A stretch of DNA of 64,000 nt from Synechococcus sp. M44_DOE_062 (GTDB lineage Bacteria > Cyanobacteriota > Cyanobacteriia > Thermostichales > Thermostichaceae): assembly GCA_015295985.1 (NCBI GenBank), contig DVDX01000039.1:1-64000 (forward strand), in the 5' to 3' direction. Below, in pieces: positions 1 through 64,000 of this stretch (within the stretch, counting starts at the first letter, position 1; every line of letters starts with the position of its first letter). Below the pieces are notes generated by a model, which was given only the letters and a program-made list of their open reading frames with translations, had not been told where the DNA came from and did not search any database. Both the position numbers and the translations under genes were made by a program.

Positions 1-171
1 GGAGTCGGTGTCGGAGTGGGGGTGGGTGTCGGACTGGGCGTTGGGGTCGGTGTTGGAGTGGGGGTGGGTGTCGGGCTAGGCGTTGGAGTCGGTGTCGGAG
101 TGGGGGTGGGTGTCGGACTGGGTGTTGAGGTGGGCGTGGGTTCTGGAGTCGGGGTAGGAGTCGGCTGGGGC
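1..171. repeat. Low-complexity tandem repeat encoding Pro-Thr
   Basis: The plus strand shows tandem GGNGTNGGNGTG units. On the minus strand they encode alternating Pro and Thr. Such arrays are prone to slippage, so the length probably varies between strains. Confidence 0.85.
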
Positions 172-1067
172 TGGACGATGGCCAGGGCCTCTTCGGCTTT
201 TAGCTCCCCTCGAACCAGCTTAGAGAGGGTGTCTTGGCCGCCAGGGGTGTAGGTGATCTCGCGGGCGGCACTGTTGAACACATTGCGGATGGGATCCCCT
301 TTGCTGTCCACCAGTTCCAGCACCATCACATTGCGACCGGGCCTGAAGCCCTTCAGGTAAAAAGACTCCCAGCGATCCAGCAGGCCGGATTGGCCGTTGA
401 GGGTGTAGCGGATCCGCCAATCCCGTGGCAGGTCGCTGAGCAGGCTCTCCCGCACTGGGGCATTGGCCAGCCAGAAATCCACCAGGATCGGCTCGGCCCC
501 ATAGCTGCCTGTGGGGCGGTTGTAGGTGAGCAGGGGCAGTTGCGGCTGCGGCACGTACTCAGGGGTGGGAGCCAGCACATGGAAGCTGACCTGGGCGTAG
601 GCTTCAGAGTTTTTGAAGCTCTCGTGCCAGGGTTTACCGGCAAACACGCGCAGAGTATGGGATCCCGGCTCCAAATCCTTGAAAACGAGGGGAGCATCGG
701 CATCGTAATGGGCGATGTAGGGCCGATTGTCCAGCACCACGTGCAGATGAGGGCCTAGACCCAATTGCGGATCTTCGAAAAGCGGGTACCCTTGCACCGC
801 GAAGCGAACGGTTACCTGCCGCTCTGACAACACCTCACCTGGCTTGGGGCTGAGGATCTGAACCTGCGGGCGATAATACTGCAAATGGGCATCCAGCTTG
901 GCAATCTCCGGGGGAACCGGCACACGCTCTAGCTGGGGAAGCTGTTCCTGCGGGGGTTCAGGCGGGGATCCCCCACAAGAGGCCAAAACGAGGGCAGCCA
1001 GCAGACAGATCCACCATCTCAACAACCCCCACCTTTTCAACCTGGCATTTTCCGCGTGTTCTTGCAT
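1..1067 (-). CDS. Lipoprotein with C-terminal Pro/Thr repeat tract (3' end outside window)
   Basis: Translating the complement from an ATG at 1067 (preceded by a TAAGG ribosome-binding sequence) gives an N-terminus with Arg/Trp-rich start, a hydrophobic stretch and a lipobox LASC at about residues 28-31, so this is probably a lipid-anchored exported protein. The middle 200 residues look like two beta-rich domains (for example [20 protein letters not shown]) of a kind seen in cyanobacterial envelope proteins, but I cannot name a family. From about position 180 to the window edge the protein becomes an almost perfect Pro-Thr dipeptide repeat encoded by a 6- and 12-nt repeat, likely a spacer or wall-spanning linker. 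The gene runs off the left edge, so its true C-terminus is unknown. It is divergent from ccsA. Confidence 0.8.
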
Positions 1068-1233
1068 GAGCCTTACATCCCAACACTCTCGGTATCCTGC
1101 CGAGCCGCAGACAAGCCATCCCCACATTACCAGCATGTGTCCTTTGGGGAAGATCCCTTCCCCCGCCCTAGAATGGGATCAACTATCAACTGGCCTGGCT
1201 CCAGCCGGGTCGGAAAAACTTTTGAGGTCATGT

Positions 1234-2280
1234 ATGGCTCTGTTGGCGATAACAGCCCTGGCGGGCATGGATCTGGCCCAGTGGCAAGCTCTGCTCAACA
1301 ATGTGGCGTTTGCCATTTGTCTGGGGGCCATGCTGTTTTACTGGGGTGGGGCAGCTTTTCCCCAGGTGCAGCTTCTAACTGAATTGGGCCTGGCGGGGAT
1401 GATCGGGGCGAACTTGACGATAGCAGCCCTGTTGACCGCCCGCTGGATTGATGCAGGCTACTTTCCCTTGAGTAATCTGTACGAGTCTCTGTTTTTCCTG
1501 GCCTGGGGGATCACCGCTTTGCACTTGGTGGCTCTCCACTGGAGCCGCAGCCGCTGGGTGGGGATTATGACTGCCCCGGTTGTAACCGGGATCGTGGCCT
1601 TTGCTGCTTTGGTACTGCCGGAAGATATGCAGGTGGCCCAGCCCCTCGTCCCGGCTTTGCAATCCAACTGGCTGATGATGCACGTGACCGTGATGTTGCT
1701 GGCCTACGCGGCGCTGCTGGTGGGATCCCTTCTCTCCATCAGCTTTCTCATCGTCACCCGCGGTCAGGATGTGCAGCTCAAGGGCAACTCCCTCGGCCTG
1801 CAATTTCGCCCTCCCCAACCCCAAACCCATCCCGAATGGGCGGAAGCCACCCTGCCCTCCCCCGCTTCAGAACTGGCCTACGCCGGTCTCCGCTCTTCCC
1901 GTCCCTCGTCCGCTGAACTCCCCCCCCAACCCGCCCCAGAAGGGATCCCCTGGCAACGGCTGAGCCTGGCAGAAATCTTGGACAACACCAGCTACCGGTT
2001 GATCGGGCTGGGCTTTCCCCTGCTGACCATTGGCATCATTGCCGGCGCCGTTTGGGCCAACGAAGCCTGGGGTACCTACTGGAGCTGGGATCCGAAAGAA
2101 ACCTGGGCTTTGATTACCTGGTTGGTCTTTGCTGCCTATCTGCACGCCCGCATCACCAAAGGCTGGCAAGGCAGACGCCCCGCCCTCTTGGCCAGCATAG
2201 GTTTTGGGGTGGTTTGGGTGTGTTACCTGGGAGTGAACTTTCTGGGCAAAGGCTTGCACAGTTATGGCTGGTTTTTCTGA
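1234..2280 (+). CDS. ccsA: Cytochrome c biogenesis protein CcsA (System II, ResC/CcsB family)
   Basis: Multi-pass thylakoid membrane protein that, with its Ccs1 partner, delivers and ligates haem to apocytochromes c such as cytochrome f and c6. The tryptophan-rich haem-handling motif ([17 protein letters not shown]) lies near the C-terminus, and conserved His residues sit in flanking membrane segments. I chose ATG 1234 because a GAGGT sequence lies five bases upstream; this gives 348 residues, normal for the family. The open frame reaches back to 898, but that upstream part overlaps the divergent lipoprotein gene and has no membrane character. A Pro/Ser-rich hydrophilic loop of about 60 residues in the middle looks longer than in chloroplast homologues. 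A LapA-like gene follows 84 bases downstream. Confidence 0.9.
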
Positions 2281-2364
2281 GGGGATTTTTCCCAAAAACC
2301 GGCCCGAGTTTATGGGTATTCTGGTGCTGGCAAGCCGTAGTGGATCCCTTCAAGGAGAAAAGCG

Positions 2365-2748
2365 ATGCGACTGTTCAATTACCTAATCTTGTTTTCAGCC
2401 CTCCTGGCCATTGCCCTCTTTGCCATGCAAAACGCCACCCCGGTCACGGTTACCTTTGCCCCTGGCGTCAGCATCGAAAGCCCTCTGGTGATGGAGCTTC
2501 TGGCCTCTGCCGGGATTGGAGCTGCCCTTGCCTGGCTGTATAGCCTCTGGATGCGTGTCCAGTTCAGCATCGAAGCCCGCGAAAAAAATCGCCAACTGCA
2601 GGAAAAGGAAGTCACCATCACCGAACTCAAGGAAATGGTGGTGGAGCTGGAAGCCAAAGTGAAGCAACTGCCTCCCAGCAAGCGCGCCGAACCCCAAGAG
2701 GACATCCAGGACGTGAAAGAAGTGACTACCGAGGGATCCCCTGCCTGA
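2365..2748 (+). CDS. LapA/DUF1049 domain membrane protein
   Basis: A 127-residue protein with two predicted membrane segments (about residues 1-24 and 40-62) separated by a short loop containing NATPVTVTFAPG, then a charged coiled-coil tail (EKNRQLQEKEVTITELKE) and an acidic end. This arrangement matches the LapA (lipopolysaccharide assembly protein A, YciS) / DUF1049 family, whose exact role in cyanobacteria is not established. AAGGAG lies nine bases upstream of the ATG. It sits between ccsA and tig on the same strand and may be co-transcribed with either. Confidence 0.75.
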   Translation: MRLFNYLILFSALLAIALFAMQNATPVTVTFAPGVSIESPLVMELLASAGIGAALAWLYSLWMRVQFSIEAREKNRQLQEKEVTITELKEMVVELEAKVKQLPPSKRAEPQEDIQDVKEVTTEGSPA

Positions 2749-2824
2749 GATCTCTAAGTTGAACCACAGGCCGTTGAGATAGAATTGAACTTCTGCTTGC
2801 CCCTCTCACTAGTCCATACTTCCT

Positions 2825-4495
2825 ATGCAGGTCACACAAGAAAAACGCCCTGGCAGCCGGGTTGGCCTCAAAATTGTGGTAGAAGCCGACCGGGTGAAGC
2901 GCTCCTACGAAAAAACCTTGCGCCAACTGGAGCAGAATATCCAGATTCCGGGATTCCGCAAGGGCAAGGCCCCCCGCAACCTCGTTGTGCGTCAGGTGGG
3001 CCGCGAGCGCATCCTGGCCAGTGCTGTCGATGACCTAATCAACGAAGCCATTCAACAGGCTTTCAAGGAAGCTCGGCTCACTCCCATCAGCCGGTTCGAG
3101 TTGGATGATGAGGTGGGGCAGCTCTTGGCTCAGTTCAACCCCGAAGCAGACTTCAGCTTCTCGGGATCTGTTGAGGTGTACCCTGAAGCCCGCGTTGGCC
3201 AATACAAAGGGCTGACCGTTACGGCAACCCGCGTTGACGTCAAGCCCGAGCAAATTGACCGGCTCATCGACCAGTGGCGGGATCAGCGGGCCACTCTCTT
3301 GCCGGTTGAAGATCGGCCTGCTCAGTTGGGGGATGTGGTGGTGATCGATTTTGAGGCCCGCGATGCAGAAGGCAATCCCCTCCACGAGATGGCCACCCAG
3401 GACTTCCAGTTGGAACTCAAGGAAAACAACTTCATCCCCGGTTTTGTGGCGGGCATTGTGGGCATGCAGCTCGACGAAACCAAGGAGATCGCAGCCACCT
3501 TCCCTGACGACTACTTCAGAGAAGAGTTGGCCGGGAAAACGGTTACCTTCACCGTTTGCCTGAAGGAGATCAAGGCCAAAGAGCTGCCCGAATTGGACGA
3601 TGCTTTTGTGCAAGAGATCAGCAGCTTTCAAGCGGTGGCCGAACTGCGGGAACACCTGCAAAAGCGCCTCGAACAGGATGCCCTGGCACAATCTGAGGAG
3701 AACCTGGAAACCGCCATCCTCAACGCCATCTTGGAAACCACCGAGGTGGATCTGCCCGAAACCCTCATCGAACAAGAAATGACACAACTGCTGGCCCAGA
3801 GTCTGCAAGCTTTGCGGCAGGAAGGCATCAAGACAGGGGAGATCCGCAAGTTCTTGTCCGAATTGCCTCCCGAAACCCTCAACCAGTTGAAAGAGCGCCA
3901 TCGACCCGAAGCCATCAACCGGCTACGACGCACCTTGGCCCTGAGTGCCATCGTTCGGCAAGAGCAAATTGCCGTAGACTCTACGGAGTTGGACGTGGAA
4001 GTGGAAGAAGTGATGGCGGCCTATGCCCAGCAAGGGCAGAAGCTGGATCGGGAACGGGTACGCCAAACCGTCTATGAAGGCTTGCTGATCGACAAGGTGA
4101 TGGCCTGGCTGAAGTCGCAAACCACGGTCAACTGGGTCGATGGCGAGGGAAATCCAACCCAGGCACCTACTTCTTGGGCAGGCCTAGAGGAGAGGGTTGA
4201 AGTGCCAGAGGCCGAGTTTGAGGCCGATGGGCCAGAGATATCCGGGATCCCTGAGGCTGTTGAATCCTCCTCAGAGACGGCTACGAACGCAGAAACTGAG
4301 GGAGAAGCGGTAGCCGCGGAAGCCGAACCGGTTCTAGAAGAGGCTGTGGAAGCATCCCCTGCGGAAACTCTCTCAGACTCAGATCCAAAACCAGGGGCAA
4401 CGATCCCGGTTGAGGAGAAGGCGAAGGAGACCGCTGTAGAAATCCCGGCAGCAGAAGAGCCCAAGCCAAGCAAAAAGGGCAAAAAAGGCAGGTAG
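2825..4495 (+). CDS. tig: Trigger factor (ribosome-associated chaperone, PPIase)
   Basis: Nascent-chain chaperone that docks on ribosomal protein L23 near the exit tunnel. The N-terminal ribosome-binding domain contains the signature GFRKGKAPRNLV (about residues 44-55). The FKBP-type prolyl isomerase domain follows at about residues 165-250 (QLGDVVVIDFEARDAEG), then the helical C-terminal chaperone arms to about residue 440. At 556 residues it is longer than the usual 430-480. The extra last 110 residues are acidic and Ala/Glu/Pro-rich and end in a short basic cluster (KKGKKGR). In many cyanobacteria tig is followed by clpP and clpX; here it is followed by an S41-like gene instead. Confidence 0.95.
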   Translation: MQVTQEKRPGSRVGLKIVVEADRVKRSYEKTLRQLEQNIQIPGFRKGKAPRNLVVRQVGRERILASAVDDLINEAIQQAFKEARLTPISRFELDDEVGQLLAQFNPEADFSFSGSVEVYPEARVGQYKGLTVTATRVDVKPEQIDRLIDQWRDQRATLLPVEDRPAQLGDVVVIDFEARDAEGNPLHEMATQDFQLELKENNFIPGFVAGIVGMQLDETKEIAATFPDDYFREELAGKTVTFTVCLKEIKAKELPELDDAFVQEISSFQAVAELREHLQKRLEQDALAQSEENLETAILNAILETTEVDLPETLIEQEMTQLLAQSLQALRQEGIKTGEIRKFLSELPPETLNQLKERHRPEAINRLRRTLALSAIVRQEQIAVDSTELDVEVEEVMAAYAQQGQKLDRERVRQTVYEGLLIDKVMAWLKSQTTVNWVDGEGNPTQAPTSWAGLEERVEVPEAEFEADGPEISGIPEAVESSSETATNAETEGEAVAAEAEPVLEEAVEASPAETLSDSDPKPGATIPVEEKAKETAVEIPAAEEPKPSKKGKKGR

Positions 4496-4694
4496 GCGAA
4501 TAAGCGGGGCCAGGTCTGTGCTGGGGGCTTTTCTGGATCCCAGCTGGGAAGGTTCCCATCAAGAAGGAGGCGCGGTAGTCACCCCTAGTGTTCTAAGACC
4601 TAAAAAGCAGACATCCGACACTGCTGACAGTGGCAGCAGGGAGCGCTTAGGGTTTATCCTATTATTCGCAACATCTGCAAGAGGTCAGGCTGCC

Positions 4695-6182
4695 ATGAAG
4701 GGATTTGCGCGCGCGCTTGGGGCTTGGGGGATCCTCACCCTGATGGCCGGGATCTTGCCCGGCAGTGTCGTGGGCCAATCAGCCTTGCCCCCTGTGCCCG
4801 TCATACCCTCGGATCCGTCAGGTTTGGGGATCCCGGCAGCCCCTTCACCTCCCCGTGAGCCGATCGGGCTGGATCTGCGCCATCTGGTGGGGTTGTTCAT
4901 CAACGAGTCTTTGGGGGCGGGCAGCCAAGCTGCTGCAGTCAGTTACAACGACCTCTACACCCGCCTGTTGGCCCGAAGCTACGGGGATCCTCGCCCCCCC
5001 ATTGAGGTGGAGTACGAGTTCATTCAAGAGATCCTGCGGGAGTATGGGGATCCCGCCGATCGCTTCTGGGATCCGCAAGCGTTTAAGGACTTGCTCAACC
5101 GTCCTCGTCCTCCCGTACAAGCCCGCGGGATCGGCCCGCGCCAGGTTTATTTGGCTGTGCCGGATCTCACCCCGGCCACGGCTCAGCAGATCCGCCAAAC
5201 CCTCTACACCCAAGACTACAGCCAGGGCATTATCCTCGACCTGCGCGGCTCGGTGGGCTACGACCCCCAAGTGGTGGCGGATGTGGCCCGCTTGTTTTTG
5301 CCCCGCTCCGTCCAGCCGCTGCTGATTACCGAAGACCGATTCGGGCAGCCTACCCTCTGGAGCAGTGAAAATTTGCCCATTGCCGCCGGGATCCCATTGG
5401 TTGTTTTGGTGGATGGCAACACCCGCCAGGGGGCCACCCTCTTGGCTGCCCAGTTGGGATCCAGCGGCAGCACCCTTATTGTGGGTCAACCCACCCAAGG
5501 CAGTGAACGACAAACCCGCTTCTTTGCTCTCCCCTCCGGCGCGGCGGTGGAACTGGCCGTAGCCACCTGGAAAACAGGAGATGGTCGCTCTTTGGAGCGG
5601 GGCTTGGTGCCTTTGCAGACGGTGGAAGGAGATGACAATGCTTGGCTGAAGGCCGGCCTGCAAGCACTGGCCTTACCTCCACGGCGACCTGCCCTACCCC
5701 CGCGGCCCACTGTGCTGGTGCAAGAGGGTCGAGTTGGCCGCTTTGAGCTGGGCATGGATACCCGCAACGTCGATACCCACCTGCTGGGTAACGTTGATCA
5801 GATCCCAGCAGCCTCCGGAGCCAACGTGTTTCAGCCCAATAGCGACTTGAAGATCTTTTACCTGCAGGACTACATCTTCTTCACCTACCGTCATCCGGGC
5901 ATTGTGGATAGCTTTTTCGCCAACCGCATCTACACAACCCACCCGGAAGCCATGACCGGTGAAGGGATCCGCATTGGTTCCACCTACTCGGAAGTGATCG
6001 CCGTTTACGGTGGGCCCGGCGAGAACGGCTACAACGAGGTGGTGCCCTATCCCAAGGGGAGCCGAGAGTATCTGCGCGACGACCGCTACTACGTCAACTA
6101 CGATGCTCTGGGCCTGGCCTTTGCCTTTGAGGTGGGATCCAACCAGGTCACAGCCATTGGCCTGTTCAAGCCGGGGAGCTAA
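4695..6182 (+). CDS. Exported S41 (tail-specific) protease-like protein lacking visible catalytic residues
   Basis: ATG 4695 has GAGGT nine bases upstream and starts a signal peptide (MKGFARALGAWGILTLMAG, cleavage near VVGQS). Residues about 150-330 follow the fold of the S41 core (TPATAQQIRQTL, GIILDLRGSVGYD, PLVVLVDGNT, ATWKTGDGRSLERGLVP), the domain used by carboxyl-terminal processing proteases such as CtpA. Where active members have the Ser-containing G(S/T)ASASE, this protein has DGNTRQGATLL. Where they have TFGKG with the catalytic Lys, it has TQGSERQ. It is therefore probably not a peptidase of the CtpA type. The C-terminal 150 residues (FELGMDTRNVDTHLLGN, YSEVIAVYGGPGENGY) form a further domain I do not recognise. 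It probably acts in the periplasm or lumen. Confidence 0.65.
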   Translation: MKGFARALGAWGILTLMAGILPGSVVGQSALPPVPVIPSDPSGLGIPAAPSPPREPIGLDLRHLVGLFINESLGAGSQAAAVSYNDLYTRLLARSYGDPRPPIEVEYEFIQEILREYGDPADRFWDPQAFKDLLNRPRPPVQARGIGPRQVYLAVPDLTPATAQQIRQTLYTQDYSQGIILDLRGSVGYDPQVVADVARLFLPRSVQPLLITEDRFGQPTLWSSENLPIAAGIPLVVLVDGNTRQGATLLAAQLGSSGSTLIVGQPTQGSERQTRFFALPSGAAVELAVATWKTGDGRSLERGLVPLQTVEGDDNAWLKAGLQALALPPRRPALPPRPTVLVQEGRVGRFELGMDTRNVDTHLLGNVDQIPAASGANVFQPNSDLKIFYLQDYIFFTYRHPGIVDSFFANRIYTTHPEAMTGEGIRIGSTYSEVIAVYGGPGENGYNEVVPYPKGSREYLRDDRYYVNYDALGLAFAFEVGSNQVTAIGLFKPGS

Positions 6183-6341
6183 AAGCGAGAGCGACCCCAG
6201 AATCCCTGCTTACCCGTCAGAGAGGTGGGGGATCCCACCCATCGCCACCTTGTTCCCTGCTGGAGAAAAGTTAATCGATTGTTAACGTTTTTGTCCTGAT
6301 CCCTCAACATCGCCCGGAGCGATGCGGTAGATTAGTGCAGC

Positions 6342-6364
6342 AACCCCCGCAAAGGGGATTTTTT
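6342..6364 (+). terminator. Possible short terminator or attenuator in the purA leader
   Basis: CCCC and GGGG arms around a GCAAA loop are followed by ATTTTTT. The stem is only four to five pairs. It may end the upstream S41-like transcript or attenuate purA, whose start lies 30 bases downstream. Confidence 0.35.
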
Positions 6365-6393
6365 GTGCCGTCTACGGACTGTGGGAGAAGCTC

Positions 6394-7743
6394 TTGGCAA
6401 ACGTCGTGGTTGTCGGTGCCCAGTGGGGCGATGAAGGAAAAGGGAAGATCACCGACCTCCTCAGTGAAAAGGCGCATGTGGTCGTCCGCTATCAAGGTGG
6501 GGTGAATGCAGGGCATACCCTGGTGGTGGCGGGGCAAACCTTCAAGCTACACCTGATCCCCTCCGGCATTCTCTACCCCGACAAACGCTGCATCATCGCC
6601 AGCGGCACGGTGATCGATCCGGAAGTTCTGCTGGCCGAGATCGACCAACTGCATCAATTGGGCATTTCCACCGACAACCTATTCATCGCCGAAACGGCCC
6701 ACGTCACCCTGCCCTACCACCGGGTCATTGACATTGCAGAAGAGGAGCGGCGCGGCATTTACAAGCTGGGCACCACCGGACGGGGCATTGGTCCCACCTA
6801 TGCCGACAAGGCAGAGCGCATGGGCATTCGCGTTGTGGACTTGATGTACCCCGACCAGTTGCGGGAGCGCCTCAGTTGGGCCATTCCCTACAAAAATGTC
6901 TTGCTGGAAAAGATCTATAACTTGCCCCCCTTGGATCCCGAACCCATCATCGAGCAATACCTGGCCTATGCCGAACGGCTGCGCCCCTATGTCACTGACG
7001 CTGCCCTGCTTCTGACCCAAGCCATCGAAGACCGGGAGAACATCCTGTTTGAGGGGGCTCAGGGCACCCTGTTGGATCTCGACTACGGCACCTACCCCTA
7101 CGTCACCTCCTCCCATCCCATTGCCGGTGGCGCTTGTATTGGTGCTGGGATCGGCCCCACCAGCATTGACCGGGTGATTGGGGTGGCCAAAGCCTATACC
7201 ACCCGCGTTGGGGAAGGTCCTTTCCCTACCGAGCTCAAGGATGAGATCGGTGCTTACTTAGGGGCAACCGGTGCCGAGTTTGGCACCACCACAGGGCGAC
7301 AACGGCGCTGCGGCTGGTTTGATGGGGTAATTGGGCGGTATGCGGTGCGGATCAATGGCTTAGACTGCCTGGCCATCACCAAGCTGGATGTGCTGGATGG
7401 CTTGGATGAGATCAAGGTGTGCGTGGCCTACGAGTACCAGGGTCGGGAAATTCGTCACTTCCCCAGTGATGCCCGTGTTTTCGCCCAGTGCAAACCCATC
7501 TACGAAACCCTGCCGGGCTGGAAATGTTCCACCAAAGATTGCCGCTCCATCCAAGACTTGCCCCCCGAAGCCCACGATTACCTGAAGTTTTTGGCGCAGT
7601 TGATGCAGGTGCCGATTGCCATTGTTTCTCTGGGGGCCAGCCGCGACCAGACGATCATCGTCGAGGATCCCATCCACGGTCCCAAACGTGCCCTTCTCTA
7701 TCCGAATGGTGGCAAGCACCTTCATGCCCTCATGCCCGACTGA
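6394..7743 (+). CDS. purA: Adenylosuccinate synthetase
   Basis: Catalyses GTP-dependent condensation of IMP with aspartate, the first committed step from IMP to AMP. The N-terminus holds the GTP/IMP loop [11 protein letters not shown] at residues 8-18. [18 protein letters not shown], the TVTSSHP-like [10 protein letters not shown] and TGRQRRCGW, all family signatures, follow in order. At 449 residues it has the normal length. The start codon is TTG at 6394, supported by GGGAGAAG just upstream and by alignment of the first residues with the family. It is monocistronic as far as can be seen, being followed by a convergent gene. Confidence 0.96.
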
Positions 7744-7803
7744 GGGGGCTTAAGAACAATGGGGACAAGGACAGTGATTGGCTGATCTGGCGATTGAAGA
7801 TGC

Positions 7804-8391
7804 TCAATCAATTTTTTGGAAAAAACAATATTGCCGCAGTTGGGCCAGTTCTGCCTCGCTGAGATCTTGCCACTGGCCGGGAGCAAGCCCCGTCAGAGAG
7901 AGGGGCCCTAGTCCAACCCGAACCAACCGCAAAGTTGGGATCCCAACAGCGGCAGTCATGCGGCGCACCTGGCGATTGCGACCCTCCCGCAGCGTCAGTT
8001 CCAGCCAGGTGGTGGGGATGGAGCGGCGAAAGCGGATAGGGGGATCCCGTGGCGGCAGGGTGGGTTCCTCGGTGAGGATCTTGACCTGGGCCGGGCGCGT
8101 TTTTCGCCCTTGGATGATCAGGCCCTGTTGCAACTGTTGCAGGGCTTGGGGAGTGGGGCTCCCTTCCACCTGAACCCAATAGATGCGCTCATGACCAAAC
8201 TTGGGATCGATCAAGCGGGCATTGAGGCGGCCATCATCAGTCAGCAGGAGCAGCCCTTCACTGTCGCGATCCAGTCGCCCCACCGGATAGACTTTGGGCA
8301 CCGGGATAAAAGACTTGAGGGTGGGCCGTCCCGCTTGGTCGGTGAATTGGGTGAGCACGCCATAGGGTTTGTAAAACTTGAGATAGCGCAT
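7804..8391 (-). CDS. 23S rRNA pseudouridine synthase, RluE-like (RsuA/RluB/E/F family)
   Basis: Isomerises uridine to pseudouridine in rRNA. The catalytic Asp lies in [17 protein letters not shown] (residues about 43-59), and the C-terminal signature [14 protein letters not shown] is intact. The N-terminus begins directly with the catalytic domain ([13 protein letters not shown]) and lacks an S4 RNA-binding domain, as in RluE. The ATG at 8391 fits the family start; the frame extends nine bases further to a TTG but without support. No clear Shine-Dalgarno sequence precedes it. It converges with purA, 60 bases apart. Confidence 0.88.
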
Positions 8392-8539
8392 GACACACAA
8401 AATGACAAAACTGGTGAACCCAATCTTTCCAATCTTTAAGATTTGGCAGAAAGATTTGGCAGAGCGGCTTCAACGGTAAGATCAAGCCTTAAGGAGCAAC
8501 ATCCCTCCACCGCCAGCAGCGTTTGACGGAGCTCACCCC

Positions 8540-8953
8540 ATGACCATAGACAACAATTTACTTTGGGTTTTGATTGGAACAGCGGGGCTCTCTCTCCTCA
8601 GCCTGGTGTATGTGCTGGTGGACGAGGGCAACAAACGCCGCCGCTACGAACAGCAAAAGGAAAAGGAAGCTGCTCAACCACCTGCGGTTGTTCCTGAAGA
8701 AGCAGCCGGGATCCCGGCTGCACCTCCCCCTTCTGCTTCTGAACCTGTTGCCGCCCAGCCCGCTTCAGTGCCACACCCTGCTGACGGGTTCGCCGAAGTG
8801 TCGCCTAGCGATAACGAGGAGCCAGAAACCTCCCCGGAAGCCCTTCGCGCCAGTGGGACGGAGTCCTTACCCAGCCTTGAGGACTCTGCGCTCGCCAAAG
8901 AGCCGGATACAGCACCCGGCCCTGCAGAGGAAACGCCGAAAGACACCCCGTAG
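8540..8953 (+). CDS. Small single-pass membrane protein with Pro/Ala/Glu-rich tail
   Basis: The ATG at 8540 is preceded by GGAG. Residues about 6-27 form one membrane helix (LLWVLIGTAGLSLLSLVYVL), followed by a basic stretch (NKRRRYEQQKEKE) and about 95 residues of low-complexity Pro, Ala, Ser and Glu. A 21-nt double-hairpin repeat (8846-8866) is read in frame as RASGTES. I do not recognise the family. Its position 63 bases upstream of nadC on the same strand suggests co-transcription but says nothing firm about function. Confidence 0.6.
   Translation: MTIDNNLLWVLIGTAGLSLLSLVYVLVDEGNKRRRYEQQKEKEAAQPPAVVPEEAAGIPAAPPPSASEPVAAQPASVPHPADGFAEVSPSDNEEPETSPEALRASGTESLPSLEDSALAKEPDTAPGPAEETPKDTP
8846..8866 (+). 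repeat. Double-hairpin repeat, GGAC/GTCC type, in a coding sequence
   Basis: Hairpin 1 is CGC-GCCA-GTG with a G-T wobble. Hairpin 2 is GGAC-GGA-GTCC. It is translated in the preceding small membrane protein gene as part of RASGTES. Confidence 0.8.
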
Positions 8954-9016
8954 CAGTTTTTCTGGTTGCTTGTCCGGCCTGAGAGGTGAAGCTTACCCTG
9001 GAAGCTAAAACCGAAA

Positions 9017-9874
9017 ATGAAGGAAGTTTACTTACCAGAGGAGACCCTTCGCGCTTGGCTGTGGGAAGACCTGGGGCACGGCGACCTCACCACAGAGCTG
9101 ACCCTACCCCCAGGACTGAAGGGTGAAGCAGTAATCCTGGCCAAGGAGGCAGGGATCCTGGCTGGCCTGGAGGTTGCCAAGCGGGTTTTTCGGCTGTCGG
9201 ATCCCCAAGTGGAGTTTACCCCTGGAGTGGAGGAAGGGGCCAGGGTGGCTATTGGCCAAGAGGTGGCCCACCTCAAGGGATCCCTGCGGGGCATCCTGGC
9301 AGGAGAGAGGCTGGCCCTCAACCTTCTCCAAAGGCTGTCCGGCATTGCTACCCTCACCCGCACTTACGTGGAGGCTCTCCGGGGAACCTCAACCCAGCTT
9401 CTGGACACCCGCAAGACCACTCCCGGCCTGCGCGCTCTAGAGAAGTACGCAGTACGGGTAGGGGGTGGCAAAAACCACCGCTTTGGGCTGTTCGACGGCA
9501 TCTTGATCAAGGAAAACCACATCCTTGCTACGCAACGCTGTCGCGACCGCGGCACGGGGGCTGTTTTGGCAGCCGTCAAGCGGGCCAAGGAAGGTGCTCC
9601 CCACCACCTCAAGGTGGAGGTGGAGGTGCGGGATCTCCAGGAACTGGAAGAGGCTTTGGCAGCAGGAGCCGATCTCATCCTTTTGGATAACTTTACTCTG
9701 GAAGAGACGCAGGCAGCCGTCCAACGGGTGGGCGGGAGAGTTCCCTTAGAGGCCAGCGGCAACATGACCCCGGAACGAGCCAGGCAAGTGGCCGAGGCAG
9801 GCGTCAATTACGTCAGCGTCGGGGCTCTCACCCACTCAGCCAAGGCCTTGGATCTCTCTCTGCTGGTGGTGTGA
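9017..9874 (+). CDS. nadC: Nicotinate-nucleotide pyrophosphorylase (carboxylating)
   Basis: Converts quinolinate and PRPP to nicotinate mononucleotide, the last step specific to de novo NAD synthesis. Family signatures are all present: [15 protein letters not shown] (about residues 98-112), [38 protein letters not shown] and the C-terminal LLDNF and EASGNM. At 285 residues it is close to normal length. A 21-nt double-hairpin repeat lies in frame at 9525-9545, adding residues after KENHILA (TQRCRDR) at a surface position where other NadC proteins usually have a short Ala/Gly link. nadA and nadB follow downstream, but an IsrB element separates nadC from nadA. Confidence 0.95.
9525..9545 (-). 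repeat. Double-hairpin repeat, TTGC/GCAA type, inside nadC
   Basis: Read on the minus strand: CGC-GACA-GCG then TTGC-GTA-GCAA, both fully paired. The 21-nt insertion keeps the nadC frame. Confidence 0.85.
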
Positions 9875-9959
9875 CCCTGAGCCAGGTTCCGGCGGGCACC
9901 GTTTTTGGTGCTAGCCTAAGGGAATAACCCAAGCCCGGCTCCCGGCGAACCCGGTGGCG

Positions 9960-10291
9960 CGAAACGCTGCTCTGGGCCTTTTCCTTTGCCGCCCCAGAAG
10001 TCAGGTAAAGACAAGATTGACCGCAACGGCAAGCCCACCCACAACAAGTGAGAGTCAAGTACCCCCAGCTAAAGCTGGGAGCTTGTGGGAGTACCGCCTG
10101 CCAGCGGGAAACCACAAGGGTAAGGAAAGACTAGCCTGTCCGAGCAACCTGGTAACCCAGGGGGCGTTAGAAGGAAACTGAGCCGACTGGGCGTGGCAGC
10201 CCAAAGTACGTAGCGGATGCTTCCCTAGTTTGCTACCTCTACGTCGGCCAGTGGCGAAGGGATGTACACACTCTGCAAGGAGGCTTACCGC
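9960..10291 (+). ncRNA. Putative omega RNA (HEARO-type) of the IsrB element
   Basis: The roughly 330 bases directly upstream of isrB carry no plausible gene but are rich in nested complementary segments, for example CCCAGCT-AAA-AGCTGGG near 10066-10083, and GCC-GACTGGGCGTGGCAGCCC, TACGTAG and CTACGT near 10180-10250. In IsrB and IscB systems the guide RNA scaffold is encoded immediately 5' of the protein gene, and this was originally described as the HEARO RNA motif. In known systems the guide lies at the 5' end of the RNA, where the element meets its flank, here somewhere between the nadC stop and about 9960. I cannot fix the exact ends by eye. A covariance-model search would be decisive. 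Confidence 0.6.
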
Positions 10292-11293
10292 ATGTTTGTA
10301 CCCGTAGTAGACCGCAACCAACAACCTCTGATGCCTACCACCCCCGCAAGGGCTAGGCGTTGGATTAAGGCCGGCAAAGCCACTCCTTTTTGGAAGAAAG
10401 GAGTATTTTGCGTCCGGCTTAATGTGGAGCCTTCCGACCGGAAGGTACAACCGATAGCTGTGGGTATTGACCCAGGGAGCAAGAAAGAGGGGTGGTCGGT
10501 TAAATCCGCCGCGCATACCTACCTCAACATCCAAGCGGATGCAGTGACTTGGGTAAGAGAGCATGTTGAGCAGCGTCGAAACATGCGCCGGTCGAGGCGG
10601 TACCGCAAAACCCCTTGTCGTCAGCCCAGAAGCAACCGAGCTAGAGGTGGGCTTCCCCCTTCTACCAAAGCAAGGTGGCAGTGGAAACTGCGTCTAGCCC
10701 GTTGGTTAGTTAGGTTATTTCCGGTCACTACGTTTGTCGTTGAGGACATCCAAGCAAAAACCAAAGGTCAACGTCGCTGGGACACTTCTTTTTCCCCCTT
10801 AGAGGTAGGAAAGCGGTGGTTTAGAGAGCAACTCAGCAAGCTGGGGCAGGTACTCACTTGCTCAGGGTGGGAGACTAAACAGATGCGAGATGCTCTAACG
10901 CTGAAGAAAACCAGCAAAAAGACTGCCGAGGTTTTTGAGACTCACTGCGTGGATGCGTGGGTGCTGGCCAACTCCGTGACCGGCGGGCACAAGCTACCGG
11001 ACAATAAGCGAATGTTGTTCTTAGTTCCCCTGCGTTTTCACCGTCGGCAGTTGCACCGGTTGCAACCAGATAAAAAAGGAAGAAGGACTCCTTATGGAGG
11101 GACGCTAAGTTTAGGCTGCAAGCGAGGAAGTTTGGTGCGTCATCGCAGGTGGGGACTGGCTTTTGTGGGCGGTAGTTCGGGTAACAAGCTCAGCCTCCAC
11201 CGGCTGGAGGATGGAAAGAGGTTGACTCAAAACGCTAGGAAGGCTGATGTGCGCCATTTAAGCTTTTGTTCTTGGAGGTTTTATGGTTGGTAA
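10292..11293 (+). CDS. isrB: IsrB: omega-RNA-guided RuvC nickase-like protein (PLMP-RuvC, no HNH)
   Basis: ATG 10292 follows a strong AAGGAGG at eight bases spacing and gives 333 residues. Residues 1-45 form the PLMP domain with the eponymous QPLMPTTPARARRWIKAGKA. RuvC-I is AVGIDPGSKKEGWSV (Asp60). An Arg-rich bridge helix follows at about 91-107 (EQRRNMRRSRRYRK). RuvC-II is FVVEDIQAK (Glu151) and RuvC-III is HCVDAWVLA (His218, Asp221). Only about 70 residues separate RuvC-II and RuvC-III, so the HNH domain of IscB is absent; this is the IsrB architecture. All three acidic catalytic residues are present, so activity as a guided nickase is plausible but inferred. No tnpA transposase is nearby. 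The gene sits between nadC and nadA in the same orientation. Confidence 0.85.
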   Translation: MFVPVVDRNQQPLMPTTPARARRWIKAGKATPFWKKGVFCVRLNVEPSDRKVQPIAVGIDPGSKKEGWSVKSAAHTYLNIQADAVTWVREHVEQRRNMRRSRRYRKTPCRQPRSNRARGGLPPSTKARWQWKLRLARWLVRLFPVTTFVVEDIQAKTKGQRRWDTSFSPLEVGKRWFREQLSKLGQVLTCSGWETKQMRDALTLKKTSKKTAEVFETHCVDAWVLANSVTGGHKLPDNKRMLFLVPLRFHRRQLHRLQPDKKGRRTPYGGTLSLGCKRGSLVRHRRWGLAFVGGSSGNKLSLHRLEDGKRLTQNARKADVRHLSFCSWRFYGW

Positions 11294-11308
11294 CAAAGCT
11301 GCCCTTGT

Positions 11309-11329
11309 CGCGTCAGCGGGCCGTAGGCC
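11309..11329 (+). repeat. Double-hairpin repeat, GGCC/GGCC type
   Basis: CGC-GTCA-GCG followed by GGCC-GTA-GGCC, fully paired. It lies between isrB and the nadA start. Confidence 0.8.
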
Positions 11330-11360
11330 TAAGGGCGGGGTTTCAAACCCAGGGTTTTCG

Positions 11361-12317
11361 ATGAACAGAGAAACCCCATTGCTACGCAACGCTGACGCGA
11401 TTACCCAGGAAATTACTCGGCTCAAACAGGAAAGGCAGGCAGTCATCCTTGCTCATTCGTACCAGCTCCCCGAAGTTCAAGAGGTGGCAGACTTTGTAGG
11501 AGACTCGTTGGGACTGGCTCGAGAGGCTCAAAAGACGAACGCTCAGGTGATTGTCTTTGCGGGTGTGCATTTTATGGCGGAGACGGCTGCCATCCTCAAC
11601 CCGGAAAAGACGGTGCTGCTGCCGGATCTGGAGGCGGGCTGTTCCCTGGCCGATAGCATTCGCCCAGAAGATGTGCTGCGGTGGAAGGAAGCTTGCCCTG
11701 AGGGCCTGGTGGTCGCCTATGTCAATACCGCCGCTGAAATCAAGGCCCTGGCAGATGTCTGCGTAACCAGCGCCAACGCAGTTCAAGTGGTGGCCAGCCT
11801 GCCCCCGGATCGCCCCATCTTCTTTGTGCCAGATATGTTTCTGGGGGCCCACGTTGCTCAGGTAACCGGGAGGGAGTTGGATCTCTTTCCGGGAGAGTGC
11901 CACGTGCATGTCGGCATCCGGGAAGAGCACCTCAAGGCGATGGTGGAAGAGCACCCTGGAGCAGAGTTCCTCATTCACCCCGAGTGCAGTTGTGGCTCTA
12001 GCTGTCTCTTCCTCAAACCCGACGCCAAGCTGCTCTCTACCGAGGGCATGGTGCGCTACGCCAAAACCTCGGAAAGCCGCGAGTTTGTGGTGGCCACTGA
12101 GGTGGGCATTCTCCACCGGCTCAAGAAAGAAGCTCCGGATAAGACGTTCATCCCTGTCAAGGCAGAAGCCGTCTGCGAGTACATGAAGAAGATTACCTTG
12201 GAAAAAATCTACCGATCCCTGCAGGAGATGCGCCACGTGATCCAGGTGCCCCAGGAGGTGGCTGAGAAGGCTCGCCGTTCCATCCTGGCCATGCTGGCGG
12301 TGCCTGCTGGAGCCTAG
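11361..12317 (+). CDS. nadA: Quinolinate synthase
   Basis: 4Fe-4S enzyme condensing iminoaspartate with dihydroxyacetone phosphate to quinolinate. ILAHSYQLPEVQEVADFVGDS opens the catalytic core. The three cluster cysteine regions are visible: CVTSANA, HPECSCGSSC and CEYMKKITLEKIY. I chose ATG 11361 (318 residues). The frame is open further upstream to 11283, but that part reads through a hairpin repeat and the probable IsrB right end. The first residues after the start (LLRNADA) are themselves encoded by another hairpin repeat, so the native start may have been remodelled. No good ribosome-binding site is seen. nadB follows after four bases. Confidence 0.93.
   Translation: MNRETPLLRNADAITQEITRLKQERQAVILAHSYQLPEVQEVADFVGDSLGLAREAQKTNAQVIVFAGVHFMAETAAILNPEKTVLLPDLEAGCSLADSIRPEDVLRWKEACPEGLVVAYVNTAAEIKALADVCVTSANAVQVVASLPPDRPIFFVPDMFLGAHVAQVTGRELDLFPGECHVHVGIREEHLKAMVEEHPGAEFLIHPECSCGSSCLFLKPDAKLLSTEGMVRYAKTSESREFVVATEVGILHRLKKEAPDKTFIPVKAEAVCEYMKKITLEKIYRSLQEMRHVIQVPQEVAEKARRSILAMLAVPAGA
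11379..11399 (-). repeat. Double-hairpin repeat, TTGC/GCAA type, at the 5' end of nadA
   Basis: Read on the minus strand: CGC-GTCA-GCG then TTGC-GTA-GCAA, fully paired. It encodes the LLRNADA segment at the NadA N-terminus. Confidence 0.85.
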
Positions 12318-12321
12318 AGAG

Positions 12322-13893
12322 GTGGAGCGCAAGGACGACGTGCCCCTGTTGCAAGAGTGCCATGCCCATGACAGGGAAACCGCACCGCTGGCGCAAGCGG
12401 AGACGGATTTGCTGATCCTGGGAGCAGGGGTGGCGGGGGTGTACGCAGCCCTGTGGGCGGAAACCCAGGGGGCGAAAACCCTGGTGGTCAGCAAGGATCC
12501 CCTTCCCTCTGGCTCTACCCCTTGGGCACAGGGTGGGGTGGCTTTTCCTGTGGATGAGGCGGATGTAGAAGCTCATCTCCAGGACACTTTGCAAGCGGGC
12601 CGCGGCCTGGTGGAAGAGAAGGTGGCTCGCTCCATTGTGGAGGAAGCACCCTTGCACCTGGAGAAGCTTTTACACTGGGGGCTTCCTTTCCATCCCCAAC
12701 CTGTCCGGGAAGGGGGCCACTCTCAAGCGCGGGTTCGCCATCTGGGTGGGGATCGGAGTGGACTGTGGCTCCTGAAAGGTCTGCTGGCTCGCCTCAACAA
12801 GCCGCCTTTGCAGGCCTACACAGCCCTCAGCCTTTTGCTGGGGGGGGACAGGGTGGCGGGGGCCTTACTTCTAGGCCCTGAGGGGCCGGTGGAGGTGAGG
12901 GCTGGGGCAGTTCTCCTGGCTACAGGAGGGTTTGGCAGCCTCTTCCCCGTCTCGACGGCTCCCCTGGGGGCTACCGGTGATGGGATGGTGCTGGCTTGGC
13001 GGGCAGGGGCCATCCTCAGGGATCTGGAGTTTGTGCAGTTTCACCCCACGGCTCTGCCCAATGGAGCGCTGGTGAGCGAGGCACTCAGAGGAGAAGGGGC
13101 TGTTCTCCTCAACGCTTTCGGGGAGCGTTTCATGCCTCGGTATGCAGAGCTGGGAGAGCTGGCACCGCGGGATGTGGTAGCTCGGGCCGTTTTCAGGGAG
13201 CGGGAGCAGACAGGGGCAACCTACTTGGATCTGCGGGTCGTTGAACATCTGGAAGAGCGCTTTCCCACCGTTGTTGCCTCTGCCCGCGCCTTGGGGTTGG
13301 ATCCCACAAAGGATCTTCTCCCAGTGGTTCCCGCGGCTCACTACGTGATGGGTGGGATCCGAACGGATGCTTTCGGGTTCACCGGACTGCCGGGCCTTTA
13401 TGCTGCCGGGGAGGTGGCTTCCACGGGGCTACACGGGGCCAATCGTTTGGCTTCCAACAGCCTCTTGGAGGGGCTGGTCATGGGCAAGCGGGCTGCTTTG
13501 GCTGCCTTGCAAGACTTGAGAAAGGTGAGCTTTCCCCAGCGGCTGCAGAAGCTACCCGTTCTGGCGGCACCTCCCTCCGTCCTGCCGGCTCTGAGGCAGG
13601 GAGTTGGGGAAGCTTTGGGCGTTGTGCGCGAGGGAACGCGGCTGCGGGCTTTTCTGGCCTTTGTCAAGGAACTGCCCCTGCAGGAAAAGTCTTGGGCCAG
13701 CCGGGAAGAGGCCGAGGCAGGCAGTCTGCTTTTGCTTGCCCGTCTTGTAGCACAGGGAGCGTTGCTGCGGGAGGAAAGCCGAGGGGCTCATTTCCGCCAG
13801 GACTTTCCTCAGGAAGGGGAGCCCTTTCATACGGAGGTGCGCGGTTCAACCTTTTGCCGCTGTTGCCACGCAACACTTCGGCAACTGGGCTAG
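12322..13893 (+). CDS. nadB: L-aspartate oxidase
   Basis: FAD enzyme oxidising aspartate to iminoaspartate, the substrate of the adjacent NadA. The FAD-binding LLILGAGVAGVYAAL lies near residue 33, with SGSTPWAQGGVA and the succinate-dehydrogenase/fumarate-reductase-type motifs EFVQFHPTAL, PAAHYVMGGIRTD and GLHGANRLASNSLLEGL following. Length 523 residues. The start is either GTG 12322 or GTG 12340, the latter with AAGGA just upstream; the family begins close to either. The TAG stop codon is the TAG inside a partial double-hairpin repeat (13891-13906), so the C-terminus may have been set by that insertion. Only four bases separate it from nadA, so the two are surely one transcript. Confidence 0.94.
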   Translation: MERKDDVPLLQECHAHDRETAPLAQAETDLLILGAGVAGVYAALWAETQGAKTLVVSKDPLPSGSTPWAQGGVAFPVDEADVEAHLQDTLQAGRGLVEEKVARSIVEEAPLHLEKLLHWGLPFHPQPVREGGHSQARVRHLGGDRSGLWLLKGLLARLNKPPLQAYTALSLLLGGDRVAGALLLGPEGPVEVRAGAVLLATGGFGSLFPVSTAPLGATGDGMVLAWRAGAILRDLEFVQFHPTALPNGALVSEALRGEGAVLLNAFGERFMPRYAELGELAPRDVVARAVFREREQTGATYLDLRVVEHLEERFPTVVASARALGLDPTKDLLPVVPAAHYVMGGIRTDAFGFTGLPGLYAAGEVASTGLHGANRLASNSLLEGLVMGKRAALAALQDLRKVSFPQRLQKLPVLAAPPSVLPALRQGVGEALGVVREGTRLRAFLAFVKELPLQEKSWASREEAEAGSLLLLARLVAQGALLREESRGAHFRQDFPQEGEPFHTEVRGSTFCRCCHATLRQLG

Positions 13894-13906
13894 CGGGACG
13901 GAGTCC
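13891..13906 (+). repeat. Partial double-hairpin repeat providing the nadB stop
   Basis: Only TAGCG of hairpin 1 remains, followed by a complete GGAC-GGA-GTCC. The TAG is the nadB stop codon. Confidence 0.7.
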
Positions 13907-14015
13907 TTTCGCCTGCAGGTCTGGCGGCTTGCTTTGGCCAAGGCTGAGCTACCCACGATCCACCCTTCTCCTGGCCAGAAGGCGCGATCCCAAGACCTCC
14001 TCATGCTACCCGTTG

Positions 14016-15434
14016 CTAAGGGGAACAGGTGCTCCACTCATGGTGAAAGACGCCTGGCCTGTCGATGCGCTCAAAGGTGTGGGCCCCGAAGAAGTCCCGC
14101 TGGGCTTGGGTGAGGTTCTGGGGCAGGTTGGCGGTACGGTAGCTGTCGTAGTAGGCTAAGGAAGCGCTGATGGCCGGGATCGGGATCCCCAAGGCCGCCG
14201 CTGTGGCCACCACCCGCCGCCAGGATCCCTGCCGCTCCTGGATGGCTTGCTTAAACTCCTCATCCAACAGCAGGTTCACCAGCTCTGGATCCCGTTTGTA
14301 GGCCGATTGGATCTCGCCGAGGAAGCGGGCGCGGATGATACAGCCCCCCTTCCAAATCCGCGGGATCTCACTGAGGGTGTAGACATAGCCGTGGGCAACG
14401 GTGGCTTTTTTGAGCAGGGCCATCCCCTGTGCATAGGAGCAAATTTTGGAGCAATAGAGGGCGGCGCGCAGATCTTGGATAAAGCGGTCGGGATCCCCTT
14501 CAAAAGGGGCGTCGGGCCCTTTCAATTGGGCAGAGGCAGCTACCCGCTCCTCTTTGATCGACGAGAGGATGCGAGCTTGCACCGCCGCTTCAATGGTGGG
14601 CACCGCTACCCCCAGATCCAGAGCATCTTTGACCGTCCACAAACCGGTGCCCTTTTGCCCAGCCTTATCCAGGATGAGATCCACCAAAGGCTTGCCGGTT
14701 TCTGGATCCAGGGTTTGGAAAATCTTGGCGGTAATTTCAATCAGGAACGATTCCAGCTCCGTTTCATTCCAAGCCTGAAAAATCTCCTGCATCTGCGAGG
14801 CCGACAACTTCAAGGCCCTGCGCATTAGGTCATAGACCTCGGCGATCAGTTGCATATCACCGTATTCGATGCCGTTGTGCACCATCTTCACGTAGTGCCC
14901 ACCCCCTTTGGGCCCCAGGTAGGTGACACAGGGGCCATCCGGCACTTGAGCAGCGATTTTGGTCAGGATGGGCTCCAGTTGTTGGTAAGCCTCTGGGCTG
15001 CAGCCGGGCATGAGGCTGGGGCCGTTCAGGGCACCCTCTTCCCCGCCGCTCACTCCCATGCCGACAAAGTGAATCCCGGTAGGGGCTAGGGCTTCGGCAC
15101 GGCGATCGGTGTCAGTGTAGAGGGAGTTGCCGCCGTCGATGATGATATCCCCCGGATCCAGCAGCGGCTTCAGCTCATCGATCACCGCATCTACCGGCGC
15201 GCCCGCCTTGACCATGATCAAGAATTTGCGGGGCCGCTCCATCAGTTGCACCAATTCCGGCAGGCTGTAGGCGGGGGTGATCTGTTTGCCTTGGGCCCGC
15301 TCCCGCATGAACTGGTCGGTTTTGGAGCCGGTGCGGTTGTAGACGGCAACTGGAAAGCCGTTGCGCTCGACGTTGAGGGCCAAATTTTCCCCCATCACCG
15401 CCAGGCCGATCACCGCAAAGCTGGGCTTGCTCAT
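14016..15434 (-). CDS. gnd: 6-phosphogluconate dehydrogenase (NADP-dependent, decarboxylating)
   Basis: Third enzyme of the oxidative pentose phosphate pathway, producing ribulose 5-phosphate and NADPH, important for dark metabolism in cyanobacteria. The N-terminal Rossmann motif appears as AVIGLAVMGENLALN. The substrate/catalytic signature GPSLMPGCSPEAYQ and KGGGHYVKMVHNGIEYGDMQ, and the C-terminal IIRARFLGEI and QAQRDFFGAHTFERID, are intact. The 472-residue length is normal for the long family. ATG 15434 is the family start. It is convergent with nadB across a 122-base gap that holds a partial hairpin repeat. Confidence 0.96.
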   Translation of the reverse strand: MSKPSFAVIGLAVMGENLALNVERNGFPVAVYNRTGSKTDQFMRERAQGKQITPAYSLPELVQLMERPRKFLIMVKAGAPVDAVIDELKPLLDPGDIIIDGGNSLYTDTDRRAEALAPTGIHFVGMGVSGGEEGALNGPSLMPGCSPEAYQQLEPILTKIAAQVPDGPCVTYLGPKGGGHYVKMVHNGIEYGDMQLIAEVYDLMRRALKLSASQMQEIFQAWNETELESFLIEITAKIFQTLDPETGKPLVDLILDKAGQKGTGLWTVKDALDLGVAVPTIEAAVQARILSSIKEERVAASAQLKGPDAPFEGDPDRFIQDLRAALYCSKICSYAQGMALLKKATVAHGYVYTLSEIPRIWKGGCIIRARFLGEIQSAYKRDPELVNLLLDEEFKQAIQERQGSWRRVVATAAALGIPIPAISASLAYYDSYRTANLPQNLTQAQRDFFGAHTFERIDRPGVFHHEWSTCSP

Positions 15435-15508
15435 GGTTGGGGCACTATCGACACCTCACCCAATCTAGAGGCCAATCTGACTGACCGGGTTCAGGGATCC
15501 TGTTTTCT

Positions 15509-16066
15509 TCACTTTTGCCGTGGTTGCGGGTTTTGGAGTGGGTTTCCAGGACAGCTCAAGCTCTTGCGGGTGGCTACACCGGTTACCGGGTGGGATCCCT
15601 CAGCTTGCTCACACAACTGCCGCTTTGCCGCCCGATCCACATAGGCTTCGCTGAAGTCGGCGCCGGCAATCTGCGCCCCCTGCCAAACCGCCCGCGCGGC
15701 AATGGCTCCCGTGAGGTTGGCCCCCCTGAGATCGGCTCCTGCCAAATTGGCCAGATCCAAGAGGCTGTTGCTCAAGTCGGCACCAGATAGATTGGCCCCC
15801 GCCAGGTTGGCTTTGGTAAATGCCACCCCCGCAAGGTTGGCCCCATGCAGATCGGCACCCTGCAGGTTGGCGCTGACAAAGCTGCTGCCCCGCCAATCTT
15901 GGCCGGATAGATCTTGACCTTGCAGATCGGCGTTGTTGAAGTTGAGACGGGTCTGGCTGCCCGCCGGGGATCCCCAGAGGAGCCAAAGCAGCAGAGTGGC
16001 TGCCAGCAGGATACCCAGCTTTCCGAAGTCGCGCCAGCAGGTCAGGGTGTTGGATTTTGGGGCCAT
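15509..16066 (-). CDS. Exported pentapeptide-repeat protein
   Basis: A signal peptide or anchor at residues about 15-37 (LGILLAATLLLWLLWGSPAGS) is followed by roughly 20 A(D/N)LXX pentapeptides (residues about 43-140, for example NADLQGQDLSGQDWRG), which form a right-handed quadrilateral beta-helix. The C-terminal 40 residues hold two Cys and a basic tail. Such short exported members are common in cyanobacteria and several reside in the thylakoid lumen; the role of this one is unknown. It lies 74 bases upstream of gnd on the same strand. Confidence 0.85.
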   Translation of the reverse strand: MAPKSNTLTCWRDFGKLGILLAATLLLWLLWGSPAGSQTRLNFNNADLQGQDLSGQDWRGSSFVSANLQGADLHGANLAGVAFTKANLAGANLSGADLSNSLLDLANLAGADLRGANLTGAIAARAVWQGAQIAGADFSEAYVDRAAKRQLCEQAEGSHPVTGVATRKSLSCPGNPLQNPQPRQK

Positions 16067-16167
16067 CGAGGATCCCTAGGTTCTCTGCCCCCATTCTTCC
16101 CGATTTCCCCTTGCTCATCACGTGGGAGCTGCTGGGAACTTGGATGGCGTTGCAGCAGAGACAGCCC

Positions 16168-17370
16168 TTATCCGCCGTAGGTCACATTCCGCTCAGTGGT
16201 GCGAAATTGCAGGATCGTTAAGCCCACCACAATGAAAAACAGGACGATGGATTGCGCAGCAGCCCTGCCCAAATTGCCCGAAGACACTCCAATTTTGTAG
16301 ATTTCGTAGATCAACACCGAGGTGGATCCGGAGGGGCCTCCGGCAGTCAGCAAATCAATGGTGCCAAAGATATCGAAAAACGCATAGGTCATGTTGGTGA
16401 TCACCAAAAAGAAGGTGATGGGAGAAAGCAGCGGTAGAGTGATGGCAAAAAAGCGACGCATAGCCCCGGCTCCATCAATGGCAGCCGCCTCCAGCAGATC
16501 CTTGGGCAGGTTTTGCAGGCCGGCAAGGTAAAACAAAATGTTGTAGCCCATCTGCTTCCAAACGCTGGCAAAAATCACCACCCAAGGGGCCAAGTTGGGG
16601 TCGCTAAGCCAGTTTAAACGGGGGATCCCCACCAGCCCCAGCAAGTGGTTGGCCACCCCTCCCAAGGGGTTGAACATGATAAAGAAGATGATCCCGGCCA
16701 CTGCCGGAGAAATGGCGTAGGGCCAGATCAGCAACACCCGATAAATCGCCGCCCCTCGAATCGGCTGATAGGCCAGCGTGGCGATCAACAGGGATCCGCT
16801 CAGCCCCAGCACGACAATGGCCGCCGAAATGGCAAAGGTAATGCCAAGGCTGCGCAAATAGGTGGCATCTGTCAGCAGACCGGTGAAATTGTCCACACAG
16901 ACGAAGCGGCTGCGCGGCGCGCCCACAAATGTGAGCAGGGTGGAAAGGCGGAAGGTATCCAACCCCGGATAGTAGAGAAACACCACCAAAATCGTGAAGG
17001 TAGGCAACAAGAGCAGCCACGCCAACCACCACTGCTTGAAAATGCCCCTTTCTCGGGGGGTTGCCCTTTGGAGCCCCAGGCGGCGCTCCTGTTCCTTCTG
17101 TGTCCACGCCAATAGCGGCCAGAGGGGAATGGCCATGCCCACCAACACCAGCCCCACACCAAAGGCTACGTCGATAGCCTTGCGCTCCGGCTCAAAGGTG
17201 CAAAAATCGAGGGGCACCATAAAAATCAGGGATCCCAGTCCGCCCGCTAAGCCCCCCAGCACTGCCCCCAGCAGCATAGACCGCTCGATGCGCCGAAAAC
17301 GGGATCCCACCCAGAGGGATCCCAGCAACCCCGCCAACAGCGGCACCAGCACTTGGATGAACCCCCACAT
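16168..17370 (-). CDS. ABC sugar-type transporter permease (UgpA/MalF family) with extra N-terminal membrane domain
   Basis: Inner-membrane permease of a binding-protein-dependent importer. The C-terminal 290 residues match the binding-protein-dependent permease fold, with the coupling EAA motif EAAAIDGAGAMRRFFAITLP near residue 310. The first 100 residues add about three membrane segments (LVPLLAGLLGSLWVG, GAVLGGLAGGLGSLIFMV, GLVLVGMAIPLWPLLAW) that are not part of the usual UgpA/MalF core. The upstream neighbour on the same strand is the solute-binding protein. The second permease would be expected downstream but is not in this window at that position; the pentapeptide gene follows instead. 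Confidence 0.85.
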   Translation of the reverse strand: MWGFIQVLVPLLAGLLGSLWVGSRFRRIERSMLLGAVLGGLAGGLGSLIFMVPLDFCTFEPERKAIDVAFGVGLVLVGMAIPLWPLLAWTQKEQERRLGLQRATPRERGIFKQWWLAWLLLLPTFTILVVFLYYPGLDTFRLSTLLTFVGAPRSRFVCVDNFTGLLTDATYLRSLGITFAISAAIVVLGLSGSLLIATLAYQPIRGAAIYRVLLIWPYAISPAVAGIIFFIMFNPLGGVANHLLGLVGIPRLNWLSDPNLAPWVVIFASVWKQMGYNILFYLAGLQNLPKDLLEAAAIDGAGAMRRFFAITLPLLSPITFFLVITNMTYAFFDIFGTIDLLTAGGPSGSTSVLIYEIYKIGVSSGNLGRAAAQSIVLFFIVVGLTILQFRTTERNVTYGG

Positions 17371-17502
17371 GCCTCTTACCTCGGTTTTGCTCTTTCAGCC
17401 AAGATTGCAGAAACTTGCAGGAACCTCCTCAAAACCCGGAAAGGGGCAGGCCGCCGCCCGCCCCCATCCCTCAATGACACCGTCAGCCCATCGACATCCA
17501 GG

Positions 17503-18855
17503 CTACTGGTAAAGGGAGTTGTACTCGGCCAGAAGGCGGTTGGCCTCCTCGTTGGCTTTGGCCATGGCCTGGGCCGGATCCCCGCCCTTCACCATGAGAT
17601 CCTCCATGGTTTGGGTTACCACATTGCGAATCTCGGGGAAGGCCCCCAGCAGTGCCCCCCGGGTGGCGGGGGTCACCTTGGAATTGTTGATTTGGTCGCT
17701 GGCGGTGAAGAAGTTGGGGTTTTCCTTGAACCAGCCCTTCGACTCCAGCAAAGCTACCGAGCTTTTCCGAATCGGCAAGTAGCCGGTCACTTGGTGCCAC
17801 TCCGCCGCATTTTCGGTGTTGTTCAGCCACAGCATGAAGGTCAGCGCCCCCTCTTCCACCTCTTTGGGCAGATCCTTCACCAACCAGAGGCTGGCTCCCC
17901 CGATCAAGTTGCCTGTCCAGCCCTTGTCGGCGTTGTAGGGCATGCGGGTGGTGACCAGCTCGATGTTGTTCTGCTTGGCGGCATTGGTGATGTTGGCGGC
18001 ATCGGCGCTGCTGGTGATGGCCATGGCGACGGTACCCGTTTGGATGGCCTGCTCTGTGGCTGCCCAATCCCGCTGCTTGCCGCTGTAGATGTAGTAGCCT
18101 TTGTCATGCATCCCTTTCCACCAGGTGGCGATGGCAATTGAGGGCTCCGAGTCCAAAAAGACCTGGGTGGCGCGGGCGGCACGGCCATTGTCGTTGTTGG
18201 CCAAGAGGGCATTTTGCTGGGCCATCCATTGCTCGTAGAACCAACCGTGGTTGGGCCAGGTCACACAGCCCTGGGGTGCATCGGGAAGCGCCATGATCTT
18301 TTGACAAGCAGCCTCCAGCTCCTGCCAAGTGGCCGGCGGCTTTTCGATCCCTGCCTTCTTCAAGATGGCCGTGTTGGAGTAGAGAATGGGGCTGGAGCTG
18401 TTCCAGGGCATGGACGTAAATTTGCCATCCAGGGTGTAGTAGCTCACCACCGGCTCAATAAAATCGTCGAAATTCACCGGGATCCCGTTCACTTCAGTGC
18501 GATTGCCTAGAGCATCGGCAATGGACTTGAAGTAACCAAAATCCCGTGCCCGCTGGGTGCCCACCTCAAACCACTGCACCACTGAAGGGGCAGCCTTTTG
18601 TTGAATGGCCAGGTCGGTGGCTTGCTGAATTTCTTCGTAGTTGCCGTAGCCTTCGACCGTAACTTTGTATTGAGGAAATTGTTTGTTGAATTCTTCCGCT
18701 TTTCCGCGGGCCCAGTCCAGGCGGTTGTCGGTAAAGGCAATCCAAACTTTGACTTCGGCAGGAGACTGAGCAAAGCTGTCGGCAGCCAGAAAAGCAGCAG
18801 CAGAAGCAGCCACGAGGCCAGCCGCAACAGCCAGGAAAGTACGACGAGTATTCAT
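17503..18855 (-). CDS. ABC transporter extracellular solute-binding protein, family 1 (sugar type)
   Basis: Periplasmic binding protein for the adjacent permease. ATG 18855 starts a signal peptide (MNTRRTFLAVAAGLVAASAA, cleavage near SFAQS) with a twin-Arg pair; the frame extends six codons to ATG 18873. The mature part (VKVWIAFTDNRLDWARGKAEEF, FTSMPWNSSSPILYSNTAILKKAG) is typical of family 1 (UgpB/MalE-like) sugar-binding proteins. The ligand cannot be told from sequence; related cyanobacterial systems import glucosides or glycerol compounds. It lies 132 bases upstream of the permease gene, probably one operon, and diverges from the secreted protein gene at 19043. Confidence 0.88.
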   Translation of the reverse strand: MNTRRTFLAVAAGLVAASAAAFLAADSFAQSPAEVKVWIAFTDNRLDWARGKAEEFNKQFPQYKVTVEGYGNYEEIQQATDLAIQQKAAPSVVQWFEVGTQRARDFGYFKSIADALGNRTEVNGIPVNFDDFIEPVVSYYTLDGKFTSMPWNSSSPILYSNTAILKKAGIEKPPATWQELEAACQKIMALPDAPQGCVTWPNHGWFYEQWMAQQNALLANNDNGRAARATQVFLDSEPSIAIATWWKGMHDKGYYIYSGKQRDWAATEQAIQTGTVAMAITSSADAANITNAAKQNNIELVTTRMPYNADKGWTGNLIGGASLWLVKDLPKEVEEGALTFMLWLNNTENAAEWHQVTGYLPIRKSSVALLESKGWFKENPNFFTASDQINNSKVTPATRGALLGAFPEIRNVVTQTMEDLMVKGGDPAQAMAKANEEANRLLAEYNSLYQ

Positions 18856-19042
18856 AGAAAAATGCAGTCGCATTCGCTAAGGGCACCTCTAAATTACAGC
18901 ACCGACATTAAGAGCAGGTTATGTCTGGCGGGATCCCTCTAGGAAGTGAACCTTCAGGCCAAAGTCAAAGTCAGATACGGTAAAGGCTGAGCAAAGGCTG
19001 AGCCTGGGTTATGATCGACAACTTCTCAAGGGGTCTGGAAAA

Positions 19043-19741
19043 ATGAGAATGAAGATGAAAAATGCAAGCTTTTGCCTGTTGTTGGCTATTGCCCTCCTGA
19101 TGGCGCTTGCCCCCTTTGCGCAGGCTCGCCCCCGTCAACGCAGCCGCATCGCCCCCTCGTCAACGGGCGGATCCCCGGCCTTGAGCGGCGAACGCACCTT
19201 CACAACTTCCGGCACCTACACTCGCACCGGCTCCACTGGGACATCCAGCAGTGGCACCTATTCTGGCCAGGGATCCCGGCAACTCATTCCCGGTCAAGGG
19301 ATCCAAGGAGACTACTCCGGCCAAGTCACTACCCAACAAGGTCAAACGTGGAACCTGAACCATCAGCACACCACTACCCGCACAAGTGAGGGCTGGCAAC
19401 GGCAAGGCAGCACCACAGTGCAAAACACCCAGGGCAAGACGGTAGGCAGCAGCTCGAGCCTTACTGAGGGCCAAGCGGGACACGGCTGGCAGCGCAGCGG
19501 CCAATTCAACAATGCTCGCGGCCAAACCTACACCACCGAATCGAGAGGCACACCGACTGGCCCAGGACAATGGCAGCGCGAGGCTCATGTTTTCAATGCC
19601 GAAGGGGATCTGCTCGGTAGCACCCAGTCCTCTGTGCAGTACCGATTTGTGCCAGGACAAGGCTGGGTGAAAACAGTAGAAGGCAAGACCCTAAAGGGTC
19701 AACCCATCCGCCGCACCACCACCATCGGCCCCAACCTGTGA
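19043..19741 (+). CDS. Secreted Gly/Ser/Thr/Gln-rich repetitive protein
   Basis: A clear signal peptide (MKNASFCLLLAIALLMALAP, cleavage after AQA) precedes about 200 residues rich in Gly, Ser, Thr and Gln. Degenerate units centre on W and Q (GQTWNLNHQHTTTR, EGWQRQGSTTVQNTQGKTVG, HGWQRSGQFNNARGQTYTTE, GQWQREAHVFNAEGDLLG), suggesting a beta-repeat. The pattern resembles secreted repeat proteins of cyanobacteria and proteobacteria, but I cannot assign a function. AAGGGGTCTGG precedes the ATG. Its promoter region is shared with the divergent solute-binding gene and contains a short direct repeat GGCTGAGCAAAGGCTGAGC at about 18984-19002. Confidence 0.7.
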   Translation: MRMKMKNASFCLLLAIALLMALAPFAQARPRQRSRIAPSSTGGSPALSGERTFTTSGTYTRTGSTGTSSSGTYSGQGSRQLIPGQGIQGDYSGQVTTQQGQTWNLNHQHTTTRTSEGWQRQGSTTVQNTQGKTVGSSSSLTEGQAGHGWQRSGQFNNARGQTYTTESRGTPTGPGQWQREAHVFNAEGDLLGSTQSSVQYRFVPGQGWVKTVEGKTLKGQPIRRTTTIGPNL

Positions 19742-19902
19742 AAATGAACCAACTCGGCCACACCTACCTCCCTTGCGGTCATTTTGCGGGCACTTTTCGC
19801 CCCCAATCTACCCCCTTTTACCCCAAACTAGAAGCCACCTCAACTGCGATTTGAGGCCGAAAGTGCTTGTCTGGAGCGGGTTTTGCGGGTTGCTGTCGGG
19901 AA

Positions 19903-19973
19903 AGCGGGCGGACGGAATCGAACCGACAACAGCAGTTTGGAAGACTGCGGTTTTACCATTAAACTACGCCCGC
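19903..19973 (-). tRNA. trnG-UCC: tRNA-Gly (anticodon UCC)
   Basis: On the minus strand the 7-bp acceptor stem GCGGGCG/CGCCCGC is perfect, with discriminator T. The anticodon arm is GCAGT-CTTCCAA-ACTGC, placing TCC at positions 34-36, and the T arm contains GGTTCGATTCC. CCA is not encoded. Confidence 0.95.
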
Positions 19974-20080
19974 ACAGGCATTCACTGATGCCGGAAGCCT
20001 ATGATAGCATCTCTCCCCAGTCAAGGTCTGGAGAAAAATCCATCTCCATCAGCGGGACGGGCTTCTTGGATGGGCTAGGC

Positions 20081-20518
20081 TTACTTGCGGTCTTTCTGGC
20101 GTTTCTTCTGCCATTGGCGAAATTCTTTCTCGTAGCGTTCACCTTCTGTTTGGTAGGCGTTCCAGCCCTTGAGGGAAACGGCCAAGCCCCAGCCCATGAG
20201 GATAAACAGTGACCAAGATAGCCCTCCACCGGAGAGCCAGTCCAGGCCCAGCAAAAAGCTATTGACAATTCCATAGCGACCCAGCAGCTGGTAGAACTGC
20301 CGACGGCGGTAGCGCTGGAATTCTCGGTGTTGGCTGTTCAGCTCTTGCCAAGCCTTCCATTCCTGTTCGGCTAAGTCCAGCTCTTGGGGGGAGATCCCCA
20401 GTTCGGCGGCCATCTCCTGCAGTTGAGAGCGGGTGAACTCGCCCAGACGGGGCTGGCGGGCAATGGCTCGCTGGAGGATCTGTTGCACATCCTCTTGGCT
20501 GTACCGGGATCCCGACAT
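20081..20518 (-). CDS. 2TM-domain protein of unknown function
   Basis: A 145-residue protein starting MSGSRYSQEDVQQIL at ATG 20518. The N-terminal half is a soluble helical segment (SRSQLQEMAAELGISPQELDLAE-like, resembling a short DNA-binding or SHOCT-style helix pair). It is followed by two membrane helices (GIVNSFLLGLDWLSGG, WSLFILMGWGLAVSLKGWNA) and a charged tail, the arrangement of the bacterial 2TM domain. The frame is open nine codons further to a TTG. It lies divergent from the histidine kinase gene and next to the tRNA; function unknown. Confidence 0.7.
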   Translation of the reverse strand: MSGSRYSQEDVQQILQRAIARQPRLGEFTRSQLQEMAAELGISPQELDLAEQEWKAWQELNSQHREFQRYRRRQFYQLLGRYGIVNSFLLGLDWLSGGGLSWSLFILMGWGLAVSLKGWNAYQTEGERYEKEFRQWQKKRQKDRK

Positions 20519-20702
20519 TTGGCTGACCCACATATAACTTCGCAAACTTTATGATCTCTTAGCTTCGGCCAACCGGATCTGGCGCCTTGTAAAGCTCCCT
20601 CCGCCGCGGGATCCCAGCCGTTAGACTAAACCTAGACTGTGAGCCTTCCTCTCTGGGGTCAAGTGTCCTTGTGCTGCCTATTCTACGCTTGCCAATAGGG
20701 TT

Positions 20703-22700
20703 ATGGCCTCTACCCGCTCTAGATCTTCCCCTCGCCAGAGCCGTCAGAGTCGTACTTCCCTATTGAGCGATCTGCTGGAGGCGTTGCCACACCTGCGCCC
20801 ACAACTGTATTTCAAATCCTCTCTGGTTGCCCTCAGCCATGCCATTGAGGATCAGGTGTTGCAAGGGCAGGGATCCCCGTGGGTGTTCGCCAGTGTTCAA
20901 AAGGAGCGCTACCACCGCCAGGAGGCACGGCGCTACCGGCGCATCAGCGCAATGGCCCAAGACGTGTTTGTGTTGGCAACTCCAGAAACGGATTTTGCTC
21001 AGACAGACCTGCCCTATCACACCATTCCCTTGGATCCAGAGGATCCCTTGGCGCAGGAGTGGCACTTGATCGTCATTGATACCCACTATGCCACCTGCCT
21101 GGTGTGTCGAGAACGCCTGCCGATGAAGCGGGAGCGTCCCTGGCAGAGCAGCGATATGGATGCAGCTCGCCAATTCGATGGGATCTGGTCATTTGATCGT
21201 CAGATCACGGCCCAGGCGGCTTTGGCTCTGTTGCCCAAGATCCTCGGTTACCGACCGGATCTGGAACCTCGCCTTGAGCCCCTTCGTCAGTACCTCCAGG
21301 GATCCCCGCAAAACTCCGCCAGCCAACTGAATCCAGGCCCCTTTACCGAGCGGCTAATCACCTATCTCCAGGCAGGGCAATACAAGCTGCAGCGGGCCTA
21401 CCGCACCATTCAGGCTCAAGAGCGCAAAGAATACTTGATCAACCGCATCAGCAGTGCCATTCGGCAGGTTTTGGATCCCAGTGAGATTTTGGCGATTGCT
21501 GTGCAGGAGTTGGGGCAGGTGGCAGGGGTAGGGCGATGTTTGATCTACCGCTACGATGGCCAGGCCCCTGCTGTCCAGATTGAGCAAGAGTACCGCACCC
21601 TAACGATGGGTAGCCTCAAGGGATCCCTGTGGCCTCTTCCCAGCAACCCTTTTTTGCGGGAAGCCATGGCCTCGGCACAACCGGTGTGCTGCGAAGATAC
21701 CCAAAAGGATCCCCGCCTGCAGCGACTGCCGGAGCTGTGGCAGCCGGCCCAAATTCGGGCTTGGGTGGCCATGCCGATTCTCTATCAGGGGCGGTTGCTG
21801 GGGCTGCTGGAGTTGCACCACGAACACCCTCACCGCTGGCAGCCGGCCACCCTGGAGTTGGCAGAAGCCATCGCCAACCAAGTGGGGGTAGCCCTCTTGC
21901 AAGCAGAAGCCTATCAGCACCTGGAAGAGCTGAATCACCAGTTGGAAGCCCTGGATCAGGCCAAATCAGAGCTGATTGCCGTAACTGGGCACGAGCTGCG
22001 CACCCCTCTGTCCACCATTCAGGTGTGTTTGGAGTCTTTGGCGAGCGACCCGGATATGCCTCTGGAGATGCGCCGGGAAATGTTGAACACAGCCCTGCAA
22101 GATGCCGGTCGGCTGCGGGAGTTGGTGCAGGACTTTCTCACCCTCTCCAAGTTGGAAAGTGGTCGCGTTCGCTGGCATATCGAGCCGTTGTCTGCCCAAG
22201 AATGTGTAGAGCTGGCCCTGAGCAGTGTTAAGGCGCGACGGCGGCACGAAGACTTGCCCACAATCCAGCAGGTACTGCCCAAACGGCTGCCGATGGTTAG
22301 GGCGGATGGTGAGTGGCTGGTGGAGGTGTTGCGTAAGCTGCTGGACAATGCCTGCAAATTTACCCCTCCCAGCGGACGGATCTGGATTCGGGCAGAAGTG
22401 GAGCCATCAGCCGGTGGATCAACAGGGGCAATGGTGAAGTTCACCGTTGCCGACACCGGGCGCGGCATTGAGCCAGACCGGCTGCAAGCCATTTTCGAGC
22501 GGTTTTACCAAGCAGAGGGATCCCTGCGGCGTTCTGTGAGCGGGACAGGCTTGGGGCTGGCCATTTGCCGACTGATCATCGAGGGGATGGGAGGGCGCAT
22601 CTGGGCAGAATCGGGGGGGATCAATCAGGGCAGCGCTTTCCACTTCACCCTACCGATAGCAAACCCACGCACTCAGGAACAGCCCTCGATAGCCGCCTGA
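20703..22700 (+). CDS. Hybrid-free sensor histidine kinase, DICT-GAF-HisKA-HATPase
   Basis: A 665-residue cytosolic sensor kinase with no membrane segment. Residues about 18-150 match the DICT sensory domain (LYFKSSLVALSHAIEDQVL, WHLIVIDTHYATCLVCRE) seen in cyanobacterial light or redox regulators. About 245-400 is a GAF domain with two Cys in its centre (VCCEDTQKD). HisKA follows with the phospho-acceptor His430 in VTGHELRTPLST, then an HATPase_c domain with N (LLDNACKFTPPSG), G1 (VADTGRGIEPDR), F (IFERFYQAEG) and G2 (SGTGLGLAICR) boxes. The partner response regulator is not adjacent. The Cys pair in GAF makes redox or metal sensing conceivable but this is speculative. Confidence 0.88.
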   Translation: MASTRSRSSPRQSRQSRTSLLSDLLEALPHLRPQLYFKSSLVALSHAIEDQVLQGQGSPWVFASVQKERYHRQEARRYRRISAMAQDVFVLATPETDFAQTDLPYHTIPLDPEDPLAQEWHLIVIDTHYATCLVCRERLPMKRERPWQSSDMDAARQFDGIWSFDRQITAQAALALLPKILGYRPDLEPRLEPLRQYLQGSPQNSASQLNPGPFTERLITYLQAGQYKLQRAYRTIQAQERKEYLINRISSAIRQVLDPSEILAIAVQELGQVAGVGRCLIYRYDGQAPAVQIEQEYRTLTMGSLKGSLWPLPSNPFLREAMASAQPVCCEDTQKDPRLQRLPELWQPAQIRAWVAMPILYQGRLLGLLELHHEHPHRWQPATLELAEAIANQVGVALLQAEAYQHLEELNHQLEALDQAKSELIAVTGHELRTPLSTIQVCLESLASDPDMPLEMRREMLNTALQDAGRLRELVQDFLTLSKLESGRVRWHIEPLSAQECVELALSSVKARRRHEDLPTIQQVLPKRLPMVRADGEWLVEVLRKLLDNACKFTPPSGRIWIRAEVEPSAGGSTGAMVKFTVADTGRGIEPDRLQAIFERFYQAEGSLRRSVSGTGLGLAICRLIIEGMGGRIWAESGGINQGSAFHFTLPIANPRTQEQPSIAA

Positions 22701-22874
22701 ACCCCAAAAGATGAAAGGCCACCGGCCCCCTCTGCCTCTGCTATGGCTGGGATCCCATACGGCAAATTCCAACTCGAACATCCCCGACTGTCAAAGTTAA
22801 AAATTGCACCAATCACAGTCAAGCTGTTCCCTAGCTCACCTCTTCTTTGACATTCTTTGACAGAATGGGGGTGA

Positions 22875-22897
22875 TCGCGTCAGCAACGCAGAGCGCT
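22875..22897 (+). repeat. Degenerate double-hairpin repeat
   Basis: CGCGTCAGC followed by an imperfect ACGC-AGA-GCGC. It lies between the histidine kinase gene and the convergent START-like gene. Confidence 0.4.
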
Positions 22898-22926
22898 TGG
22901 GCAACAAGGCAGCCATTGGGCGCGTC

Positions 22927-23511
22927 CTAGATGGGTTTGGAATGATCCGACAAACTCAGGCAGCGCTCCCGAATAGCTTGTAGGTTAAGGGCCAAATCTC
23001 GGCAAATGCGGCGCTCCACCAGACCGACAGGCATTCTGCGGGGGGGTTTGACCTGCAAGTGGTAGGTGAGCAAGGTTTGATGGGTTGACACATCGGCCAG
23101 ATCCCAGAACCCCTCGAAGATGAGAAAATCCCCTTCTGTTTTTTGAAAGCGAAGCTGCTGAGGAAAGATCTCCTCAATGGCCAGCACCACCGCAGCAGAA
23201 AATTGGGCAAATAAAACCTTTTGGGATCCCACTTGACGTACCAATGTGCAGCCATTCTCACGGCCAATGACGCGACTTTCCACCAAGTTGGGAACAAACT
23301 CCGCCAGATGGTCGTAGTCAGTCAAAACCTGCCAAACCCGCTGCCGCTCCGCCGGGATCCAGACACTGCCTTGCAATTTGCGGCAGCGTTCCCCCAAATC
23401 CACCACCTCAATCTGGATATCTGAGGGCTCCGTCCCGCTGACGTAATCAGGAACTGGGATCCCATCTTCTGGGGTCGAGTCTTGGGGATCCCACTCAGGC
23501 TCGGAAGGCAT
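22927..23511 (-). CDS. SRPBCC/START-like (COQ10-type) protein
   Basis: A 194-residue soluble protein whose residues about 40-185 match the polyketide cyclase/COQ10 START fold: SVWIPAERQRVWQVLTDYDH, FVPNLVESRVIGRE, and the C-terminal amphipathic helix VERRICRDLALNLQAIRERC. The fold binds hydrophobic ligands in a helix-grip cavity, and such proteins are frequent in cyanobacteria next to pigment or quinone functions. The ligand is unknown. A degenerate hairpin repeat is read in frame as YVSGTEP near residue 25. The ATG at 23511 is the only reasonable start. It converges with the histidine kinase gene. Confidence 0.8.
   Translation of the reverse strand: MPSEPEWDPQDSTPEDGIPVPDYVSGTEPSDIQIEVVDLGERCRKLQGSVWIPAERQRVWQVLTDYDHLAEFVPNLVESRVIGRENGCTLVRQVGSQKVLFAQFSAAVVLAIEEIFPQQLRFQKTEGDFLIFEGFWDLADVSTHQTLLTYHLQVKPPRRMPVGLVERRICRDLALNLQAIRERCLSLSDHSKPI
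23425..23445 (-). repeat. Degenerate double-hairpin repeat in the START-like gene
   Basis: Minus strand TAC-GTCA-GCG, then GGAC-GGA-GCCC with one mismatch; translated as VSGTE. Confidence 0.55.
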
Positions 23512-23644
23512 GGCGAGAAGGGCAGCGCGGAAACAGGAGAGAGAATCGATTTTTGACCGGACAGACCAGCCGCCAGCGGTTCCAACAGGCTGGCCCCGTG
23601 CCTTCTCTAGTGTAGCAGGGGACTGTATAGCAGATAACGAGATG

Positions 23645-23890
23645 CTACGGGAAGAGCGCCCTGAACCAGCCGACGATCACCTGCCAGACCCGTTCCACAA
23701 AGGCAAAGGGATCCCGCAGCTCCTGGAGCACCTGTCGTGGGCCGATGTTGAAGACCACAAACAGCACAGCCAGGATGATCACCACCCCCGCCGTTGTCCA
23801 AACGGCATCTCGAATGACCCGCACCCAAAAAAACAGCAGAAAAATAGCAATGGCCACAGCAGCAACCAGCGGCAATGTGTCCAGTACCAT
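23645..23890 (-). CDS. Small membrane protein of unknown function
   Basis: An 81-residue protein with two membrane helices (LPLVAAVAIAIFLLFFWV at about 6-23, WTTAGVVIILAVLFVVFNIG at about 31-50) and an amphipathic C-terminus (FAFVERVWQVIVGWFRALFP). The ATG at 23890 has GAGGTGG about six bases upstream. It resembles small conserved cyanobacterial membrane proteins, but I cannot name it. It is transcribed away from petN. Confidence 0.6.
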   Translation of the reverse strand: MVLDTLPLVAAVAIAIFLLFFWVRVIRDAVWTTAGVVIILAVLFVVFNIGPRQVLQELRDPFAFVERVWQVIVGWFRALFP

Positions 23891-24044
23891 CGGATTCCAC
23901 CTCTTTGGCTCGGATGTTTTGAATTTAACTCCACTGTAGCCAGTTTGAACTCAGAAAGGGTGCTCGTGAATGCCCGTTGACAAGCGATCCCATCCCGTAA
24001 AATAGGATCACTCTAAGATGGCTCCTCTTTGCTCGGCTAGACCT

Positions 24045-24134
24045 ATGGACATCATCACCCTTGGCTGGATTGCAGTTCCCACCTTCTTCCTTCTTTCCAT
24101 TGCCCTGGTGGTCTGGGGGCGCAACGGCATGTAA
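24045..24134 (+). CDS. petN: Cytochrome b6f complex subunit 8 (PetN)
   Basis: A 29-residue single-helix protein, [15 protein letters not shown] then [14 protein letters not shown], which has the exact length and the MDI.LGW...VVWGR.G pattern of PetN. PetN is one of the four small peripheral helices that stabilise the dimeric cytochrome b6f complex in the thylakoid membrane. It was found by reading the bases directly, as it is short. A second small membrane gene follows 83 bases downstream. Confidence 0.93.
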
Positions 24135-24217
24135 TCTGTCATGCCTGGATTGATCCTCACATTCATCTTGTTGTTGTCCCTGTTGCCGATATTGACAGGG
24201 CTACCCCCGCTCACACC

Positions 24218-24379
24218 ATGGAAACCGATCTTCCCTTGGTCACCCGCATCGCCTACGGGAGCCTTTTTCTGCTGTTAACAGCCGTAACACTGGGCGTTGG
24301 CTACATCACCTTTATTGACTGGCGGGATCGGCGGCGACGCAATGAAGTTGAGCGCAAGGCCCGTCGCCCCAAGCGCTAG
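24218..24379 (+). CDS. Small basic-tailed membrane protein downstream of petN
   Basis: A 53-residue frame starting METDLPLVTRIAYGSLFLLL: one membrane helix (about residues 11-32), then FIDWRDRRRRNEVERKARR, a strongly basic cytoplasmic tail. The size and pattern look like a real small membrane protein rather than noise, but I do not recognise it. The start ATG follows CACACC without a strong ribosome-binding site. Being placed between petN and ftsY on the same strand, it could share the petN transcript. Confidence 0.6.
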   Translation: METDLPLVTRIAYGSLFLLLTAVTLGVGYITFIDWRDRRRRNEVERKARRPKR

Positions 24380-24439
24380 CGCCAGTGTTGAGCTTGCTCT
24401 GTCAAACTGGAAGAGAGCAGCCAGGCTGGAGATGGGATT

Positions 24440-25948
24440 ATGGCTTTCGATTGGTTTCGCCGCCGCTATACCGCCTCTACCGACTCTCCTGGTGAAGCGG
24501 AGTCTTCGCCATCAGCCCCCGCGCCAGCTACGGAACCGGCGGAGATCTCCCCGGAAGACTATTTGGCTTTTGCCAAAGCCGCCTATGCCAACCTGAAGGC
24601 CCGTGCCGCTGCCCAAGCCCCGCCAGCAACCGAGGAGTCTGTCCCACCTGCGCCAACAGAAGGGATCCCTGTAGAATCCGTCCAGCCACAGCCACCGGCC
24701 TCGACTGAGGAATCCGTCCCGCTTGCGCAAGCAGAACCCCGCGAACCTGCCCAGCCCCCCATTCCAACAGAAGAACCCGTTTCTCCAGAATCGCCCTCTG
24801 GGCAGCGGTCGGCAGCTCTCTCATTTTTCGATCTGGCTCCCCGCGCTGCTGAGCGTCTCCAAGCCCTGCAAGCCAGCGCTGTGGAGGAGCCCAAACCCGA
24901 GCCGGTGACTGCAGCCGTCGCTCCCTCTCCAGAGACTGGGCCGGAAGAGCTGGTCTTTGACGAGGGCTTCCTCTGGTCAGCCGAGATCTTGGCGGCCCAA
25001 GGGCGCAAGCCGGAAGAGATCTCCGTTGAGGAAATCTCCTGGCTGCAAAAGCTGCGGCGGGGCTTAGGCAAAACCCGCCTTAACCTGATCAACCAGTTGA
25101 AAGCCCTGGTAGGCCGCGGCCCCTTGGATCAGAAGGCTGTGGAAGAAATTGAGGCCCTGTTGCTGCAGGCCGATGTGGGGATCGACGCCACCGAGCGGAT
25201 CATCCAAGCCCTGCAAAAGCGCATGCGAGAGGAGGTGGTGCCCCCCGAGGAGGCTGTCAAATACCTCAAGCAGCAGATGCGGCAGATGTTGACGGTGGGG
25301 GATCCCACCTTTGCGCCGCAGCGGGACACCCTCAACATTTGGCTAATTGTCGGGGTGAATGGGGCAGGCAAGACCACCACCATTGGCAAAATTGCCCATG
25401 TTGCCCGCGAGTCTGGGTACCGCTGTTTGATCGCCGCTGCTGATACGTTTCGGGCTGCTGCTGTGGAGCAGCTCAAGGTTTGGGCAGAACGAGCAGGGGT
25501 AGAGGTGATCGCCAATCCCTCTCCCAATGCCGATCCGGCAGCGGTGGTCTTTGACGCCATCACAGCCGCCAAGGCCAGGGGCACAGAGCTGCTGTTGGTG
25601 GATACGGCAGGCCGTCTGCAAAACAAGAAAAACTTGATGGATGAGCTGGCCAAGATCCGCCGCATTGTTGACAAAAAAGCTCCCGAAGCCAAGGTAGAAA
25701 GCCTTCTGGTGCTGGATGCCACCCAAGGGCAAAACGGGTTGCGCCAAGCCGAGGTGTTTGCCCAGGCTGCCAAGTTGAGCGGCGTGATCCTGACCAAGCT
25801 GGATAGCACCGCCAAGGGGGGGATTGCCCTGGCCATTACGCAGCAGATGAACCTGCCCATCCGCTTTATCGGCGCCGGCGAGGGGCTAGAAGATCTGCGG
25901 CCCTTTTCCAGTTACGAGTTTGTGGAAGCTCTTCTAAGTGGGTATTGA
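24440..25948 (+). CDS. ftsY: Signal recognition particle receptor FtsY
   Basis: GTPase receptor that docks SRP-ribosome complexes at the membrane for cotranslational insertion of membrane proteins. The first 190 residues are an acidic, Pro/Ala/Glu-rich A domain with MAFDWFRRRY at the very start. The N domain helices lead to the G domain with P-loop GVNGAGKTTTIGKIA (about residue 305), DTFRAAAVEQL, DTAGRLQNKKNLMDEL (about 387) and TKLDSTAKGG (about 452), and the end RPFSSYEFVEALL. At 502 residues the NG core is standard. The ATG at 24440 is preceded by GGAGATGGG. A DUF2254 gene follows after 27 bases. Confidence 0.95.
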   Translation: MAFDWFRRRYTASTDSPGEAESSPSAPAPATEPAEISPEDYLAFAKAAYANLKARAAAQAPPATEESVPPAPTEGIPVESVQPQPPASTEESVPLAQAEPREPAQPPIPTEEPVSPESPSGQRSAALSFFDLAPRAAERLQALQASAVEEPKPEPVTAAVAPSPETGPEELVFDEGFLWSAEILAAQGRKPEEISVEEISWLQKLRRGLGKTRLNLINQLKALVGRGPLDQKAVEEIEALLLQADVGIDATERIIQALQKRMREEVVPPEEAVKYLKQQMRQMLTVGDPTFAPQRDTLNIWLIVGVNGAGKTTTIGKIAHVARESGYRCLIAAADTFRAAAVEQLKVWAERAGVEVIANPSPNADPAAVVFDAITAAKARGTELLLVDTAGRLQNKKNLMDELAKIRRIVDKKAPEAKVESLLVLDATQGQNGLRQAEVFAQAAKLSGVILTKLDSTAKGGIALAITQQMNLPIRFIGAGEGLEDLRPFSSYEFVEALLSGY

Positions 25949-25975
25949 GGCACCCCCTCTCTAAGAAGGGCTACC

Positions 25976-27859
25976 GTGAACGAGAGACTTACCGGTCGCG
26001 TCAGCGGGACAGAGTCCTCTCGCGTTAGCGGGACGGAGTCCTCTCGCGTTAGCGGGACGGAGTCCTATCCAGGCTTTGTTGGGCGTCGCCCCCGCTTTCT
26101 AACCTGGAGCGCTGCGGTGGTGGGGGCCGGTTTGCTTTGGGCCTGGGGTGGGCACCGCTGGATCCAGAGCGGGTTGAGACTGCTTTGGGTGGGATCCACG
26201 CAGGATGTGGGGGCCTTGCAGGAATTTGTGGCCACCTCGGCCCAGGTGTTGTCGGGGGTGTTGGGCTTTACCCTCTCGGTGGTGGCCATTGTGGTGCAGT
26301 TGAGCGCGGATCGCTTCACCCCCAAGGTCACGGAGCTGTTTTTGCGCGAGAAAGTCAATTTCTACCTCTTCTTCTTCCTGATTCTGGCCAATGTGGTCAG
26401 TTTGTGGAGTTCGGCAGCCCTGAGCCTTTACGTTCGCGTTGGCCCTGCAGAGCAACAACGTTTGGGGTTGCTCATCGGGCTGAATCTGCTGCTGGGCACA
26501 GCCTCGTTTTTGGTGCTGATTCCCTACTTTCGCTTCGTGTTTCACTTCCTGCAACCGGCCTCGATTATCCATCGCATTGAGCAGCAGGTGCGGCAGGCCG
26601 TTTTGGGATCCCTTGCTTCCAGGAGATCAGGATCGGACTCCGGATCCAAGGGGGGCTGTTTCTCTCGTTATTCACTGCAACTGCGGCCTCGTCACGACAA
26701 CGTTGCGCAGCAACAGCGTTGTGCAGGAATACAGGGTGCCGTAGGCATGGCAACAGAGCAGCACTCTCTGTCGCATCAGCGTTGCGGAGCAATAATAGGC
26801 CAGTGTTTGCCAGCTCATCAGCGCTGTCTCTCGGCTCTGGATGAAATCAAAAGCATCGCCACCAGTGCTCTCCGTCAGCAGGAGGGGAGCATTCTCCTGG
26901 AAGCCTTGGACAGTTTGAAGTCTCTGTGGGTCTTCTATGCTGCTCACAAAGCACAACTGCCCCCTGCCTGGTTTCTCTTTACCCCGGCTCTATGGCGGGA
27001 TCCGGACTTTGCTTCGGTGGATCAGGGACTCTTGAGCCAGATTGAGGCAGAGGGAACCTGGCTGGAGCTGAAGATACTGCGGCAGTATCAAGCCTTGTTT
27101 GCCGAGGGGCTGAACGGCATGCGCCAGGCAAGCACCCTGGTGGCCATTCACAGCCGGGAGCTAGGGATCCGCGCCCTGGAAACCCAACAACTCACAGTAG
27201 CGGGGTGGGTGATCAAGTTTTTCAACACCTATCTGCGGGCCGTTATCAACGCGCGAGACATCCGCAGCGGCTACAACCTGCTCAAGCAATACCGCTTGTT
27301 GGCCGAGGCAGCCCTGCAACACCACCAGTCAGCTCTGGTCTTGCGGATTGTTGATTACTTTCGCTACTACAGCCTGATTGCCTACAAAGCCGGCCTCTTC
27401 TTCCTATCTGAAACCTTTGGCTTTGATCTGGGAGTGTTGGCCCAGTCGAGCTGTGCTCTGGGCTCTGAAACAACGGAAGCCATTGTGCAAGCCTTGTTAC
27501 GCCTGGATCAGGATCCCGAAAGCGAGCAACAGGAAACTACCCTGCGTGGGATCCGCAAAACCCAGGTGCGGGTGGCGGCCTATTTCCTCAGGTGTGGGCG
27601 GGAGGATTTGGCCAAGCTAATCTATCAGGACATGCAGCACGAGCCCCTGGCGCGCCTACAGAGCATCCGCCAAGAGCTACAATCCACCACGGCTGTTATC
27701 GCTACTCGGACGGAGTCCTCGTTTTGGGAGTTCACCGATCGGGGGGAGAACTTCTACTTTCTCGAACCGGCCCTGCAACCCTATGCCGACCAATTTTTCG
27801 GGTGGTTTCAGGGGCTAGCTACCTTGCAGGAGGGACAGGAATCCGTGGAACTTCCTTGA
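25976..27859 (+). CDS. DUF2254 membrane protein with hairpin-repeat insertions
   Basis: The N-terminal third is a membrane domain (FLTWSAAVVGAGLLWAWGG, VATSAQVLSGVLGFTLSVVA, NFYLFFFLILANVVSLWS, LGLLIGLNLLLGTASFLVLI). It carries the DUF2254 pattern of four helices and VQLSADRFTPKV, followed by a long soluble part. The function of DUF2254 proteins is unknown. From GTG 25976 the protein begins with three in-frame copies of a 21-nt double-hairpin repeat, read as RVSGTES three times. A second insertion zone at about residues 230-290 (26700-26830) carries further copies. It therefore appears heavily repeat-invaded yet still open over 627 codons. A later ATG-free start after the repeats cannot be excluded. 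Confidence 0.7.
   Translation: MNERLTGRVSGTESSRVSGTESSRVSGTESYPGFVGRRPRFLTWSAAVVGAGLLWAWGGHRWIQSGLRLLWVGSTQDVGALQEFVATSAQVLSGVLGFTLSVVAIVVQLSADRFTPKVTELFLREKVNFYLFFFLILANVVSLWSSAALSLYVRVGPAEQQRLGLLIGLNLLLGTASFLVLIPYFRFVFHFLQPASIIHRIEQQVRQAVLGSLASRRSGSDSGSKGGCFSRYSLQLRPRHDNVAQQQRCAGIQGAVGMATEQHSLSHQRCGAIIGQCLPAHQRCLSALDEIKSIATSALRQQEGSILLEALDSLKSLWVFYAAHKAQLPPAWFLFTPALWRDPDFASVDQGLLSQIEAEGTWLELKILRQYQALFAEGLNGMRQASTLVAIHSRELGIRALETQQLTVAGWVIKFFNTYLRAVINARDIRSGYNLLKQYRLLAEAALQHHQSALVLRIVDYFRYYSLIAYKAGLFFLSETFGFDLGVLAQSSCALGSETTEAIVQALLRLDQDPESEQQETTLRGIRKTQVRVAAYFLRCGREDLAKLIYQDMQHEPLARLQSIRQELQSTTAVIATRTESSFWEFTDRGENFYFLEPALQPYADQFFGWFQGLATLQEGQESVELP
25997..26017 (+). repeat. Double-hairpin repeat, tandem copy 1 of 3
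   Basis: CGC-GTCA-GCG then GGAC-AGA-GTCC, fully paired. Confidence 0.9.
26021..26041 (+). repeat. Double-hairpin repeat, tandem copy 2 of 3
   Basis: CGC-GTTA-GCG then GGAC-GGA-GTCC, fully paired; spaced 24 nt from copies 1 and 3. Confidence 0.9.
26045..26065 (+). repeat. Double-hairpin repeat, tandem copy 3 of 3
   Basis: CGC-GTTA-GCG then GGAC-GGA-GTCC, identical to copy 2. Confidence 0.9.
26703..26713 (+). repeat. Second-hairpin remnant, TTGC/GCAA type, in the DUF2254 gene
   Basis: TTGC-GCA-GCAA, fully paired, without a clear hairpin 1. Confidence 0.6.
26737..26747 (+). repeat. Second-hairpin remnant, TGCC/GGCA type, in the DUF2254 gene
   Basis: TGCC-GTA-GGCA, fully paired, preceded by CAGGG as in the TGCC-type copy at 32042. 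Confidence 0.6.
26772..26792 (+). repeat. Double-hairpin repeat, TTGC/GCAA type, in the DUF2254 gene
   Basis: CGC-ATCA-GCG then TTGC-GGA-GCAA, fully paired and read in frame. Confidence 0.85.
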
Positions 27860-27932
27860 AGAGAAGACCGGATCCCTCAGGGCAGGGTTTAAGCTGGGGC
27901 AGGGCTGCTGTTTGTTGTCGTTCCCTTGTCCC

Positions 27933-29747
27933 ATGCGTCCTTCGGGTCACCCCTTCGTGTCAGCGCTGCGTAGCCACAACAGCCCAGGCTTTTCTCCCCG
28001 CAGGGGATCCAGCTCCTTTGTCCAGTTTCGCCGCAATCCCCATCTGCTGCCCTTTGGGGGCCTTAGCCTGCTGATGATGGGCTTGGCGGCGCCCCTGTTT
28101 GTGCTCTCGGGGGCGGATCCCAGTTTGGCCGGCTGCGATGAGAGCTTTTATGCCCAGATGGCCCGCGAGCTGCTGCGGGGGGGGGATTGGCTGGGGCCCA
28201 CTTTTTTGGGAGAGCCTTTTTTCGAGAAACCCCCCCTGCTCACCTGGGGCGTAGCCCTCAGTTTTGCCCTGTACGGGGTGAACGAGTGGGCGGCGCGGCT
28301 ACCAGGGATCCTCGCTGCTCTGCTCTCCATTCCCCTGATGGGCTGGATTGGGCGACCTTTTTTGCCAATGCGGGCGGCCCTTTTGGGGATGGCGGTTCTG
28401 CCTTTGTGCTACCTGTGGGTGCAGCAGGGGCGGCTGGTGGGGCAGGATGTGCCCTTGACCTTTCTGGAGCTGCTGGGGATCCTGGGGCTGGTCAACGGCA
28501 TCCGCGGCTACAAGGTTTGGTTTTGGCTAACTGGGGTGGCCTTTGGGCTGGGCCTGCTGATGAAAAGTGCCATGATCCTGCTGCCGGGGGCGGCTTTGAT
28601 CCCCTACTTGGCGCAGCAGCGGCGACATTGGCTGGGATCGGCTCAATTCTGGCTGGCGCTTGGGCTGGGCTTGGGGATGTTTGGCCTCTGGCTGGGTCTG
28701 GCCATGCAGGTGTATGGCCCACAGGTGCTGACCACCCTGGTGGGGAAGGTGTGGGATCTGGGGCAAGAGCCCTTCCATGCTGACGCCACCGGCTGGTACT
28801 ACCTTTGGCACATTCCCGTTCATGGCTTCCCGTGGACGGTTTTGGCGCCGGTGGGAGGCTTTCTCCTGGTGCGCCAACAGCCGGGATCCACGCTGCTCAT
28901 CTGGTCTTTCCCCCTGCTGCTGTTGTTGTTGTTGCAGCTTTATCCCACCAAAACCCCCTACTACACCGTGCAGCTTTACCCCTGGCTGGCTCTCTTGGCC
29001 GGGGTAGCCTTGGATCAGTCGCGTCAGTGTTGCGGAGCAATAGCGTTAGCTATGCGGGGTCGCGTCTTCGCGTCAGCGTTGCGGAGCAATAGCGGTGCGG
29101 AGCACTTAAAGCCCCGTCTGGCTCAGGTGCTCTCTTGGGGCCTGGCAGCGGTGGGGCTGCTGCTGTTGGGTTTGGGGGTGGCCGTCCGGCTGGGCGTAGA
29201 GGGTCTGGAGCTTCTACAACCTCATGCTTGGCCGCTGGTGGCGATGGGTCTTTTGTACCTCTTGCTGCCAGGGATCTGGAGTTGGCGGCGGGTGTTGCGC
29301 TGTGCCGGCGAGCTGTGGGTGGGAACCCTCTTGTTGGCCGGGATCCTCGCCATGATCACCATCGTGTTGCGGCCTGATTTTGGCAATTTTAGCCCTGCTT
29401 TTGCCCAAATGGATTGGGATCAAATGCTGCCGCCCGTTCGCGGTAGCGGGACAGGGTCCTTGGCAGAGTCTGGGGAGACGGTGGTGGATATTGGCCGCAG
29501 CGGCTTGCCGGATGTCTGTCAGGCTCAGGCCATCGCTTTTTACACCCCCAATCCGGGGAGATGGGTGGATGATCAGGCTCTGGAACAAGGGGACTATGGA
29601 GACTACCTTTGGGTGTCTCCGGTGCAGGCAAAGCAGGTGGAGATCCGGGGTTTGGGGTTACAACCTCTGGCAGAGGTGGAGGGCTGGCAACTGGTGCGCC
29701 GCTTGGATCCCCTTAGGGACTCCGTCCCGCTAACGCGATCGGAGTAG
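27933..29747 (+). CDS. ArnT-like glycosyltransferase (PMT/GT83 superfamily membrane protein)
   Basis: A large polytopic membrane protein with about a dozen helices. The first lumenal loop contains DESFYAQMARELL and FLGEPFFEKPPLLTW, the acidic and EK-PPL signatures of dolichyl- or undecaprenyl-phosphate-sugar glycosyltransferases such as ArnT, which move a lipid-linked sugar onto lipid A or proteins. I use ATG 27933; ATG 28074 is an alternative. Three hairpin repeats are read in frame: near residues 362-387 (29020-29089), at VRGSGTGS (29439-29459) and at the very C-terminus DSVPLTRSE (29717-29737). The last implies that the native stop was displaced. The acceptor is unknown. Confidence 0.8.
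   Translation: MRPSGHPFVSALRSHNSPGFSPRRGSSSFVQFRRNPHLLPFGGLSLLMMGLAAPLFVLSGADPSLAGCDESFYAQMARELLRGGDWLGPTFLGEPFFEKPPLLTWGVALSFALYGVNEWAARLPGILAALLSIPLMGWIGRPFLPMRAALLGMAVLPLCYLWVQQGRLVGQDVPLTFLELLGILGLVNGIRGYKVWFWLTGVAFGLGLLMKSAMILLPGAALIPYLAQQRRHWLGSAQFWLALGLGLGMFGLWLGLAMQVYGPQVLTTLVGKVWDLGQEPFHADATGWYYLWHIPVHGFPWTVLAPVGGFLLVRQQPGSTLLIWSFPLLLLLLLQLYPTKTPYYTVQLYPWLALLAGVALDQSRQCCGAIALAMRGRVFASALRSNSGAEHLKPRLAQVLSWGLAAVGLLLLGLGVAVRLGVEGLELLQPHAWPLVAMGLLYLLLPGIWSWRRVLRCAGELWVGTLLLAGILAMITIVLRPDFGNFSPAFAQMDWDQMLPPVRGSGTGSLAESGETVVDIGRSGLPDVCQAQAIAFYTPNPGRWVDDQALEQGDYGDYLWVSPVQAKQVEIRGLGLQPLAEVEGWQLVRRLDPLRDSVPLTRSE
27956..27976 (+). repeat. Degenerate double-hairpin repeat near the glycosyltransferase start
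   Basis: CGT-GTCA-GCG is paired with a wobble; the second hairpin CTGC-GTA-GCCA is mispaired. Confidence 0.4.
29020..29040 (+). repeat. Double-hairpin repeat, TTGC/GCAA type
   Basis: CGC-GTCA-GTG (wobble) then TTGC-GGA-GCAA. Adjacent AGC-GTTA-GCT at 29042-29051 is a compensated hairpin-1 variant. Confidence 0.85.
29069..29089 (+). repeat. Double-hairpin repeat, TTGC/GCAA type
   Basis: CGC-GTCA-GCG then TTGC-GGA-GCAA, fully paired; in frame in the glycosyltransferase gene as ASALRSN. Confidence 0.9.
29439..29459 (+). repeat. Double-hairpin repeat, GGAC/GTCC type
   Basis: CGC-GGTA-GCG then GGAC-AGG-GTCC, fully paired; translated as RGSGTGS. Confidence 0.9.
29717..29737 (-). repeat. Double-hairpin repeat at the glycosyltransferase 3' end
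   Basis: Minus strand CGC-GTTA-GCG then GGAC-GGA-GTCC, fully paired; forms the C-terminal DSVPLTR. Confidence 0.9.
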
Positions 29748-29799
29748 GGCAGCGGGGAGTCTTTAGGTTAAGTTCATGAATCCTGGGAAGTGTTAGAGC

Positions 29800-30924
29800 A
29801 TGGCGGTTCGCGGTAGCAGGACAGAGTCCTTAGTAGCGGAGTCGAGCCAGTCGTGGTTGCCTCTGGAGCGCACTTGGGTGATCCAGGGATTGGCTTGGCT
29901 GGCAGCGCTGCTATTTGTGGCGGGGGTGATCTTGCTGGCGGGGGCTTCCCCTCTCCAGGTGGCGGCCAGCATGTGGCAGGGGGCCTTTGGCACTGAAGCT
30001 CAGTTTGGCCGGGTTTTGGCAACGCTGGCTCCCCTTGTCCTCTGCTGCTGTGGGCTGGTGTTCACCTTTGTTGCCGGTCTCTACAACTTGGGCATTGAAG
30101 GGCAAATGGTGGTCGGGGCAATTGCGGCCACGTTTCTGGTGCGTTTGGACTCCGTCCGAATAGCGCGATTGGAAGCGGGAGGGTTGCCGCCGTCACTGGT
30201 CATTACCTTGGCGCTTTTGGCCGGGATCCTGGGAGGGGCGGGCTGGGGCCTGTTGGCCGGGATCCTGAATGTGTGGGGGCGGGTCAATGAGATCTTTGCC
30301 GGGCTGGGGCTGAACTTTGTTGCCCAAGGTTGGGTTCTCTACCTGATCTTCGGCCCTTGGAAAAGGCCGGGGGTGGCTTCCATGAGCGGGACGGAATTGC
30401 TGGATCCCCGTTTGTGGCTGCCCACCTGGGGGCGGTCAGAGGCCAGTCCGGTGGCGTTGCTGTTGGCCCTGTTGGCTTTGGCCCTGACGGTGCTGGTGGT
30501 GCGTAACACTCGCTTTGGCCTGCAGTTGCGGGCGGTGGGGAGAAACCCTGTAGCTGCTTTCCGGCTGGGGATCCCGGCTACCCGTAGGTTGCTCATGGCC
30601 TTTGCCTGCTGTGGGGGCCTAGCAGGGCTGGCGGGTGCCTTGCAGGTGTTGGCCCTGTTCCATCGCCTTATTCCCAATGTTTCCAGCAATTTGGGCTTTT
30701 TGGCCTTGTTGGTGGTGATGCTGGCGGGCTTTAACCCCCTGCTGATTTTGCCAATTGCCTTTTTCTTCAGCAGCCTCAACATCGGCAGCTTGCAACTGCC
30801 TCTCTCTTTGCAATTGGAATCTTCTCTGGCCGGCGTGATTCAGGGATCCCTGGTGTTGTTCGTCTTGTTGGCCCAAGGGATCAGCCGCCGCTATTTCCTT
30901 AAGGAAGGGAAGCAAAAAGCTTGA
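29800..30924 (+). CDS. ABC transporter permease, BPD_transp_2 family (nucleoside/simple-sugar type)
   Basis: A polytopic permease of the branched-chain amino acid/ribose/nucleoside type: YNLGIEGQMVVGAIAATFL near residue 88, AGLGLNFVAQGWVLYL, the conserved GLQLRAVGRNPVAAFRLGIP coupling segment and the C-terminal FHRLIPNVSSNLGFLALLV. It most resembles permeases paired with BMP-family lipoproteins for purine nucleosides (YufP-like). The ATPase and partner permease are not in the adjacent window. The protein begins with MAVRGSRTES, encoded by a double-hairpin repeat just after the ATG, and a second copy (30147-30167) is read in a loop near residue 118. The following amidotransferase gene is oriented the same way. 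Confidence 0.82.
   Translation: MAVRGSRTESLVAESSQSWLPLERTWVIQGLAWLAALLFVAGVILLAGASPLQVAASMWQGAFGTEAQFGRVLATLAPLVLCCCGLVFTFVAGLYNLGIEGQMVVGAIAATFLVRLDSVRIARLEAGGLPPSLVITLALLAGILGGAGWGLLAGILNVWGRVNEIFAGLGLNFVAQGWVLYLIFGPWKRPGVASMSGTELLDPRLWLPTWGRSEASPVALLLALLALALTVLVVRNTRFGLQLRAVGRNPVAAFRLGIPATRRLLMAFACCGGLAGLAGALQVLALFHRLIPNVSSNLGFLALLVVMLAGFNPLLILPIAFFFSSLNIGSLQLPLSLQLESSLAGVIQGSLVLFVLLAQGISRRYFLKEGKQKA
29809..29829 (+). repeat. Double-hairpin repeat at the permease N-terminus
   Basis: CGC-GGTA-GCA (one mismatch) then GGAC-AGA-GTCC; nine bases after the ATG. Confidence 0.85.
30147..30167 (-). repeat. Double-hairpin repeat, GGAC/GTCC type, in the permease gene
   Basis: Minus strand: hairpin 1 is altered (CGCGCTATTC); hairpin 2 GGAC-GGA-GTCC is intact. 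Confidence 0.75.
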
Positions 30925-30950
30925 GGGTTAGGCGACTTCTGGGATCCCTT

Positions 30951-30971
30951 CGCGTTAGCGTTGCGCAACAA
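30951..30971 (+). repeat. Double-hairpin repeat, TTGC type with one mismatch
   Basis: CGC-GTTA-GCG then TTGC-GCA-ACAA. Confidence 0.75.
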
Positions 30972-30988
30972 CGAGATTCAACCCCTTT

Positions 30989-31009
30989 CGCGTCAGCGTT
31001 GCGGAGCAA
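30989..31009 (+). repeat. Double-hairpin repeat, TTGC/GCAA type
   Basis: CGC-GTCA-GCG then TTGC-GGA-GCAA, fully paired; 38 nt after the previous copy, upstream of the amidotransferase gene. Confidence 0.9.
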
Positions 31010-31063
31010 TATCGTGGGGGAAAACTTTGGATTTTTCTGTTCAGGACAGCGGTGCGGTCCCCC

Positions 31064-31074
31064 TGCCGTAGGCA
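31064..31074 (+). repeat. Second-hairpin remnant, TGCC/GGCA type
   Basis: TGCC-GTA-GGCA, fully paired, in the amidotransferase upstream region. Confidence 0.6.
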
Positions 31075-31132
31075 TAGCACCATCAGCATCGGGAAATGAG
31101 GTTATCGTAGAAGGACGAATCGGACATCCCCT

Positions 31133-31888
31133 TTCTCGAATCGACCCCTTATCGGCGTTACCACCCGCAACCGCAATGACGAGGGAGACTTTGTAGCGCC
31201 AGGCCGCTATGTAGATGCCATTCGCGCTGCGGGCGGGATCCCTGTTCTTTTTCCCCCAGGTGAGAGCGAACCTCAGGATTTGCTGTCTTGGGTGGATGGC
31301 CTGGTGTTGACCGGTGGCGGCGACCTCTGCCCCAGCACCTACGGAGAAGATCCGCAACATCCCCAGGTGCGCTATGTGAACGCGGAGCGGGATCGATTTG
31401 AGGTGGCCCTGGCTCCGGCCGTGCTGGCCCAAGGGATCCCTGTTTTGGGCATTTGCCGGGGGATGCAATTGTTAAACGTGGTCAGTGGCGGCAAGCTGAT
31501 CCCCCATGTGCCCGATGTGTACGACGAGCTGGATCATTTCAACCCCGCAGATCGCAAGCCCATTCGCCACAATGTCAGCCTCATTCGCTCCACACGGCTG
31601 CAGCAAATCATCGGCGCAGAAGAAATCTCTGTGGTCTCTTGGCACCATCAGGCCATTCGCGATGTACCCTCAGGCTGGCGTTTGGCTGCTCGCTCTCGAG
31701 ATGAGCTCATCGAGGCCATCGAACACGAAACCCACCCTTGGGCCGTTGCCGTGCAGTGGCACCCGGAGTTCACTTTTGCAGAAGCCCAGCACTTTCGCCT
31801 GTTTCAAGCCTTTGTGCAGGCAGCCCTGCGTTTTTCCCCGCGCCTGGCCGGCTCGCTGCCCGACCCTGTTCCCGTCAGGGTACCGTAG
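31133..31888 (+). CDS. Class I glutamine amidotransferase (peptidase C26, PuuD-like); start codon apparently lost
   Basis: Family residues begin at NRPLIGVTTRNRNDEGD (31139 onward) and continue through GLVLTGGGDLCPSTYG, the nucleophile elbow LGICRGMQLLNV (catalytic Cys), and the HxE pair in AVQWHPEF. This is the gamma-glutamyl-gamma-aminobutyrate hydrolase group, which cleaves gamma-glutamyl amides. The frame is open from 31100, but no ATG, GTG or TTG occurs before TTG 31280, which is already 47 residues into the conserved domain. Upstream sequence is crowded with hairpin repeats, so the start may have been destroyed. The stop TAG is supplied by another hairpin copy (31871-31891). It may be a very recent pseudogene or use a rare start. 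Confidence 0.7.
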   Translation, partial: FSNRPLIGVTTRNRNDEGDFVAPGRYVDAIRAAGGIPVLFPPGESEPQDLLSWVDGLVLTGGGDLCPSTYGEDPQHPQVRYVNAERDRFEVALAPAVLAQGIPVLGICRGMQLLNVVSGGKLIPHVPDVYDELDHFNPADRKPIRHNVSLIRSTRLQQIIGAEEISVVSWHHQAIRDVPSGWRLAARSRDELIEAIEHETHPWAVAVQWHPEFTFAEAQHFRLFQAFVQAALRFSPRLAGSLPDPVPVRVP

Positions 31889-31891
31889 GCA
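31871..31891 (+). repeat. Double-hairpin repeat with CCC/GGG first stem, over the amidotransferase stop
   Basis: CCC-GTCA-GGG then TACC-GTA-GGCA (one mismatch). The TAG in CCGTAG is the stop codon. Confidence 0.75.
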
Positions 31892-31916
31892 TAGCCCGTA
31901 CCCCAAGTCGCCTGGT

Positions 31917-31937
31917 CGCGTTAGCGGGACGGAGTCC
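31917..31937 (+). repeat. Double-hairpin repeat, GGAC/GTCC type, intergenic
   Basis: CGC-GTTA-GCG then GGAC-GGA-GTCC, fully paired. Confidence 0.9.
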
Positions 31938-32041
31938 TAAGGAAGGTTCCCGGCCAGAGGACAGTCCTGCCGTTGGAGAATCACCCGATGGTTATCCCGT
32001 GCTAACTTCTAGGCGGTGTCCCCTTGTCAAGAAGCGCCGTT

Positions 32042-32062
32042 CCCGTCAGGGTGCCGTAGGCA
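32042..32062 (+). repeat. Double-hairpin repeat, CCC/GGG plus TGCC/GGCA type
   Basis: CCC-GTCA-GGG then TGCC-GTA-GGCA. Both stems differ from the CGC/GGAC type yet stay fully paired. It ends one base before the start codon of the SBBP gene. Confidence 0.9.
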
Positions 32063-32594
32063 TATGAACAGGGAGCGACTGCCGGAGAGAGTCGTCTCTT
32101 TAGGGTTGGCTTTTGCCAGCTCAGCTCTTTTGGGTGCCTGCCGCGAGGCTCCTGCTCCTTGGCTGCGCCAGTTTGGAAGCCCCAGCTCCGACGAAGCCCA
32201 CTCCATGGCTGTGGATGAGGGGGGAAACGCCTGGGTGGTGGGAGTTACCCATGGAACTCTTCCCAAGCAGACCGGGGCAGGGAGGGGAGGTGCCTTTGTG
32301 CGCAAGTACGACGCCAACGGTAACGAACTCTGGACCCGCCAGTTTGGAACTTCCAGTCTTGACGAAGCGCTAGCCGTAGCAGTGGACAGGTGGGGAAACG
32401 CCTGGGTGGCAGGGGTTACCTACAGAACTTTCCCCCACCAGGTCAGTGTCGGGGGGAAGGAAGCTTTCGTGCGCAGGTACAATCCCCAGGGCAGGGAACT
32501 CTGGACCCGTCGGTTCGGCAGTGGGGAGTTGGACGGGGTCACGGCTCTTGCCGTGAATGCAGAGGGCAACGTCTGGGTGGCGGGGGATGCCGTT

Positions 32595-32615
32595 CGCGGT
32601 AGCGGGACGGAGTTC
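32595..32615 (+). repeat. Double-hairpin repeat in the SBBP pseudogene
   Basis: CGC-GGTA-GCG then GGAC-GGA-GTTC with one mismatch; read as RGSGTEF. Confidence 0.8.
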
Positions 32616-32794
32616 TTAGCCCCTTCCGGCCAATCCAGGGGTAAAAGCTTTGTGCACAAGTATGACTCCAACGGCAACCTGCTCTGGATTCGAGAGTTTG
32701 GGATCCATCAGCGGGCCAGTGCCCTGGCTGCCGACGAGGAGGGAAATGTCTGGGTGGCGGGATCCATTCAAGAAAGCCTTCCCGGACAGTCGGT

Positions 32795-32815
32795 CGCGTC
32801 AGCGGGACGGAGTCC
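32795..32815 (+). repeat. Double-hairpin repeat in the SBBP pseudogene
   Basis: CGC-GTCA-GCG then GGAC-GGA-GTCC, fully paired; read in a different frame from the copy at 32595 (ASAGRSP). Confidence 0.85.
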
Positions 32816-33473
32816 CAGAGCGGGAGGCTTTGTGCGCAAGCATGATCCCGAGGGCAACCAGCTCTGGCTTCGCCAGTTTTCAGGCGGGAGGGGTGACGGG
32901 GCTTTTTCCATCGCTGTGGGCGAGATGGGGAATGTCTGGATAGCGGGGTTCATTCAAGAAGCTCCTACCGGCCAGGCAGGGGAGTACAGCGTTCTTGTGC
33001 AGCAGTACGATGCCTACGGCAACCAACTCTGGAACCGCTAATTTCCAGGCAAACAGAGGGAACGAGTCCTGGCCATCGCTGTGGATGGGAACGGGAACAT
33101 TTGGGTGGCAGGACATACCCAGGGAACCCCAGCGGGTCAGTTGCCTAGCGATGCCTTTGTGCGCCTTTACGACGTCAACGGCAATGAGCTCTGGAGCCAC
33201 CAGTTTGGAACCCCTGACTTTGAATGGATCCGTTCTCTTGCTTCGGACAAAGGGGGAAATCTTTGGGTGGCGGGGGTAACTTAGGGAGCCTTTCCTGACC
33301 AACCCCGAGCGGGCATGAAAGATGTCTTTGTACTCAAGTACGCGCGTTAGGCTAAGGCTTTGCCAGGGCGGGATCCCTCTGCGGCAGTTCAGTACCCCAA
33401 TAGCCAGCAGAAAGCTGCCCCATGCTAGGCTCTAGGCGGTGCTGCTCTGGTCGGCAAAGGGGGACTTGAAGGT

Positions 33474-33728
33474 ATGAAAAAAAGGGTGGGCAAGGTAGTT
33501 CTTTTGGGAACTTTAACTTCTTTCGCCAGTTCAATTCTTCTGGGGGCCTACGGTTCGCATTCAATCGAGTGGACCCGTCAGTTCGGAACTCCTGCGAATG
33601 AGGTGGCTGACTCTATTGCTGTCGATGGGCAGGGCAATGCCTGGGTAGCGGGATACACTACGGGAGCCCTCCCTGGCCAGTCGGGCGCTGGCGGTCTTGA
33701 TGCCTTTGTGCTCAAGTACAGTCGTTAA
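33474..33728 (+). CDS. Short SBBP-repeat protein, remnant paralogue with lost lipobox Cys
   Basis: An 84-residue frame starting MKKRVGKVVLLGTLTSFASS. It repeats the pattern of the gene just upstream: hydrophobic signal, one beta-propeller unit (WTRQFGTPANEVADSIAVDG, GNAWVAGYTTG) and the identical style of ending (DAFVLKYSR). Where the paralogue has LGAC, this one has LGAY, so it lacks the lipid-attachment Cys. It looks like an internally deleted copy that kept only the start and the end. It is probably not a functional propeller by itself. Confidence 0.6.
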   Translation: MKKRVGKVVLLGTLTSFASSILLGAYGSHSIEWTRQFGTPANEVADSIAVDGQGNAWVAGYTTGALPGQSGAGGLDAFVLKYSR

Positions 33729-33777
33729 GCCTAAGCTCCTCTCTACTTTCCTGGGAGAAGGGCTGGGGGTGAGAGCC

Positions 33778-35994
33778 ATGCACCGCATAGCTGCTTTGCC
33801 AGGGGGATGGGATCCCACCCAGTCCGGAGTCATTTTCCTGGAGCAAGATCCCGCTCCCATTGCTGTTCTCTCGGCAGCCGATACGGATCTGACAGCTCTG
33901 AGCGCGGCCCTTCGTCTTCTGCCCCAAGATTTTCCGGCCATACGGGCAGCCAATCTGCTGCAGTTGCAACAGCCCCTCAGCCTGGATGACTATGCCGAGA
34001 AGGTGCTGCGGCAGGCCCGGCTAATCTTGATCCGCCTGTTGGGGGGGAGATCCTACTGGAGCTATGGCCTAGAGGTGGCCAAACAGGTGGCAGCCGAGGA
34101 GGGATCCACTCTCATCGTTATTCCTGGGGACGATCGCCCGGACTGGGATTTGGTGAGCCATTCCACTGTGCCTCTAGCGGTGGCGGATCGGGTGTGGCGG
34201 TACTGGCTGGAGGGGGGAGCGGAAAATGTGGCTGCCTGTCTGCTGTTTCTGGCAAGGGAGTTCCTGGGGGGCCAGTATTCGGTGCCGAATCCGCAGGTGC
34301 TGCCTCGTCTGGGGATCTATCAACCCCCCATAGCTCCGCTGGCGGATCCCCAAGCTCCCAAGGTGGGGATTTTGCTCTACCGAGCCCATGTTCTGGCGGG
34401 GAACACAGAGCCGGTGGATCAGTTGGCAGAAGCCTTGGTGGAGCGGGGGCTACAACCCCTTTGCCTGTATACCTATAGCCTTCAAGACCCGGACTTGCCT
34501 CAAGCCATTCGGGATCACTTTGGCGGCCAGATTGACCTGTTGCTCAACACCACCAGCTTTTCGCTGGCGCGGTTGGACAGCCACCAGCCCGACGTAAGCC
34601 TGTGGCAGGAATTGGATGTGCCCGTTTTGCAGGTAATCCTCAGCAGCGGATCCCGCCAGAGCTGGGAGGACTCCACGCGAGGACTGGGAGCGCGGGATCT
34701 GGCCATGAATGTGGCTTTGCCGGAGGTGGATGGGCGCATCATCAGCCGCGCCATTTCCTTCAAAGCGGTTCAACAGCGGGATCCCCGCTTGCAAACGGAG
34801 GTGGTGGCCTATGTGGCTGTGCCGGATCGGGTGGAGTTTGTAGCCGATTTAGCAGCCAACTGGGTAAAATTGCGGCGCACCCCCCCCTCCCAGCGGCGAC
34901 TGGCTTTGATCCTGGCCAACTACCCCAGTCGAGACGGGCGGCTGGCCAATGGGGTGGGTCTGGATACCCCTGCCAGTTGTGTGGAAATTCTCAAAGCCTT
35001 GGCGGGAGCTGGCTACTCAGTGGATCCCCTGCCCCAAACCGGAGATGAACTCATCCACTGGCTAACCGAAGGCCAGACCTACGACCCCTTGGGATCCCTG
35101 CGCCCGGCTCGGCAATGCCTTTCTGCTGCCCTTTATCGAGAGTGGTTTGCCCGCTTGCCTGAGCCCATCCAGACCGACCTCAGCCGGCAGTGGGGGGATC
35201 CGCCCTCTCGAGATATTCCCGTGGTGGGACTGCAGTTAGGGCAGGTGTTCGTGGGCATTCAGCCCCCGCGAGGCTATGACCGGGATCCCTCTTCGAACTA
35301 CCATGCCCCGGATCTGGTGCCCCCCCATGAGTACCTGGCTTTTTACCTGTGGCTGCGGCAGGTTTTCGGCGTTCAAGCGGTGGTGCATGTGGGCAAGCAC
35401 GGCAACTTGGAATGGCTGCCTGGCAAGGGATCCGCTCTTTCCGCCACCTGCTACCCGGAGATTGCCCTGGGGCCAATGCCCCACTTTTACCCCTTCATCG
35501 TCAACGACCCAGGGGAGGGATCCCAGGCCAAGCGGCGAGCCCAGGCAGTCATTATTGACCACCTCACCCCGCCCCTCACCCGCGCCGAGCTGTACGGCCC
35601 CCTGGCGGATTTGGAACGGCTGATGGATGAGTACGTGCAGGCCCAACAGTTGGATCCCAGTCGTTGTCCCCTGATTCGCGCCCAGATTCAGGAGCTGGTT
35701 CGGGCCGAGCATCTAGACCAACAGTTCAACCTGGAAAAAGAAGAAGATTGGAATCGCCTGGATGGCTATCTCTGCGAGCTAAAAGAATCCCAGATTCGCG
35801 ATGGGCTGCACATCTTTGGTCGGATCCCTGCCGGCGAGCAGCTTATCGATCTGGTGGTAGCGCTGGCCCGCTACCCTGGTCATGGACAACTGGGCTTGAC
35901 TCAGGCCATTGCCCGTGATTGGGGATGGGATTGGGATCCCTTGACCGCCGACCTGACAGATCCTTGGCCAGAGGGATCCCCGAACTCGCCGTAA
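33778..35994 (+). CDS. cobN: CobN-like cobaltochelatase, N-terminal part only (truncated)
   Basis: CobN is the large subunit that, with CobS and CobT (or ChlI/ChlD-like subunits), inserts cobalt into hydrogenobyrinate diamide, a relative of ChlH. ATG 33778 opens the conserved N-terminus, followed by VGILLYRAHVLAGNTEPVDQLAEAL-type segments. The metal/porphyrin-site block FGVQAVVHVGKHGNLEWLPGK lies near residue 540, then LGPMPHFYPFIVNDPGEG and GYLCELKESQIRDGLHIFG. The frame ends after 738 residues (TDPWPEGSPNSP), whereas complete CobN proteins have about 1200-1400. The missing C-terminal half is not present downstream in any frame I can see. It may be a split gene with the rest elsewhere or a truncated relic. 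Confidence 0.8.
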   Translation: MHRIAALPGGWDPTQSGVIFLEQDPAPIAVLSAADTDLTALSAALRLLPQDFPAIRAANLLQLQQPLSLDDYAEKVLRQARLILIRLLGGRSYWSYGLEVAKQVAAEEGSTLIVIPGDDRPDWDLVSHSTVPLAVADRVWRYWLEGGAENVAACLLFLAREFLGGQYSVPNPQVLPRLGIYQPPIAPLADPQAPKVGILLYRAHVLAGNTEPVDQLAEALVERGLQPLCLYTYSLQDPDLPQAIRDHFGGQIDLLLNTTSFSLARLDSHQPDVSLWQELDVPVLQVILSSGSRQSWEDSTRGLGARDLAMNVALPEVDGRIISRAISFKAVQQRDPRLQTEVVAYVAVPDRVEFVADLAANWVKLRRTPPSQRRLALILANYPSRDGRLANGVGLDTPASCVEILKALAGAGYSVDPLPQTGDELIHWLTEGQTYDPLGSLRPARQCLSAALYREWFARLPEPIQTDLSRQWGDPPSRDIPVVGLQLGQVFVGIQPPRGYDRDPSSNYHAPDLVPPHEYLAFYLWLRQVFGVQAVVHVGKHGNLEWLPGKGSALSATCYPEIALGPMPHFYPFIVNDPGEGSQAKRRAQAVIIDHLTPPLTRAELYGPLADLERLMDEYVQAQQLDPSRCPLIRAQIQELVRAEHLDQQFNLEKEEDWNRLDGYLCELKESQIRDGLHIFGRIPAGEQLIDLVVALARYPGHGQLGLTQAIARDWGWDWDPLTADLTDPWPEGSPNSP

Positions 35995-36013
35995 CCCAAG
36001 CCAAGCTCCCTAT

Positions 36014-36034
36014 CGCGACAGCGGGACGGAGTCC
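36014..36034 (+). repeat. Double-hairpin repeat just after cobN
   Basis: CGC-GACA-GCG then GGAC-GGA-GTCC, fully paired; 19 bases after the cobN stop. Confidence 0.9.
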
Positions 36035-36074
36035 TATTGATTCCTTACTCTCCGAGGAGTGAGGGACAAACCCA

Positions 36075-36109
36075 AGAGGAGTTGACCGGGATCCCTCATC
36101 AACTCCTCT
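36075..36109. repeat. 11-bp inverted repeat downstream of cobN
   Basis: AGAGGAGTTGA and TCAACTCCTCT flank a 13-base loop containing GGGATCCC. There is no T-run on either side, so it is not a standard terminator, but it could fold in the cobN 3' region. Confidence 0.6.
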
Positions 36110-36223
36110 GCATTGAACAATGGAAGCAAGCTGGAAAGATGGCTGGATCCCAGCGCTGTACCCTGAGACTGGCTCGCGCCTAAGTGTCTCTTGGCCAGCT
36201 ACCGGGAAGCCTCAGCAGGCGTT

Positions 36224-36571
36224 TCAATAGCGAGATTGAAACCTCCGCCGTCGCTCGCCGCCACCGTTCGCGTTACCAGAGCGGAAACCTGTTCGCCTTA
36301 GCGGGACGGAGTCCTCGGTGGGGCGTTCTTCTCGCGGGCGAGCTTTGTTCACCTTGAGGTCGCGCCCCATCCATTCCGCCCCATCCAGAGCAGCAATAGC
36401 AGCCTGCTCCTCTGCTTCAGAGCTCATTTCCACAAACCCGAAGCCTCGAATGCGGCCTGTCTCACGGTCAGTGGGGATCTGCACCCGCTTAACAGAACCA
36501 TACTCAGCAAAAACAGCGGTCAAATCCGCTTCTGTCACCTTAAAAGAAAGGTTGCCAACATAAATCGACAT
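36224..36571 (-). CDS. RRM-type RNA-binding protein (cyanobacterial Rbp family)
   Basis: A 115-residue protein with one RNA recognition motif: RNP2 IYVGNLSF at residues 3-10 and RNP1 RGFGFVEM at about 43-50. The C-terminal tail is basic and Gly/Arg-rich (GGGERRRRFQSRY). Cyanobacterial Rbp proteins bind mRNAs, often at the thylakoid, and several are cold-induced. GGAG lies six bases upstream of ATG 36571. The linker between RRM and tail (TEDSVPLRRTG) is encoded by a double-hairpin repeat on the opposite strand, so the tail has been altered by insertion. Another copy lies in its upstream leader (36694-36714). Confidence 0.9.
   Translation of the reverse strand: MSIYVGNLSFKVTEADLTAVFAEYGSVKRVQIPTDRETGRIRGFGFVEMSSEAEEQAAIAALDGAEWMGRDLKVNKARPREERPTEDSVPLRRTGFRSGNANGGGERRRRFQSRY
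36294..36314 (+). repeat. Double-hairpin repeat in the RNA-binding protein gene
   Basis: CGC-CTTA-GCG then GGAC-GGA-GTCC, fully paired; antisense to the gene. Confidence 0.85.
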
Positions 36572-36693
36572 GGACGATCTCCGAAAGAGTCCGAAAGAGA
36601 GAGTAACAAAGGGCGAGATGTTCGGAGAGCCGTCTACCAGTACAAAACGTGAAAATCCGTCAAGACCAGAAGAAACGAGCACTACAACCGTTC

Positions 36694-36714
36694 GCGTTAG
36701 CGGGACGGAGTCCC
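36694..36714 (+). repeat. Double-hairpin repeat upstream of the RNA-binding protein gene
   Basis: CGC-GTTA-GCG then GGAC-GGA-GTCC, fully paired; about 120 bases upstream of the start codon. Confidence 0.9.
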
Positions 36715-36852
36715 ATAACAATCTCAGACTTTATCCTAGCACAGAAGCAGGGGCTCGCCACTCCCATTTCGCGAAATCCTTGAGACGTTGCCCTCATCAC
36801 CCCAACCGGCAAAGCTTGAGCATTCCACCATCATGCCTACACTGCCGCCATT

Positions 36853-39591
36853 TCAACCCAGCTTCTCCAGCCTGGATCCCAGCAATCTCATCTGGGATTG
36901 CAGCTCTGCCAGTTGCTCCTGACTGGCTTGCACCACCTCGGGGTTGGCCCGGTTGAGAAAATTGGGGTTCTCTAGGCGGGCGCGGATCCCTTGGGCCTCT
37001 TTTTCCAACTTAGCCAGGTCTTTTTGCAGCTTGGCCCGCAGCGCTTCCACATCCACCAACCCCGCCAAGGGCATCAAGACTTGCACCGTGCCCACCACTG
37101 CAGCTGCCACCTGCTTGGGCTCTGCAGCCAGGGATCCGACAATCTCCAAGGACTCCGCTTTGGCCAGCTCCCGAATGTAAGCTTGGGCAGCCGTCAGGAT
37201 CCGCTGCTCGGCGGGATCGCTGGTGAGCAAAAGGGCTGTAATGGCCTGATGGGGTTTGAGGCCGGCTTCTGCCCGCAGGTTGCGCAGACTGGTAATGGTT
37301 TGGATCACCAAGCCAAACTCCCGCTCCAGTTGGGGGGCAATCCAGGTGGGATTCGGCGTGGGATAGGGCTGCACGGAGATAGAGGTGGTTTGATTGGCCT
37401 GGGTGAGAAGCTGCCAGATCTCCTCGGTGATGTGGGGCATCCAGGGGTGCAGCAGCTTGAGAATGGTTTCCAAAACGGTGGCCAGCACCTGCTGGGCTGT
37501 GCGCTTGGAAGCCAAGTCTTCTCCCCGCAGCCGCGGCTTGACCAGCTCGATGTACCAGTCGCAAAAGTCGTCCCAAATGAGGGAGTAAAGTAGGCGTGCC
37601 CCCTCTCCCAGGCCATAGGCTTCCAGCTCGGCGATGACTTGGGTGGCTGTGGAGTGCAGCCGCGACAGGATCCAGCGATCGGCCAATTCCAAGTGTTCTG
37701 GGGTAGGGGATCCCAGTTGGGCAGGGGTTTGCCCCTCCAAGTTCATCAACACAAAGCGGGAGGCATTCCAGATCTTGTTGGCAAAGTTGCGGGCGGCCTC
37801 TACGCTGGCGCTCTCGCCGGTCTTGCGGTCATAGGCCAGGCGAATATCTTGCCCTGCCCCCACCACCTCCTTGACCAGGGCATAGCGCAGGGCGTCGGTG
37901 CCGTATTTGTCCAACAGCTCCAGGGGATCGATGCCATTGCCCTTGGTCTTGGACATTTTGGCGCCGTGCTCATCCCGCACCAGGCCATTGATGTACACGT
38001 CTTTGAAGGGGATCTGGCCGGTAAATTGGGATCCCATCATGGCCATACGGGCCACCCAGAAGAAAATGATGTCAAAGCCCGTGGACATTAGGGAGTTGGG
38101 GTAATAGCGCTTGAAATCCTCAGTCTCTTCCGGCCAACCCAGGGTTGAAAAAGGCCACAGGGCAGAGCTAAACCAGGTATCCAGCACATCCGGATCCTGT
38201 TCCACCCGCTCAACTTCTGGGCCAAACTTTTCCCGTGCCTTGAGCAGCGCTTCCTCGCCGTTGCGGGCCACCACAAAAGCTTGGGGATCCTCAGGGATCT
38301 GGCCGTCGATCACCGGGTACCAAGCCGGGATCTGATGGCCCCACCATAGTTGCCGGGAAATGCACCAGGGGCGCAGCTTTTCCAGCCAGCCGGTGTAAAC
38401 CTTGGCCCAGCGCTCGGGGATAAAGCGGGGGCTATTTCGTTGGTATTCCTCTTCCAAGCAGCGGGCTCCCATCCCCGAGACATCGCAAAACCATTGAATG
38501 GAAAGCAAGGGCTCAATGGGTACGCCGCCGCGGTCGCTGTAGGGCACCGTATGGGTGTGATCTTCTACCTTCTCCAGCAGGTCGTGCTCGGCAAACCACT
38601 GCACCACCTTTTCCCGTGCCACAAAGCGATCCAGGCCGGTGAAGGGATCCCCGTTTTCGTTGAGGGTGCCGTCCTTGTTGAGGATGTTGATGAAGGGCAA
38701 TTGGTGCCGCTTGCCAATTTCAAAGTCGTTGGGGTCGTGGGCCGGGGTAATCTTCACACACCCGGAGCCAAAGGTGGGATCCACGTACTCATCCGCAATG
38801 ATGGGAATGAGCCGATTTTTAATGGGCAGCCGCACAAACTGGCCGATGAGATGGCGATAGCGCTCATCCTGAGGGTTTACCGCCACCGCCGTATCCCCCA
38901 GCATGGTCTCGGGGCGAGTGGTGGCCACCACCAGATACTGGCCGGGATCCTCGGCCAAGGGATAACGAAAATGCCACAAATGGCCCTTGACCTCTTTGTC
39001 GTCCAGCTCAATATCCGACACCGCCGACTGGGTGGCCGGGCACCAGTTCACCAGATATTCCCCCCGATAGATCAGGCCAGCCTCGTACAGCCGCACAAAC
39101 GCCTCGGTTACCGCCCGGCTCAACCCCTCGTCGAGGGTAAAGCGATCCCGCGTCCAGTCCAGAGACAGGCCAAGCCGCCGCAACTGGCTCTTGATGGCTC
39201 CCTGCGACTGCTCCTTCCAAGCCCAGGCTCGCTCCAGAAAAGCCTCTCGGCCCAGATCAAAGCGAGTTTTGCCTTCCTGACGAAGCTGATTCTCCAAAAT
39301 GGTGTGCACAGCAATGCTGGCATGGTCCGTGCCGGGGAGCCAGAGCACGTTGTAGCCGCGCATCCGCTTATAGCGTGTCACCACATCCGGCAACGTAAAG
39401 GCAAAAGCATGGCCCATGTGCAGGTTGCCCGTCACATTGGGAGGGGGCAGCACCATGCTAAAAGCCTCGCCCGGTGCCTTGGGATCCGCCACGTAAAAGC
39501 CCTTCTCCTCCCAAAAGCGCTGCCACTTCGGCTCGGTCTCGAAGGGGTTGTACTGGCTGGGCAGGTTGGCGGAGGAAATTGCAGCAGTCAT
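36853..39591 (-). CDS. valS: Valyl-tRNA synthetase
   Basis: Class I synthetase charging tRNA-Val. It has the HIGH-type motif [13 protein letters not shown] near residue 53, the KMSKS motif [12 protein letters not shown] near residue 540, and the editing CP1 domain between them ([36 protein letters not shown]). The anticodon-binding helices follow, then a C-terminal coiled coil ([20 protein letters not shown]) characteristic of ValRS. At 912 residues it is complete. ATG 39591 agrees with the family start. It is transcribed alone, 131 bases beyond the cobN/RRM region's last repeat and divergent from the frameshifted exported protein gene. Confidence 0.97.
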
Positions 39592-39757
39592 AGGGAGAAT
39601 AGGCCAACGGCTGAGAAGGACGAATCACTTTATAGAGTAGCAGTCTAACTCTTTGCCCTTCGGGATAGGGCGGCCCATCGGTCTTGACCCTGATCACACA
39701 GCTAGAGAGGGATTTCGAGCTAGGGTACTGCTATCCTCAGCGTTTGGGTACGGCGCT

Positions 39758-40335
39758 ATGTCCAGATCACTGACAGCAACGGTACTGATGGCCCTAATGG
39801 CTCTATCCCCTGGGATCCCTGCCTTGGCGCAACACGACTGGAAGAGATCAGAGAGAGACATCCTACTTTGTCGTGGGGAGCCTTTTGAACCAGGCTCTCT
39901 GGCAGGTTATGAAGCTTGCTTCAGTGCTCGCCTTCACCCGGATGAACACCCTGAAGAAATAGCCTGGCCGCCTCCACTACCCCTGATAGGTCTGTATTTC
40001 CCGCTGACTACGGTTTTTGCTTTGTAGGCGCAGGGAAGCCCGGTAGCCTGGAGGCGATTTTTGTCGGTCGAAGTGGACAGCTATTCTTTGGTCTAGATCA
40101 ACCCTCAACCCCTTCTGAACTAGAAGTAGAAACCCCCCAGATTATCCAGCGGAAGGCCCGCATTCTCGAGGTGTCTAAGCATCGCACTTTTGCTACCATC
40201 CTGCTGGTGGTTTATGACGAAACCGAGTTGAACTTGGAGGGGTTCGTGCCGGTGACTGCACTTCCAGGAGACTTCGTTGCGCCGGATCCCGACATGTTTT
40301 TACAGGCTCCCGGCTGCCAGGCCATTTTGAATTGA
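39758..40335 (+). pseudogene. Exported hypothetical protein broken by a frameshift
   Basis: ATG 39758 begins a signal peptide (MSRSLTATVLMALMALSPGI, cleavage after PALAQ) and reads DWKRSERDILLCRGEPFEP through to a TAG at 40025-40027. From about 39990 a different plus-strand frame is open and continues sensibly (DYGFCFVGAGKPGSLEAIFV, LFFGLDQPSTPSELEVETPQ, FLQAPGCQAILN) to TGA 40333-40335. Joining the two across a single-base shift near 39990-40010 gives a protein of about 190 residues with four Cys. I do not recognise the family. Either a true frameshift mutation or a sequencing error would explain it. Confidence 0.6.
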
Positions 40336-40395
40336 GGACTCCTCCACTTGTAACTGGCGTGCGTTCTTGGGTTTTGGCAGGCTTACGAGATGGCT

Positions 40396-41208
40396 CTAGA
40401 GCCCAGAGTAAGCGTTGAGCCATTCCATAAAGTAAAACACCAACGGTGCAGTGAACACATAGCTATCTCCCCGATCCAAAATGCCGCCGTGGCCCGGGAT
40501 CAGATCCCCGGAATCTTTTACCCCTGCATCCCGTTTCATCAGAGATTCTGTGAGATCCCCCAGCAGGCTGGTTAACCCAATCAAAAACCCCAGAATGCCC
40601 CCGCTCAACCAGCTCCACGGCCAGCCCAGGTAATAGGCCCCAACCACTGCAAGGGTCATGCTGGCGGCAATGCCGGCTACTGCCCCTTCCACCGTCTTTT
40701 TCGGGCTGAGGATGGAGAGCTTGGTGCGCCCAAAGGCCCGACCACACAGGTAGGCCCCCACATCTGCAGCAATCACACAGCCAATGGCCAACAGCGTAAT
40801 CCACAGCCCTTCACCCATGCCCTTGGATAAAGACAAAGCCCTGACCCGAATCCAAAAACTGGGCAGCAGAGCACAGTAAAACAATCCCAAAATCGAGGTG
40901 GCAATATCGGCAATGGTGGCCACCTTGGGCTTAAAGAGCAAATAAAAACAGATGATGGATCCCGCCACAATAAAAGCGGGGCTGGCCCATTCCGGCTTGA
41001 CCTGCTGCAAAACAACCAGCACCTGGCTGGAAAACATGGTGGTGCGCATGGCCGGTGCATTGCCTTTGGCTTGCACCAAGCGAAAAAACTCCAACTGGGC
41101 CAAAAAAATGATCAGCCCAATGGCTGCGGTGAAATACCAGCCCCCCAAAAGGGTGACCGCCAACGCAAACAGCATGGCTGCAAAACCGCTAACCCAACGG
41201 GCTCCCAT
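40396..41208 (-). CDS. cdsA: Phosphatidate cytidylyltransferase
   Basis: Membrane enzyme making CDP-diacylglycerol from phosphatidic acid and CTP, the branch point to phosphatidylglycerol, which photosystems require. About eight membrane segments are visible. The C-terminal signature is complete: SPKKTVEGAVAGIAAS, DLTESLMKRDAGVKDSG and IPGHGGILDRGDS. At 270 residues it is normal. The ATG at 41208 is the family start. It lies between the frameshifted gene and a solo tnpB element, both convergent or neighbouring without obvious linkage. Confidence 0.94.
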   Translation of the reverse strand: MGARWVSGFAAMLFALAVTLLGGWYFTAAIGLIIFLAQLEFFRLVQAKGNAPAMRTTMFSSQVLVVLQQVKPEWASPAFIVAGSIICFYLLFKPKVATIADIATSILGLFYCALLPSFWIRVRALSLSKGMGEGLWITLLAIGCVIAADVGAYLCGRAFGRTKLSILSPKKTVEGAVAGIAASMTLAVVGAYYLGWPWSWLSGGILGFLIGLTSLLGDLTESLMKRDAGVKDSGDLIPGHGGILDRGDSYVFTAPLVFYFMEWLNAYSGL

Positions 41209-41312
41209 AGGTGTACCCCGTCACGTTGGCTGGCCAAATATCTCTTGCCCCCGGCTCCAGATCCAAGTCCAAGCCGAAAGCAAAAGAAGCCCCCATTCTG
41301 GTGTTTAGGATT

Positions 41313-41333
41313 CGCGTCTGCGGGACGAAGTCC
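41313..41333 (+). repeat. Double-hairpin repeat between cdsA and the tnpB element
   Basis: CGC-GTCT-GCG then GGAC-GAA-GTCC; stems intact, loops altered. Confidence 0.8.
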
Positions 41334-41385
41334 TGATGCGGCTGCTGCAATGGAAACGCCTCTTGCCTTAGCCTTCCAGTATGAA

Positions 41386-42735
41386 CTACCCCACCGCATC
41401 GGCGGATGGGGTTTCCCCATCCACTTGACGACGAGATTTCTGTCTCTTCCTCTGCCCCAGTTGCTTCATCGATCCCGTTGTCGCTACGCGACGCTGCCGC
41501 GAATGCCGAGTCTTTGAAGTAGTGCTGAGACATCCAAGACTCACGAGGCTGGTTCTCAACCCCGGTTGCTGATGGGTCGCAACGTTGTACATCACCATCA
41601 CCGAGCCCCGATCCCTCAGTACCTCAAACCCACAAGCAGAGCAGACATGATAGCGGTTGTTCAACTCTGCCCAGTCCTTGTGTACCGCACCACACTTAGG
41701 ACAGCGCTGGCTCGGTTTGATGGTCTTGGTAGGAAGCACCAGCACTAAACCCCCCTTCTGCTCGATTTTGTAGGTAAGCATCTGGTTCAATGTACCAAAC
41801 CCCACCGACAAAATGGACTTGTTCAGCCCTGCTTTGCGCTTCCCGCCCTTGCGGGTCATCCCTTTGACATTCAACTTCTCAGTTACCCCGATGTCATAAC
41901 GACCAGCAATCTCTGAGGTAACTTTGTGTTGCCAGTCTTTGCGCTGACGGGCAACTTTCGCTTGGAGTCGGGATTCCCGCTGATGGATTTTACGCCAACG
42001 ACGAGAAGCTTTTACCCCCTTCTCCGGAGCACGCTTCCGTCGTTTTAACTTGGCAAGCTTGCGTATCTTCGCCTCACTCCGTTGGGTGAAGCGGGGATTG
42101 GCGATCTCCTGAAACTCCGCCCCATCAAACAAAGTCAGGGCGGTCTCCGTACCCAAATCATAAGCAACTATGGACTCGTATCTCAAATCTGATTGGGAAC
42201 CCAACTTAGGCTCTGGTATGGCTACGTCCACTGTGAATGAGGCAAACCACTGTCGCCTGGACGGCCTGTGGACGATAGTCAGCGTTGTTGGCACGCCCCA
42301 ATGCTTAGCTTGACCGCGCATTTTCAGCGTAATACCTAAGTCATTGAGTGTTACCGTGCCATACTTGCCCGTGCTGTTGACTTTCCACCCCGACTGCGCA
42401 GGATACGTCCAGCCTGAATATTTGCGAATGGACTTGAAGTGGGGCTTCTTGCTGAGGCCCTGAAAGAATCTTTGATAAGCACCATCCACCCGCTTGACCG
42501 TAGCTTGCAAGGACTGGGAGTGCAGTTGGGCATACTCCACCCACACCTGCTTGAACTCAGGGAGTAGGTTCTGCTGTTCAAAATAGGCAACTGTTCGGCG
42601 GTGTAGCTTGTACTCGGTTTCCCGGTGGCTAACACAAGCATTGTAGAGATAGCAATGTAAGCGACGAGCCGCCAACAAAGCCTTTTCTTGGACTTTGCTG
42701 GGATACAGTCGAAAGGTCTGCCTTCTGGTTGCCAT
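41386..42735 (-). CDS. tnpB: TnpB/OrfB-like RuvC protein with zinc ribbon
   Basis: Start ATG 42735 gives 449 residues; an upstream TTG/GTG frame is unsupported. Visible parts: helix-turn-helix-like N-terminus (FRLYPSKVQEKALLAARRLH), RuvC-I IVAYDLGTETALTLFDG (Asp), RuvC-II GVTEKLNVKGM (Glu), zinc ribbon CPKCG...CSACG, and RuvC-III LRDRGSVMVMYN. The last keeps one Asp but differs from the common DRDxNAAxN. This may be a subfamily trait and activity is uncertain. The final residues (DGETPSADAVG) overlap the element's terminal hairpin, so in this orientation the 3' end of the transcript could serve as its guide RNA, as known for TnpB. A hairpin repeat (41481-41501) lies in the C-terminal tail. 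Confidence 0.88.
   Translation of the reverse strand: MATRRQTFRLYPSKVQEKALLAARRLHCYLYNACVSHRETEYKLHRRTVAYFEQQNLLPEFKQVWVEYAQLHSQSLQATVKRVDGAYQRFFQGLSKKPHFKSIRKYSGWTYPAQSGWKVNSTGKYGTVTLNDLGITLKMRGQAKHWGVPTTLTIVHRPSRRQWFASFTVDVAIPEPKLGSQSDLRYESIVAYDLGTETALTLFDGAEFQEIANPRFTQRSEAKIRKLAKLKRRKRAPEKGVKASRRWRKIHQRESRLQAKVARQRKDWQHKVTSEIAGRYDIGVTEKLNVKGMTRKGGKRKAGLNKSILSVGFGTLNQMLTYKIEQKGGLVLVLPTKTIKPSQRCPKCGAVHKDWAELNNRYHVCSACGFEVLRDRGSVMVMYNVATHQQPGLRTSLVSLGCLSTTSKTRHSRQRRVATTGSMKQLGQRKRQKSRRQVDGETPSADAVG
41404..41422. repeat. Terminal hairpin on the tnpB 3' side
   Basis: GGATGGGG-TTT-CCCCATCC, eight perfect pairs, inside the last codons of tnpB. It probably forms the right end of the element and the 3' part of its omega (re) RNA. 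Confidence 0.75.
41481..41501 (-). repeat. Double-hairpin repeat, TCGC/GCGA type, in tnpB
   Basis: Minus strand CGC-GGCA-GCG then TCGC-GTA-GCGA, fully paired with a unique arm pair. It shows that IS genes are also targets. Confidence 0.85.
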
Positions 42736-42813
42736 TGCTTCGTTACTGGCTTTTTGTCCTGCAGTCAGCGGCAGGACTCTAATCACCGTACATCATAGCG
42801 GTGCTCTCCATCT

Positions 42814-42831
42814 CCACCGTCTACACGGTGG
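42814..42831. repeat. Terminal hairpin on the tnpB 5' side
   Basis: CCACCGT-CTAC-ACGGTGG, seven perfect pairs, about 80 bases upstream of the tnpB start. Likely left end of the element. Confidence 0.7.
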
Positions 42832-43013
42832 GGAATTCCGCACGCTCTGTTAACTCCCTTGGGCTCAGGACAACCGCTCTTGGCCCTGTAGGATGAGATT
42901 TCCAAGAAGGTGGTAGACAGACGCCAGCAGGCGAGACTCGGGCATGAGATAATGGGCAAACTGCAAAGCTTACTGCTGACCGCCTAAGATACCCCTGTTC
43001 GTTGCACTGCAGC

Positions 43014-44015
43014 ATGGTTCAAGAACTTACTTCCCGCTCCACGACTGCTCGCATTTCTGCCGAAGAGGCTCGTCTTCTCTATGAGGACATGGTGCTGGGC
43101 CGCCTGTTTGAAGATAAGTGCGCCGAAATGTACTACAAGGGCAAGATGTTCGGCTTTGTGCATCTGTACAACGGCCAAGAGGCCGTCTCTACGGGGGTGA
43201 TCAAGGCGCTCAAGCCCACCGACTATGTGTGCAGCACCTACCGAGATCATGTGCATGCCCTCAGCACGGGGATCCCGCCACGGGCGGTCATGGCAGAGTT
43301 GTTCGGCAAGGCCACCGGCTGCAGCAAGGGTCGGGGTGGCTCCATGCACCTCTTCTCGGCGGAGCACAATTTCTTGGGAGGCTATGCCTTTGTGGCGGAA
43401 GGGATCCCAGTGGCAACGGGGGCTGCTTTTTCTGCCAAGTATCGGGGTACCGACCAGGTAACCGCCTGCTTCTTCGGGGATGGAGCCTGCAACAACGGCC
43501 AGTTTTACGAGTGCCTCAACATGGCTGCCCTCTGGAAGTTGCCCATCATCTATGTGGTGGAAAATAACTTCTGGGCCATCGGCATGGCCCATGAGCGCGC
43601 CACTTCCGACACCGATATCTACCGCAAAGGCCCGGCTTTTGGCATGCCCGGCTACCAGGTGGACGGGATGGATGTGCTGGCGGTGCGAGAGGCGGCCCAG
43701 CAGGCCATTGCCCGCGCCCGTGCCGGAGAAGGCCCCACCTTGCTGGAGTGCATCACCTATCGTTTTCGGGGCCATTCCCTTGCCGACCCTGACGAGCTGC
43801 GCAGTCCTGAGGAAAAAGAGTTCTGGCGGCAGCGGGATCCCATCAAGCAACTGGAACGCTACGCCCTGGAGCACAACCTAATGACCGAGGCAGACTTCCA
43901 AGCTATCCACGCGCAGGTCAGCGCCGTGATTGAGGACGCGGTTCTTTTCGCCCTGGAAAGCCCAGAGCCAACCCTGGACGAGCTGCACCGTTTTGTCTTT
44001 GCTGAAGACGACTAG
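43014..44015 (+). CDS. pdhA: Pyruvate dehydrogenase E1 component, alpha subunit
   Basis: Thiamine diphosphate-dependent decarboxylation of pyruvate as part of the complex feeding acetyl-CoA to lipid synthesis. Family signatures: [42 protein letters not shown] (HLF phospholoop region) and the ThDP motif [20 protein letters not shown] through YVVENN. The end [14 protein letters not shown] is also standard. The 333-residue length is normal. ATG 43014 fits the family better than the in-frame ATG at 43002. A strong terminator follows 220 bases after the stop. The beta subunit gene is not adjacent, as usual in cyanobacteria. Confidence 0.96.
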
Positions 44016-44234
44016 ATCCTGGCCAGTTCCCAACCCCAACGCTCCTGCCGCGTCTCTGGCCTGTTCTGGCAGATTCACCCCTTCCTTGGTAAGGAACCTT
44101 GGGGCGTGAACGCTGGCTTTGCCTCCCAGAGCTTCTCGCTGACTCTGAAAGGACTGTGAAGGCAAGCCGGGTGTCCCAGCCCTGCAACCCCTAGAGCTCC
44201 TCCACGCTCGCCATCGGAAAACTCTTCTAGAGAG

Positions 44235-44260
44235 ATCTGCGCTATTGCGCAGATTTTTTT
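44235..44260 (+). terminator. Rho-independent terminator after pdhA
   Basis: ATCTGCGC-TATT-GCGCAGAT, eight perfect pairs, followed by T6-7. It lies 220 bases beyond the pdhA stop and 75 bases before ndhD. I see nothing else in the 44016-44334 gap. Confidence 0.9.
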
Positions 44261-44334
44261 GTAAAAATCACTTCCCATTTGTTTACACAGCTTCATATCA
44301 TTGAGATATCGAGCATGAGTATTTATTCCTGGTC

Positions 44335-45921
44335 ATGAGCAATCCTCTTGAGTTTCCCTGGCTGTCGGTGCTGGTGCTCTTGCCTCTGCTGGCAGCCTTC
44401 GGGATCCCCTTGATCCCCCAGAGCCCTTGGGTGCGTTGGTATGCCCTCGCTGTGGGGGCTTTTGATTTGGGCCTGATGGTCTATGTCTTTGCGCGGCACT
44501 ATGACCTGCAGGACTTTTCTCTGCAACTGGCGGAGCGCTACGCCTGGGTGCCCCAAATTGGGTTCCACTGGTCGCTGGCGGTGGACGGCCTGTCCTTTCC
44601 GCTGGTGTTGCTGTCGGGTTTAATCACGACCCTGTCGATTGTGGCGGCTTGGAATCTCTCTCATAAGCCGCGTTTGTTTTTCTTCTTGCTGCTGCTGATG
44701 TACGGTGCCCAGGTGGGCGTGTTTCTGGCGCAGGACATGCTCCTTTTCTTCCTGATGTGGGAGATCGAGCTGGTGCCGGTCTATCTGCTCATCTCCATTT
44801 GGGGGGGGCCGAAGCGCCAGTACGCCGCCACCAAGTTCATCCTCTACACGGCTGCCGCCTCTATTTTTATCCTGGTGGGATCCCTGGCGATGGCCTTCTA
44901 CGGCGAGGGCTTTAGCCTGGAGATGGCAGAGCTGAGCGCTAAGTCTTACCCGGTGGCCTTGGAGCTGTTGGTGTATGCGGCTTTGCTGATCGCCTTTGGG
45001 GTGAAGCTGCCGATTTTCCCGCTGCACACCTGGCTGCCGGATGCCCACAGCGAAGCCTCTGCTCCCATTTCCATGATCTTGGCGGGGGTTCTGCTCAAGA
45101 TGGGGGGCTATGGCCTGATCCGCATGAATGTGGGTATGTTGTCGGAAGCCCACGTGTACTTCGCCCCGGTGCTGGCGGTGTTGGGTGTGGTGAACATCAT
45201 CTACGGGGCGTTGGCTGCCTTTGGTCAGAACCATCTCAAGCGGCGCTTGGCCTATTCATCCATTGCCCACATGGGCTTTGTGTTGATCGGGATCTCCGCC
45301 TTCACAGAGCTGGGCATCAATGGGGCAGTGCTGCAAATGATCTCCCACGGTCTGATTGCTGCAGTTTTGTTCTTCCTGACGGGGATCACCTACGAGCGCA
45401 CCCACACCCTTGCCCTCGACAAGCTGGGTGGGTTGGCCAAGCAGATGCCGAAGGTTTTTGCCCTGTTTACGGCGGGATCCCTGGCTTCTTTGGCCCTGCC
45501 GGGAATGAGTGGATTTGTGGGTGAGCTGACGGTGTTCTTGGGCTTGACCACTAGCGATGCCTATGCACCGACCTTCAAAGCAGGAATTGCCCTGCTGGCG
45601 GCAGTGGGTATCATTTTGACGCCCATTTACTTGCTCTCCATGCTGCGGCAGGTGTTCTATGGGGCTCAGGATCCTGGCTTGGTTTTGGAAGACTCCCTGG
45701 GGGATATGCGCCCGCGGGAAATGGCAGTGGCCCTCTGTCTGCTGTTGCCGATTCTCGGCATTGGCTTCTACCCGCGCCTGGCTACCCAAACCTACGATGT
45801 CAGGACGGTGGCGGTAGCTGCCCAGTTGCGCAGTGTGTTGGCAACTGAAATTGTGCAGCGACCTTTCTTCCCCTCGCCAGTGCAATCGGCCCAGGTGGCG
45901 GCTCTGCCCCTGGAAGATTGA
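44335..45921 (+). CDS. ndhD: NAD(P)H-quinone oxidoreductase chain 4 (NDH-1 subunit NdhD)
   Basis: Proton-pumping antiporter-like membrane subunit of cyanobacterial NDH-1, used in respiration, cyclic electron flow and, with NdhF paralogues, CO2 uptake. About 14 membrane helices are visible. Conserved charged positions lie in [39 protein letters not shown] and [19 protein letters not shown]. At 528 residues it is normal for the NdhD1/D2 type; I cannot tell which paralogue from this alone. ATG 44335 is the family start. A miniature IS605-like element lies 60 bases downstream. Confidence 0.96.
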
Positions 45922-45989
45922 AAGGGGGGGGTCAGACGCAGTTCCTTTTTTTCTCTATTCCTTCTCTGTCCAGAAGAGCTGTTGACACT

Positions 45990-46009
45990 CCCACGACTCA
46001 AGTCGTGGG
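45990..46009. repeat. Left hairpin of the miniature element
   Basis: CCCACGAC-TCAA-GTCGTGGG, eight pairs. Confidence 0.85.
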
Positions 46010-46016
46010 ATTCTAA

Positions 46017-46037
46017 GGCCTACGGCCCGCTGCCGCG
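46017..46037 (-). repeat. Double-hairpin repeat, GGCC/GGCC type, inside the miniature element
   Basis: Minus strand CGC-GGCA-GCG then GGCC-GTA-GGCC, fully paired. Confidence 0.85.
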
Positions 46038-46217
46038 AAACGCAGTCCACAAAGAGACCCATAAAGGCGTTGTCAAGACGCCTCTACACAGTTCCTTGGG
46101 GTTTTGCCCCAAAGTTCTGCTTACTTGCTTGTAAGTCGCCGATTGGGTTTTTCACCAAGGATGGCGATTAGGTATAGTCTAGCCTAGAGCGACTCAAGTT
46201 GCTTGTGGGCTTTTCCT

Positions 46218-46237
46218 CCCCGTACTGAAGTACGGGG
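46218..46237. repeat. Right hairpin of the miniature element
   Basis: CCCCGTAC-TGAA-GTACGGGG, eight pairs. Confidence 0.85.
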
Positions 46238-46387
46238 CTACCAAGCTATCCGAATGTGTTTGGGGAGTGGCCCGACTCAACGTTCAGCTCTTCTTTTGTT
46301 TTTTTTAAGTTTTAAGATTGGATTTCGGATCCGGAATGGGTCTGTACTGGGATTTTCTTGTGGCCGATTGTTCTTGCGCTGTCTATC

Positions 46388-46567
46388 CTATCGGTGATCG
46401 GTGTGGATAGAGTTCTGTTCCATCAGGTTTAGCTGCACCACCAACCACCAGAGGGTTACATCGGAATAGGTTGCCCGACGCTTGAGCCGAGAAATGGAGT
46501 GTACCGGGTTTTGGCTGTCGATCATCCACTCAGAAGCGATGATTTGGCCGCGTTGCTGAGCATTCAT
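46388..46567 (-). CDS. Small conserved-looking hypothetical protein
   Basis: A 59-residue frame, MNAQQRGQIIASEWMIDSQN then a basic middle (RLKRRATYSDVTLWWLVVQL). ATG 46567 has GGAGGGAG about six bases upstream, an unusually good ribosome-binding site for this window, which is the main reason to believe it. No motif is recognised. It lies between the miniature IS element and the HAS-barrel gene. Confidence 0.5.
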   Translation of the reverse strand: MNAQQRGQIIASEWMIDSQNPVHSISRLKRRATYSDVTLWWLVVQLNLMEQNSIHTDHR

Positions 46568-46913
46568 TGTTTCTCCCTCCGCTCGCCAACTGCTCAATAC
46601 TTAGAATGGCTAATACTCAGGATGGCGAATTTGGGCGGGAGCGTGTGAAAAAATATATTACGCAGGGATCCCTAGAGTCGGCTAACTTTCTTAGCAATGC
46701 GGATCTCATAACCTGTTGGGTTGCCGATTTGCCGTCCGAGGATCGGGAAAAACGTTGCAAAAGGGGCAAAATGTTGGGTGGGGGGATGCCCCTATCTTCA
46801 CAAGTCTTAAAACCTGGAAAGATTTCATTTTCCCCTGACTTGTCTGTGGGTCTGGATCCCACCTCCCTGCGTGGGCTTTTGCGGCAGCAACCCTTGAGAA
46901 GTCTGAAATCGCG
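46568..46913. other. Gene-poor stretch upstream of the HAS-barrel gene
   Basis: A plus-strand frame from ATG 46606 ends in an ATGA overlap with the next gene, but its sequence has no family look and includes GGGATCCC words, so I do not call it. An AT-rich TATATTAC near 46655 could be a -10 box. Nothing else is seen. Confidence 0.4.
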
Positions 46914-47537
46914 ATGAGAGCCAAGGCCATCTCCCCCCAGCCTGCCTCTGCTTTTGGAGAAGTGGTGGAGGCCAACACCACAACCTTTGTGGCCCAGTGC
47001 TTTGAGTCAGAACGCCTGACCTTCCCCCCTATGCCTGCTCTCGGCAGTTGGACGCGCTCCCAAGACGAAGAGACCGGCAATCTGATCTATGGGGTGGTTT
47101 GCTATGCCTCCATTGCCCCTATCGACACTGTTCATCGCGCCAGGGCTTTGGGCCTCTCCCCGCAGGAGCTGCGGGAGCAACAGCCCCAAATTTTTGCCAT
47201 GTTGCGCACCGATTTCCGCGCGGCCATTGTCGGCTTTGTCAGCGGGGGACGGGTCTATCAGTACTTGCCGCCACGCCCCCCCCAGATTCACCAGCCGGTT
47301 TATCTCTGCTCCGATACCGAGGTGAGGGAGTTTTGCCGCTCTTTCGAGTTTTTGCGCACCCTGCTACAGGTCAACGGGATCCCAACCGATGAGCTGGTGG
47401 CTGCCGTGATCCGCCAGACTTACCGAATCCTGAACCGAGATCGCAACTGGCTTTTACAGGCAGGTCGGCAGTTGAGCTCTCTGCTGCGGGATGATTATGA
47501 GCATCTCAGCGCAATTTTACGAAAGATTGAAGCCTAA
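46914..47537 (+). CDS. HAS-barrel domain-like conserved cyanobacterial protein
   Basis: A 207-residue soluble protein. The N-terminal 90 residues (GEVVEANTTTFVAQCFES, PPMPALGSWTRSQDEETG, YGVVCYASIAPIDTVHRARA) have the small beta-barrel pattern found at the N-terminus of HerA-type ATPases and F-ATP synthase, annotated in cyanobacteria as HAS-barrel. The rest is helical (EFCRSFEFLRTLLQVNG, QAGRQLSSLLRDDYEHLSAI). It lacks any ATPase motif. Members are widespread in cyanobacteria; function unknown. ATG 46914 is the family-like start. Confidence 0.75.
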   Translation: MRAKAISPQPASAFGEVVEANTTTFVAQCFESERLTFPPMPALGSWTRSQDEETGNLIYGVVCYASIAPIDTVHRARALGLSPQELREQQPQIFAMLRTDFRAAIVGFVSGGRVYQYLPPRPPQIHQPVYLCSDTEVREFCRSFEFLRTLLQVNGIPTDELVAAVIRQTYRILNRDRNWLLQAGRQLSSLLRDDYEHLSAILRKIEA

Positions 47538-47651
47538 GCGAAGAAATATTGAGAATGGCCTTGGATCCTTCTTGAGCCCGGTCGGAGGATGATAATCTGA
47601 GGCCGTTTCCTATGAAGTTTATTCCTTTTGTATCCTCTTTCTGCTGTAAAA

Positions 47652-47846
47652 ATGTTTAACAAATTCAATCCTTCTGACAAACCCTCCAAAGGCAATTGGG
47701 CAGGTCGCACCTTTTCCGCTGCTACGGGCGCTTCGGTGGCAGCCGGCGTTTGCGTTGCCCACGGTCAACCGGCTCATGTGTCACTGTTGGTGGCCTGTTG
47801 CGCGACCGTATTTGCCCTCGTTTTGGATGAAATGGGCTGGATCTAG
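47652..47846 (+). CDS. Small hydrophobic protein of unknown function
   Basis: A 64-residue frame beginning MFNKFNPSDKPSKGNWAGRT, then a hydrophobic Ala/Val-rich segment (FSAATGASVAAGVCVAHG, VSLLVACCATVFALVLDEMG) that could be one or two membrane helices. The base composition of the start region is more AT-rich than the neighbours. No recognised family and no clear ribosome-binding site. The 105 bases around it on each side hold nothing else. Confidence 0.5.
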   Translation: MFNKFNPSDKPSKGNWAGRTFSAATGASVAAGVCVAHGQPAHVSLLVACCATVFALVLDEMGWI

Positions 47847-47961
47847 GCTCGGTTTCAACGTCAGCTTTGGATTTTGCTGCATAGGAAGCCGGTCTAAAGC
47901 AGAGACCAACCAATAGGGATCCCTGGCCCTCTGGGTTTGCTGCTTGGGTGAAAGGATCCCT

Positions 47962-49086
47962 TCATCTGGCTTCGCGGGCTGCCCGCACCAACAATCCTGC
48001 TGTGATCAGCCCTGCCAGAATGGAGCTACCCCCATGACTGAACAAGGGCAGGGGCACGCCTGTGGTGGGCAGAATCCCGGTGACCACGCCGATGTTCATC
48101 AGCGACTGTCCCACCAAAAACATCAGGCAGCCGCAGGCTACCAAGCGAATGGTCAACTCTCGACAGCGCCCCATCACCCGCCAGCCCAGCAAGGTGTAGA
48201 AAGTCAGCAACCCCAAAAAGAACAGGGATCCGGCCAAGCCAAATTCTTCTGCATACACCGAGAAGATGAAGTCGGTGTATTGGATGGGCAGGTAGAACAG
48301 CTTTTGCTGGGAAAGGCCATACCCTTTGCCCCACAGGCCGCCAGAGCCAATAGCCAACAGGCTTTGCACCAACTGGTAGCCATCCCCTTGGGCGTTGCCC
48401 CAGGGATCCAAAAAAGCCAGGATACGCCGCCGTTGGTAATCTTTGCTGAGAATGCTCACCACAGCCGCCAGAATTCCCAGCCCCGCTGTGGCCAAAAGGC
48501 TGAAAGCTGGGATCCCGGCAGTCCAAGCCATAGCCCAGAGGGTGAGGCCGCAGATGGCTGTGGTGCCCAGGTTGGGCTGGGCGAGGATCCCCAAGAGCGC
48601 AAGGGCGAAGATACCCACCCAGAGGATGCGAAACCAGAGAGGATGGTGAAACCAGCGGCCAAAGACCCAGGATCCCTGCAACACCAATAGGGGCTTGAGC
48701 AATTCCGAGGGCTGGATAACAGGGATCACCTTCAAATCCAGCCAGCGGCTGGCCTCCAGGCGGGAAACCCCCAGCCCCGGCACCTGAGTGGCCCACACCA
48801 GGCCAACCCCCACCAAGCAGAGGATCCCGGCCCAGGGGAACCAGCGCCGCAGCGGGATCCGCACCAGAGCCCAGAAACAGCCCAGACCCAGCCCGGCCCA
48901 GAGTAACTGCCGCTTAAAGAAGTAGAGGCCATCACCGGTGATCCGCTGAGCCACCGGGTAGGAAGCGGAAAACAGCATCATCAGTCCCAGCGCCAACCAG
49001 ATCAAAGTAAGCCAGCGCAGCCAGCGAGCTTCAGCATTCCAGGGATCCCTGAAGGGCTTGGCAGCAGGCTCGGAAATGGTTGCCAC
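47962..49086 (-). CDS. ftsW: Cell-division/elongation SEDS protein (FtsW/RodA family)
   Basis: Ten-helix SEDS glycosyltransferase that polymerises lipid II at the septum. Signatures: LKPLLVLQGSWVF, QPNLGTTAICGLTLWAM, AFLDPWGNAQGDGYQLVQSLLAIGSGGLWGKG and the C-terminal TGVPLPLFSHGGSSILAG. GTG 49086 is my choice (374 residues); it overlaps the end of murD by 56 bases. The frame continues 40 codons further upstream, but that part lies inside murD and looks unlike the family. Adjacent murD on the same strand argues for FtsW rather than RodA and for a small division/wall operon. Confidence 0.9.
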   Translation of the reverse strand: MATISEPAAKPFRDPWNAEARWLRWLTLIWLALGLMMLFSASYPVAQRITGDGLYFFKRQLLWAGLGLGCFWALVRIPLRRWFPWAGILCLVGVGLVWATQVPGLGVSRLEASRWLDLKVIPVIQPSELLKPLLVLQGSWVFGRWFHHPLWFRILWVGIFALALLGILAQPNLGTTAICGLTLWAMAWTAGIPAFSLLATAGLGILAAVVSILSKDYQRRRILAFLDPWGNAQGDGYQLVQSLLAIGSGGLWGKGYGLSQQKLFYLPIQYTDFIFSVYAEEFGLAGSLFFLGLLTFYTLLGWRVMGRCRELTIRLVACGCLMFLVGQSLMNIGVVTGILPTTGVPLPLFSHGGSSILAGLITAGLLVRAAREAR

Positions 49087-50473
49087 GGTGTTCAAAGCTG
49101 GAATACTGGTCAAAACTGGCACAGGCGGGAGACAGCAAAACGGTGATGGGCTGAGCGGGCTTCCCCAAACTCTGAGCTTGACGGGAAAGGGAACAAGCCG
49201 CTGCAAAGGCTCTTTCCACCGCTACATCTAGGGTTGGCACGAGCTCAACGTCAGTATAGTGGATCCCCTGAAGGGCCTCCGCCAGCACTGGCGCAGACTC
49301 CCCCATTAGCACCACGCGGGCCACCTTAGCCCGAATCAACTGTAGCCAGGCGCTGGGATCCCCCTGCTTAGCCCTTCCCCCGGCAATCAGAACAAGGGGT
49401 GGGGAGAGGGCGTTGAGCGCCACCCAGCCAGCCTCGTAGTTGGTGGCCTTGCTGTCGTTGACAAAGCGGATAGGGGTGGATCCCACCTGGATTTGCGCCA
49501 CCCGCTCCAGCCGATGGGGCATGCCGGCAAAAGATCGAATGGCTTTTTGAATGGCAACGTTGGGGAGCCCAGCCAGACGCGCTGCTGCTGCTGCCAAGAG
49601 CAGGTTTTGCAGGTTGTGTTGGCCGGGGCAGCGTTCTGCAAAGTCCTCCAGCTCCGCCACCATCTCCCCCTGGATGTAGAGGCGGTTTTCCCGCAGGTCA
49701 ACGGATGCGGTGGGATCCCGATCGCAACAGAGTTGCGGGGCAGCAAGGGAGATCCAATAGGTATTTTCCCAGTCCTGCCGGCGGTGGTACAGGTAGGGAT
49801 CCTCGCCATTGAGCACCCGCCACTGAGCCCGATCCAAAAGGCGAGCCTTGAAGCTGGCATAGCGCTCCAGCGTCCCGTGCCGTTCTAGGTGATCGGGAGT
49901 GAAGGTAGTCCACACCCCAATGCGCGGCGGGCCTCCGGGAGTACTGCTCATGAGGCGGCTGCTGGCTTCCAACTGATAGCTGCTCAGCTCCGCCACGATC
50001 CAGTCCGGCTCTAGCTTTCCTTGGAGTGTTTCCAAAGCCACCTGCGACAGGGGCAGGCCAATGTTGCCGCAGGGGATCCCTTGCAACCCCGCCGCCTTGA
50101 ACATCTCTGCCACCAGAGCCGTGGTGGTGCTTTTGCCGTTGGTGCCGGTGATCCCCACCCAAGGCAGATGGTCAAGATAGGTCCAGGCCAGCTCTGCCTC
50201 TCCCACCACTGGGATCCCCTGCTGACGCGCCTCCTGCAGCAGTGGGTGATCCCAGGCAATGCCCGGACTGACCACCACCTGCCTCACTCCTGCGGCCAGT
50301 TGAAAAGACTGCCCCAGCCGAACTGGGATCCCTTCCTGATTGAGCTCGGCCTGCCGCTGTCTGAGAAGAGGGGAATCTTGCTCATCCCAAACCAGCACTT
50401 CATAACCCTGGGCCCGCAACAGCCGCGCTGCCGCTAGCCCCGCAATGCCTAGCCCCAAAACTTGATGTCGCAC
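49031..50473 (-). CDS. murD: UDP-N-acetylmuramoyl-L-alanine:D-glutamate ligase
   Basis: Cytoplasmic ligase adding D-Glu in peptidoglycan precursor synthesis. The N-terminal Rossmann-like VLGLGIAGLAAARLL, the ATP loop GITGTNGKSTTTALVAEM near residue 111, GNIGLPL, AELSSYQLEAS, NLLLAAAAARLAGL and the C-terminal VLLSPACASFDQYSSFEHRG complete the Mur ligase set. Start GTG 50473 is the family start; 480 residues. ftsW overlaps its 3' end. The 300 bases upstream (50474-50773) hold no gene, repeat or clear promoter that I can see. Confidence 0.95.
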   Translation of the reverse strand: MRHQVLGLGIAGLAAARLLRAQGYEVLVWDEQDSPLLRQRQAELNQEGIPVRLGQSFQLAAGVRQVVVSPGIAWDHPLLQEARQQGIPVVGEAELAWTYLDHLPWVGITGTNGKSTTTALVAEMFKAAGLQGIPCGNIGLPLSQVALETLQGKLEPDWIVAELSSYQLEASSRLMSSTPGGPPRIGVWTTFTPDHLERHGTLERYASFKARLLDRAQWRVLNGEDPYLYHRRQDWENTYWISLAAPQLCCDRDPTASVDLRENRLYIQGEMVAELEDFAERCPGQHNLQNLLLAAAAARLAGLPNVAIQKAIRSFAGMPHRLERVAQIQVGSTPIRFVNDSKATNYEAGWVALNALSPPLVLIAGGRAKQGDPSAWLQLIRAKVARVVLMGESAPVLAEALQGIHYTDVELVPTLDVAVERAFAAACSLSRQAQSLGKPAQPITVLLSPACASFDQYSSFEHRGNHFRACCQALQGSLEC

Positions 50474-50773
50474 GCTGGTTTCTACTTCACTTCTTTTCTG
50501 GGATCCCTGCTTGGATCTTACCGGTCACGTCCTTGACCCGCATGTTTTTGTTCGACATTCCCTTGCTTATGGGGGTGGCCAGTTGGTGGCGTGGATGGAG
50601 TTTTCTTGGCCGCCTGGATGGCTAACTTGGGAATAGGCTAGAAACCAGTCCGCCGGCCTTGGGGCAATGAGCACTGTTAGCTAAGCAGCCACCCAAATCT
50701 ACCCGAATCAACATCCCGATGTGATACCGCAAGAGATAGGCCAAGATAGGAAAACCGTTCAGACGGGAGCCTG

Positions 50774-51817
50774 ATGCCTGCCCCTTCCCGCTGGCCTAGT
50801 TGGGCTAAACTCAACAACTCTCAGTTGTTGCGCATTTTACTGACCTTGGCTTGTGCTTGGGCGATATCCCAAGTGCTGGCTTACTTTAAGCTGGTCATCA
50901 CTATTTTTGTGTTGGCGGCTATTCTGGCCTATTTGCTCAGCTATCCAGTGGGTTGGTTGAGCCACTTTTTCTCTCACAATTTCTCAGTGTATTTGGTAAC
51001 TTTTATTACAGTTGTTCTCCTGTCCAGTATGACCGCAGTGCTGGGCCTGACATTAATTTCGCAGTTACCTCAGCTTCAAGAGAGTATTGCCGCATTTCTG
51101 AATACTATTTTCGATGCCATTGATCAGTTGGAGCGCCTGCTGGGAAATTTTAACATTACAGTCGATATCCAAGAATTTGAGCAGCAAATCAAAGACCAAA
51201 CTCTAAATCTGTTGGGCTCTGGTGTGTTGACTTTGCGCATCTTGCTCTTGGGTTTGGTCAATCTGTTTTTAATCTTCATCGTTGCTTTTTTCATGCTTTT
51301 GGATGGCAAGCGACTGTGGAACTTATTTCTAAAACCCTTTCCAGAAGATTGGAAAGATCGAATTACCGAGAGTGTACGGCGGAACTTCCTAGGATTTTTT
51401 TGGGGTCGGGTTGTGCTGTCATTTTTCTTTGCCATCTCAACCTTTCTGGTATTTTTACTGCTTGAGATCCCTTCGGCACTAACTTTATCTTTGATTGCAG
51501 GGCTGTTTGATTTGATTCCAGGCATTGGAGCTACTATTGGCATTAGCTTAATTGCCCTAATTGTCTTACCACAAAGCGTATGGCTTTCTATCCAGGTCTT
51601 GGTGATCTGTATTTCTCTGCAGCAGGTGGAAGAAAACTTGCTCTTGCCCCGTGTGATGCAGGGATCCCTGAACATCAGCCCGGTGGTTATGTTTTTCTCC
51701 CTCTTTGTGGGTGGCACTGTGGCCGGTTTGTTGGGGGTGTTCTTGGCTATTCCGGTGACGGGGGTATTGATCAACCTGCTGGAGATCGATGAGATGAAAG
51801 GGGATCCGAAGCGGTGA
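50774..51817 (+). CDS. AI-2E family transporter (PerM-like)
   Basis: A 347-residue membrane protein with about eight helices in the typical AI-2E/UPF0118 order: KLVITIFVLAAILAYLLSYP, a central helical loop (LERLLGNFNITVDIQEFEQQ), LVNLFLIFIVAFFMLLDGKR, ALTLSLIAGLFDLIPGIGATI and the end NISPVVMFFSLFVGGTVAGLLG. The PGIGATIG motif is conserved. Despite the name, the substrate is usually unknown; relatives act as sodium/proton antiporters or export small molecules. ATG 50774 is preceded by CGGGAGC. The first 100 bases are more AT-rich than the neighbours. Confidence 0.85.
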   Translation: MPAPSRWPSWAKLNNSQLLRILLTLACAWAISQVLAYFKLVITIFVLAAILAYLLSYPVGWLSHFFSHNFSVYLVTFITVVLLSSMTAVLGLTLISQLPQLQESIAAFLNTIFDAIDQLERLLGNFNITVDIQEFEQQIKDQTLNLLGSGVLTLRILLLGLVNLFLIFIVAFFMLLDGKRLWNLFLKPFPEDWKDRITESVRRNFLGFFWGRVVLSFFFAISTFLVFLLLEIPSALTLSLIAGLFDLIPGIGATIGISLIALIVLPQSVWLSIQVLVICISLQQVEENLLLPRVMQGSLNISPVVMFFSLFVGGTVAGLLGVFLAIPVTGVLINLLEIDEMKGDPKR

Positions 51818-51980
51818 GGTTCACCCAAAGCTGACTCTAGGGGCAGATGTTTCGCCGGGCACCATCTACAACCCGTACAGATTTGTCTTTGGCGTGGAAA
51901 AGATCTCGCCTACCCTGCCAGCCTCACCTTGTGGATGCTGTGGGAGTTGTCTTCAATTTTCTTCCCTATGCATCATCAGT

Positions 51981-53471
51981 TCAATCTTCCAAAGGATCCA
52001 ACTTGGGATCCAAACTCTTGGCAGTTAGGCGCAGGGCCTCCGCCTGATCCATCACCCGTGGAGCTTGCGCTGCTGTCTCAACACCCTGGCGATAGCTCTC
52101 CCACAGGGGCATTTCTGGGTAAGTCTGCTGCAACTCGCTGATCTGATCCAGAAGGGCCTCCAGCCAGCCCGCCGTGCTCCAGGTGAGCAAAAACTGGAAG
52201 GGGTTCCACAGGTTGAGCTGCCGCCCCAATTCATTTAAGCTCTCGTTGCGAATGGGCGGATCGAAGATGTCCGCCACAGTCATCAGCTGGCGGGCCAGCA
52301 GGGGTCTGAGGATTTTCTCGGCAGCTTCCACCACAGCAGGGATGGCAGCTTGGATCCGGTCGGGGCTGGGAATGTTCCGCGCTTGGGGCAAGGCCTGGAG
52401 CACCAACTCCAGTCGCCGCCCTGCCTCTGCCGATTCCAAAGCCGATTCCAGAGTGGTGCCCACACTGAGAAACACTTCTCCCGTCAGCAGCCGCACTGCG
52501 TCGATAACCAGGTGATACAAGGGGGGGATCACGAGCTTGATCCACTCACTTTGGAAAAACTCCCGCAGCCGTCGTGCTGCATAGTCCCCCACTTGGGTGG
52601 TCTGGATCCCCACTTGGGTGAGATTGAGATACCAGTCGGGAGGGGATCCCTTAGGATCCAGCCAACGGCGCAGCGTTTGCCATTCTTCTTCTGTGAGGGC
52701 AGTTCGTCCCTGTTTTAAGCCGGTTCGCCGCAGCTTGCCCTCGGCATTCAAGAGCTTGCGCAGCTCCGGTGTACCCAACAAGGATAGAGCGCCTGCCGAA
52801 CCCACACTGCCGATCTCGATGGCGATCAAGGCGGCCAGCAAGGCGGCTGAGGCTTTCACCTGGATCTGGCCGGCTTTGTCCATGTTGCTCTGCACTGCTG
52901 TCGCGACCACAAGAGGCAGGCGGCTGTTGCCATAGGCACGGGCACTCATCGCCTCCAGAGCAGAGCGTTGGTCAGAGGTCAGTGTCCGAGCCCAAGGAGG
53001 GATCCTATCGGTTTCCGCTTCTGGATGGGCCGGTTCCTGTAAGCCGTGATACAGTAGGCTAGCCACCCAGGCTCGATCGGCAGCCCGCTGCAAAGAGCCG
53101 ATGACCACTTCCCATTGGCAGGGGTTGAGCAAAGGCAAGAGCACTTGCAGCTCTCGGTGGACGGGCTCTGGGGATCCCGCCGTTCTCGACTGTTCCAGAG
53201 CGCCTTGCAGCCGATCCCGCGCCTCTCGGCACAGCCCGCCCCACTCCAGTTGCAGGCGAGCCAAGGTTTGTTGCACCGTTTCTTCAGAGCGCCGGGGTAG
53301 ATCCTGCCAGCCCGCTTCCAGTTGCCGCCACAGCTCCTCCCAGTTCAGGCCCTCAGCAGCACCATTCACGGGATCCGAGGCAACCTTTGCGCTGGGCGAG
53401 GCATTTTGGGGCAAAGCGGGTTCCAGGGGTTCAGGCATGGACAGAACTGGCCTCAAGGGGATTACCGGCAT
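51981..53471 (-). CDS. Hypothetical protein of about 500 residues
   Basis: The ATG at 53471 is used; the frame reaches back to 53543 inside argC, which is unlikely to be translated. The protein is mostly alpha-helical with a moderately hydrophobic centre (QVKASAALLAALIAIEIGSV, WIKLVIPPLYHLVIDAVRLL) that could insert in or sit against the membrane. The ends are charged. No motif or repeat is recognised. It overlaps the argC end by a few codons at most and is probably co-transcribed with it. I can say only that the codon pattern is that of a real gene. Confidence 0.65.
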   Translation of the reverse strand: MPVIPLRPVLSMPEPLEPALPQNASPSAKVASDPVNGAAEGLNWEELWRQLEAGWQDLPRRSEETVQQTLARLQLEWGGLCREARDRLQGALEQSRTAGSPEPVHRELQVLLPLLNPCQWEVVIGSLQRAADRAWVASLLYHGLQEPAHPEAETDRIPPWARTLTSDQRSALEAMSARAYGNSRLPLVVATAVQSNMDKAGQIQVKASAALLAALIAIEIGSVGSAGALSLLGTPELRKLLNAEGKLRRTGLKQGRTALTEEEWQTLRRWLDPKGSPPDWYLNLTQVGIQTTQVGDYAARRLREFFQSEWIKLVIPPLYHLVIDAVRLLTGEVFLSVGTTLESALESAEAGRRLELVLQALPQARNIPSPDRIQAAIPAVVEAAEKILRPLLARQLMTVADIFDPPIRNESLNELGRQLNLWNPFQFLLTWSTAGWLEALLDQISELQQTYPEMPLWESYRQGVETAAQAPRVMDQAEALRLTAKSLDPKLDPLED

Positions 53472-53476
53472 TATAG

Positions 53477-54583
53477 CTAGGGGTAAAACGCCAGCCGAGG
53501 CAAACCCAACGTCTCCGGCCAGCCCATCATCAGGTTGAGACACTGCACCGCCTGCCCTGCTTGCCCCTTCATCAGGTTATCAATCACCGATAGGACGATA
53601 ACACGGTTGGTGCGGCTGTCCACCTCCACCCCAATCATGCAGGTGTTGGTGCCGGAGACCCATTTGGTTTGGGGGTAAACCCCCCGCGGCAGCACCTTCA
53701 CCCAGGGAGATTGGCGATAGAAAGCGTTGTAAATGGTGAGCAAATCTTCCCCTACAAAGCCGGGATCCCGCAGGGTGGCATACAGCGTGACGTGGATCCC
53801 CCGCACCATGGGCACCAGATGGGGCGTAAATTGCACGGTGATGGGGGTGTGGGTCAGGTCGGTGCAGGCTTGCTCGATTTCGGGTGTATGCCGGTGCTGG
53901 GCCACTCCATAGGCCGCCAGAGAGCTATCCACTTCGGCAAACAGGGATCCCACCTTGGGGGTACGACCTGCCCCCGAAACACCGGACTTGGCATCGAAAA
54001 TGAGGCTGTCCAGCTCCACCAACCCCTGTCGCAGCAGAGGGGCAACCGCCAACAACGAAGCAGTGGGATAGCAGCCGGGACAGCCCACCAGTTGGGCTTG
54101 GGCAATCGCCTCGCGATAAAGCTCCGGCAACCCATAGACCGCCTGCTCATTGGCCTGGCGATAGGCAGGGCTAGGCCAGTTGGGATCTGTCTGACCCATG
54201 CGGTACCAAGATTGGTAGGTGGCCAGATTGCGAAAGCGGTAATCTGCCGACAGATCCAAGACTTTGCACCCCTTGGCCAGTAAAGGCGGAGCCAGCTCGG
54301 CAGCCAGCCCATTGGGGAGAGACAAAAACACCACATCGCTGTTGGCGGCGATGCGATCCACCTCTACCGGCTGAACGGTCAGATCCACAGCCTGAGCCAA
54401 CTGGGGATAGAGATCCCCGTAGCGCTTGCCGGCGCTGTCTTGCCCAGCCAGGTAGGTGATCTGCACGCCGGGGTGCTCGCTCAAGAGCCGCACCAACTGC
54501 ACCCCTCCGTAGCCGGAAGCGCCGACAATGCCAATGCGGACAGGCTCTGTGGGGTGGGGCGGGCGGGGCGCCATGTTGGCCAT
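53477..54583 (-). CDS. argC: N-acetyl-gamma-glutamyl-phosphate reductase
   Basis: NADPH-dependent reduction in arginine biosynthesis. Rossmann start [23 protein letters not shown] at residues 17-39, [25 protein letters not shown], and the catalytic Cys in [13 protein letters not shown] (Cys171 of this start). [10 protein letters not shown] and HRHTPEIEQ follow, giving the standard 368-residue enzyme from ATG 54583. The open frame upstream to 54688 lacks family similarity. The gene upstream on the other strand starts 235 bases away, with a hairpin repeat in between. Confidence 0.95.
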
Positions 54584-54689
54584 GGGGAGTTGCCTGTGCA
54601 AGAAGGTTACATGATGGTCTGCCCTAAGTTCTATCGCATTTTTCTGCTGCATTTGACGCTGCATGGGTGCGGATCCCATCTTGTTCATT

Positions 54690-54710
54690 TGCGTTAGCGT
54701 TGCGTAGCAA
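54690..54710 (+). repeat. Double-hairpin repeat upstream of argC
   Basis: TGC-GTTA-GCG (T-G wobble) then TTGC-GTA-GCAA, fully paired. Confidence 0.85.
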
Positions 54711-54818
54711 TCCAGGGGGATTTGTTATGCTGGGTTCACTTGAGCTGCTTGGGCCTTGGCAGCAGCTTTCATCTTCTACTGAAATGTCTGTCTGTGTAGC
54801 TTTCCGAATCTGCGATCT

Positions 54819-55103
54819 ATGCACTATGAGCGACTGATCAACATTGTTTTGCGGGCCTACGGCCAAAGCAGCCGCCACGGTCTGGATCAAGAAACGCTGA
54901 CCCTCTACTCAGAAGGCCCCTACACCCTCTACAAGCTCACTTCCCATTTCGATCGCCGCTCCATTTTTGTGTTGGCCCAGAATCAGCGGGATATGTTTGT
55001 TTCTGGCGATGCGTTTAACAACAGGCTGATCCCAGGGGAATGGCAGGCGTGGCTGCACCAGAAAGCGCTGGGCATCGCTCCCGACATGGCACAAGCAGGT
55101 TAG
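54819..55103 (+). CDS. Conserved-looking hypothetical protein
   Basis: A 94-residue soluble protein: MHYERLINIVLRAYGQSS, then LTLYSEGPYTLYKLTSHFDR, FVLAQNQRDMFVSGDAFNN and a basic, helical end. The composition and codon pattern look genuine. No domain is recognised. It lies divergent from argC and 137 bases from the convergent comB, so it gives no functional hint. Confidence 0.6.
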   Translation: MHYERLINIVLRAYGQSSRHGLDQETLTLYSEGPYTLYKLTSHFDRRSIFVLAQNQRDMFVSGDAFNNRLIPGEWQAWLHQKALGIAPDMAQAG

Positions 55104-55239
55104 CCGAAGACCATGTCTGGCGTGGAAGGATCCCCAAGCCTACGCCCGGCCTGTTGAGATCCAGCCCATGCTGACAATGGCCGCCTACTTCCAGCCCAGA
55201 GGGTGGTGGGATCCACAGATTGCTCCATCCATCTGGGAT

Positions 55240-55968
55240 CTACCCGCCACTGGCCAAAACCCCTGGCTGAACCTGTCGGGGCACCACCCAGAGACGATCC
55301 AGATCGGCACAGTAGGCCAGATCCTTATCGTTTTCCGGCCCCAGACCCAACAACCGTTGCCCGTGGCTGGAGCGCCGCAACAAACCCAGCAGATCATCCT
55401 GCCAAGTTTGGTACAGGGCCAAGGCCGCCACAGCCTCGTCGTTGCCCAACTGGTTCAAAGAGCAGCCCAAGTGATGCAGGATAGCCCCGGCGCAGGCGGT
55501 ATCTTCCAGCGAAAAGGCCCCTTCCCAACCGGATCCCACCAGCCACACCTCGGCAAAGGATCCCCGTCTGAGAAAATCCACCACGGCCCCCAAGTTTACC
55601 AAGGCTGCTGTGATCACCACTGGGATCCCTTCAATGCGCTGTAGGCTGCGCGTGCCGTTGGTGGTGCTCAGAAAGATGCGCTTGTCCCGCACGCGATCGG
55701 GGGTGTAGTCGAGGGGGGAATTGCCCAGATCGAACCCTGCCACCGCTTTGCCCCCCCGTTCCCCGGCCAAAAGCCGCTTGGAAGCCGGCCAGTTTTGACT
55801 TGCCTCTTGGAGCTGCTGCAAGTGGGCAAACACCTGTACCGCTTCTGCTCCTGCTGCCAGCGCTGTGGCAATGGTGGTGGTGGCCCGCAGCACATCAATG
55901 GCCACTGCACACTCTGGGATCCCGGATGAAGGCACCTGTTCAGGCGTATGGAAGTGGAAAAACTGCAT
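55240..55968 (-). CDS. comB: 2-phosphosulfolactate phosphatase (ComB family)
   Basis: ComB family, named for a step in methanogen coenzyme M synthesis; in cyanobacteria the substrate is uncertain. The core motifs [22 protein letters not shown] (Asp in an Mg-binding position), [34 protein letters not shown] and [16 protein letters not shown] are conserved. 242 residues, complete. ATG 55968 is the family start. The ABC-2 permease gene is 26 bases upstream on the same strand. Confidence 0.88.
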
Positions 55969-55994
55969 GGGGAAAGGGGTAAGGATCGGAAACG

Positions 55995-56768
55995 TTAGAA
56001 CTCACGCCGGGCGAACACCAACACCGCCAGAATCAGCAGCAAAAGGGTGTAAGCCAAGCCGTAAAGTGCATCTCCGAGAAGTTCTGCAGGAGGTGGAACT
56101 TGGCCGTAAACCGCAGCATCTCTCAGATTGAGGCGCTCCAGATCCGGCAGGATCAAATAAATCACCTCAAACACTTTGCCCAATCCGGCCTCTTCCACCA
56201 GCTTGCTCAGTTGCAGCAGGGCGCGGCTGGCATGGCCCATCAGGAACAGGGCAATGGTGTAGAGGGTGGCCAGAATCGAGGAAGTGAAAACCCCGAACAG
56301 TAGGGCTGCAGCAACGATCAGCACCAACTCCAAGAAAGTGAAGACCGTCGCCCAGAGAATGGCCAAGAGAGGGATCGGGGCCTGCACCAGCAGCAGGCTG
56401 AGCAGAAACACAACTGTCATCAGCAGCACCAGCACCGACAGCAGAGCCGATAGGCCCAGATGCTTGCCGACAATGAACTCTGCCCGGCTCATGGGTTTGG
56501 CGATCAGCACATAGACCGTGCGTTTTTCGATCTCTTTATTCACCAACCCTGTGCCCACGACAATGGCCACGATCAGGCCGAAGAAGTGAATGGCTGCCAA
56601 CCCCAGGTCGGCAATGATTTTGTTGTGGGCCTGGTTGGCCACCTGCGGGATCAAAACAGCGGCCCCCAGCATGGCCACCGCAAATACCATCACCAGGTAG
56701 AGAATCCGATCCCGAATCGTTTCCCGGAAGACGTTGTGGGCAATGGCCACCACGCGCGACGCATCCAT
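55995..56768 (-). CDS. ABC-2 type transporter permease (NosY-like)
   Basis: A 257-residue membrane protein with six helices. [53 protein letters not shown] (the NKEIE...LIAKP.SR signature of ABC-2 membrane subunits), two further helix pairs and a final [22 protein letters not shown]. Such permeases partner with a separate ATPase, which is not adjacent. It probably exports or repositions lipids or antibiotics, but the substrate is unknown. ATG 56768 starts the family-like N-terminus; TTG 56780 in frame is the alternative. It diverges from purS. Confidence 0.8.
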
Positions 56769-56830
56769 AGCTGAACCCAAAGCTGTGCTGATTCGACTGG
56801 TACACTGGTAACAGATCCAGCCTTTATTCT

Positions 56831-57088
56831 ATGCAGTTCCAGGCCCAGATCCAGATTCACCTGCGCCCCTCTGTTCTCGATCCTGTCGGGGCCGCCGTCC
56901 AGTCCAGCCTGCATCAGTTGGGGCATACCCAGGTGCAGCAGGTACGCATTGGCAAGCACATCCAATTGCAGCTAGAGGCCCCCGACGCCGAGACCGCCCA
57001 CCGCCAGGTGGATGAGCTGTGCCATCAACTGCTGGCCAACCCGGTGATTGAGACTTATCAAATCCAAGTGGATCCCATCGGTGGTTAA
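56831..57088 (+). CDS. purS: Phosphoribosylformylglycinamidine synthase subunit PurS
   Basis: An 85-residue alpha-beta protein (FQAQIQIHLRPSVLDPVGAA, QVRIGKHIQLQLEAPDAETA, VDELCHQLLANPVIETYQI). PurS bridges PurQ and PurL in the multisubunit FGAM synthase of purine synthesis. The start ATG 56831 follows TTCT with no clear ribosome-binding site. purQ follows 171 bases downstream on the same strand; purL is not nearby. Confidence 0.93.
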   Translation: MQFQAQIQIHLRPSVLDPVGAAVQSSLHQLGHTQVQQVRIGKHIQLQLEAPDAETAHRQVDELCHQLLANPVIETYQIQVDPIGG

Positions 57089-57259
57089 TTCGATGGGTTC
57101 ACGTGATTCGGGGTTATTTGATGTATTCTAAACAACCGTGAAGTTACTCGTTTCACAGTTCCCAGTTTCTTCAGAGGGGAGAAAAACTGAGAAAATGTCT
57201 CAAGCTCTTTAGAATGGCTATAATCCTACCCTCTTCTTTGCTCTCATCAAGGGATCCCA

Positions 57260-57937
57260 ATGGCCGGCGTGCGGTTTGGCATCGTTGTTTTTCCGGGTTC
57301 CAACTGCGACCGAGATGTAGCCTGGGTAACCCGCGGCCTCTTGGGCTGCCCAACGCGGCTGATCTGGCACCGGGAGACGGATTTGTCGGGGCTGGATGTG
57401 GTGGTGCTGCCGGGGGGCTTCAGCTATGGGGATTATTTGCGGTGCGGGGCTATCGCTCGCTTTGCCCCGGTGATGGGATCCCTGAAGGAGCACGCGGCGC
57501 GAGGGGGCTATGTGCTGGGCATTTGCAATGGCTTTCAGATCTTGACAGAGGCAGGCCTGCTGCCGGGGGCACTGGTGCGCAATGCCAACCTGCACTTTAT
57601 CTGCGACCGAGTGGGGATCTGTGTAGAACGGCAGGATCTCCCCTGGACAAGCGCGTATCCCCAAGGATCCACCCTAACCCTGCCCATCGCCCATGGGGAA
57701 GGCCGCTACACCTGTGATCCGGATACCCTCAAGCAGTTGCAGGATCGAGGGCAGATCGTCTTTCGCTATGCTCCGGTTGCGCCCAACGGCTCTGTGGACA
57801 ACATCGCCGGCATTTGCGATCCCAGCGGTCGGATTCTGGGTTTAATGCCCCACCCTGAGCGGGCAGCAGATCCCGATTTGCCAGGGCAAGATGGGATCCC
57901 CTTTTGGCAGTCGATTTTGCGCAGCTTCGCCGCATAA
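57260..57937 (+). CDS. purQ: Phosphoribosylformylglycinamidine synthase subunit PurQ
   Basis: Glutaminase subunit of FGAM synthase, supplying ammonia to Pur[19 protein letters not shown] opens the class I amidotransferase fold. The nucleophile Cys lies in [17 protein letters not shown], and the His/Glu pair in [13 protein letters not shown]. 225 residues, complete. The ATG at 57260 immediately follows a GGGATCCC word. The gene converges with a response regulator 17 bases away. Confidence 0.96.
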
Positions 57938-57954
57938 CTCTTCTCCAGGAGAAC

Positions 57955-58365
57955 TCACCCCTGCCCCGGCCCTCGAGACAACACCTGGCGAACTTGATTC
58001 ACCATTTCCTCGTGATCCACCACCGGCTTGGCAATGTAGCCATCTGCCCCGCTCTGGGCCAAAAATGCCTCGCGGTCGCCGCGCATCGCGTGGGCCGTCA
58101 CCAAAATGATGGGGATGGAGCTGCTTTTCGGATCCCCCTTCAGCAGTTGGGCAATGCGGATCCCGTCCACCGCCTCGCCGCGAAAGGTGCTCTGGGAGAG
58201 GGAAACATCCAACAAAATGACATCCACCTCGTGCCCCTGGGCCAGCTTCAAAATCTGCTCCACATCCTGGCTGTGAAAGACCTCAAAACCTCCCCGCCGT
58301 CGCAACACCTTCTCAAAAACACGGGCGTTGATCGGATCATCTTCCACCAGCAGCACTGTTGCCAT
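57955..58365 (-). CDS. Single-domain response regulator (CheY-like)
   Basis: A 136-residue stand-alone receiver domain: acidic pocket E8-D9-D10 in VLLVEDDPINA, phospho-acceptor Asp53 in VILLDVSLSQ, Thr in IILVTAHAM and Lys in GYIAKPVV. The alpha4-beta5 face is normal. A slightly long segment after Asp53 (SQSTFRGEAVDG) differs from canonical CheY. There is no output domain, so it acts through protein contacts. No histidine kinase is adjacent; the one at 20703 is far away. Confidence 0.92.
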   Translation of the reverse strand: MATVLLVEDDPINARVFEKVLRRRGGFEVFHSQDVEQILKLAQGHEVDVILLDVSLSQSTFRGEAVDGIRIAQLLKGDPKSSSIPIILVTAHAMRGDREAFLAQSGADGYIAKPVVDHEEMVNQVRQVLSRGPGQG

Positions 58366-58738
58366 CGTTAACCCAATCTTGAATCTGAACCCAAGCTAAG
58401 CTATCCCTCGGATCCCAAAAGCCATCCTAAGGCATCCTTAGCAAGTTCAATTTGAGCAGCAGGGCAAGCGTTCTCCTACAGAGTACTGAAGAGTACCGAA
58501 AAGGGTCTCAGTAGCTCTGAGAACTCCCTCCTCCTCTCCCAAAAGAAGGATCCTCAGGTTGCCCCTGCTTGACTATTTTGGAATGACTCCATTCCGATAC
58601 CCAACCGCAAACAGGAAAGCCGGAGAGAGCTCCGGCCTCATCCAGAACCAAGGTTAAACCACAAATCTCAAAAGAGACTGACCTTCCCTCTGCCTTGCTT
58701 AAGCCCGGCACAGCAGGAACGACAGCTATTACCCTGGG
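58366..58738. other. Intergenic region between the response regulator and psbT
   Basis: It contains no convincing gene; a short minus-strand frame (58508-58711) is low quality. A terminator hairpin for psbT lies at 58619-58636. Upstream of the response regulator GGATCCC-rich sequence is seen but no repeat of the double-hairpin family. Confidence 0.5.
58619..58636 (-). terminator. Probable terminator of the psbB-psbT transcript
   Basis: On the minus strand GCCGGAG-CTCT-CTCCGGC, seven perfect pairs, followed by TTTCCTGTTT. It lies about 100 bases after the psbT stop. Confidence 0.65.
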
Positions 58739-58837
58739 TTACTTCTTGGTAATTCTCGGAGTTTCGCGAAAGGCAACCGCGAAAAACAAAAGGCCCAACG
58801 TCAAAAACAGGATAAAGGTGTAGGTGATGGCTTCCAT
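58739..58837 (-). CDS. psbT: Photosystem II protein T
   Basis: A 32-residue single-helix protein: [14 protein letters not shown] then [18 protein letters not shown]. The length and the F(A/V)..FAxAFRE.PRI pattern identify PsbT, which sits at the PSII dimer interface. GGAGG lies 7 bases upstream of ATG 58837. It follows psbB by about 106 bases on the same strand, the conserved psbB-psbT order of cyanobacteria and chloroplasts. Confidence 0.95.
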
Positions 58838-58943
58838 ACGAAACCTCCATTTCTAAGGGAGCTTGATTCCAGATTAACTCGGAGCCGCCAGCACCCCCTC
58901 TCCAACGTGAAGCAGAGTGCCGACGGCATCGCTAAAAGGAGCT

Positions 58944-60476
58944 CTAGGCCTCCTGAACCTTGCGGGTAGTGGGATCCCCTACCTTCTGGAAGACGCCGAA
59001 CTCCACCATTTCCTCGCTCATATTCGGGTCAATACCAGCAAACACATCCCGGAAGAGGGTGCGAGCGCCGTGCCAGATGTGACCAAAGAAGAACAGCAGG
59101 GCAAAGACCGCGTGAGCAAAGGTAAACCAACCGCGGGGACTGGTATGGAAGGTGCCGTCCGCTTTGGGAGTTTCTCGGTCGAACTCAAACAACTGACCCA
59201 ACTGAGCCTGGCGGGCATATTTCTTGACGGTTGCCGGGTCGGTAAACACCTGACCGTCCAGCTTGCCGCCGTAGAACTCCACCGTCACGCCCACTTGCTC
59301 AAAGCTATAACGCGACTCCGCCCGACGGAAGGGAATGTCTGCCCGCACCACCCCATCGGCATCCCGCAGGATAACCGGGAAGGTCTCAAAGAAGTTGGGC
59401 ATCCGCTGCACCGTCAGCTCCCGCCCTTCGCGGTCACGGAACACTGGGTAGCCCAGCCACTCAATGGCAATGCCATCCCCTTTGTTCATGGGGCCAGCTC
59501 GGAACAATCCCCCCTTGGCCGGGCTGTTGCCCACGTAGTCGTAGAAGAGCAAAGACTTAGGCAGGGAGTTGTAGGCCTCGCTGCGGGTCATCCCAGCTTC
59601 CATGGCTGCGTTTACCCGGCGGTTAATCTCCTGATTGAAATAGCCAGAATCCCATTGGTAGCGGGTGGGGCCAAACAGCTCCACAGGAGTAGTGGCACTG
59701 CCGTACCACATGGTTCCAGCCACCACAAAACCGGCAAAAAACACCGCCGCAATCGAGCTGGAAAGCACCGTCTCAATGTTCCCCATTCGCAAAGCGCGAT
59801 AGAGGCGTTGGGGTGGGCGTACCGTGATGTGAAATAGACCTGCAATAATGCCCACGATGCCCGCGGCAATGTGATGGGCCACCACCCCCCCGGCGTTGTA
59901 GGGGTTAAAACCGGCTGGCCCCCATTCCGGCGCCACCGGCTGGACGTGTCCCGTCGTTGCATAAGGATCGCTCACCCACATCCCTGGGCCGAACACCCCT
60001 GTCAGGTGGAACGCACCAAAACCAAAGCAGAGGATCCCGGCCAGCAGCAGATGGATCCCAAATATCTTCGGCAGATCCAAAGCCGGCTCGCCGGTGCGGG
60101 GATCCCGGAACAGCTCCAGATCCCAGTACACCCAGTGCCAACAGGCAGCCAAGAAGAGCAATCCAGACAAAACGATATGGGCAGTGGCTACCCCTTCAAA
60201 CGTCCAGAAGCCTGCATTGGCAACGCTCTCGCCGTAAATATTCCAACCGCCCCAGGAGTTAACCACCCCCAGGCGAACCATAAATGGCATGACAAACATG
60301 CCCTGACGCCACATCGGATTCAGGACAGGATCCGACGGATCGAAAATGGCCGCTTCGTAGAGCGCCATCGACCCGGCCCAACCTGCTACCAGAGCGGTAT
60401 GCATCAGGTGAACCGCAATCAGGCGACCTGGGTCATTCAGTACAACCGTATGAACCCGGTACCACGGTAGTCCCAT
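58944..60476 (-). CDS. psbB: Photosystem II CP47 chlorophyll-binding protein
   Basis: Inner antenna of PSII with six membrane helices and about 16 chlorophylls. It begins [20 protein letters not shown] at ATG 60476, the invariant cyanobacterial start, although the frame reaches 60524. His-rich helices ([35 protein letters not shown]) and the large lumenal loop E ([23 protein letters not shown]) are normal. 510 residues. The C-terminus ends [10 protein letters not shown] as expected. The 362 bases upstream hold the divergent promoter region shared with the ferredoxin gene. Confidence 0.98.
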
Positions 60477-60838
60477 AAAGCTCGATCCTCCACGTTCTCC
60501 AACACTTGCGCAATATCCAGTCAAACAATTAAGCCAACATCTTACCTGGGATCCTGACCTGAGCAGTCTCTTCAGAGCCGAGGGGTGCCGTACCCGCTTG
60601 AACCCCTGAGCGCACCCAAGAGGATATCGCTCTCAGAATTTTCATCACGGGCATCAAACAGTATAACGAAACGCTACCGACCTGAGTGGCTTCAGGCAGG
60701 ATACCGCCTCACTTTAGGCATCATCATCCCAGATCTCTCGGCGGAGATTAAAAATATGACTTAAAATGTTACAATACTTAGCAACTGTGAGCGCTCTCCT
60801 AGCTCAGGCTGAAAGGTGTCGTGGTTTCTGGCAAAGGT
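60477..60838. promoter_or_regulatory. Divergent promoter region of psbB and the ferredoxin gene
   Basis: No gene is present. Toward psbB, TATACT at 60665-60660 (minus strand) is a plausible -10 box. Toward the ferredoxin, TACAAT at 60769-60774 in an AT-rich stretch (TTAAAAATATGACTTAAAAT) is another. Neither has a clear -35 box, so these are suggestions. Confidence 0.4.
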
Positions 60839-61135
60839 ATGGCAACAATCCGCTTCGTCAACGAGAACCGAGAGATCTTCGTCGCTGAAGGCGCTAACCT
60901 GCGCCTAAAGGCCCTGGAAAACCAAATTGATCTCTACAAAATGATGGCCAAGCTGATCAACTGCGGCGGCAACGGCCAATGTGGCACCTGTGTGGTGGAG
61001 ATTGTCGAGGGATCCGAGAATCTCTCCCCTCGCACCGAGGCGGAAAACCGCAAGCTCAAGCGCAAGCCCGACAGCTACCGCCTTGCCTGCCAGACCAAGG
61101 TGCTGGGGGATGTTTCCGTCAAAACCAAGCCCTAG
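60839..61135 (+). CDS. 2Fe-2S ferredoxin-like protein
   Basis: A 98-residue plant/adrenodoxin-type ferredoxin. The cluster Cys residues appear in [16 protein letters not shown] (three Cys) and RLACQTK (the fourth). The start ATG 60839 gives [18 protein letters not shown]; an in-frame GTG at 60821 is six codons upstream. The family-typical basic segment [12 protein letters not shown] precedes the last Cys. It is not the main photosynthetic PetF type, whose spacing C-x4-C-x2-C is close but whose surroundings differ. Its redox partner is unknown. psbM follows 85 bases downstream. Confidence 0.85.
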
Positions 61136-61220
61136 CCTTGGCCCGTCGGTTTTCCCCTTGGGCAAGTCGTACCCAAGAGTGGTATGCTGACTGCCAGTTA
61201 GGGTTGCGGCATCTAGAGAT

Positions 61221-61328
61221 ATGGAGACGAACTACCTGGGCATCTTGGCTACCCTCTTGGTTGTTTTGGTGCCCGCCATCTTCCTGGTGATTTTGTACGT
61301 GCAAACCTCCAGCAGATCTGGCGACTGA
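61221..61328 (+). CDS. psbM: Photosystem II protein M
   Basis: A 35-residue single-helix protein: [20 protein letters not shown] then [15 protein letters not shown]. It matches PsbM in length and in LG..AT.L.VL.PA.FL.ILY.QT. PsbM sits at the PSII dimer interface. It was found by direct reading, as it is short. AGAG lies just upstream of ATG 61221. It follows the ferredoxin gene on the same strand. Confidence 0.95.
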
Positions 61329-61380
61329 CTGGGATCTCCTACTGGCTCAAGTCGCGCAGAGGATGCTCCCAAGGCCGGTC

Positions 61381-61416
61381 AAAAAAGGGATCCCCTGTCT
61401 GCAAGAGGATCCCCTT
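61381..61416 (-). terminator. Probable terminator downstream of the VOC gene
   Basis: On the minus strand AAGGGGATCC and GGATCCCTT can pair around a short loop, followed by TTTTTT. The arms are GGGATCCC-type words. It lies 50 bases past the VOC gene stop. Confidence 0.55.
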
Positions 61417-61465
61417 GGGTTAAACAAGCTGAGAGTACTTGGGCGAGTGCCCTCAAGCCACTGGG

Positions 61466-61852
61466 TTAAGCCGTTGCCTGGGCTGCCTTGGCTTGGTCAA
61501 AGGTTCCTGTAGGCTCATACAAAAACTCAAATAGGTTGCCGTCGGGATCCTTGCCGTAGAAAGAGGCAGTGCCATCCCGGTGGCTGTGGATTTCGCCCAC
61601 CAGAATCCCTTGGGATTTCAGGCGCTGGTGCTCTTGCTGGAGCTCCTCCAAGCTGCTGAAGACAAAGCCAAAGTGGGGCCCTGCTGCGCGATAGCCCGGC
61701 CCCAATAGGGCCAGCCCATCCTCTCCCGCCTTCATGTAGGCCCAGTCCGGATCCTGCCAGACGTTGACCATGCCCAGCTTTTGGTAGAACTCCACCGCTT
61801 TGGGGATGTCTTCTACCCGGATAGCGACATGCCCGAGTTGTCTAAGTGCCAT
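61466..61852 (-). CDS. VOC (glyoxalase/bleomycin-resistance) family protein
   Basis: A 128-residue single VOC module pair from ATG 61852: LGHVAIRVEDIPKAVEFYQKL (first metal His), GPHFGFVFSSLEELQQEHQR (second), and DGTASFYGKDPDGNLFEFLYE with the conserved PDGN and the terminal Glu ligand. These dimeric beta-barrel enzymes act on varied small molecules; the substrate is unknown. The frame extends 11 codons upstream without family similarity. Confidence 0.85.
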   Translation of the reverse strand: MALRQLGHVAIRVEDIPKAVEFYQKLGMVNVWQDPDWAYMKAGEDGLALLGPGYRAAGPHFGFVFSSLEELQQEHQRLKSQGILVGEIHSHRDGTASFYGKDPDGNLFEFLYEPTGTFDQAKAAQATA

Positions 61853-62057
61853 ACCATCCTCTGTGCTCAATTGAGCCAACTGCAATGGTTCTCCTCTAGA
61901 TCAGCTTGACACACTCGCCGCCGCAAAAGGCAGGGATCCCTGCGGCAAGACAGGCCCAGCTTCTCTGATAACTTGAGGCCGGGATCCCAGTCCAGTCTAT
62001 AGACAGGACAGACAATGGCCTTTCTTAAATCCATCAGTCAAGGGATGGATTCAGAGC

Positions 62058-63530
<1,473 letters not shown>

Positions 63531-63628
63531 TGATCATATCACCGAGGTAGAGATGAGGCAGGGAGCTTTATAGTCTTTATTAAAAGAGTTTGAGATAGTA
63601 CTAACCCTCACCCCTGAGATCCTGGCCC

Positions 63629-64000
63629 TCACAGGGATCCCAGCCAGCGCCGCCAGCTCCACCAGGGATCCCCTCTCCTGCTGGCCCTGAACAGCTCCGC
63701 CACTTCCTCGCCACTGGGGCGGGCCACAAAGGTTTTGAGGACGCTGTAGAGGCCGGGCTCTTCCTGCTGCCACACGCTCCAGGGATCCGGATAGGCGCGA
63801 AACAGGGCTCCCTCCAGCAATGAGCGTAGGTAGTAGCTGGTCTCAAAGGTGCTTAGAAACCGCTGGCGTAGACGGCGACCAGCCAGACCCACACCCACGG
63901 TGGCGGCATCCTGCAATTGGGGGTTGAGCAGCACGACGGGTTTGGGATCCCGTCCTTTGGAAGCCAGCCCAGAGGGATCCCCGCCACTGACTGCTTGGCA
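63629..64000 (-). CDS. DUF1995 family protein (5' end outside window)
   Basis: The frame runs off the right edge, so the N-terminus is missing. Visible residues include PKPVVLLNPQLQDAATVGVG, LAGRRLRQRFLSTFETSYYL and RAYPDPWSVWQQ, typical of DUF1995 proteins of cyanobacteria and plant chloroplasts (LPA3-like). Plant members are linked to photosystem II assembly, but the function here is inferred only from the family. It is upstream of thiC on the same strand; the riboswitch between them argues for separate control. Confidence 0.8.
   Translation of the reverse strand, partial: CQAVSGGDPSGLASKGRDPKPVVLLNPQLQDAATVGVGLAGRRLRQRFLSTFETSYYLRSLLEGALFRAYPDPWSVWQQEEPGLYSVLKTFVARPSGEEVAELFRASRRGDPWWSWRRWLGSL

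Follow-up and report, generated by a model that had tools for sequence, protein, structure and literature searches.

Downstream of an NdhD-like gene (Proton_antipo_M, 44335-45921) of Synechococcus sp. M44_DOE_062, about 260 bases carry a hairpin at either side, and the question raised by this locus is what kind of element they form and what it may still do. The window analysed here is the whole stretch of 64,000 nucleotides. The initial annotation had proposed, next to ndhD, a gene-less element with IS605-type hairpins at its bounds, which agrees with the further copies, with the IS605 of a related genome carrying the same kind of ends, and with the empty sites described below. The element is very probably a PATE, that is, a palindrome-associated non-autonomous IS200/IS605 MITE. 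In the following, W is the copy in the window, G000 is the genome of the window itself, and G001 and G004 are related genomes.

The two expected eight-pair hairpins with 4-nt loops, TCAA and TGAA, were both present (Table 1), giving the element near-terminal palindromes like those of IS605. Perfect hairpins of this form (8+4) occurred five times in the window, against a mean of 1.5 in dinucleotide shuffles, and a pair within 300 nt arose in 2 of 200 such shuffles. Since the element is read on the minus strand, the hairpin on the left in the window is that of its right end (tnpB 3' side). The bounds first given, 45981-46245, made the element about 10 bases too short: the copy alignment and the empty sites placed the left end at 46255 (ATTCGGATAG) and the right end at 45982 (GAGTGTCAA), both on the minus strand. 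Coding potential was absent as claimed, the longest ORF entirely within the element being 50 aa, while ORFs of 64 and 69 aa merely overlapped its edges. Like other PATEs, it is too short to encode a transposase.

Table 1. Features of the element and of its flanks in the window
Feature	Position	Strand	Basis
Whole non-autonomous IS605-type element (PATE/MITE), 274 nt	45982..46255	-	ends common to five copies; empty site in G004
Left-end hairpin, 8 bp, 4-nt loop, CCCCGTAC-TGAA-GTACGGGG	46218..46237	-	sequence; helix 1 of covariation model
Second left-end hairpin, AGCAACTTGAGTCGCT on minus strand, one mismatch in W	46188..46203	-	helix 2 of covariation model
Right-end hairpin, 8 bp, loop TTGA on minus (TCAA on plus), CCCACGAC-TCAA-GTCGTGGG	45990..46009	-	sequence
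Target/left cleavage tetranucleotide ACAC (GTGT on plus), outside element; predicted TnpB TAM	46256..46259	-	flank of 22/28 left ends
Left guide GTAG (G_L), directly 5' of left hairpin	46238..46241	-	sequence; fits ACAC by IS608 rule
Right guide GAAT (G_R), directly 5' of right hairpin	46010..46013	-	sequence; identical to IS608 G_R
Right cleavage site TCAA, last four element bases	45982..45985	-	identical in 14 tabulated copies
Right-end region with omegaRNA-like core, 145 nt including 24-nt unit	45982..46126	-	homology to G001 IS605; covariation
Hairpin around GGTGAAAAACCC, kept tnpB piece (GEKP codons), 5' part of proposed omegaRNA	46143..46158	-	tnpB motif of L121; helix 3
Predicted guide, the 20 nt that adjoin the right end on its 3' side (CAGCTCTTCTGGACAGAGAA)	45962..45981	-	inferred from TnpB reRNA architecture
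Nested 24-nt double-hairpin repeat AAGGCCTACGGCCCGCTGCCGCGA	46015..46038	+	missing as exactly 24 nt in L002-L004 and aligned G001 copies
5' arm of ndhD terminator-like hairpin, interrupted in loop by element	45972..45981	+	stem-loop and T tract in G004 empty site
3' arm and T tract of ndhD terminator-like hairpin	46285..46306 (arm 46285-46294)	+	sequence; G004 comparison

If the element is mobile, other copies with shared ends should exist. The G000 assembly, of 2.93 Mb in 90 contigs, contained 30 matches, many of the short ones being a 24-nt unit alone. Four further full-length copies (L002-L005, 246-280 nt) were identified, together with half of a copy (L006) and fragments that in several cases lie at contig ends (C81, C37, C2, C31, C82). 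At the C82 contig end (L119 993-1128), the core of one element had received, at a TACAC, a second element that runs in the opposite direction. Multiple copies also occurred at different places in the related genomes, as is typical of PATEs.

Empty sites were sought by comparing the joined flanks of the copies with the related genomes, and were found for four of the five copies (W, L003, L004 and L005). Gap-free alignments across the junction were obtained for W against G004, L003 and L004 against both G004 and G001, and L005 against G004; W was compared with G004 alone, and for L002 and L005 the alignment with G001 stopped short of the junction. The empty site of L004 had a 3-nt gap about 10 bases off the junction, and that of L005 was ungapped but without ACAC. 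For L002 no clean empty site was obtained, as its alignment with G004 showed a 12-nt gap about 9 bases off the junction. Judged by the gap-free junctions, four of the five elements seem to have inserted precisely and without duplicating the target, as expected of PATEs.

The left-end pattern used to collect ends contained no ACAC, and gave 28 distinct left ends in the fetched sequences (7 from G000, 20 from G001, 1 from G004). ACAC stood at the edge in 22 of them. The six that did not fit were L159 and L168 (ATAC), L044/L130 (ACAA), L171 (ACCC), L170, in which ACAC was shifted by one base, and L165, whose left end was decayed. L002 and L169 were missed by the pattern, yet both were flanked by ACAC. 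In IS608 the cleavage sites and guides are TCAA (C_R) with GAAT (G_R) and TTAC (C_L) with AAAG (G_L), and the pairs A+16:T-3 and A+17:T-4 are formed (PMC5934647). By this rule GTAG would fit ACAC through G:C-3, T:A-4 and G:C-1, if +16 is taken as the first G_L base and the pair of the fourth base with -1 is allowed as an extension of the rule. Insertion 3' of a short motif matching a hairpin-side guide, with predicted pairing, is the mode of IS200/IS605 elements. The element is like IS608 in its TCAA/GAAT right end and in inserting 3' of a short motif (PMC5934647), and unlike IS608 and ISDra2 in its target ACAC with guide GTAG and in lacking genes (PMC5934647, PMC8612924). With ACAC/GTAG, the element seems to use a naturally varied form of the IS608 pairing code.

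A full IS with ends of this kind, which had been anticipated, was found in the relative G001 and not in the assembly of the window's own genome. Locus L121 of G001 is this IS605, with an ACAC flank and with open tnpA and divergent tnpB frames, given here as open frames with start codons left unset. The tnpA frame of 136 codons encodes a Y1 transposase (PF01797, Y1_Tnp, 3.9e-33), and the tnpB frame matched PF01385 (OrfB_IS605, 1.2e-18), with PF07282 at 24.3 bits, below the cut-off of 26.3. Searches of the G000 assembly with L121 DNA and TnpB revealed no intact tnpA or tnpB of this family, with tnpB fragments left. The best TnpB match in G000 was a piece at the C81 contig end (L111 1222-1531) with reading frame changes, in which the 24-nt unit adjoined the tnpB 3' end, replacing the guide-RNA core. 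A family search gave four Y1 matches in G000, three of them with an internal stop.

The window also holds a tnpB-like gene (41386-42786, minus strand; OrfB_IS605, Cas12f1-like), of which a frame-changed copy, L024, was 82%/73% similar. It was considered as a helper and rejected: it was not among the 10 matches to L121 tnpB, and was therefore taken as another subfamily. In G001 an IS607-type serine-recombinase-like ORF (L125 125-772) was seen by eye near a copy of the PATE family. A scan of named genomes with the left-end pattern returned one match (Lewinella), where a pattern of such length is expected to give several chance matches in a collection so large; close relatives may lie outside that collection.

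The right part of the element matched the tnpB 3' end and the right end of L121. A 12-nt tnpB piece (GGTGAAAAACCC) was kept further inside, with the intervening codons lost. The reRNA of ISDra2 TnpB, about 150 nt long, derives from the 3' end of tnpB together with the right end, and about 16 nt of flanking sequence serve as its guide (PMC8612924). In the element, tnpB 3' end, right end and flank follow one another in the same layout. Stems of the omegaRNA-like core lie within 46088-46120, 46094-46114 and 46065-46083, and the region is about 120 nt long if the 24-nt unit is not counted. A search of Rfam with 45900-46350 (E up to 1) returned no family.

Covariation was assessed on an alignment of 16 gene-less copies from two species, 5 of G000 and 11 of G001; some others of G001, among them L165, L169 and L170, were excluded because the automatic search did not locate both of their ends. 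For stem H3 a first register was unpaired in most copies and was rejected, and the register predicted by RNAalifold was adopted. The resulting structure of 49 pairs, drawn from W and RNAalifold and so leaning towards both, was paired in 94.1% of 758 cells, against 31-49% in slid controls. Pairs changed on both sides numbered 12 against a shuffle mean of 7.4 (0/500), in a control of the kind that related sequences inflate; eight of the 12 fell in four internal helices and four in the left and right end hairpins. The 'further pair types' measure, one of five, was not above control (29 against 27.4, 75/500). For 23 right ends, RNAalifold gave z = -3.0 against 100 column shuffles, of which at least one scored lower. 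Between the 5 copies of G000 and the 11 of G001, mean identity reached 80% for the left end and 77% for the core, with 69% for the tnpB-derived hairpin and 65% for the right end; the two spacers were 15% and 11% identical. Several G001 copies had a shortened right hairpin. Recognition of the ends by TnpA alone should not require a conserved core. A predicted structured RNA with covariation covers the tnpB 3' end and the right end up to the transposon edge, as in omegaRNA/reRNA.

On these sequence comparisons, the retained right-end RNA could still work as an omegaRNA with the flanking DNA as its guide, a tentative reading with nearly as much for it as against. With similar reserve, it is proposed that PATEs may parasitise TnpB besides TnpA, the complete omegaRNA being kept by selection and TnpB in trans cutting the emptied ACAC. 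The main rival to guide-RNA retention is inheritance from separate recent parents, in which case the right-end region would be a mere remnant of the tnpB 3' end without RNA function, and the pairing would reflect constraint on the parent. This is a possibility of some weight, though we rather doubt it. The parent tnpB reads through the right-end region, so its conservation could be inherited; moreover, the G000 assembly yielded no intact tnpB of the family, and both kinship within the alignment, which inflates the shuffle control, and the one covariation measure of five without significance weaken the case for selection. Against it, the stems are near-fully paired with differing sequences across gene-less lineages, the spacers on both sides are wholly different, and in stem H1 the 15 gene-less right ends had 114 of 120 cells paired and the 8 tnpB-type ends 54 of 64, the latter being a set to which L050 and L127 were assigned by hand and in which the open-gene member L033/L121 was fully paired.

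Inside the right-end region lies the 24-nt unit, in agreement with the claim that a GGCC double-hairpin repeat is nested in the element, since exactly 24 nt were missing from the sister copies L002-L004. W, L005 and L006 carry the unit; L002-L004 and the 11 aligned G001 copies lack it. In G001, copy L168 carried a related 24-nt unit at another place while its sister L171 was uninterrupted, so that exact insertion with an uninterrupted sister site was seen in two cases, in the manner of SDR elements. The latter were reportedly described in cyanobacteria by Elhai et al. in 2008 as tiny dispersed structured repeats of 21-27 nt, found inside minitransposons. The 24-nt unit fits this description, being tiny, dispersed, structured and within minitransposons; it differs from SDR elements in occurring also in frame and in tandem inside a tnpB of G004. 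There the unit follows right after the NNAD codons, in tandem twice (L037) or 14 times (L040 1480-1820), and codes RGSGPEAF.

Counted with up to 3 mismatches, the unit had 127 matches in G000, 36 in G001 and 152 in G004, 8, 26 and 29 in three other members of the genus, and none in two genomes of other genera; the reversed pattern gave 0, save one in G004. Within the window, the wider 24-nt double-hairpin family is represented nine times, in seven cases by the GGACTCCGTCC type, at 29717 and 46017 on the plus strand and at 36713, 36034, 32815, 31937, 26065, 26041 and 11329 on the minus strand, where 26041/26065 form a tandem.

It is improbable that the unit was ancestral and was deleted from L002-L004 instead of being inserted. 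The right ends that could be read in tnpB-linked or partial copies of G000 (C81, L006) do carry it and C37 and C2 end inside it, with the copy at the C82 end as the exception without the unit. Yet none of the 11 aligned G001 copies has it at this place, the related unit interrupts L168 elsewhere with L171 uninterrupted, and the unit is dispersed in G000 (127 matches against 0 for the reversed control). Insertion of the unit into the element is the preferred order of events.

The end hairpins lie downstream of ndhD and could be thought of as terminators of flanking genes, with the element as ordinary intergenic DNA between them. A terminator scan gave 3 terminator-like sites where 2.0 were expected, and two of these lie in the element core, neither being an end hairpin. 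This reading is scarcely credible: no T run follows either end hairpin and both were absent from the sites of the scan, copies are present at other loci, the precise insertion relative to the G004 empty site already contradicts it, and a separate ndhD terminator-like hairpin flanks the element. In G004 the empty site is an uninterrupted terminator-like hairpin downstream of ndhD, with arms AGAAGAGCTG and CAGCTCTTCT and a T tract behind them; in the window these arms are now 303 nt apart, since the element sits in the hairpin loop. Terminator-like loops as a general insertion target were considered and rejected, as by eye W alone fits among 14 folded copies. A MITE derived from a different class of transposon, one that has terminal inverted repeats and duplicates its target, is practically dismissed, since the hairpins at both ends resemble inverted repeats but the extreme ends ATTCGGATAG and GAGTGTCAA are not mutual inverted repeats, no target was duplicated, insertion occurred 3' of a preferred tetranucleotide, and there is homology to an IS605 with Y1 TnpA.

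For a PATE, comparable systems exist. Nelson et al. in 2012 are said to have described ISSoc2-derived MITEs in thermophilic Synechococcus, maybe of the same or a close species. The likeness is one of description, as MITEs of maybe close species, and the ISSoc2 origin is theirs. ISSoc2-derived MITEs of thermophilic Synechococcus are also mentioned in another report (PMC10969869).

PATEs have been described as transposon ends without genes (PMC3119063, PMC7290912). Those of Haloquadratum walsbyi have IS605-like near-terminal palindromes with neither inverted terminal repeats nor target duplication, are too short for a transposase, arise in some cases by core deletion, and are often invaded by small mobile repeats of ~80-110 nt (PMC3119063). 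The present element shares the palindromes, the absence of target duplication and the invasion by small repeats, and differs in its bacterial host and in the 24-nt length of the invader; its covarying guide-RNA core has no counterpart in the discussion of H. walsbyi PATEs, as far as the available text of that study goes (PMC3119063). In Halanaerobium hydrogeniformans, a PATE-like sequence of 271 nt, in one copy only, keeps the left-end hairpin, the final 58 nt of tnpB and the entire right end, and inserts, some with hairpins, occur in the right end and tnpB (PMC7290912). The left-end hairpin, tnpB tail and right end are likewise kept here, with inserts; in contrast to that single copy, for which the accessible part of the report describes no empty site or guide role (PMC7290912), several copies and empty sites were found. 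Gene-less elements with TnpB guides were not recognised among the papers listed by literature searches, nor among those listed for small repeats and Synechococcus elements, both covering mostly papers outside subscription.

The copies, ends, empty sites, target preference, kinship with the IS605 of the sister species and nested 24-nt insertion were demonstrated at the level of sequence. In the mechanism proposed, an IS605 (left end, tnpA, tnpB, right end) would have lost its genes by internal deletion to become the PATE, which a Y1 (HUH) TnpA may move in trans. By the chemistry of IS608, cleavage of a single strand would follow ACAC on the left and TCAA on the right, these sites being recognised through pairing with the hairpin-side GTAG and GAAT. 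The circle would then insert 3' of another ACAC without target duplication, and in W the target would have been the loop of the ndhD terminator-like hairpin. TnpB supplied in trans, guided by the RNA of the element and its flank, may cut the empty ACAC site, by which the element would be restored.

As a PATE, the element is of an ordinary and well supported kind of mobile element, and the covarying guide-RNA core in gene-less copies is the less ordinary part. The 24-nt repeat inserts exactly into this guide-RNA part and, in a relative, is found in frame within the protein-coding part of such transposons. If TnpB is indeed parasitised, each copy would print a guide from its own flank, and a single nuclease would be served by many scattered 'guide-only' transposons. 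Should a working guide RNA persist in gene-less copies, IS605 families would depend for their spread on trans-acting guides besides transposase, a dependence that could be tested in a simple system.
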